Source: a virus. Taken from it: DNA of 25,050 bases. Positions 1 through 25,050 of the stretch are shown piece after piece. The notes beneath the pieces are model-generated. The model saw only the letters and a program-made list of their open reading frames with translations. It was not told the DNA's origin and searched no databases. Both the position numbers and the translations under genes were made by a program. Numbering within the stretch: the first letter of the stretch is position 1; the number at the start of each line of letters is the position of its first letter. Location of the stretch: IMG/VR virus record IMGVR_UViG_3300028559_002412, positions 1 to 25,050 of that record; one strand, 5' to 3'.

Positions 1-305
1 TCAGTGACAATACCACCATATGCTTCCACATTCTGTGTCACTATAGTAAAATCGGTATTTAATTTATTTTCAAATGAACAAGCATATTGATATACTTCAT
101 TACCAACTTTTTTATGTAGTTCAACAAACATAGGATTTGGTTCAATAATTACTGACCTCCATCCTTCGTCTTTGAAGTGTTTAGACATTGATAGAAATTC
201 TGGTGTCCCACCACCTACTTCAACAATAATTCCTTTATAATTAAAGTCTGGGTAATATTTATCTCTAATTATTTTGTCTGTTTCAAATTCTGCGTAATAG
301 TTCAT
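1..305 (-). CDS. FkbM-family methyltransferase-like protein, 3' part missing (partial)
   Basis: The start codon is at 305 and the frame is open to the window edge, giving 101 codons. I translated it by hand: it begins MNYYAEFETDKIIRDKYYP and has the SAM-binding glycine motif IIVEVGGGTPEFLS at about residues 26-39, then VIIEPNPMFVELHKK at about 52-66, where the acidic residue ending strand 2 would contact the cofactor ribose. This is the usual layout of FkbM / Methyltransf_21 O-methyltransferases, which methylate sugars in glycans. The start sits one base after the stop of the upstream FkbM gene, so it is the last visible gene of the glycan operon. The acceptor is unknown and the C-terminal half is not visible. 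Confidence 0.75.
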   Translation of the reverse strand, partial: MNYYAEFETDKIIRDKYYPDFNYKGIIVEVGGGTPEFLSMSKHFKDEGWRSVIIEPNPMFVELHKKVGNEVYQYACSFENKLNTDFTIVTQNVEAYGGIVT

Positions 306-306
306 T

Positions 307-954
307 TTATTGTTTAAATTTTTTAATATTATCATTTAATATAGATAAATAGTCATTATTGACATACCAATCTTCATAAGGTTTATTAAAATAGTCCGGA
401 TTTTTATCTAAACATAAAGCATTATCTAATACTCTTGTAAAATTATTTTCAGTTAATAATTTAAATAGACTATCTTTTTTTACTGGACCATCACAATACA
501 AATTGTGCTCTATGGTGAATAATTTTATATCCCAATTTTTAAAATTAAAAGATCTTAATATATCCAACTCATGTCCCTCTACATCAATCGATATATAATC
601 TATTTCTTTAGGTGCGTTATTTTGTATTAATATCGTATCTAATTTATAACAACTTACTACTGTTGAACCACCATTTATTCTATCACCACCAAAATTACAT
701 AATCCATCATAATTAGATGCGGCTGCATGTATATTAATACAGTTTCTATTTTGTTTTAATCTTTCAAAAACTTCTTTATTACCCTCAATGCATATTCCAC
801 TCCAATTTAAAAATTTTTCAAGAGTATAAGTATTACTTGTTTGAATACCATCATAAGCCCCTATTTCGAGAAAAAATCCATTAGATTTATAATCTAATAG
901 TTCACAAACCCATTTATCTTGGTTTGCCTGTGAGTAAAATAATATATTATTCAT
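307..954 (-). CDS. FkbM-family SAM-dependent methyltransferase
   Basis: 215 residues. Family hallmarks are visible: SQANQDKW near residue 8, the SAM-binding FFLEIGAYDG at about 27-36, an acidic residue in GICIEGNKEVFERL, and DYISIDVEGHELDILR at about 118-133, the conserved late motif of FkbM (Methyltransf_21) enzymes. Such enzymes usually O-methylate hydroxyls of polysaccharide sugars. It overlaps the upstream glycosyltransferase gene by 8 bases and is followed after one base by a second FkbM-like gene, so two methylation steps are probably coded side by side. It is cytoplasmic, with no signal peptide or membrane segment. The family call is firm; the acceptor sugar is unknown. Confidence 0.88.
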   Translation of the reverse strand: MNNILFYSQANQDKWVCELLDYKSNGFFLEIGAYDGIQTSNTYTLEKFLNWSGICIEGNKEVFERLKQNRNCINIHAAASNYDGLCNFGGDRINGGSTVVSCYKLDTILIQNNAPKEIDYISIDVEGHELDILRSFNFKNWDIKLFTIEHNLYCDGPVKKDSLFKLLTENNFTRVLDNALCLDKNPDYFNKPYEDWYVNNDYLSILNDNIKKFKQ

Positions 955-1879
955 TATTAGTTATTTTTTTTATAATATAATCATATTTTTCAATAAGTCT
1001 ATTGTTTGACCAGTATTCTTTGTATTTTTTAATCGGTTCTACGCCAGATTTTATTATGTCAATTAGAGACCTATCTTCAATACAAATTGATGGTGTTGAT
1101 CCTATTATATGTCTAAACATGTTTGATTTTGTTATAGCAATTGGTCTATCAACAGACAAAGCGTAATCAATAACTGAAGAAATACCCCTACCCGAATGTG
1201 AATCATATGGAAATAGATTAATATCACCAGAGGCTAAAAAATTTAGTAATTCATTTTCATTTAAAAAATCTCTAGTTATGTTTAATTTAACACCAGTTTT
1301 ATTTATAGAATTTTGACATTCTGATAAAACTTTTTCGGTCTCTTCTTTCGGTCTATCAAAATGCGCTGTAGTCATATGTAAATTTATGATAGCATCATCT
1401 AATTGTGAACAAACGATATCTATAACTCGTTTAAATCCTTTATCTGAAAAACTGAAACCAAAACTATTAATAGTTGTTATTGTTGTAACTGGATATGTGA
1501 TATTATCATATGATAATAAAGGTCTAGGTACTGAAAAAATATTTTCAGTATCGTTAATAGTTGGATCCTGTGATATATAGTAGTTATATCCATAATTTAG
1601 TGCCGAATTACCTTCATGTAAAATACCAACATGAATAATGTTCGGATACGAAATAATTAGGTTTCGTGATAACCATGGCATAACTGGACCATGATTATTA
1701 TAAATGATAACTGACGGATTATGTTCAGTTATTAATGAGTTATATTCTTGTACCGAATCAACTTCAACATAAATAATATTACTCAGAAGTGATTTTTTTA
1801 TTGTATTTCCAGTTCTAAGTCCGTATTGGTAAACACCACAAGCTGTTATTTTATGATTTATAAATAAGATTTTTTTCAT
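947..1879 (-). CDS. GT-B fold glycosyltransferase (GT4-like)
   Basis: 310 residues. The N-terminus KKILFINHKITACGVYQYG looks like the first Rossmann half of a GT-B enzyme. The second half starts near INSFGFSFSDKGFKRVIDIV, the usual group-1 linker, where the domain offers a fresh start of the nucleotide-sugar site. It is followed by ENELLNFLASGDINLFPY and HSGRGISSVIDYALS, resembling the GT4 segment in which an acidic/Gly-rich loop binds the donor phosphate (here the usual E-x7-E is not obvious). It shares one base with the preceding gene (TAATG stop/start) and so is probably translationally coupled. Donor and acceptor cannot be read from the sequence. Confidence 0.75.
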   Translation of the reverse strand: MKKILFINHKITACGVYQYGLRTGNTIKKSLLSNIIYVEVDSVQEYNSLITEHNPSVIIYNNHGPVMPWLSRNLIISYPNIIHVGILHEGNSALNYGYNYYISQDPTINDTENIFSVPRPLLSYDNITYPVTTITTINSFGFSFSDKGFKRVIDIVCSQLDDAIINLHMTTAHFDRPKEETEKVLSECQNSINKTGVKLNITRDFLNENELLNFLASGDINLFPYDSHSGRGISSVIDYALSVDRPIAITKSNMFRHIIGSTPSICIEDRSLIDIIKSGVEPIKKYKEYWSNNRLIEKYDYIIKKITNNE

Positions 1880-2658
1880 TATATTTTTATGTTAATTAAT
1901 TTTGAGTTATGTTTATTATTGGCATTCAGAAACCATGATATCTTTTCTGAATAGTTATGTTCGCCATTATAAAATTCAGCTGACAATTTGTGTAATTCAC
2001 AAATTCTTAAAACATCTAATGATGATGCTATAGCGAACGGTAATGACTGATTTCCAATAAATAATCGACATGAATTTATGGATGTTACCATATCATCAAC
2101 ATTTTTAACTAAATGCGGTTTTACGTTGTCATGGTCTTTAAATCTAAATGAATTATATTCTTCAACACTAGTTGTCAAAAAATATACGTCTTCATCTATT
2201 GAGTCTAAAAATGAACACCAATTGAACTCTTCATTATGTCTTTTATTTGAGTTGTGAATTAATATTTTATTTTTTACTTTATCGTCTGTTTTTTTTGTTA
2301 TAATCCATTTATATTCTTGTGAAATATCAAAATTAAAATACCCGCTTAATAATTCCGTCCATGTTTTGAAAGGTGTCATATCCCTCCATTTATTTAGGTT
2401 TATATAATTTTCGTCAAATTCACGAGGTAAAATTTTATATTCGTTTATATAGTCTTGAGCAAGAATTAATTCAAGAGTATCTTCATAAGATTTATTCAAA
2501 TCAAAAGTGAAATTACCACAAGCACTCAAACCATATGAAAAGTCAGCAATATATAAATTGGCTTTAGAATTTTTTTTTTCACAGATACATTTAACTGCAT
2601 ATAACTGATGTATTAAGTCACCAACTTGTCCACAACTAATAAAATTTATTATATTCAT
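1879..2658 (-). CDS. GT9-like / heptosyltransferase-fold protein, probable glycosyltransferase
   Basis: 259 residues. The start MNIINFISCGQVGDLIHQLYAVK resembles the glycine-rich N-terminus of GT9-type (ADP-heptose:LPS transferase-like) proteins, and the C-terminal SCRLFIGNQSLPFAIASSLD matches the family segment in which a Gly-Asn/Asp-Ser motif precedes the donor site. The middle (KILIHNSNKRHNEEFNW) fits the inter-domain strand. The protein is shorter than typical heptosyltransferases (about 320-350 residues). TAATG overlaps link it to the genes on both sides. The assignment rests on motif resemblance; it could be another GT-B family. Confidence 0.6.
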   Translation of the reverse strand: MNIINFISCGQVGDLIHQLYAVKCICEKKNSKANLYIADFSYGLSACGNFTFDLNKSYEDTLELILAQDYINEYKILPREFDENYINLNKWRDMTPFKTWTELLSGYFNFDISQEYKWIITKKTDDKVKNKILIHNSNKRHNEEFNWCSFLDSIDEDVYFLTTSVEEYNSFRFKDHDNVKPHLVKNVDDMVTSINSCRLFIGNQSLPFAIASSLDVLRICELHKLSAEFYNGEHNYSEKISWFLNANNKHNSKLINIKI

Positions 2659-3452
2659 TATAAAAATAGATGTTTATATTTTTCTTTATTCTTTAATAGA
2701 TACTCTGGTAAACCTGTTTCATCAACCCTAGAACCTATTTCTCTATTAATCATATAATTTTGACTATAAACTGGATGTTTAAAATCAGATATTTTTTTAT
2801 TTATACCACCTAAGGCATTAAAATGCCAACCACCATCTTCAAAAAATATATAAGAAGTTTTTCTTAATGTTCTTAAATGATTTAAGCAATTATTTTTAAT
2901 ATTTTTATAAGCTGTCACAATAGGTCCAGTAAATGGATTTGAATTAATGGTCCATTCTTCATTTGTTCGAACGTTTAAATAGTTGATATAACATTTATTA
3001 ATCATTGGTTTATAAATGTTATCATTAACAGGATATTCAATTTCATAATTCCATATTTCATCTACATCTGAAACAAAACACAGATCATCATCGTCTAAAT
3101 TAATTAAAGCATTTTTAATTAATTCTTTTTGGTAAAACTCTTTTAACCAACAAAGATGTTCATGTGTAACATTATCACTTTTACTGGCCATTTCTAATAC
3201 AACTTGATCACAAATAGTGTCAGTAAAATCTATAGGTGTATCTTTAATAACATAATGTATTATCTTATGTGAAAAAGGTTTAAAACGATCCTTATTCAAT
3301 TCGAAATAAAGTGGTTTTTCAAAACCACTAAATGTTTCAGTTGCTTCAACAACAACAAAAAAGTCAACATAATCATTTAATATATTGAATCTTAATTCTA
3401 CCATATCTAATTCATTATTAAATGAAAAAATATCATATTTTTTACCACTCAT
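2658..3452 (-). CDS. GT17-family N-acetylglucosaminyltransferase-like protein
   Basis: 264 residues from the ATG at 3452. Just after the start comes YDIFSFNNELDMVELRFN, then DYVDFFVVVEATETFSG and KPLYFELNKDRF, the signature N-terminus of GT17 (Glyco_transf_17, the family of beta-1,4-mannosyl-glycoprotein beta-1,4-GlcNAc-transferase). DDDDLCFVSDVDEIWN supplies the DxD-type metal site (SDVDE). The frame is open further upstream, but those codons overlap the neighbouring gene out of frame. The chosen ATG lies one base after that gene's stop (TAATATG), the same spacing as at the next junction, and puts the conserved motif at residue 5. Bacterial GT17 members build surface glycans; the exact sugar is unknown. 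Confidence 0.85.
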   Translation of the reverse strand: MSGKKYDIFSFNNELDMVELRFNILNDYVDFFVVVEATETFSGFEKPLYFELNKDRFKPFSHKIIHYVIKDTPIDFTDTICDQVVLEMASKSDNVTHEHLCWLKEFYQKELIKNALINLDDDDLCFVSDVDEIWNYEIEYPVNDNIYKPMINKCYINYLNVRTNEEWTINSNPFTGPIVTAYKNIKNNCLNHLRTLRKTSYIFFEDGGWHFNALGGINKKISDFKHPVYSQNYMINREIGSRVDETGLPEYLLKNKEKYKHLFL

Positions 3453-3453
3453 A

Positions 3454-4347
3454 TTAGTTCCAAAAATTATTGTTTTTTTTATATTCATCAAATCCAATAA
3501 CACATTCCTCAAAAGTAAAAATATTATTTTCTCTATCAATATAATTGTGGTTTTGGAAAATGTTATAACCACAAGACCAATAACCATCAGATATATTATG
3601 TCTACCCCAATATTTTGGTGCAATAATATATTTGTTTGTTTCACTACATAATGTTGCAAAATAAGGGAAACTTGAGTTGGATAGTATTAGATAATGTGCA
3701 TTTTTGATAATTGTAAAATCAGTCGCTATATCAAAATGTAAAACTTTAAATGTGGGAAAAAATTGAGATGCCCTCTGTGTATCATCTGTAATAACAACAA
3801 ATTCAAAGTTAGAATTTATTTTTAACATACGATTAATGGCATTATTCCAATAAGTTTGGGTTAAATAAAAATGTGGAACTCCAGCATATTCACCACCTCT
3901 AAAATTTATAACACAAATATTTTCATCTGAAAAATCGTAACAATCCTTTTCTGGTTTAAACCTAAACCATTGTTTAATTTCTGTCTTTCTATGTATAATC
4001 CTTTTTTCAGATTGAAAATTACCATCTAATTTAGTGTTATCAACAATTAATTCTAATAAAGGATCATCAATACTGATATCACTTCCATTGGGGTGTCTAG
4101 TTACTTTCTCTTTATAGTAGTGTAGTATTCCATTCGGTAAAGTAGTTGGTGGTGCGCCTTCATATGGGCTACTACCACCGATTACAGGTAACCCTAAATC
4201 TAAGTCAATAAAATCCAAACATTTTAATTTATGTGGGTTCATGATACCAAAATCATAACCTTTATCTAATGCAATAACCCTCACTGTCACGTAACAAGCT
4301 AATTGGTTTCCCAAACCTTGACCATTATATATTTCTGTTACTATCAT
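3454..4347 (-). CDS. GT11-like glycosyltransferase (alpha-1,2-fucosyltransferase superfamily)
   Basis: 297 residues from ATG 4347. The first motif EIYNGQGLGNQLACYVTVR matches the GxGNQ start of GT11 enzymes. INFRGGEYAGVP corresponds to the family's HxRRGDY-type GDP-fucose segment, although the usual HxRR is FRGG here. VVITDDTQRASQFFP matches the F/I-SDD motif, and LILSNSSFPYFATL the conserved SNSSFSWW-like motif. An ATG 21 bases upstream is possible, but would overlap the preceding gene by 20 bases; 4347 repeats the one-base stop/start spacing of this operon and begins at the conserved strand. The likely reaction is transfer of a (deoxy)hexose from a GDP sugar. The altered arginine motif makes fucose as donor uncertain. 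Confidence 0.72.
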   Translation of the reverse strand: MIVTEIYNGQGLGNQLACYVTVRVIALDKGYDFGIMNPHKLKCLDFIDLDLGLPVIGGSSPYEGAPPTTLPNGILHYYKEKVTRHPNGSDISIDDPLLELIVDNTKLDGNFQSEKRIIHRKTEIKQWFRFKPEKDCYDFSDENICVINFRGGEYAGVPHFYLTQTYWNNAINRMLKINSNFEFVVITDDTQRASQFFPTFKVLHFDIATDFTIIKNAHYLILSNSSFPYFATLCSETNKYIIAPKYWGRHNISDGYWSCGYNIFQNHNYIDRENNIFTFEECVIGFDEYKKNNNFWN

Positions 4348-4348
4348 A

Positions 4349-5737
4349 TTATTTATTATATTTTTCAAACATTAATTTGATTTCATTATTTTTAATTTCT
4401 TGTGATAATGTGTTTGAAACACTATCGGCCCATGTTCTATTTACAACTGTTATTAAATTCAAATAAGATGGTTCACCATGTTTCATGTACATCCTTTTAT
4501 AATATTCAACATCCATTAACCAAATCAAATCCTCATCAAAATATAGTTTATCTTCAGTGTTTTTAATTGTTATAACACTAGGTGAGCTAATTCTATTATT
4601 ACCTAAATGAATATCAGATGTCCAAGAAGGATAAAATGGTCTATACATTACAATACCATCATTCGTGTGTTCACAAGCAGATGCTAACCAAACAATATTC
4701 TCAGTTTTCTCAATATGTTTTTTAATTATATCTAACGAGTTTTCACTGAATAGAAAATCATCTTGCCATAATAATTTAATCCACTCTCCATTTGATTTTT
4801 TAATTGCATTATTTATATTTGGTGATGATCCACCAATCTTATATTCATTTCTGAAATACCTAATATTTAAATTATCTTTCCATTTCTCACACAAATCTTT
4901 AATTACATCATCTTTACTATGGTCAGATACAACAACTTCAAAATTTTTAAATGTTTGTCTAGATAATTTAACAAAACTAAAATTTAGAAACTCTTCTCCA
5001 TACCCTTTCATTTCATATGTAGGAATTGCTATTGAAAAGAATGGTTTATTTGATAATAATTTTTCAAGTTTTGATATATTCATAGATTGGTTCTTTGGAA
5101 CATATGATGGACTAAAACTTTTTAAAACATTATTTTTAGTAACTAATGCTAATTCATGCATAGTTTTAGTATCTGTACCAACATTATACAAACCACTTGT
5201 GCCTGACTCAATAATTGTAACTATTAAATTAGATATAATATTTACGTAATCGAAATTTCCCACTTGATCTATCCATGCAGATTCATGAGTAAAAGGATTA
5301 GGTTTGTGTGTACATCTTATCAGTAAATAATCTTTACATTGCAATTGAACTAATCCATCAGCAAGTAATTTAGTATATCCATACCAATTATTACAATGAA
5401 CTGGAACATCTTCTTCAGATGCATTATTTACGGAACCAGCGTAAACATAATCTGATGATATATGAATAAATTTTATTGATTTTTCATTACAATATCTAAT
5501 TAGTTTATCTACAAAGACATAATTTACATTCCAATGTTCACTTTTATCAGTGGAATAAGTATCTGTATTTGCAATACAATTTATTATAATGTCTGCCTCA
5601 TAATTACTTAGAAAATTTTCAATATATTTTATATCTAAATTGTCTTTTTTTCTAGAAACATAATTCCATCCTGTCTGTCTAACTATTTCTTTTCCTAGGA
5701 TACCATCACCAAGTACTAATACATTTAATTCACCCAT
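4349..5737 (-). CDS. Fusion protein: RmlD-like NAD(P)-dependent sugar reductase + GT2 glycosyltransferase
   Basis: 462 residues with two domains. Residues about 1-230 are an extended SDR of RmlD (dTDP-4-dehydrorhamnose reductase) type: VLVLGDGILGKEIV is the glycine-rich dinucleotide loop, HISSDYVYAG carries the catalytic Ser/Thr region, and YGYTK is the YxxxK pair. Residues about 235-460 are a GT-A (GT2) domain: FFSIAIPTYEMKGYG, NFEVVVSDHSKDD, and a metal-binding WQDDF replacing the usual DxD. No short linker ORF break is present, so this is one polypeptide. Coupling a keto-sugar reductase to a transferase suggests that the reduced sugar is handed directly to transfer. The gene overlaps the upstream dehydrase gene by 13 bases, which fits a shared deoxysugar pathway. 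Confidence 0.82.
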   Translation of the reverse strand: MGELNVLVLGDGILGKEIVRQTGWNYVSRKKDNLDIKYIENFLSNYEADIIINCIANTDTYSTDKSEHWNVNYVFVDKLIRYCNEKSIKFIHISSDYVYAGSVNNASEEDVPVHCNNWYGYTKLLADGLVQLQCKDYLLIRCTHKPNPFTHESAWIDQVGNFDYVNIISNLIVTIIESGTSGLYNVGTDTKTMHELALVTKNNVLKSFSPSYVPKNQSMNISKLEKLLSNKPFFSIAIPTYEMKGYGEEFLNFSFVKLSRQTFKNFEVVVSDHSKDDVIKDLCEKWKDNLNIRYFRNEYKIGGSSPNINNAIKKSNGEWIKLLWQDDFLFSENSLDIIKKHIEKTENIVWLASACEHTNDGIVMYRPFYPSWTSDIHLGNNRISSPSVITIKNTEDKLYFDEDLIWLMDVEYYKRMYMKHGEPSYLNLITVVNRTWADSVSNTLSQEIKNNEIKLMFEKYNK

Positions 5738-7023
5738 TTATCTTCAAAAGTATTTTCTATATAGTCAAAGACAATTTCATCATAGTGAGGTGCGGCACCC
5801 AAAAAGAAAACCTTATCCAATACTTGATTTGCATTTGGATACTTGGTTAAGTCATCTAAATGGTTATAACCTGGATGCATTAATACGTTACCAGCAAAAT
5901 AGTTTCTAGTTTGAATTTTATTTGATTCTAGAAAACCAACAAGTTTATCTTTGATAATTTTGTCATCACAAATAAAAGGAGTTCCAAACCAACACGTATC
6001 AGATTTATCTAACGTTTCAACACCTTTGATACCTTTTACATGTTTCAAAATAATGCTTTCAACTCTATTTTTACTTTCTTTTCGTTTTCTATCAATCTCA
6101 TTGAATTTGGTTAGTTGAACCAATCCGATAGATCCTTGTAAATCCATAGGTTTAAGGTTATAACCCATGTTGGTGAAGACATATTTGTGATCAATTGTAC
6201 CATCATAAGAATCAAGCCATTTATCAAATCTATTTCCACATGTACCACAAGAAAGCAAGTTAGCAGAACCAACACAATAACAATCTCGACCCCACCAAGA
6301 AAAACTTGTAAATAATTTTTTTAAATCTAGAATATTCGTACAAACAATTCCACCTTCACCTGTTGATATATGATGAGCGGGATAAAAGGAAGATGTCCAT
6401 GCGATGTAATAATCTGATAGATGTCTACCATTCCATTTAGAACCGATACTATCACAACTATCACCAATTAATTTGATATTGTGTTTCTCACAAAGTGTTG
6501 TTAGGAAATCCATATCTGGTGGGTTACCTAGCACTGGTGATACAAAAATACCTTTAGTTTTGCTAGTAATTTTTTCTTCAATTTTATTAACATCAAAATT
6601 AAGTGTATCATACTCAATATCGACAAAAACTGGTACTAGATTATTCTGCACCAGTGTTGATATCGTAGTAGGGAAACCTACTGGTGAAACAATAATTTCA
6701 TCACCATCATTCCACCCAAAATATTTTTTAAGTGCAGCAATCATTACCAAATTAGCAGAGCTACCAGAGTTGACCATTTGTGCATATTTAACACCAAATG
6801 TTTTCGCAAATTGGTTTTCAAATTTGTGTACATTTTCTCCAGCTACCAGCCACTTGCCGGTCATCAATGTAGAAATAGCACTAACTATTTCTTGATTGTC
6901 CCAATAGGGACCAGAATATAAAATCTGACTTCTACCAGGAATAAAATTCTGATTATAGAGGTATTTAGGATTATTATTTTTTAAATAGTAATCAATATTA
7001 TTAAGTAATTCTTCTATATTCAT
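5725..7023 (-). CDS. RfbH/E1-like 3-dehydrase (DegT/DnrJ/EryC1/StrS fold) for 3,6-dideoxyhexose synthesis
   Basis: 432 residues of the DegT aminotransferase fold. In the place of the PLP-binding lysine there is histidine: FYPAHHISTGEGG, His218. That substitution is the mark of the dehydrases E1 (RfbH/AscC) and ColD, which remove the 3-hydroxyl of a 4-keto-6-deoxyhexose instead of transaminating. Cys190 and Cys248 are exactly 57 residues apart, followed by Cys250 and then Cys259/Cys262, close to the C-x57-C-x-C-x7-C [2Fe-2S] signature of E1, which ColD lacks. The last spacing is 8 here instead of 7. The substrate is therefore more likely CDP-4-keto-6-deoxyglucose. No E3 reductase or CDP-glucose enzymes are in the window, so host or distant phage genes must supply them. 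Confidence 0.88.
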   Translation of the reverse strand: MNIEELLNNIDYYLKNNNPKYLYNQNFIPGRSQILYSGPYWDNQEIVSAISTLMTGKWLVAGENVHKFENQFAKTFGVKYAQMVNSGSSANLVMIAALKKYFGWNDGDEIIVSPVGFPTTISTLVQNNLVPVFVDIEYDTLNFDVNKIEEKITSKTKGIFVSPVLGNPPDMDFLTTLCEKHNIKLIGDSCDSIGSKWNGRHLSDYYIAWTSSFYPAHHISTGEGGIVCTNILDLKKLFTSFSWWGRDCYCVGSANLLSCGTCGNRFDKWLDSYDGTIDHKYVFTNMGYNLKPMDLQGSIGLVQLTKFNEIDRKRKESKNRVESIILKHVKGIKGVETLDKSDTCWFGTPFICDDKIIKDKLVGFLESNKIQTRNYFAGNVLMHPGYNHLDDLTKYPNANQVLDKVFFLGAAPHYDEIVFDYIENTFEDKWVN

Positions 7024-7082
7024 TAAATATGTTTTTTTATTATATAACTAAATAATAATATTGTTCAATATAAAACTAATAA

Positions 7083-7769
7083 TCACTTATTATAAACTAT
7101 ATTTAAATAGTAATTTCTTAATTGCACATTCTTTCTAATAATTTCGTTCATATTATTTCTTGAAGTAGCATTATCATCATGTCTTCTATGTCTGACTATT
7201 ATATCAGGAAGATTCTTAATAATTAATTTATTAGCTAAAGAACGACACCACAACTCTAAATCTTCGGTTCCGTCAAAATCTGGATTATATCCACCAATAT
7301 TAACTATTGATTCTTTCTTAAACATTATAGTTGGATGATTCATAAACCAATCTGTATATTTCATAATATCATTTGGAATATCTAATGGATGATGGGTTAT
7401 ACTTGAACTCTTTCCGAAAAGTTCCATTTGACCACCAAGAATATCAATTTGATTTTTTTCAAAAAAATCAAATTGTTTTTGTAGCCTATCTAAAGTCATT
7501 ATATCGTCAGCGTCCATTCTGCAAATTAAATCATATTTAGCATTTTGTATTCCTAAATTCAATGCCTTTGAAATACCACCTCTCTCTATTTCAAAAAGTT
7601 TCCAATTTTCCTTAACTAATGTTCTTAGAAATTGAGAAACTTCCTCGTTTGATCCATCATTTACTAAAATGACTTCATAATCCTTGAAAGTCTGTGAATT
7701 TATACTATCAACACATTCTTCAATAAACTCAATCGGTGTATTATATACTGGAATTACTATTGATATCAT
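7083..7769 (-). CDS. Family 2 glycosyltransferase (GT-A)
   Basis: 228 residues. Classic GT2 order: ISIVIPVYNTPIEFIEECVDS at the N-terminus, YEVILVNDGSNE (first acidic donor contact), GGISKALNLGI, and YDLICRMDADDIM with the DADD metal-binding motif near residue 92. DFDGTEDLELWCRSLA carries the ED that acts as the catalytic base region. RHRRHDDNATSRNN closes the domain. There is no membrane segment, so it is soluble or peripheral. It sits 4 bases after the methyltransferase-like gene and 59 bases before the RfbH-like gene; that gap is the widest in the cassette and contains only AT-rich sequence. Confidence 0.9.
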   Translation of the reverse strand: MISIVIPVYNTPIEFIEECVDSINSQTFKDYEVILVNDGSNEEVSQFLRTLVKENWKLFEIERGGISKALNLGIQNAKYDLICRMDADDIMTLDRLQKQFDFFEKNQIDILGGQMELFGKSSSITHHPLDIPNDIMKYTDWFMNHPTIMFKKESIVNIGGYNPDFDGTEDLELWCRSLANKLIIKNLPDIIVRHRRHDDNATSRNNMNEIIRKNVQLRNYYLNIVYNK

Positions 7770-7773
7770 TTTA

Positions 7774-8322
7774 TTAATTTATATTTGCAACCAATACATC
7801 TTCAGGTGTTTCACCTTCTTCATATGTTATTTGATATCCTGGATTTATTTCCTTTATCATATTTATGATTCTTTCGATGAAAACATTTGAGCCCCATCCG
7901 ATTTTTCCAATAATTCTTACATCATCAACTAATATTGTGTGTGTCTTTATATGATGATTTTTTATAATTTCTAACTCTTCATAAAGTGGACACCAATTAA
8001 CATCCGGGGTGACATTAGGAACAAAGTTCCCACCATCTATATGGGCATCTAATAAAATAGTAACTGGTTCGTTAATTTCAGCCAATATCTCTCCTAATTT
8101 TTCATTTGAATTTCCTTTGATAGCTACAACTTTATTTTCAGTTATGAGATGACTTAAATTACCAAGTGAAATCTGGTATAGATAATCCTGTAACTCTATT
8201 GTATAAACTTTTTCATATCCAAGTTCTTCAATAGCACCCTTAGTAGTCATACCCATATAAGTTCCAGTTTCAATGAGAATATTCTTTTTGTACTTTCTTA
8301 ATACTTCTTTATTTACTGACAT
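7774..8322 (-). CDS. Class I SAM-methyltransferase-like protein
   Basis: 182 residues. KNILIETGTYMGMTTKGA at about residues 13-30 matches the glycine-rich SAM loop of class I methyltransferases, and KVYTIELQDYL supplies the following acidic residue. VTILLDAHIDGGN and HTILVDDVRIIG resemble the DxH and metal-facing acidic segments seen in the Methyltransf_24/TylF-like group, which methylate sugar hydroxyls. The gene overlaps the fucosyltransferase-like gene by 14 bases. The protein is somewhat short for the family, and the exact subgroup is uncertain. Confidence 0.65.
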   Translation of the reverse strand: MSVNKEVLRKYKKNILIETGTYMGMTTKGAIEELGYEKVYTIELQDYLYQISLGNLSHLITENKVVAIKGNSNEKLGEILAEINEPVTILLDAHIDGGNFVPNVTPDVNWCPLYEELEIIKNHHIKTHTILVDDVRIIGKIGWGSNVFIERIINMIKEINPGYQITYEEGETPEDVLVANIN

Positions 8323-9154
8323 TTTTAATTATTATTTTTTTTAAAAAATCAACTATCCGGTTATCATCCATATAGAAATTTTCTTTATTATCAATCAAAT
8401 ATGGCTCATTATATACCTTTTCATATAATTCATCATTCTGATCCAACTCTATTATTCTTTTTATAACATCATCATCATTTTTATATTTATGCCAGTTAAT
8501 AAATGAATCCTCATTAAACTCTTCAACACAAGATTCACTTCCCCAATAAATTGGCACACATCCACCCATCATTCCTTCTAAAAGTTTTTCAGTCAGATAA
8601 CCATTTTCTGAAAAGTTTTCAAAACACATACAAAATTTGTAATCTTTTAACCACTCAAGTTTGTCCTCTACTCTATATCCAATATTGTTAAAGGCCATTC
8701 CTCCAGAATCAACTTTTTTATAATTAGTGAGTTTAGAAAAGAATTCATTTCTTTTTGGTGCATTTGAATTACTATGAATAAAAGCACAGAATTTATTTCT
8801 ATTGGTATTTAATTTTTTATCAAAAAAATATTGTTTTTCTTCTGGTTTAGCATTTCCCCAATGTAACTGATATATAGGTAATCTTAAAATTCTTTCATCA
8901 TCAGAAAATTCAAATCCCATAAAATAATCACATATATTAAAGTCAGGTTTTATATTCTCACCAGTGTACATTATTCTTGTTTTATGTGACCAGTTATCCA
9001 TTTGCCTACCAAAGACAGAACCGATAATTATATCAGGATTATTATCATCCAATATTATATTATATCCAGTTTTTAATAACATTTTATATGGATAAAATGT
9101 TTGAGGTTGAAATCCACCCCAAAAATCCATAAACTTAACTCTTATATCTTTCAT
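8309..9154 (-). CDS. GT10-family alpha-1,3/4-fucosyltransferase-like protein
   Basis: 281 residues. The diagnostic GT10 region is intact: FCMCFENFSENGYLTEKL followed by EGMMGGCVPIYWGSE, corresponding to the family consensus FxFENS-x-DYVTEK and AGxVPVV-x-G that binds GDP-fucose. The N-terminal half has NPDIIIGSVFG and RIMYTGENIKPDFN, the latter like the xTGExxxP motif of bacterial GT10 enzymes. Length fits a compact bacterial or viral member, with no heptad repeats at the C-terminus. It overlaps the GT6 gene by 4 bases (ATGA), which implies coupled translation. The likely product is a fucosylated branch on the glycan made by this operon. Confidence 0.88.
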   Translation of the reverse strand: MKDIRVKFMDFWGGFQPQTFYPYKMLLKTGYNIILDDNNPDIIIGSVFGRQMDNWSHKTRIMYTGENIKPDFNICDYFMGFEFSDDERILRLPIYQLHWGNAKPEEKQYFFDKKLNTNRNKFCAFIHSNSNAPKRNEFFSKLTNYKKVDSGGMAFNNIGYRVEDKLEWLKDYKFCMCFENFSENGYLTEKLLEGMMGGCVPIYWGSESCVEEFNEDSFINWHKYKNDDDVIKRIIELDQNDELYEKVYNEPYLIDNKENFYMDDNRIVDFLKKIIIKNVSK

Positions 9155-9840
9155 GAACGTATCTCATTATCATTTTTTAGAACCTGAACAACCCTAGGTA
9201 TCCAGTGCTTAACTGATGTACAATAAGGAGATTGTTTATTATAACAATATTCAGGAGGTAATATCTTAGTACAGTAAAGTATGAAAAATTTATTTGAATG
9301 ACTCTCATCGTGCCATTTAGCGATAACTCCTCTTGAATAATCTATATCTATTTGATTAGATATAAATTGAAACATATTAATAATACAAGATTTAGATCCT
9401 CCAAAAAAAGCACCAGCCATATATTGAAAATTAACTTGATCTGGTATATATGCTAATGATTTTTTATCATTTTCAGGTGTTCCTCGATTACCAATAAACC
9501 AAGGATGCGCCACGCAAACAACATCATCAAATATTTCATCACCAACAGTATTTTCAAATATCATATCACTATCAACATAGTAGATATAATCTAAATCCTC
9601 AAATTTATCCGAGTTATTAATAAAATGTTTATATCTCAATAAGGTTGGAAAAGGCCAAGGTTTGTGTTCAATAACAGTTTGTATAATTTCTCTTTTAGAA
9701 CTAATATCTTGAATCTCATCAACAAATAAGAAGTATTTAACACTATGTCCATTACAAAAGAATTTATCAGCGGATTTTATTAGATCATTTAAAAATACTT
9801 TATATTTCCCAGTAGCAATTACTAATAATCCTATATTCAT
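9151..9840 (-). CDS. GT6-family glycosyltransferase (ABO / alpha-1,3-galactosyltransferase family)
   Basis: 229 residues covering the whole GT6 catalytic domain without a membrane anchor. Motifs in order: IGLLVIATGKY, KPWPFPTLLRYKHF (donor pocket), YIYYVDSDMIF with the DxD as Asp90-Ser-Asp92, AHPWFIG, FQYMAGAFFGG, WHDESHSNKFF (the HDESHLNKYF acceptor/catalytic motif) and PPEYCYN. GT6 enzymes add alpha-1,3-linked Gal or GalNAc, classically to an alpha-1,2-fucosylated galactose. It is the first gene of the glycan operon, with the AT-rich leader and two palindromes just upstream. From memory, bacterial GT6 proteins mostly carry NxN in place of DxD, whereas vertebrate and one cyanophage protein keep DxD, so this copy looks more like the latter. 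Confidence 0.92.
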   Translation of the reverse strand: MNIGLLVIATGKYKVFLNDLIKSADKFFCNGHSVKYFLFVDEIQDISSKREIIQTVIEHKPWPFPTLLRYKHFINNSDKFEDLDYIYYVDSDMIFENTVGDEIFDDVVCVAHPWFIGNRGTPENDKKSLAYIPDQVNFQYMAGAFFGGSKSCIINMFQFISNQIDIDYSRGVIAKWHDESHSNKFFILYCTKILPPEYCYNKQSPYCTSVKHWIPRVVQVLKNDNEIRS

Positions 9841-9854
9841 TATTTTTATTTATT

Positions 9855-9887
9855 TTATCTGATAATGTAAATCTATTATCTGATAAT
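9855..9887. promoter_or_regulatory. Tandem palindromic sites, possible operator of the glycan operon
   Basis: Two copies of TTATCTGATAA (9855-9865 and 9876-9886; the second extends to ATTATCTGATAAT, 9875-9887). Each is an inverted repeat around one central base and the two centres are 21 bp apart, about two helical turns, so a dimeric regulator could bind both on one face of the DNA. They lie 15-47 bases upstream of the first gene (GT6). No clear promoter consensus is visible beside them. Confidence 0.5.
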
Positions 9888-9930
9888 TATAGTATTTTTT
9901 AATTTATTGTTTTTAACTCTACTAAATAAA

Positions 9931-9960
9931 AAAACCCACTCAAATTTTTGAGTGGGTTTT
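9931..9960. terminator. Strong intrinsic terminator (works in both directions)
   Basis: A perfect 13-bp stem (AAAACCCACTCAA with its complement) around a 4-base loop, flanked by an A-run on the left and a T-run on the right. On the minus strand it ends transcription coming from the nuclease gene at 9965 and so insulates the glycan operon. Confidence 0.9.
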
Positions 9961-9964
9961 TGTT

Positions 9965-10729
9965 TTAATCATCTTTAGGTTTCTTCTTAGAAGATTTTTT
10001 ACCTTCTGTTGGTTCTGAAACAACAGATTTGTCTCCTTCTTTATCGTAGTCAATGATCAAAGTTGATCCTTCTTTTGGTGACTTCTCAATTATAAACTCA
10101 GTTACAATATTCTCAATTTCATCTTTTTTTTGTAAATAATTTAAACGCAAAAGTTTTATTTCATTTACTTCACACCACTCATTTTTTATATTATCTCTAA
10201 TTTTTAATTTTTTAAATTCTTCGTCACCTCCAAAAAACTCACAAGATTCAAAGTGTTGTTTTCCATCAAACTCAATACAACAATTATATTTTGGTAAATA
10301 AAAATCAAATCGTAATCTCGATGAAGATATACAATCTTTTAGAGATTTGTTAAAAAGATATTTTATATTTTTTGATTCTAAAATATGCGATATCATTAGT
10401 TCACCCCATGACATTTTACTTTTAGTTTCTATTCCTAAAAAATCAAACCAATCTATCCAACCTTTATCCCTGTATAATTTTTCCGGTCTTTTAGTCATTC
10501 CTTTCGGTAGGTCTATCCATTTAATTTCATACCATTGTTTTTGTAATTTAAAATTTAAACTTCTAGCGTAGTCTCTAGCGAATTCAAAAGAAACTAAATC
10601 AATTATTTGTTCGATATCATTATCAGTATCCAAAAATTCAATCCATCCTTCCCACTCTTCTTTATAGATAGTAGATGGACTATATGGAATTCGTATATCA
10701 TCTTTAATGATATCTTTAATTCTTTTAAT
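9965..10729 (-). pseudogene. C-terminal part of an IS-interrupted PD-(D/E)XK-type nuclease gene
   Basis: The reading frame is open from the IS boundary (10729) to the TAA at 9965, about 254 codons. It holds two repeats of a short DNA-binding-like motif (IPYSPSTIYKEEWEGWIEFL, and RPEKLYRDKGWIDWFDFLG), then a nuclease domain: LRFDFYLPKYNCCIEFDGKQ, in which Asp, Glu-x-Asp and Lys are placed as in Vsr/DUF559-like PD-(D/E)XK enzymes. A low-complexity Lys/Ser/Asp tail follows. The N-terminal repeat lies beyond the transposon at 12523-12834. Joining both parts gives one continuous frame. A TTG at 10633 could act as a start, but the homology runs upstream of it, so this is a gene remnant, not a complete gene. 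Function before disruption: probably a phage homing or DNA-repair-type endonuclease. Confidence 0.8.
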
Positions 10730-10734
10730 GAACT

Positions 10735-10759
10735 ACACATTAGCTAAAGACTAATGTGT
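10735..10759 (-). repeat. Right-end IS hairpin / probable 3' part of the TnpB guide RNA scaffold
   Basis: A perfect 9-bp stem (ACACATTAG and its complement) with the 7-base loop CTAAAGA. The tnpB stop codon TAG (10751-10753) lies inside the stem. In IS200/IS605 elements the right end is the 3' end of the omega RNA, and the guide is the host DNA just beyond the border. Here that would begin (AT)TAAAAGAATTAAAG on the minus strand, that is, the interrupted nuclease gene. The start of the omega RNA inside tnpB cannot be fixed by eye. Confidence 0.7.
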
Positions 10760-11932
10760 TTCAGGTTTCATAGACTCATCTAACGACAACGCCTCCACCT
10801 GTTTTTGTTTTATATCCGACTCAATCCCTGAACCAGATAGTATTTTTAAACCTTGTTTTAATATGTTTTTACTTGCATTAAAATCTCTATCATGTTTTTC
10901 ACCACAAGATTCACAATTCCATTCTCTTATTGAAAGAGTTAAATCCTGATTTATCCACCCACAATTTGAACACATTTTGCTCGAAGGAAAGAATCTATCA
11001 ATTTTAACAAATTGTTTATCATTCCAATTGGCTTTATATTCTAACATAGAATAGAATGAACCTAAACTAACATCAGACATTGCTTGTGCTAACTTATGGT
11101 TTTTCATGATATTTTTTACGGCTAAATCCTCCACTGATATAATGTCGTGGCTTTTGACAATTTCAGTCGAAACTTTATGTAAATAATCTTTTCTTGCATT
11201 AGTTATTTTTTCATGAACAACCGCAAGTTTTTGTTTTTGTTTATTTCTCGATGAACTACCTTTTTGTTTTTTAGATAGTTGTCGTTGTTCATATTTTAAT
11301 TTTTTTAAACTATTCTTTAAACTTCTAATATTTTCATATATAGTTCCATCACTTAATATAGCTAAATCTTTAATACCAGTATCTATACCAACTTCACTAC
11401 CAGTTTTTTCAAAAGGTTTATGATTTACTTCACAGGCAATAGAAACATAATATTTACCTGTTGTTGATTTAGATATGGTAGCAAACAATATTTCACCATT
11501 AGTTTCTCTGTGTAAATTGATTTTAATACCACTTTTGAATTTAGGTAAAATTAATTCATTATTTTCTAATTTAACAAATTGAGGTATTTTAAATGATTGT
11601 TTATCATATTTTGATTTAAATTTTGGAAATTTAGATTGTTTTCTAAAAAATTTACCATAAGCTGTATCAAGATTTCTTAAAGATGATTGAAGTGATTGGC
11701 TATTAATTTCTTTTAACCAATTAAAGTTTTCATCTTTCTTAAATTGAGTTAAATCGTTAGCATTATCATAGTAATTAAGCGATTTTTTATCTTCTCCAAG
11801 ATAACTTTCTTTTCTCTTGTTTAGATAATGATTGAAAACAAATCTACAAGCACCAAAGTGTTTAGACATCAGTATTTCTTGTTCTTTATTTGGATATATT
11901 CTAAACTTAAATGACTTAAATATTGTTTTCAT
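10751..11932 (-). CDS. tnpB: TnpB, RNA-guided RuvC-like nuclease of an IS200/IS605 element
   Basis: 393 residues, normal length for TnpB. The N-terminal FKFRIYPNKEQE, FGACRFVFNHYL and NSQSLQSSLRNLDTAYGKFF segments form the helix-turn-helix/wedge part. RuvC residues are present: Asp184 in VGIDTG, Glu268 in ISVEDL, and Asp350 in DRDFNAS. The zinc ribbon has Cys321/Cys324 and Cys340/Cys343. All catalytic and zinc residues are intact, so the protein is probably active. It is divergent from tnpA, with 103 bases between the starts, and its 3' end runs into the right-end hairpin. Known role of the family: omega-RNA-guided DNA cutting that helps keep or spread the element. Confidence 0.95.
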   Translation of the reverse strand: MKTIFKSFKFRIYPNKEQEILMSKHFGACRFVFNHYLNKRKESYLGEDKKSLNYYDNANDLTQFKKDENFNWLKEINSQSLQSSLRNLDTAYGKFFRKQSKFPKFKSKYDKQSFKIPQFVKLENNELILPKFKSGIKINLHRETNGEILFATISKSTTGKYYVSIACEVNHKPFEKTGSEVGIDTGIKDLAILSDGTIYENIRSLKNSLKKLKYEQRQLSKKQKGSSSRNKQKQKLAVVHEKITNARKDYLHKVSTEIVKSHDIISVEDLAVKNIMKNHKLAQAMSDVSLGSFYSMLEYKANWNDKQFVKIDRFFPSSKMCSNCGWINQDLTLSIREWNCESCGEKHDRDFNASKNILKQGLKILSGSGIESDIKQKQVEALSLDESMKPETH

Positions 11933-12035
11933 ATAATATATATATTAAACTTTAAAAGTCATTTTTTACATTTTTTAATTTTTTTGTAAATATTTCCATT
12001 CATTTTGAAAAACATTCACAAAAAAATTAAAAGTT

Positions 12036-12449
12036 ATGTCTAAAAATTCCAATTACAATTCAACAAATCGTTCAAAACATTATTTAAAGTGTCATTTAAT
12101 CTTTGTATGTAAATACAGAAAGAAATTACTTGTTGGTCAATTAAAAGATGATATTAAACAATTATTTTTATCTATTGCTTCCAAATCAGATTTTGAAATA
12201 GAAGTTATGGAATCTGATATAGACCATATACATTTCCTTATCCGTTATATTCCAAGATTATCTATAACATCAATTGTTAGAAAGTTAAAACAAGAATCTA
12301 CCTACCATATATGGCGTTCAGTTCATAGAAATTATTTATACACACAATTTTGGGTTGAAAAAACTTTTTGGTCAGATGGTTATTTTGTTTGTTCAATTGG
12401 AGAAGCCAATCCAAATACCATTAAACAATACATTTTAACACAAGGTTAG
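12036..12449 (+). CDS. tnpA: TnpA, Y1 (HUH) transposase of an IS200/IS605 element
   Basis: 137 residues, the full size of the family. KCHLIFVCKYRKKLL is the conserved first strand. DHIHFLIRY carries the HUH metal ligands His64 and His66. The nucleophile is Tyr132 in TIKQYILTQG. It catalyses single-strand excision and insertion guided by the end hairpins. The only TAG stop of note here ends this gene at 12447-12449. The start is placed at 12036 because the first conserved segment (NRSKHYLKCH) follows directly. All key residues are present, which suggests that the element is young or still mobile. Confidence 0.95.
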   Translation: MSKNSNYNSTNRSKHYLKCHLIFVCKYRKKLLVGQLKDDIKQLFLSIASKSDFEIEVMESDIDHIHFLIRYIPRLSITSIVRKLKQESTYHIWRSVHRNYLYTQFWVEKTFWSDGYFVCSIGEANPNTIKQYILTQG

Positions 12450-12479
12450 AAGGTTAAAATTGTTTTTTGTCAAATTCAT

Positions 12480-12502
12480 CACAGAAGCTAAAGACTTCTG
12501 TG
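12480..12502 (-). repeat. Left-end IS hairpin (TnpA recognition site)
   Basis: A perfect 8-bp stem (CACAGAAG and its complement) with loop CTAAAGA, identical in loop to the hairpin at 10735-10759 and on the same strand, as expected for the two end structures bound by a TnpA dimer. It ends 20 bases from the inferred left border. Confidence 0.8.
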
Positions 12503-12522
12503 TTTTCTTTGACAGGTCATAT

Positions 12523-12834
12523 AAAATTATCTTTACTTGTAAAATTATACTTCTTTATTATTTCTTTACATTCACCATAATTATAATAAGTACCATTATA
12601 ATTTTTTTTATAAATTTCATCTCTTAAAAACATAGACCACCCTTCCCAAATACTTTTATCATAAAAAGTTGATGGGTTATATGGAATATTTTTATCATCT
12701 ACTAAGTAATTTTTTGAAACATGAGTTATATATTGTTCCTTAGTAAAAATATTATTTATCCTTACATATTCCTTCAATTCATCATAGGATAAGTACTTAG
12801 ATTTATCTCTTTCTGCCTTTCTCTTAACCAACAT
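12523..12834 (-). pseudogene. N-terminal part of the IS-interrupted nuclease gene
   Basis: 104 codons from ATG 12834 (preceded by AAAAGGAT, one of the few Shine-Dalgarno-like sites in the window) to the IS border. Two bases of the element add a TGA at once. It holds one repeat of the motif found twice in the downstream piece (IPYNPSTFYDKSIWEGWSMFL, here interrupted at residue 21) and the first half of the next one (YGECKEIIKKYNFTSKDNFI). That half-repeat continues directly in the fragment at 10729 (KRIKDIIKDDIRIPYSP), which aligns with repeat 1 without a gap. The joined gene has 1077 bases (358 residues), in frame. Confidence 0.85.
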
Positions 12835-12880
12835 ATCCTTTTATATTTTTATTTTATATATTAAAATACACATCGGTCAT

Positions 12881-12914
12881 AAAAAAAGAGAGATTATTCA
12901 TCTCTCTTTTTTTT
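12881..12914 (-). terminator. Intrinsic terminator overlapping the clpC-like stop codon
   Basis: Stem AGAGAGAT/ATCTCTCT with a 5-base loop and flanking A- and T-runs. On the minus strand the last Lys/Arg/Asp codons of the Clp gene form the 5' arm, its TAA lies in the loop, and a T-run follows. Confidence 0.85.
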
Positions 12915-15011
12915 TGGTTTAGAAGCCTTCTCAATGTCTTGATCTTTTATTGTAATAATAGTATCGTCTTTTTCAGAGTCGTAAGAAATTTGAAATATAG
13001 AACCAGATGGTGGTGTTTCTAAAAGAGTTTCTGTAAGTGGATCTTCAATCCATTTTTGAATGGCTCTCTTCATAGGTCTAGCACCATATTGTTTATCATA
13101 ACCAACCTCCATAAGTTTTTCAACAATTGTATCGTCAGTTTCAGATGTATATCCTAAATCTATAAGACGATTCAAACAATTATCAAGCTCTAGTTTTAGA
13201 ATTTTTCTTATGTCTTCTTTTGTCAAGTCGTTGAAATAAATAATCTCATCAACTCTATTTATGAACTCGGGAGCAAACTTTTTCTTCAATTCTTTCTCTA
13301 AAGTCGATTTAATGTTTTCATCCTTATTTTCTAATTTGTGCTTTGTTGAGAACCCAACGCCATCACCAAATTCTTTAACGACACGAGTCCCAACATTTGT
13401 TGTCATTAAAATAACACAGTTTTTGAAACTTACTTTTCTTCCGTGTGAATCCGTCATATGACCATCATCAAAAGCTTGTAAGAAAATGTTATAAACATCA
13501 CTATGAGCCTTTTCGATTTCATCCATCAAGAATACACAATTTGGCTTTCTTCTGATTTTATCGAGCAAATTTGAGTCTTCGTAACCAACATAACCACTCG
13601 GACTACCGATTATGCGATTCACTGCAATTTTCTCCATATACTCAGACATATCGACTCTAATCATAGCGTCCTCTGAGTCAAATAAATACTTAGCGAGCTG
13701 TTTAGCTAAAAATGTTTTTCCTTGACCAGAATTTCCAACTAACATAGCAACAAGTGTCGGTTTATTGGGATCTTTCATTCCAACACGACCTCTTTGGATG
13801 GCTTTAACAACTTTCTTAACAGCGTCATCTTGACCGATTACACGACCTGCTAGAGTATCATACATTTGAGATAATTTCTTATTCTCATTTTGAGAAACCT
13901 TTTGAAGAGGAATCCCTGTCATCATTGACACAACTTCGGCAACATTTTCTTCTGAAACTGTTTGTTTATTCTCTTTAGAATCTTCATCCCATTTTTTACG
14001 AGCTTCTTCTAATTGTCTTTGAAGTTGTTTTTCAACGTCTCGCAGTTTAGCTGCTTCTTCATATCTTTGACCTTTAACAACTTCTGTCTTTTTGTCTTTG
14101 ATATCTTGTAGTTTTTGTTCAACATCTGTAATTTCCTTAGGAACTACAATATTTGAAATATGTACTCTAGATCCTGCTTCATCAAGTGCGTCAATTGCTT
14201 TGTCTGGTAGAAATCGTTCTGACATATAACGATTTGTTAATTCAACACATGCTTTAATAGCATCTTCTGTATAATGAACATTATGATGTGCTTCATATTT
14301 ATCTTTGATATTTCCAAGTATTTCAATTGTTTCATCAGCAGTTGCTGGTTCAACCATAACTTTTTGGAAACGTCTTTCAAGAGCTCCATCTTTTTCAATA
14401 TGTTTACGATATTCATCGATTGTAGTTGCTCCGATGATTTGAATTTCTCCACGAGCAAGAGCTGGTTTAAACATATTAGATGCATCTAGTGATCCAGAAG
14501 CACCACCAGCACCAATCATAGTGTGAATTTCATCAATGAAGAGAATAACATCTGGGTTTTTTTCTAATTCACCCATAAGTGCTTTAATTCTTTCCTCAAA
14601 TTGACCACGGTATTTAGTACCAGCAACCATAGATGCTAAGTCAAGTGTAACAACTCTTTTATTAAAGAGAACTCTTGAGCATTTTCTTTGAACAATTTTT
14701 AGTGCAAGACCTTCAGCAATTGCTGATTTACCTACACCTGGTTCTCCAATAAGAATAGGATTGTTTTTCTTACGTCTTGATAGAATTTGAGAAACTCTTT
14801 CAATTTCTTTTAAACGACCAACAATTGGATCGAGTTTTCCTTCTTCGGCTTGTTTAGTCAAGTCACGACTATAAGAGTCTAGTATAGGTGTTTTAGAAGA
14901 TCCTTGGTTCTTCTTTTGTTTGAAAGTATCATCCAAATCATCTTCATCGTCACTTAGAGCATTTTTGATGTCTAAGTCTTTGTAGTTTTTGTCTTGTGTC
15001 TCTTTTTTCAT
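12894..15011 (-). CDS. ClpC-like AAA+ unfoldase lacking the N-terminal Clp_N domain
   Basis: 705 residues. NBD1: Walker [10 protein letters not shown] (89-97), Walker B ILFIDE (156-161), arginine finger pair in LERRF (213-214). A UVR motif ([17 protein letters not shown], about 314-330) sits in the short middle region, as in ClpC, and there is no long ClpB coiled coil. NBD2: Walker A is GNSGQGKT (426-433) instead of the usual GPTGVGKT, Walker B VFLMDE (493-498). FGDGVGF (about 548-554) matches the ClpP-docking loop of Bacteroidota ClpC. The first 40 residues are acidic and low in complexity and replace the adaptor-binding Clp_N repeats, so substrate choice must differ from the host enzyme. 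No ClpP is in the window; it may use host ClpP. A TATAAATA box (15029-15036) lies 18 bases upstream of the start. Confidence 0.92.
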
Positions 15012-15028
15012 ATTAATTATATATTGTC

Positions 15029-15036
15029 TATTTATA
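15029..15036 (-). promoter_or_regulatory. TATAAATA box upstream of the clpC-like gene (possible T4-type late promoter)
   Basis: On the minus strand TATAAATA lies 18 bases before the ATG at 15011. It equals the T4 late-promoter core. In DNA this AT-rich such a match can arise by chance, and I do not see it at most other starts, so support is weak. Confidence 0.25.
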
Positions 15037-15050
15037 TTGTATTTTATATC

Positions 15051-15389
15051 TTAGTTAGTATCAAAAGTTTTAGAGAATATCTCGTTTATAGCTTCTTCTC
15101 TTCTCATTGAAGGTTCGGTTGTGTTTAGAACTTGACAATGAAATGAAACATTCAACTTTTTATTTCTAAAATCAATATCTAGGGTTTTTATTCTTGTTCC
15201 TTCTGCTACGAATTTTGAGGAAATTATTGTGAATCTATTATTAGTCTCATGTAATTTTACAAAGAAGTTCTCATAATGAGGATAATTACTTAAGTCAAAA
15301 TTTAAATGAATACTAGCATGTGATCCAAATGATAGTTGAACACCACCATCTGAACAATTAAATATCTCATTATTTATTTTTATTTGCAT
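15051..15389 (-). CDS. Hypothetical protein, probably beta-rich
   Basis: 112 residues, not recognised. The sequence alternates short hydrophobic strands (MQIKINNEIFNC, VQLSFGSHASIHLNF, RFTIISSKFV, KKLNVSFHCQVL) and looks like a small beta-sandwich, followed by a C-terminal helix (RREEAINEIFSKTF). No signal peptide or membrane segment. It lies 12 bases after the next gene upstream and 39 bases before the Clp gene, so co-transcription is likely. A structural or virion role is possible but not shown. Confidence 0.65.
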   Translation of the reverse strand: MQIKINNEIFNCSDGGVQLSFGSHASIHLNFDLSNYPHYENFFVKLHETNNRFTIISSKFVAEGTRIKTLDIDFRNKKLNVSFHCQVLNTTEPSMRREEAINEIFSKTFDTN

Positions 15390-15401
15390 ATTGTATCAAA
15401 T

Positions 15402-15929
15402 TTATGCTAATCTGAAATTTTGAAGGAAATTCCTTAATTCTAAGTTTTTCCAGCCACCGATGGATTGAACCCACAAAGTCCATTCTTGTTTTTCTGAATC
15501 ATCAACAAACTGAGGATTATTTAGATCCGATTGCCTTTTGATTTTAAATTCGAAATGGGGATATTTTTCTTTATTGAAAATTCGCTCATCTACAATAAAT
15601 ACAACTGATGTTAACTGGTCACCTAGATCCGGCTCATTAAAACCAACATTAAATATTCCAATTTTATCTAAAGTTTCTTTATGATTATTTAAAGATCCGG
15701 AATAAATACCATCAACAATTTTATTATTTGTGGTTCCTCCGTTTAGGATTATAAAAGTTTTCCAATTATCAGCCCAATCGTTGTATTGTGTATTTAGTGA
15801 TTGATTATGTTCTCCAAGATACTTCATATTTTGACCATAATCAACTACGGCATGTCCGAATTGAATTCCTTGCTGAATCGGTGAAATATTATAAGGTACC
15901 ATTCCATACATTCTAAGTTCTAAACTCAT
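15402..15929 (-). CDS. Hypothetical protein with faint resemblance to peptidyl-tRNA hydrolase 2
   Basis: 175 residues. The segment SPIQQGIQFGHAVVDYG near residue 16 resembles the helix of PTH2-type proteins (GKIAAQ-x-AHA), WKTFIILNGG looks like the next strand, and NEPDLGDQLTSVVFIVD recalls the DAGRT...T-x-LAI strand at the end of that fold. The match is by pattern only and several PTH2 residues are absent, so I keep the function open. The C-terminus (WTLWVQSIGGWKNLELRNF) is rich in Trp. It lies 3 bases after the CYTH gene and seems part of the same transcript. Confidence 0.7.
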   Translation of the reverse strand: MSLELRMYGMVPYNISPIQQGIQFGHAVVDYGQNMKYLGEHNQSLNTQYNDWADNWKTFIILNGGTTNNKIVDGIYSGSLNNHKETLDKIGIFNVGFNEPDLGDQLTSVVFIVDERIFNKEKYPHFEFKIKRQSDLNNPQFVDDSEKQEWTLWVQSIGGWKNLELRNFLQNFRLA

Positions 15930-15932
15930 TTT

Positions 15933-16433
15933 TTATTTAGTATTTTTTATTTTAATAGAAAGGTTACGATTATTAAATTGTTTTAAACCGGTTACCTCCA
16001 TTAAACTCACATCTTTTATAAATTGTGGTATAATTAGTTTATATGTTTTTTTAGGTATTTCTATTTCAGCAATTATAAGTTTATAATCATTACCAAATAC
16101 ATCAACTTCCCAATAAAGAGGTGAGTCGTTATAGATATAACGAACTTTCTCTATAAATCTTGCCTCAAATTTACCAGAAAAGCATTTGTTTTTGAATTCT
16201 TTAAATTCACTTTTTGACATTTCATATTCATCTTCAATATTCACACCTTTAGAAACACTTTTCTTAATTGTGTGAATGAATTTAAAATCACCATTTGAGG
16301 AATCCCAGGTTCTAGCCCTTTCCCAAATGCCGGATGAATTTTTAAAATAATATTGATCTATTTTAACTGCTTGATCAAATTTAATATTAGGTAATGATTT
16401 TAAGAGAAATTTGCGCTCGATTTCTAGTTTCAT
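15933..16433 (-). CDS. CYTH-domain triphosphatase-like protein
   Basis: 166 residues. It opens with MKLEIERKFLL, the ExExK signature (Glu4, Glu6, Lys8) of the CYTH / triphosphate tunnel metalloenzyme fold. Later strands carry the alternating charged residues that line the tunnel: WERARTW, FIHTIKKS, EDEYEMS, ARFIEKVRYIY, LYWEVDVFG, LIIAEIEIPK, and VSLMEVTGLK. Members hydrolyse inorganic triphosphate, thiamine triphosphate or RNA 5'-triphosphates, or cyclise ATP. The length is that of the bacterial YgiF-N/NeuTTM-like group without a CHAD domain. Cytoplasmic. In this phage it could act on a nucleotide or RNA triphosphate; the substrate is unknown. Confidence 0.88.
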   Translation of the reverse strand: MKLEIERKFLLKSLPNIKFDQAVKIDQYYFKNSSGIWERARTWDSSNGDFKFIHTIKKSVSKGVNIEDEYEMSKSEFKEFKNKCFSGKFEARFIEKVRYIYNDSPLYWEVDVFGNDYKLIIAEIEIPKKTYKLIIPQFIKDVSLMEVTGLKQFNNRNLSIKIKNTK

Positions 16434-16450
16434 CTATTATATATTATAAA

Positions 16451-16897
16451 TTATTTTTTAAGGTAATTTTCAAATTTTTCAAAAATACGACTTATAAGTA
16501 AAAGTCCAAGTGTCAATAAAATAGGTAAAATAAAACTTTCTGTTGATCCAATCAAGATCCCAATAGCGCTAACAATCCAAATAAATGCTGCAGTAGTTAC
16601 ACCGATTATCTTATCATCATGTTTCATAATTACACCAGCTCCTAAGAATCCGATTCCTGTTATAATCTGACCCACTATACGAGTTGGATCTATATTTGGA
16701 TTATCTTTTGATAAGTAAAATGATAGTGATGTTAATATAGTACATCCAACACATATTAGAATATTTGTTCTAATTCCGGCGACTTTCTGTTTAATCTCTC
16801 GGTCATAACCAATTATCAATCCACATATAGTTGATATGATGATTTTTGGAATTATGAAATTTGCAATTGTGTAAAATTCTGGGTCTATATAATTCAT
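16451..16897 (-). CDS. MgtC/SapB-family inner-membrane protein
   Basis: 148 residues with about four hydrophobic segments. The MgtC core is clear: IISTICGLIIGYDREIKQK, then VAGIRTNILICVGCTILTSL, then PTRIVGQIITGIGFLGAGVI, and GVTTAAFIWIVSAIGILIG. The conserved Asp-Arg-Glu, Arg-Thr, and Gly-rich GIGFLGAG residues are all present. The protein equals the N-terminal membrane part of the family and lacks the cytoplasmic ACT-like domain of Salmonella MgtC. Known members bind and restrain the F1Fo ATP synthase and act under low Mg2+. A phage copy might alter host energy or membrane state. It heads the minus-strand group that ends with the Clp gene; a TATATTTG element lies 4 bases before the start. 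Confidence 0.9.
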   Translation of the reverse strand: MNYIDPEFYTIANFIIPKIIISTICGLIIGYDREIKQKVAGIRTNILICVGCTILTSLSFYLSKDNPNIDPTRIVGQIITGIGFLGAGVIMKHDDKIIGVTTAAFIWIVSAIGILIGSTESFILPILLTLGLLLISRIFEKFENYLKK

Positions 16898-16901
16898 ATA
16901 T

Positions 16902-16909
16902 CAAATATA
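16902..16909 (-). promoter_or_regulatory. Bacteroidota-type -7 element (TATATTTG) before the MgtC-like gene
   Basis: Matches TAnnTTTG, the -7 element of the Bacteroidota primary sigma factor. Only 4 bases separate it from the ATG, so a transcript started here would be nearly leaderless. A clear TTTG at -33 is not seen. Confidence 0.45.
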
Positions 16910-16927
16910 GTAATATTTTTTTATAAA

Positions 16928-16965
16928 AAAATAAAACCTCTCTTTTTCAAGAGAGGTTTTATTTT
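16928..16965. terminator. Strong intrinsic terminator in the divergent spacer
   Basis: A 12-bp perfect stem (AAAACCTCTCTT, 16933-16944, with 16949-16960) and 4-base loop TTTC, extended by A/T pairs, with T-runs on both strands. It lies between two divergent genes (MgtC-like to the left, start 16897; plus-strand gene at 17092 to the right), where no gene needs ending. It may end a short minus-strand RNA or act as an attenuator. Confidence 0.85.
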
Positions 16966-16966
16966 A

Positions 16967-17021
16967 GTGAGTTCAATATTCTTTGAGAAGAAAATAACAA
17001 ACTACGGTAAATTGAACTCAC
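16967..17021. repeat. 11-bp perfect inverted repeat beside the terminator
   Basis: GTGAGTTCAAT (16967-16977) and its exact complement ATTGAACTCAC (17011-17021) flank 33 bases. On the minus strand this stem would form first and the terminator hairpin right after it, which looks like a small RNA or a leader. The rest of the 194-base spacer 16898-17091 is AT-rich, with no other feature that I can see. Confidence 0.6.
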
Positions 17022-17091
17022 AAACAAACAACAAAATTTATATAAATTAGATAATTAAAAGTTTAATATATACTAAAAAAGATAACTAATT

Positions 17092-17394
17092 ATGAGATAC
17101 TTAAAAATATTTGAAGAATTTGATTCTCAAGGATACGAATCACACTGGGACAAATTTCAACAATGGTTGTCTCAAAAAGATTTTGATCTATATGATGGTT
17201 TAGAAGATTTAAAATCTAAATTCTTAGAGATTGCTAATGATGATAGTTTAGCAGTTGAAGAAAAGTCAAATGAAATTGCGGCTTATTTAGATGAAAAATG
17301 GGGTCTATATGATGGATATATGGATGTAGTTGATTATCTTGAATCACTATTCATGGATGAAGATGAAGAAGATAGTGAATATGATGAAAACTAA
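17092..17394 (+). CDS. Small acidic protein with capsid-targeting-like N-terminus
   Basis: 100 residues, not recognised by fold. It begins MRYLKIFEEFDSQ, nearly the same as the next gene's start, and ends in a very acidic tail (MDEDEEDSEYDEN). The body is helical and acidic (QQWLSQKDFDLYDGLEDLKSKF). In T4, internal head proteins share a roughly ten-residue N-terminal targeting peptide (MKTYQEFIAE) that the prohead protease removes after a hydrophobic-x-Glu site. YLKIFEE fits that pattern. I infer, but cannot show, that this is an internal capsid or injected protein. It is one of only two adjacent plus-strand genes in this part and starts after the hairpin-rich spacer. Confidence 0.75.
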   Translation: MRYLKIFEEFDSQGYESHWDKFQQWLSQKDFDLYDGLEDLKSKFLEIANDDSLAVEEKSNEIAAYLDEKWGLYDGYMDVVDYLESLFMDEDEEDSEYDEN

Positions 17395-17398
17395 TAAT

Positions 17399-17893
17399 AT
17401 GAAATATTTAAAAAGATTTAATGAAAGTGAATCAACAGATTATGACTTTTATATGTCAATATATGATCCACTTGATAAGTTTGTTGTTGGTGCTTACATG
17501 ATTATTGAAGATTCTGAAAAATCAATAACTGTTTTAAATCTACAAGAGAAAGAAGATACAAGATCTTTTTTCGCAGATGGTAGAGTTCCATATACATTTT
17601 TACCCTATAAGGTTATACTACCTAAATCACAAATAGAAATATTAGAACCAGTAGATAATATGGAAGGGTTCAATTGGATTAAAATACCTTATTGGTTAGT
17701 TAAGAATAATCCAGGTTTAAAAATACAAAGAGTAAAAGGACAAAAAAGATTTTCAAGTAATTCTATTTTTACTAAATCATTGAAACCAGAAATGATAGAT
17801 GATAATGTTAGGAAATATATCAATGCTAGTGATAAAGATCATAGAAGCATTATAAATCTTGATTTGGTTATTAAAAGGGCTACCACCCTTTAA
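17399..17893 (+). CDS. Hypothetical protein with capsid-targeting-like N-terminus
   Basis: 164 residues from ATG 17399, four bases after the preceding stop. An ORF start further upstream lies inside the previous gene and is rejected because the N-terminus MKYLKRFNESEST matches the neighbour's MRYLKIFEEF. The shared pattern is M-K/R-Y-L-K-x-F-x-E, like the T4 capsid-targeting peptide. The remainder is mixed alpha/beta (DFYMSIYDPLDKFVVGAYMI, LPYKVILPKSQIEILEPVD) with a basic middle (LKIQRVKGQKRFSS) and no recognised domain. Its end overlaps by 4 bases the convergent zinc-ribbon-like gene. Possibly packaged in the head and injected with the DNA. Confidence 0.75.
   Translation: MKYLKRFNESESTDYDFYMSIYDPLDKFVVGAYMIIEDSEKSITVLNLQEKEDTRSFFADGRVPYTFLPYKVILPKSQIEILEPVDNMEGFNWIKIPYWLVKNNPGLKIQRVKGQKRFSSNSIFTKSLKPEMIDDNVRKYINASDKDHRSIINLDLVIKRATTL
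17874..17891. terminator. Weak hairpin between convergent genes
   Basis: AAAGGG (17874-17879) and CCCTTT (17886-17891) around a 6-base loop at the 3' ends of the two convergent genes, followed to the right by a short AT-rich stretch. A short stem with a poor U-run, so only a possible terminator. Confidence 0.4.
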
Positions 17894-18126
17894 TCCTTTA
17901 ATAAATTTTTTAACTTTTTTTGTCTTATTTCATAAGGTGTTAATTTATCAGAATTTGTCCAAAATATCTGCATATCATATCTATTTCTAATTTGTTTTTT
18001 AAAACAAACTGTACAAAATCTTGTTGGGTAACGAATTCTATCAACATAGATTGTATTCTGGGAATAAGATACTGGATCTGAATATTCCCAGTCATGAAAT
18101 CCAAATAAACACTTTAATTTAATCAC
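17890..18126 (-). CDS. Small putative zinc-binding protein
   Basis: 78 residues. CLFGFHDWEYSD followed by RFCTVCFKKQIRNRY gives Cys6, His11 and a CxxC pair, an arrangement typical of small phage zinc-ribbon proteins (DUF1660-like, recognised only by pattern). The C-terminus is basic (RQKKLKNLLKD). It overlaps the DUF1653 gene by 4 bases (ATGA) and is therefore the last gene of that small minus-strand operon. Function unknown. Confidence 0.7.
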   Translation of the reverse strand: MIKLKCLFGFHDWEYSDPVSYSQNTIYVDRIRYPTRFCTVCFKKQIRNRYDMQIFWTNSDKLTPYEIRQKKLKNLLKD

Positions 18127-18332
18127 TTTCTAATATCGAGAATAAATCTATCTTGACCATCAATCGTTTTTTCATTCCAAGAATCAAGTGGTCTGGAAAA
18201 ATAAGTTCCAAAAATTATTGACTGGTAATTTACCAATATCTCACCAGTCTCGGTGTGTTTAGATAGAAACATAACTTTGTATATTCCACCTTTATAATGC
18301 AAGTAGTGGCATCCTGGCTCAGGATAAATCAT
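18123..18332 (-). CDS. DUF1653-family protein
   Basis: 69 residues, the size of a single DUF1653 domain. The pattern is clear: PGCHYLHYKGGIYKVMFLSK, then HTETGEILVNYQSI, then YFSRPLDSWNEKTIDGQ and RF. This matches the family's GxYxHYKGxxYxV...H-x-ET-x-E-x-V-x-Y...RP-x-x-x-F pattern. The family is common in bacteria and phages, forms a small SH3-like barrel, and has no proven function. It overlaps the next gene by 4 bases. Confidence 0.85.
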   Translation of the reverse strand: MIYPEPGCHYLHYKGGIYKVMFLSKHTETGEILVNYQSIIFGTYFSRPLDSWNEKTIDGQDRFILDIRK

Positions 18333-18335
18333 AAT

Positions 18336-18575
18336 TTAAATGTTTTTTATAAGATATTTCCACCTTTTAGTCGGACAATCTAAAGTAGTTTCTAAATTCT
18401 TACTGATTTCTTCAAATTCATTTGAAGATTCCTTAGCAATCTTTTGTAAATATTTAGAACTTTTTAATGCTTTGGATTTTAAAACTCGATTATATGTACC
18501 ATTCATAATACTTTGCTTAAAGAAACTCTTAATTTGAGTCTCACTCATGCCATAAATATTTGATTTCATACACAT
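18336..18575 (-). CDS. Hypothetical helical protein
   Basis: 79 residues from ATG 18575 (MCMKSNIYGMSETQ). A longer frame to 18641 exists, but it overlaps the preceding gene and crosses a palindrome that looks regulatory, so I chose the internal start; 18569 is also possible. The protein is basic and helical (KSFFKQSIMNGTYNRVLKS, KYLQKIAKESSNEFEEISK), ending CPTKRWKYLIKNI. Not recognised. It lies 3 bases before the DUF1653 gene and probably shares its transcript. Confidence 0.6.
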   Translation of the reverse strand: MCMKSNIYGMSETQIKSFFKQSIMNGTYNRVLKSKALKSSKYLQKIAKESSNEFEEISKNLETTLDCPTKRWKYLIKNI

Positions 18576-18582
18576 AATAAAT

Positions 18583-18601
18583 ATATCTTTTATAAAGATA
18601 T
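18583..18601. repeat. 8-bp palindrome in the gap between two genes
   Basis: ATATCTTT and AAAGATAT around TAT. It lies just downstream of the acidic-protein gene (stop at 18610) and 8 bases upstream of the start at 18575. It could be an operator, or a hairpin in the mRNA. Confidence 0.4.
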
Positions 18602-18609
18602 AAGTTTTA

Positions 18610-18957
18610 TTAAAAAAGTTTCTTTTCAATAAAACTTTCAAAAATTTTCTTTAATTCAGAAGTTAGTTCAACTTCATATTCGTCAATACTAACCGTGGTA
18701 ACATCAATATCGATACTATCAACATCAACATCAGAACTTGGAGCTGTCCAGTAGTCACCACTATCATAAGATGATGAACCAGATACACTTATTTCATAAT
18801 CAACCACAATAGAAACCCCATTACAATCAAATGACATCCATTGGTCATCCAAAGTGAATGATCCATCTTCGTAGATTTTATCATAAATATCATCATTCTT
18901 AATGAATTCACCATCTACAAATTTTGTATTTTGGGTATTGAATGTTATGAAGTCCAT
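18610..18957 (-). CDS. Hypothetical acidic, Ser/Asp-rich protein
   Basis: 115 residues, strongly acidic. The centre is a repetitive Ser/Tyr/Asp stretch (SGSSSYDSGDYW) followed by alternating Asp/Val strands (SSDVDVDSIDIDVTTVSID), and the C-terminus is a helix (ELTSELKKIFESFIEKKLF). No signal or membrane segment. I do not recognise a family. It has its own TATATTTG promoter element 22 bases upstream and appears to be the first gene of the small operon that runs down to 17890. Confidence 0.7.
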   Translation of the reverse strand: MDFITFNTQNTKFVDGEFIKNDDIYDKIYEDGSFTLDDQWMSFDCNGVSIVVDYEISVSGSSSYDSGDYWTAPSSDVDVDSIDIDVTTVSIDEYEVELTSELKKIFESFIEKKLF

Positions 18958-18978
18958 AGTATGTCGTTGTTTGTTTTA

Positions 18979-18986
18979 CAAATATA
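18979..18986 (-). promoter_or_regulatory. Bacteroidota-type -7 element (TATATTTG)
   Basis: TAnnTTTG match 22 bases upstream of the ATG at 18957, which would give a short leader of about 15 bases. The -33 TTTG is not evident, only a T-rich stretch. Confidence 0.55.
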
Positions 18987-19021
18987 CGGAAATTTATTAT
19001 AAAATAAAAATTTATAATAAC

Positions 19022-19282
19022 TTAAAACAAACAAAAGAATACTAGACCTATTAAGGAGATTGCAATGCCAATCACAATAGTCCATTGACCAATTTTATTT
19101 AGTCGGTAAATAATTTCAGAGTTATCACATACACGATCATAGGATTGGCCAGTTATTAACCCCCACACCCAAGTCAGTGGTACAACAGCGGCTGAGAAAA
19201 TAGCAACTGATAGAAATAATCCACTTGATATTAGAAATAATACTAATAAAACTAATAGAATAATAAAGATTGTCTTGCGCAT
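19022..19282 (-). CDS. Small membrane protein
   Basis: 86 residues with a long hydrophobic N-terminal region (IFIILLVLLVLFLISSGLFL, then SVAIFSAAVVPLTWVWGLIT) forming one or two helices, a hydrophilic loop (GQSYDRVCDNSEIIYRLNKI), and a C-terminal helix (WTIVIGIAISLIGLVFFCLF). Two or three membrane spans in a protein this small would suit a holin or another phage membrane factor. No lysis enzyme is adjacent, so the role stays open. The promoter element and a long palindrome lie directly upstream. Confidence 0.7.
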   Translation of the reverse strand: MRKTIFIILLVLLVLFLISSGLFLSVAIFSAAVVPLTWVWGLITGQSYDRVCDNSEIIYRLNKIGQWTIVIGIAISLIGLVFFCLF

Positions 19283-19294
19283 GGCTATAAGTTA

Positions 19295-19335
19295 TTTGTG
19301 AATACAAATATAACAAAAATATTTGTATTCACAAA
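19295..19335. repeat. 16-bp perfect inverted repeat overlapping a promoter element
   Basis: TTTGTGAATACAAATA (19295-19310) and its exact complement (19320-19335) flank 9 bases. The -7 element TATATTTG on the minus strand (19305-19312) overlaps the left arm. It sits between the stop at 19340 and the start at 19282. Without a U-run it is unlikely to be a plain terminator; an operator for the membrane protein gene or an mRNA-stabilising hairpin is possible. Confidence 0.65.
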
Positions 19336-19339
19336 CAAA

Positions 19340-19666
19340 TTATGCAATTTTTTTTATCTCACCAAAAACACTTTTTCTAGGATTTTTTATCTTCTCAGTA
19401 TAATGATCAACAGTTGGTGTGTGAACAGGAGTACTTACTGGAGTTGAGGAATTTTTTGTATCGTTATACTCACCTTTAAGATGATTATACACTTTTTTTG
19501 CCTGATCCATTGATAGTCCCATTTGATTAAGAAAACTTTCAATGGCTTCTTTTGGAATTTCATGAAATTTTTTCCCAGATGCCAATATAGCATCCTGTGC
19601 ATGTGCTATAATTTTTTCAATTGATCCGGGCATTGCGCCGAGTGAATTTTTTGTCATTTTTCCCAT
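19340..19666 (-). CDS. Hypothetical protein with Thr/Pro-rich linker
   Basis: 108 residues. A helical N-terminal part (SIEKIIAHAQDAILASGKKF, EAIESFLNQMGLSMDQAKKV) is followed by a flexible Ser/Thr/Pro/Val linker (TPVSTPVHTPTVDHY) and a basic tail (KNPRKSVFGEIKKIA). A second Met at codon 4 could be the start. Not recognised. The helical part followed by linker and basic tail could suit a virion or DNA-associated protein, but nothing in the sequence proves it. It lies 13 bases after the Nudix gene. Confidence 0.65.
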   Translation of the reverse strand: MGKMTKNSLGAMPGSIEKIIAHAQDAILASGKKFHEIPKEAIESFLNQMGLSMDQAKKVYNHLKGEYNDTKNSSTPVSTPVHTPTVDHYTEKIKNPRKSVFGEIKKIA

Positions 19667-19679
19667 ATATGTTGTCTAG

Positions 19680-20201
19680 TTAAACTTTGTGATTATATCT
19701 TGCCCAATTAACAGCAATTATTGTTTTTGCATCTCTAAAACGAGTTGTCATTAACTCTTCACGATCCATTTCAATCGTATCGATCTCTTCAAGTTCTCCC
19801 GGAACTCCACCACCAGCACCAATCTTTTTAGATACCTCACAGAAGTAAATAGTGATTACCTCACTTGATCCACCTGGTGACATATAACATTCATCAATCA
19901 ATTTGATTGAGTCAGTTGCATATCCAACTTCTTCATCAATTTCACGAGTCATTGCATCACGAGGATCTTCGCCTGGCTTATCAAGTGTTCCCGCAACAAT
20001 TTCAACAATATCAGAAGCCGAACCTGGTCGCCATTGTGAAATAAGAATATATTTTTCTTTTACAGTGTCATAAAGAAGAGCAGCAACAGCATTTTGTCGA
20101 ACCATAAGTTCTCGTTTGCCTTCTTTTCCGGATTTTGTTTTATAAGTTATCTCGTCAATATTGAGATAACCTTTGTATTTATTTTTACGATCTATAATCA
20201 T
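19680..20201 (-). CDS. Nudix hydrolase, ADP-sugar pyrophosphatase type
   Basis: 173 residues. The Nudix box is GTLDKPGEDPRDAMTREIDE followed by EVGY, in which the REUxEExGU core is intact; the first loop has one residue more than the standard G-x5-E. Upstream VRQNAVAALLYD and ILISQWRPGSASDIVEIVAG and downstream YMSPGGSSEVITIYFCE match the ADP-ribose/GDP-mannose pyrophosphatase (NudF/NudK) group, where the SPG-x-x-x-E segment contacts substrate. It probably cleaves a nucleoside-diphosphate sugar or a related signal nucleotide. The start overlaps the YkgJ-like gene by 4 bases (ATGA). Phage Nudix enzymes often tune nucleotide or NAD metabolism; the substrate here is unknown. Confidence 0.9.
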   Translation of the reverse strand: MIIDRKNKYKGYLNIDEITYKTKSGKEGKRELMVRQNAVAALLYDTVKEKYILISQWRPGSASDIVEIVAGTLDKPGEDPRDAMTREIDEEVGYATDSIKLIDECYMSPGGSSEVITIYFCEVSKKIGAGGGVPGELEEIDTIEMDREELMTTRFRDAKTIIAVNWARYNHKV

Positions 20202-20698
20202 ATGAATTTATAGTTTTTTACAAATATAAGAAATTTTTCCAAATTATCATCCTTTGTAACAATTTTATTCCATTCGTCACAAATAGTTTCAAATGCTAGG
20301 AAATTTACTAAAAGATTTTCATAATTTAATTTCAACTCTAATTCCTGCTCTTTACTTAAATTCCATTTTATTGGACAAAGATTTTTCATAGTTTTAACTT
20401 TATCCTTATCAACAAAATGTGGATAAGTTCTACATATCAACGGTCTCTTTTCATAGATAGAACACTTATCATCTATAAGAAACTGACACGTCTTATCAGG
20501 ATTATTTAAACACAAAACCCATTTTTTCTTTTTACCATTTTTCCATAAAATAAATTTAGGAACATATCCAAAAGATTTATCATATTCAATTTTTTTAATA
20601 AATGATAAATCTTCTGAAATGTTCAAATCCTCATGGTCGATAAATACGTCATAGTTTTTACAGCACTTTGCTGTACAACTCTCACAGGGAACACTCAT
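20198..20698 (-). CDS. YkgJ-family cysteine cluster protein
   Basis: 166 residues. N-terminal CESCTAKCC (CxxCxxxCC) followed by CLNNPDKTCQFLIDDKC and SIYEKRPLICRTYPHF is the signature of the YkgJ / UPF0153 family, thought to bind zinc or an Fe-S cluster. A further Cys occurs in KNLCPIKW. The role of this family is not established; some members were proposed to be Fe-S oxidoreductases. It is coupled to the Nudix gene by an ATGA overlap, which suggests a joint role or at least fixed stoichiometry. Confidence 0.88.
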   Translation of the reverse strand: MSVPCESCTAKCCKNYDVFIDHEDLNISEDLSFIKKIEYDKSFGYVPKFILWKNGKKKKWVLCLNNPDKTCQFLIDDKCSIYEKRPLICRTYPHFVDKDKVKTMKNLCPIKWNLSKEQELELKLNYENLLVNFLAFETICDEWNKIVTKDDNLEKFLIFVKNYKFI

Positions 20699-20726
20699 AT
20701 CTGAGTGTATATATACTATTTAAAAC

Positions 20727-21479
20727 TTAATTTTTTATAACTCTGAAAACTCCAAATGAATTTTTATCTTCAGATGCTATAATTCTATGAAATCCATCAA
20801 TGATTTTATAGTTGTCAATCTCACCACGAACTATACCTCTTGGTAATTGATATTTTGATGGGTTGTAGTGGTCTAAATCCTCCATCTTAACATTATTAAT
20901 ATGATTTTGATTTAACTTCTTAAAATCAATATGATTCTTATAAATTGAAATAAGTTCAAATTCACAATCCTTAACATCATCTAATAAAAAACCATATTCT
21001 AAATCAAGAACATATCTTAACTTTTCAGATAAAGTTTCTAATTGAAACAATTTCTCACACTGCTCATTAATTTTAAACAATAAAGAAGCATCAATAGTCA
21101 CATCATCAATCTCTTGACCATAATAACCACCACAAATATTCACCTCCCAATATCCAGTATCAAATACTTTGTTTATAACTAGAATACGATAAATACAATA
21201 CTGATCAACAATTGGACCACCGTATAAAATTTCTGAAATACGAGTCTCACGCTTTCTTGACTTTCCATTCTCAGGAATGAACTGAAAGTATATTTCTTGG
21301 GTTAATGAAGATAGATCAATACTATTCACATAAGCATCTTCTATTTGGCAACAACGGCAAATACCTTCATCATAACATCCAGAAGACTCACAAGAGTGTT
21401 CTGTGTGAAAATCATAATTTGTACTATATGTGTAATCAAGTTTTAACATGTTTAGGTCTTGTTTTGTAGAATTTTCCAT
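20727..21479 (-). CDS. Protein with Cys-rich N-terminus and ParB/sulfiredoxin-like C-terminus
   Basis: 250 residues. Near the C-terminus, LPRGIVRGEIDNYKIIDGFH followed by RIIA resembles the ParB/Srx nuclease-domain motif (x-I-x-DGxHRxxA), though the domain is short and lies at the very end. The N-terminus has a Cys cluster (HSCESSGCYDEGICRCCQ) that could bind zinc. The middle is not recognised. The start at 21479 overlaps the upstream gene by 44 bases; Met11 (21449) would cut the overlap to 14 bases and is an equally good choice. Possible roles include DNA modification or NTP-dependent DNA binding; this is inference from one motif. Confidence 0.65.
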   Translation of the reverse strand: MENSTKQDLNMLKLDYTYSTNYDFHTEHSCESSGCYDEGICRCCQIEDAYVNSIDLSSLTQEIYFQFIPENGKSRKRETRISEILYGGPIVDQYCIYRILVINKVFDTGYWEVNICGGYYGQEIDDVTIDASLLFKINEQCEKLFQLETLSEKLRYVLDLEYGFLLDDVKDCEFELISIYKNHIDFKKLNQNHINNVKMEDLDHYNPSKYQLPRGIVRGEIDNYKIIDGFHRIIASEDKNSFGVFRVIKN

Positions 21480-21729
21480 TTATATTCTTATAGAAGAAAA
21501 AATCTTTATTCTTTACTTTTTTAAATATTGTTAGTAGTTCTTTATCTTTAACGTTTCGCCAATCAAGGTGTATTACTTCTTCTTCATTATATAAGAATCC
21601 TTTACCAACTCTATTTATTTTACCGACTTTATCATTAAAGTAGAAAAATCCATCATGAGAGAATTTTCTACAATTCTCCACGTAGTTTTTAAGTATTTGT
21701 GAAACTAAATGCATTCTAATGAAATTCAT
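21436..21729 (-). CDS. Hypothetical basic protein directly downstream of the RNase P RNA
   Basis: 97 residues, basic, rich in Lys/Phe/Tyr (FFYFNDKVGKINRVGKGFLY, KKVKNKDFFFYKNINGKFYK). The start lies only 14 bases after the end of the RNase P RNA gene on the same strand, with no terminator between, so both are probably on one transcript. I compared it with RnpA, the bacterial RNase P protein: the RNR motif is absent and the strand pattern does not fit, so it is not called RnpA. Its size and basic charge are nevertheless notable beside an RNase P RNA. No known family seen. Confidence 0.65.
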   Translation of the reverse strand: MNFIRMHLVSQILKNYVENCRKFSHDGFFYFNDKVGKINRVGKGFLYNEEEVIHLDWRNVKDKELLTIFKKVKNKDFFFYKNINGKFYKTRPKHVKT

Positions 21730-21743
21730 AACGTAAATATTTA

Positions 21744-21986
21744 AAGTTTGTAAGAGGCAAGTGTAGCCGCCATTTTGTTCTATATCATCATTTATCTATG
21801 CCTCAACCCGATCTCATAGGAAAACCGACATCCTTGATCTATTTGAGTTGCTGCTTCCTTGGTGATAACGACCCAGAGGTTGGACCGAAACAGTCACAAC
21901 TTGAATCTCCCAAGTTAGGTTTTGCAGTGGCGAACTTCCTCCAGTTTTTACACCAGCGATGATTCCTTTACACTCTATACAAACTT
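21744..21986 (-). ncRNA. rnpB: RNase P RNA (rnpB-like), compact, about 243 nt
   Basis: On the minus strand this stretch, at about 45% G+C in its core, stands out from the AT-rich surroundings and carries the universal RNase P elements in order. P1: AAGTTTGTA (21986-21978) pairs with TACAAACTT (21752-21744). P2: ATCATC (21963-21958) with GATGAT (21789-21784). P4: AAGUUCGCC pairs with GGCGGCUA (21771-21764), leaving one U bulged as in the universally conserved bulge. P2 and P4 interlock as a pseudoknot, as in known RNase P RNAs. Further matches: CAAAUAG (21845-21839), UAGAUAAAUGA (21798-21788; E. coli UAGAUGAAUGA), UAGAAC...GGCGGCUA (E. coli CAGAACCCGGCUUA), and a GGU in the P15 loop (21826-21824) that would bind the tRNA CCA end. 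Usual length is 350-400 nt; much of the specificity domain and P16-P18 seem missing. It would mature tRNA 5' ends. Confidence 0.86.
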
Positions 21987-21991
21987 ATATA

Positions 21992-21999
21992 CAAATATA
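21992..21999 (-). promoter_or_regulatory. Bacteroidota-type -7 element (TATATTTG) of the RNase P RNA gene
   Basis: TAnnTTTG match whose expected start point, 5-6 bases downstream, falls on 21986, exactly the first base of helix P1. This agreement between promoter and folded RNA end supports both. A second match (TAAGTTTG) overlaps P1 itself. Confidence 0.65.
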
Positions 22000-22022
22000 T
22001 AAAAAAAATTAATATATAACCT

Positions 22023-22781
22023 ATGAAATATTTATTTATTTTCCTAACACTAATCTTTATAGGTTGTACTTCAACTAAAAATCTACCAGATAACTCACCT
22101 AAAATTGAGAATGCTAAAGATTCTAGTAAAGTGGAAGAAGAAAAGGTTTTAATGATTGAGAATAGAAAAGAAGTCTATCCGAATCCAATTAAAAATGCTG
22201 AAAATGAAAGTAATGATCAACAAATCAAAGAAAGAATTATTAAAAACAACACATCAAGTATTGTTAATACTGAAACTAATTTAGGTCAAGTTGTTTATAA
22301 AGTTCCTGATACAATGCAAGTAATGAAAAATTATGAAGTCATTGTTAGAATATCAAAGTCACAAACAAATGTTGAAATACATAACAACCTAAATGGTAAA
22401 GTTTTTGAAAAAAGTATTAAAACATCTAATAAGATGCAAGTTGAGTTAATTGATCCAACTGGAAACTCTTTTAAAGTGACTCCAGTTAATATCCAAAAAC
22501 AACTTGTAGATTCTACTTATACAGAATGGAAATTCAATGTCACTCCTTTAAAATCTGGAACCAATAAACTTGATTTAGTTATCTCTGTATTCAAAGATGA
22601 TGATGTTAAACAAATAGTTTATTCAGATGAAATATATGTTCGTTCAAATCCTAAAGCAGAAATAAGATCATTTTGGTATGAGAATTGGAAATGGTTTCTT
22701 GAAAAGATTTTAATTCCACTATCGTCATGGATATTTGGTATATGGTTAGGTAGAAAAACAAAAAAGAAAAGAAGGTATTAA
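22023..22781 (+). CDS. Lipoprotein with C-terminal membrane anchor, possible unimolecular spanin
   Basis: 252 residues. The N-terminus MKYLFIFLTLIFIGC is a lipoprotein signal with lipobox Cys15; Thr follows, not Asp, so sorting to the outer membrane is likely. A charged, flexible stretch (about 20-85) leads to a beta-rich domain (about 88-205: QVVYKVPDTMQVMKNYEVIV, KMQVELIDPTGNSFKVTPV). The C-terminus is a hydrophobic helix (LEKILIPLSSWIFGIWLG) ending in RKTKKKRRY, which would stay in the cytoplasm. A protein anchored in both membranes is the layout of u-spanins such as T1 gp11, which fuse the membranes at lysis. This one is about twice as long. The alternative is a host-derived envelope protein with an Ig-like domain. 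Confidence 0.8.
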   Translation: MKYLFIFLTLIFIGCTSTKNLPDNSPKIENAKDSSKVEEEKVLMIENRKEVYPNPIKNAENESNDQQIKERIIKNNTSSIVNTETNLGQVVYKVPDTMQVMKNYEVIVRISKSQTNVEIHNNLNGKVFEKSIKTSNKMQVELIDPTGNSFKVTPVNIQKQLVDSTYTEWKFNVTPLKSGTNKLDLVISVFKDDDVKQIVYSDEIYVRSNPKAEIRSFWYENWKWFLEKILIPLSSWIFGIWLGRKTKKKRRY

Positions 22782-22795
22782 ACCTTCTTTTCTTT
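22763..22795. terminator. Bidirectional terminator shared by convergent genes
   Basis: A perfect 14-bp stem (AAAGAAAAGAAGGT with its complement) and 5-base loop ATTAA. The plus-strand lipoprotein gene's TAA is in the loop, and the stop codon of the minus-strand GluRS-like gene begins in the right arm, so both genes end inside the hairpin. Confidence 0.85.
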
Positions 22796-23576
22796 AAAAT
22801 GTTAATGAAAGATCTCTCTTATTCCAAGCCTTGTTTAGGAAAAGAAGTTTATTCTTATCAATCTTACAATTTCGGTTAGAGATATTACCATCATTGAAAA
22901 GTGCAATCATTTCATCCATACTCAATGTCTTATACTTACTATCAAAGTTAGGATCAGGATGTGACCAACCAAATTTAAACAGCCAATTTAAAAGTGCCTT
23001 TTTATTGACATCTTTATAATCTTCTGTTGTTCCGTTCCCACTTCTTTTTGAAAGTTTTGAATTTCCTTCGAAAAGGAGCCCGGCGTGAATAACTTCCGGA
23101 AATGTCTTATTGCCATCAACTTTACAGATTTCATTCCAAATAGTTTTTTGTTTGTCAAGGTTAGAAATGTGATCAACACCACGAATGATGTGTGTAATAT
23201 CATAATCATAATCATCCAAAATAGAACAGAAGTTATAAGTCGGATATCCATTATTTCTAAGAATAACCATCTTATATTCACCCATGTCAAGTTCGTAACC
23301 ATTTTCAGTCTTGGTTCCAATTTTTTCAGCAACTTCTTTATATCGATCCAATCTTTCAGATTGCTTGAAAGTTAAATCATAATCTAAACCAAATTGACTC
23401 ATTTGGTCATAGATATAATCAATATACTCTTGTTTATTTCTTTCTTGGTCAGTATCATCAATACGAAGTATAAATTGACCACCATTGGCTCTCGCCATTA
23501 GATAGTTAAGAAGTGCTGTGCGGAGATTTCCGATTTGCATATATCCAGTTGGGCTCGGGGCTATTCTTGTTCTCAT
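22794..23576 (-). CDS. Minimal glutamyl-tRNA synthetase-like protein (catalytic domain only)
   Basis: 260 residues, class I synthetase core. RIAPSPTGYMQIGNLRTALL matches the GluRS first motif, but HIGH reads QIGN: the first His is Gln14. Then FILRIDDTDQERN, YPTYNFCSILDDYDYDITHI, RGVDHISNLDKQK, and KLSKRSG (174-178, the KMSKS motif) followed by ALLNWLFKFGWSHPDP. Full bacterial GluRS has about 470-500 residues; the anticodon-binding domain and part of the connective region are absent. YadB/GluQ enzymes are similarly short, but the motifs here are closer to true GluRS. It might charge a phage tRNA, modify a tRNA, or be a decoy; loss of the HIGH His would be expected to weaken catalysis. A TATCTTTG element lies upstream. 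Confidence 0.88.
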   Translation of the reverse strand: MRTRIAPSPTGYMQIGNLRTALLNYLMARANGGQFILRIDDTDQERNKQEYIDYIYDQMSQFGLDYDLTFKQSERLDRYKEVAEKIGTKTENGYELDMGEYKMVILRNNGYPTYNFCSILDDYDYDITHIIRGVDHISNLDKQKTIWNEICKVDGNKTFPEVIHAGLLFEGNSKLSKRSGNGTTEDYKDVNKKALLNWLFKFGWSHPDPNFDSKYKTLSMDEMIALFNDGNISNRNCKIDKNKLLFLNKAWNKRDLSLTF

Positions 23577-23603
23577 TGATTTTTTGTTTTCTTATATATT
23601 TTA

Positions 23604-23611
23604 CAAAGATA
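23604..23611 (-). promoter_or_regulatory. Bacteroidota-type -7 element (TATCTTTG)
   Basis: TAnnTTTG match 28 bases upstream of the GluRS-like start at 23576. It predicts a leader of about 20 bases. No plain -33 element. Confidence 0.5.
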
Positions 23612-23674
23612 ACCAAAAAAATTAAAAAATAAAAATTTTCACTTAGGGACTTTTAGATTGTTAATATATATAGT

Positions 23675-24763
23675 ATGAATAAACAATATATTTATGTACT
23701 CATTGATCCGGAATCTAATAAAATTAGATATGTCGGTAAGACAAAAAATCCAAAAGATCGTTTAAAAAGACATATAAATAGTTATAATCTATTGGAATCT
23801 TGGACTAAAAAGAATAAGTGGATTTTAAATTTAAAGAATAAAGGATTAGAACCTATAATGAATATTATTGATGAAGGGGATGATTATAATATTAATGAGT
23901 TAGAATCCAGTTGGATATCATATTATGAGAATCTTGGATTGAGATTGACAAACATGACAAAAGGTGGTGATGGATTTGACTGGACTAACAGAAAACATAA
24001 AATAGAGTCAGTTGAAAAGATGAAAATGAATCATCCTTTAAGAAAGGAGATTATTCAATTTGATTTGGAAAACAATATAATAGAAATTTATAATTCATCA
24101 TATGAGGCTGAAGAAAAGTCTGGAATAATAAGATCTAATATTATAAGATGCTGTACAGGTAAATACATACAATCAAAAGGATATTATTTTAGATTTATTG
24201 ATAAATATTTTTGTTGTAAAAAATCTAAAAAAGAACCTGATTTACTTGTGATAAATAAAGCAATTGAAGAATTCAATTTGAATAAAGTCAAATATCTAAC
24301 AAATATGCAAATTATTAGACAAAAAATATCTAAAAAGAATAGCAAATCAGTCATTCAATATGATTTAAATGGAAATATATTGAATGAGTTTAAATCTATG
24401 AGTGAAGCCAAAAATAAAACAGGATGTCACATAGGATTGATTTCAAAATGTTGTAATTTTAAAGGTTATTATACGGTCAAAGATACGACTTTTAGATATA
24501 CCAATGATGAATTTGATTATATACCTTATAATAATAATATACAGGTAAATAGCAAGATAATATGTCAGTATAATTTAGATGGTAAATTAGTAGAGATATA
24601 TGATTCTATTAAACAGGCTTGTAGAGAAAATCAAATAAATAGTGATAGTAATATCATATCATGTTGTAGAAGAAAAATTAATAAAAAGACAGGTAATTTT
24701 ATAATCGTTAAAGGACATACATATAGGTATTTTAGTGAGACTAATGGTGAAAATTTAAATTAG
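23675..24763 (+). CDS. GIY-YIG homing-type endonuclease with three NUMOD1-like repeats
   Basis: 362 residues. The N-terminal nuclease reads YIYVLIDPESNKIRYVGKT, then DRLKRH with the catalytic Arg, and NELESSWISYY with the metal-binding Glu. Three DNA-binding repeats follow: IIQFDLENNIIEIYNSSYEA, VIQYDLNGNILNEFKSMSEA and ICQYNLDGKLVEIYDSIKQA, each ending in a Cys-Cys and a Y-x-F/Y-R-Y/F strand (NUMOD1/IENR1 type). It is free-standing, not in a visible intron, and lies next to the tRNA cluster, a common site for homing genes in large phages. It is on the plus strand, unlike its neighbours, which fits later insertion. The 3' end is folded in a long hairpin. Confidence 0.92.
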   Translation: MNKQYIYVLIDPESNKIRYVGKTKNPKDRLKRHINSYNLLESWTKKNKWILNLKNKGLEPIMNIIDEGDDYNINELESSWISYYENLGLRLTNMTKGGDGFDWTNRKHKIESVEKMKMNHPLRKEIIQFDLENNIIEIYNSSYEAEEKSGIIRSNIIRCCTGKYIQSKGYYFRFIDKYFCCKKSKKEPDLLVINKAIEEFNLNKVKYLTNMQIIRQKISKKNSKSVIQYDLNGNILNEFKSMSEAKNKTGCHIGLISKCCNFKGYYTVKDTTFRYTNDEFDYIPYNNNIQVNSKIICQYNLDGKLVEIYDSIKQACRENQINSDSNIISCCRRKINKKTGNFIIVKGHTYRYFSETNGENLN

Positions 24764-24774
24764 TCTCACTAAAA
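24730..24774. repeat. 16-bp perfect hairpin across the end of the GIY-YIG gene
   Basis: TTTTAGTGAGACTAAT (24730-24745) pairs exactly with 24759-24774 around a 13-base loop. The TAG stop (24761-24763) lies in the 3' arm. No U-run follows on either strand, so it is a weak terminator candidate; mRNA protection or a mobility-related end structure is possible. The 46 bases between it and the first tRNA hold nothing that I can recognise. Confidence 0.65.
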
Positions 24775-24820
24775 TGCTTTAAGGACATAGACAAGTTATT
24801 CGATTAGTTAATTTTTATTG

Positions 24821-24892
24821 TTGCCAAGGTAGGATTCGAACCTATATCTTTTGATCCAGAGTCAAAAATAATTACCATTATACGATTTACCA
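24821..24892 (-). tRNA. tRNA-Gln (anticodon CUG), imperfect acceptor stem
   Basis: 72 nt to the discriminator base A73. The anticodon loop CTCTGGA closed by TTTGA/TCAAA gives anticodon CTG (plus-strand 24857-24859). The D-arm GTAT AATGGTAA TTAT is the common Gln form, and the T-loop is TTCGAAT. The acceptor TGGTAAA against CTTGGCA has mismatches at 3-70 and 7-66 and a wobble at 4-69, and T-stem pair 49-65 is A-C. Either the gene is decaying, or it needs editing. No CCA is encoded. It follows the second tRNA after 5 bases. Confidence 0.7.
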
Positions 24893-24897
24893 ATTTG

Positions 24898-24969
24898 CTC
24901 CCCCATCTCGTACTGACCGAGATCCAACTGTTTCAAAGACAGTTATGCTAACCTTCACACTCTGGGGGA
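24898..24969 (-). tRNA. tRNA-Gln (anticodon UUG) with unusual T-loop
   Basis: 72 nt. Acceptor TCCCCCA/TGGGGGA pairs perfectly; the U1-A72 pair and G73 are Gln identity features. Anticodon stem ACTGT/ACAGT with loop CTTTGAA gives TTG (plus-strand 24934-24936). T-stem TCTCG/CGAGA is perfect, but the T-loop reads GTCAGTA in place of TTCRANN, so positions 54 and 58 are both G and the standard T54-A58 pair is lost. No CCA is encoded. It is separated from the next tRNA by only 5 bases, so 5' processing by RNase P is required. Confidence 0.8.
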
Positions 24970-24977
24970 TTGTTTTG

Positions 24978-25050
24978 TTGGAGTAGCAGGACTCGAACCT
25001 ACACAGAACTTACGTTCCACTGGGGTCAAAACCCAGCGCCATGCCATTAG
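24978..25050 (-). tRNA. Partial tRNA with anticodon UUG and a long (class II-like) variable arm
   Basis: The 5' acceptor and half of the D-arm lie outside the window. Visible: D-loop GG, D-stem TGGC, anticodon stem CTGGG/CCCAG with loop TTTTGAC (anticodon TTG, plus-strand 25027-25029), a 17-base variable region (25003-25019) able to form GAAC-GTAA-GTTC, T-arm GTAGG TTCGAGT CCTGC, acceptor TACTCCA with A73. Position 72 is A, so the first pair would be U-A as in Gln tRNAs, yet Gln tRNAs normally have a short variable loop. No CCA is encoded. Confidence 0.75.

Follow-up and report, generated by a model that had tools for sequence, protein, structure and literature searches.

Gln tRNA genes at the end of the window

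The window (the whole stretch analysed, 25,050 nt, positions 1 to 25,050 of IMG/VR record IMGVR_UViG_3300028559_002412) is part of a huge phage, and its last positions (24820-25050, minus strand) hold three neighbouring tRNA genes with Gln anticodons (CUG, UUG and UUG), each of them irregular, as the first-pass annotation had stated from the letters alone. The sequence beyond the window was read in contig G001 (IMGVR_UViG_3300028557_002631), which was found by an exact search with the tRNA 2 sequence and matches the window without a difference over 20,630 nt; there, about 20-130 nt past the window end, lie a Gln leader ORF and a terminator. The features of the locus are the following, in window coordinates unless G001 is named:

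22794-23576, minus strand: GluRS-like catalytic domain, 260 aa, without the anticodon-binding domain (PF00749, E 8.8e-51)
23675-24763, plus strand: GIY-YIG/NUMOD1 homing endonuclease (Pfam PF01541, PF07453), at the site of the relatives' GlnRS
24729-24775: near-perfect inverted repeat (opposite-strand self match, E 2.2e-9)
24820/24821-24892, minus strand: tRNA 1, tRNA-Gln (CUG), from ARAGORN; Rfam RF00005, 42.1 bits
24898-24969, minus strand: tRNA 2, tRNA-Gln-like (UUG), read from the sequence; 35.0 bits as G001:3507-3578
24978-25050, minus strand: tRNA 3, tRNA-Gln (UUG), cut by the window end; Rfam 33.4 bits when truncated
G001:3415-3498: tRNA 3, complete; Rfam 55.6 bits
G001:3381-3408: intrinsic terminator aaccctgtcaat-ctta-attgacagggtttttt, ending 6 nt upstream of tRNA 3
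G001:3298-3351: leader ORF MTTFTQYQQQQQINRTD, 17 codons and a stop, ending 29 nt before the terminator

Regarding the single genes, tRNA 1 is the last of the operon, and the mismatches claimed for its acceptor stem are indeed marked as non-standard pairs in the alignment (by eye, G3.G70 and A7.C66). tRNA 2 has a perfect acceptor of 7 bp (UCCCCCA/UGGGGGA), a T-loop that reads GUCAGUA in place of UUCRANN, which is the deviation first described for it, and, by eye, G at both positions 8 and 14; it is absent from the ARAGORN list and from the filtered Rfam scans, and it scores 35.0 bits in a genome search with a cut-off of 29. The anticodon arms of both tRNA 1 and tRNA 2 are intact. tRNA 3, the first tRNA of the operon, has in G001 a perfect acceptor with U1-A72, the anticodon UUG and a variable region of 17 nt with a 5-bp stem, so that the class II-like arm noticed in the truncated gene is also present in the complete one.

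As for their identity, tRNA 1 and tRNA 3 combine a cloverleaf and a Gln anticodon with U1-A72 and G2-C71, while tRNA 2 has U1-A72 but C2-G71. The long arm of tRNA 3 does not make it a class II (Leu, Ser or Tyr) tRNA, given its UUG anticodon and U1-A72, and covariance scoring of the complete gene did not reassign it to Leu or Ser, as the first-pass annotation had thought conceivable.

Genomic context

The closest named record is LR745206.1 (634,780 nt), which belongs to the type of huge-phage genome that PMC7162821 describes; phages with as many as 67 tRNAs and 15 synthetases are reported there, and the GluRS-bearing members are linked to Bacteroidetes. Matches to tRNAs number about 66 in LR745206 and about 68 in LR756501 (735 kb), with 41-68 in most large relatives. 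Within such a tRNA array, the Gln set is a single operon out of many: the contig alone carries at least 16 tRNAs for 10 amino acids, so the idea of a tRNA complement focused on Gln falls, and the flanking sequence in G001 rules out an isolated odd set. The presence of a leader peptide and a terminator just past the window end accounts for the grouping of the three Gln tRNAs.

In relatives, a phage GlnRS gene lies directly behind the Gln tRNAs; none is seen beside those of the window, whose contigs are fragments, and the homing endonuclease gene occupies the place. Homing endonuclease genes are found among the tRNAs of T4 and T5 too. The inverted repeat at 24729-24775 probably terminates transcription in both directions, as the Gln operon and the homing endonuclease gene converge on it; a mir-71 match at 24733-24771 is under the gathering score and corresponds to this repeat. 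The nearest cellular relatives of the phage GlnRS are nearly all from Bacteroidota (up to 59% identity), which indicates that the hosts of this huge-phage group are probably Bacteroidota.

The GluRS-like protein of the window scores 223 bits with TIGR00464, below the cut-off, and passes the family cut-off of neither GluRS nor GluQ-RS. LR745206 encodes at 23431-24192 (minus strand) a protein 80% identical to it, a paralogue beside a full-length GluRS. A leader attenuator was not seen upstream of the GluRS-like gene of the window, which is tied to the Gln tRNAs by proximity only. Elsewhere in the window there is an IS200/IS605-type element (10751-11932, minus strand, and 12036-12449, plus strand) with a TnpB-like OrfB (PF01385/PF07282) and a Y1 transposase (PF01797).

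Gln leaders and terminators in related phages

The combination of Gln leader, terminator and Gln tRNAs occurs in G001, in LR745206, where the leader MTTTQQIQQQQINQTD (with its stop) and a terminator are at the same place, and in about ten further contigs. Gln-rich leaders of this kind, before Gln tRNAs or GlnRS, are MTTTSQYQQQQQINRTD, MRTTTQYQQQQQINPTD (two contigs), MNNLVQQVQQQQINLMIDWTRIG, MTTFTQQYQQQQIDREIDW, MKNLTLQQQQQMIKLD, MRTTTQFQQQQINRTD and MKTLTSQQQQLFKPD, and additional ones came from a pattern scan and from LR756502. The leader MSQTQTHIQQLQQQFDTKG directly precedes GlnRS, which is the position of the Gln leader in L052; the GlnRS contig L053 has neither tRNAs nor leader. A natural rearrangement is seen in L054 (6259-6708), where a Gln tRNA is inside a Pro/Asp operon and the leader of that operon also has Gln codons (AQVNPQPQDQD).

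In the operon of the window, the tail of the Gln leader ORF, ACAGAUUGAU, can pair with UCAAUCU in the terminator's 5' arm; when this tail is free, the predicted antiterminator fold has -18.2 kcal/mol, vs -16.7 kcal/mol for the terminator alone.

Leader-terminator units before other tRNA operons

The same arrangement was sought in tRNA regions, mostly from ten phage records, by combining ARAGORN tRNAs, a strict terminator rule and an ATG ORF ending 14-50 nt before the terminator. This automatic scan of huge-phage relatives returned 64 distinct leader-terminator units before tRNA operons; two LR756504 leaders (Asp/Tyr/Gln and Lys), missed by the automatic rules and seen by eye, are outside the statistics, while an Asn-type leader of LR745206, likewise missed in one stretch, was added by hand for the within-genome permutation.

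The codons of these leaders follow the tRNAs behind them: MTTNSTHKNFSKSHKWFSNQSFGTESVLSLN precedes His, Phe, Trp and Lys tRNAs (an example is HKNFSKSHKWF), MKTINNTSKSSSRSSSMSEIRLYS precedes Arg and Ser, MNTITNIASYESYYEEGNLVRRNNYVVM Glu and Tyr, MKNLNNISIAVIGNGAGAIREWLSYGI Ile, Gly, Met and, further on, Ala, and MKTINVNIAPVNPQPQDQDPMRKANYVFMIS Pro and Asp; in LR756501, MNNILHINLLNSLCLLGIKLIG stands before five Leu tRNAs, and in LR756504, MKAMILSLCLSLSLSLQKLGVVGVCKVIS before Leu, Ser and Cys (an example is SLCLSLSLSL). Some tRNAs, i.e. isolated Met tRNAs and one cluster of LR756501, have no leader before them.

The best match of 57 of the 59 leaders is their own operon. In every genome having at least four units, no other permutation of leaders over operons equals the true pairing, out of 5,040 in six genomes and out of 720, 120 and 24 in three more. 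When each orthologous class is represented by a single leader (15 classes, set by amino acid sets because automatic single-linkage had put almost every operon in one class), the median z reaches 8.5 and none of 2,000 permutations is as good. Since the phage records are related to each other, most weight should be given to the within-genome and per-class tests.

As a control, the 22 tRNAs that open a cluster in T4, T5 and XacN1 were scanned, and none has a terminator within 450 nt upstream; in the huge-phage loci, some of which overlap, 59 of 117 such tRNAs have one. A Q-rich short ORF is present at 0 of 80 bacterial glnS loci (450 nt upstream), which speaks against a host origin of the leader, and at 9 of 10 phage glnS loci, where the count covered 1,200 nt to allow for the intervening tRNAs. 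Finally, an Rfam gathering scan of nine leader regions lists only tRNAs, so that a T-box or another known element was discarded.

Antiterminator pairing

The measure of pairing was the best helix, gaps excluded, that the end of a leader ORF can form with the 5' arm of a terminator. The mean helix score is 19.5 for own pairs, 13.1 (sd 2.6) for pairs swapped between operons and 12.5 for shuffled ones, and 48 of the 64 units have a helix with p <= 0.05, the other 16 being without one by this simple ungapped test. Own pairs also exceed swaps within the same class (mean difference 3.1, Wilcoxon p = 7e-8), which indicates that the leader and terminator strands coevolve; in three Phe/His/Lys operons, for example, the two strands are GTTCGG/CCGAAC, TCGATTCGA/TCGAATTGA and TTCGGGGTT/AACCCCGAA. 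Cognate codons stand at 47% before the pairing segment vs 18% after it, and the last one is at a median distance of 8 nt.

A trp-like protector (1:2) hairpin was also considered for all leaders: it is clear in the Gln family, essentially the only one to have it, and over all 64 units the pairing of regions 1 and 2 is no better than in shuffled sequences. Most units, judged from their predicted pairings, look like a reduced attenuator with two structures, and given this restriction of the protector to the Gln family, transcription would be expected to pass the terminator when the leader is not translated. In many units, among them the Phe/His/Lys, Asn and Pro/Asp types, a distance of 15-40 nt separates the end of the pairing segment from the stop codon downstream; being outside the footprint of a ribosome parked at the stop, it implies that the OFF state would have to depend on ribosome and polymerase moving in step.

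Sensing codons, promoters and 5' motifs

The sensing codons are enriched for those that are rare in these phages (Ala GCG 47% vs 6%, Val GTG 50% vs 8%, and likewise Pro CCG 43/6, Gly GGC 39/5, Arg CGC 24/1 and Thr ACG 27/5); the response of an attenuator is known to be more or less sensitive according to which synonymous codon it uses (PMC1183508). Leaders also use more different synonymous codons than expected (327 vs 296, z 4.2); the Leu leader of LR756501 has all six Leu codons.

Upstream of the leaders, within 110 nt, a -7 box of Bacteroidota type, TAnnTTTG, is present in 39 of 64 cases (2.6 expected). Most Gln leaders have no TAnnTTTG box in these 110 nt, and for this reason they may rely on read-through from the Pro/Asp operon. 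Separately, 35 of the 64 units have the motif AATATATA in the 40 nt that precede the ATG of the leader, often downstream of a short hairpin (e.g. L016 1960-1999); it is possibly a phage element for translation start or a promoter element.

Genome-wide scan and synthetase genes

All 634,780 nt of LR745206 were also scanned blindly for terminators with leader-like ORFs, whatever the gene downstream. The genome has 149 intergenic terminators, 21 of them with a leader-like ORF, and 15 of these 21 units have a helix score of at least 16. Seven of the 15 precede tRNA operons and two have no gene behind; the blind scan also gave units at the following genes:

AsnRS and ArgRS-like: leader MKTMTINNRNRLTDII (NNRNR)
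AspRS: leader MKNIRLNDDRFLLTNCKADW (DD)
IleRS: leader MNFNTIIIIRYSIPWSIPIG (IIII)
ValRS-like protein: leader MKTINLNNLVVVNVSV (VVVNVSV)
PheS-related ligase SrmL (NCBIfam NF051887), gene at L221:13821-14897, minus strand: leader MNTNTTFNFFFSHKMV (FNFFF), LR745206 615030, minus strand
HisRS-like ORF: weak, 245 nt from the unit

A LeuRS-like gene is behind MINNNVNILLLPLT (LLLPL), whose antiterminator, seen by eye, is just after the stop codon and outside the scanned stretch. The Phe-rich leader before SrmL suggests that this ligase may charge phenylalanine. In LR756501 and LR756504, the top helices are again mostly at tRNA operons.

As a separate observation, a gene for a 708-aa protein (L226:5768-7891, minus strand), elongation factor G by its sequence, has upstream the leader-like ORF MKTVLKFIIKTIIVSRYDRVYID (LR756504 68058, minus strand) and a terminator, with modest antiterminator pairing.

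Irregular tRNAs across the group

Unusual variable arms are frequent in these phages: among 360 tRNAs belonging to class I isotypes, 60 have a variable region of at least 10 nt, and short arms occur in 21 of the 45 Leu tRNAs. Class II-like arms were observed on Asn, Cys, Pro, Asp, Gln, Lys, Thr, Glu and Met tRNAs across the tRNA loci of the group; G001 (L016) has examples of unusual variable arms at 4-97, 291-374, 554-628, 1760-1836 and 2170-2355. The long-arm Lys, Asn, Thr, Glu, Met and Gln variants form families common to several phages, which argues that they are not mere decay. Gln operons of two to four tRNAs occur in about a dozen related phages, and eight have one long-arm copy.

Recruitment of a tRNA-Leu as the origin of the long-arm Gln tRNA was considered, and the nearest-neighbour comparison was ambiguous: in G006 and in the LR745206/L054/G003 subfamily, the closest isotype other than Gln is Leu, which does not hold for the window's own tRNA. 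Another oddity is the presence in LR756501, at 690585-690737 (plus strand, L033), of two adjacent tRNAs with a CUA anticodon, resembling amber suppressors, which ARAGORN calls Pyl.

Proposed mechanism and alternative explanations

The Gln tRNAs are very probably the structural genes of an operon under ribosome-mediated transcription attenuation. At the level of sequence, this reading is built on an ORF, codons matching the genes behind it, a terminator and an antiterminator strand that coevolves with it; from these we infer that the leader is translated, that ribosomes stall on it and that a shortage of charged tRNA induces the operon. The polymerase would transcribe the short leader ORF with its clustered Gln codons; with plentiful Gln-tRNA, the ribosome would clear these codons and cover or cross the tail of the ORF, the terminator would form, and the operon would be off. 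When charged Gln-tRNA is short, the ribosome would instead stall on the Gln codons, leaving the ORF tail to pair with the 5' arm of the terminator and to block it, so that the Gln tRNAs (and in relatives GlnRS too) would be made. With other codons, the same design would serve nearly all tRNA operons and several aminoacyl-tRNA synthetase genes of this huge-phage group. Points that count against this reading are the lack of a protector hairpin outside the Gln family, the pairing segments far from the stop codon, the 16 units with no significant ungapped helix and the tRNAs that have no leader.

What the switch would respond to is more speculative. The chances are about even that its signal is the loss of host tRNAs, either by a nuclease defence or by exhaustion during infection, and not amino acid starvation: the controlled genes make tRNA and synthetase, products that relieve a shortage of tRNA but not one of amino acids, which makes loss or exhaustion of host tRNAs the likelier signal. 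Somewhat more tentatively, the units together might form a genome-wide regulon for tRNA homeostasis, in which attenuators tuned to single amino acids would sense the loss of individual host charged tRNAs (e.g. after a tRNA-cleaving defence) and switch on replacement tRNAs of altered structure and their synthetases, as an inducible counter-defence based on the stalling of ribosomes.

Among the alternatives, the one with most in its favour accepts the attenuators as real and takes ordinary starvation of the host for amino acids as their signal. We regard it as a tentative but sizeable possibility, because the known leader-peptide attenuators of amino acid operons sense the supply of amino acids (PMC1183508), and a ribosome stalls for lack of the amino acid just as for lack of the tRNA; against it, the nature of the controlled genes counts, as does the spread of the sensing codons over synonyms and their enrichment for rare ones, as if single isoacceptors were watched, although this last point is suggestive only.

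That the tRNAs are irregular mainly to evade host nucleases targeting tRNAs, regulation being secondary, is rather unlikely, even if such evasion has been proposed or shown for phage tRNAs (PMC10264068, PMC11555353) and would suit the scrambled variable arms and the conservation of their variants; it is compatible with the leaders, but leaves them unexplained.

Decay was one of the readings offered for these genes by the first-pass annotation, and for the set as a whole it is unlikely, since Gln operons of two to four tRNAs are conserved across the group. Taken singly, tRNA 1 and tRNA 2 may still be decaying; that both are simply decaying duplicates, as the acceptor mismatches of the former, the T-loop changes of the latter and their being missed by standard finders might suggest, is improbable in view of the two intact anticodon arms and the perfect acceptor of tRNA 2.

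Slightly more doubtful still is an orthogonal Gln set charged by phage enzymes only. The GlnRS genes directly following the Gln tRNAs in relatives lend some substance to this early proposal, as do the GluRS-like catalytic domain near the tRNAs of the window and the retention of U1-A72 and G2-C71 in most phage Gln tRNAs, the long-arm ones included; these same acceptor identity elements, however, argue that an ordinary GlnRS would charge them too, and no GlnRS is seen beside the tRNAs in the window, whose contigs are fragments.

Control of the terminator by a protein or another RNA element, with the leader ORF acting in some other way, is very improbable: translation of the leader is indeed deduced from its sequence, but the matching of codons in 15 operon classes has no other economical explanation, and the Rfam scan of the nine regions gave no known element. 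Finally, plain codon supplementation, with constitutive tRNAs and with leaders and terminators as incidental features (e.g. ends of upstream genes), is hardly credible, for although phage tRNAs are widely taken as codon compensation (PMC10264068), the codon match and the coevolving antiterminator go far beyond chance, and terminators placed right before the genes they silence, which T4, T5 and XacN1 do without, would make no sense for constitutive tRNAs.

Relation to known systems

The phage units resemble the trp, his, leu, thr and pheST attenuators in having a short leader ORF with cognate codons, a terminator before the structural genes, a mutually exclusive antiterminator formed by the leader, and an upstream promoter. 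They differ in being located in viruses and in controlling tRNA operons (and synthetases); moreover, one leader often has codons for two to seven amino acids, matching a mixed operon, the protector hairpin is mostly missing, and many parallel units exist in each genome. With T-box riboswitches they share the principle that synthetase and related genes are raised by antitermination when charged tRNA is short, but the T-box binds uncharged tRNA directly and needs no leader ORF.

As for phages, T4, T5 and XacN1 have clusters of many tRNAs like those described here, but leader-terminator units were absent from them in the same scan. Al-Shayeb et al. 2020 (PMC7162821) deals with the same kind of phages as that of the window, and its main text has no mention of attenuation, leader peptides, terminators, operons or variable loops. 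The phage tRNAs that evade retron and tRNA-nuclease defences (PMC11555353, PMC10264068) are alike in replacing lost host tRNAs; in the portions available, these systems differ from the phage units in having no leader-peptide sensing, and the available text of PMC10264068 does not contain the words leader, attenuat- or operon. No report of such phage tRNA attenuators was found in the open-licence literature; thus, the principle of attenuation is known, while its use by viruses for tRNA genes, as a regulon of many units, appears to be new.

Significance for phage tRNA biology

The reason why phages carry tRNAs has been debated for decades, with codon compensation on one side and the replacement of destroyed host tRNAs on the other. 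A switch that opens each operon only when its own charged tRNAs are short would, if true, tell the purpose of these tRNAs and make it testable with simple reporters. The multi-amino-acid leaders are legible by eye, and leader codons would predict the substrate of the gene behind them. In conclusion, if the proposed mechanism holds, leader-peptide attenuation would extend from the biosynthetic operons of bacteria to the tRNA genes of viruses.
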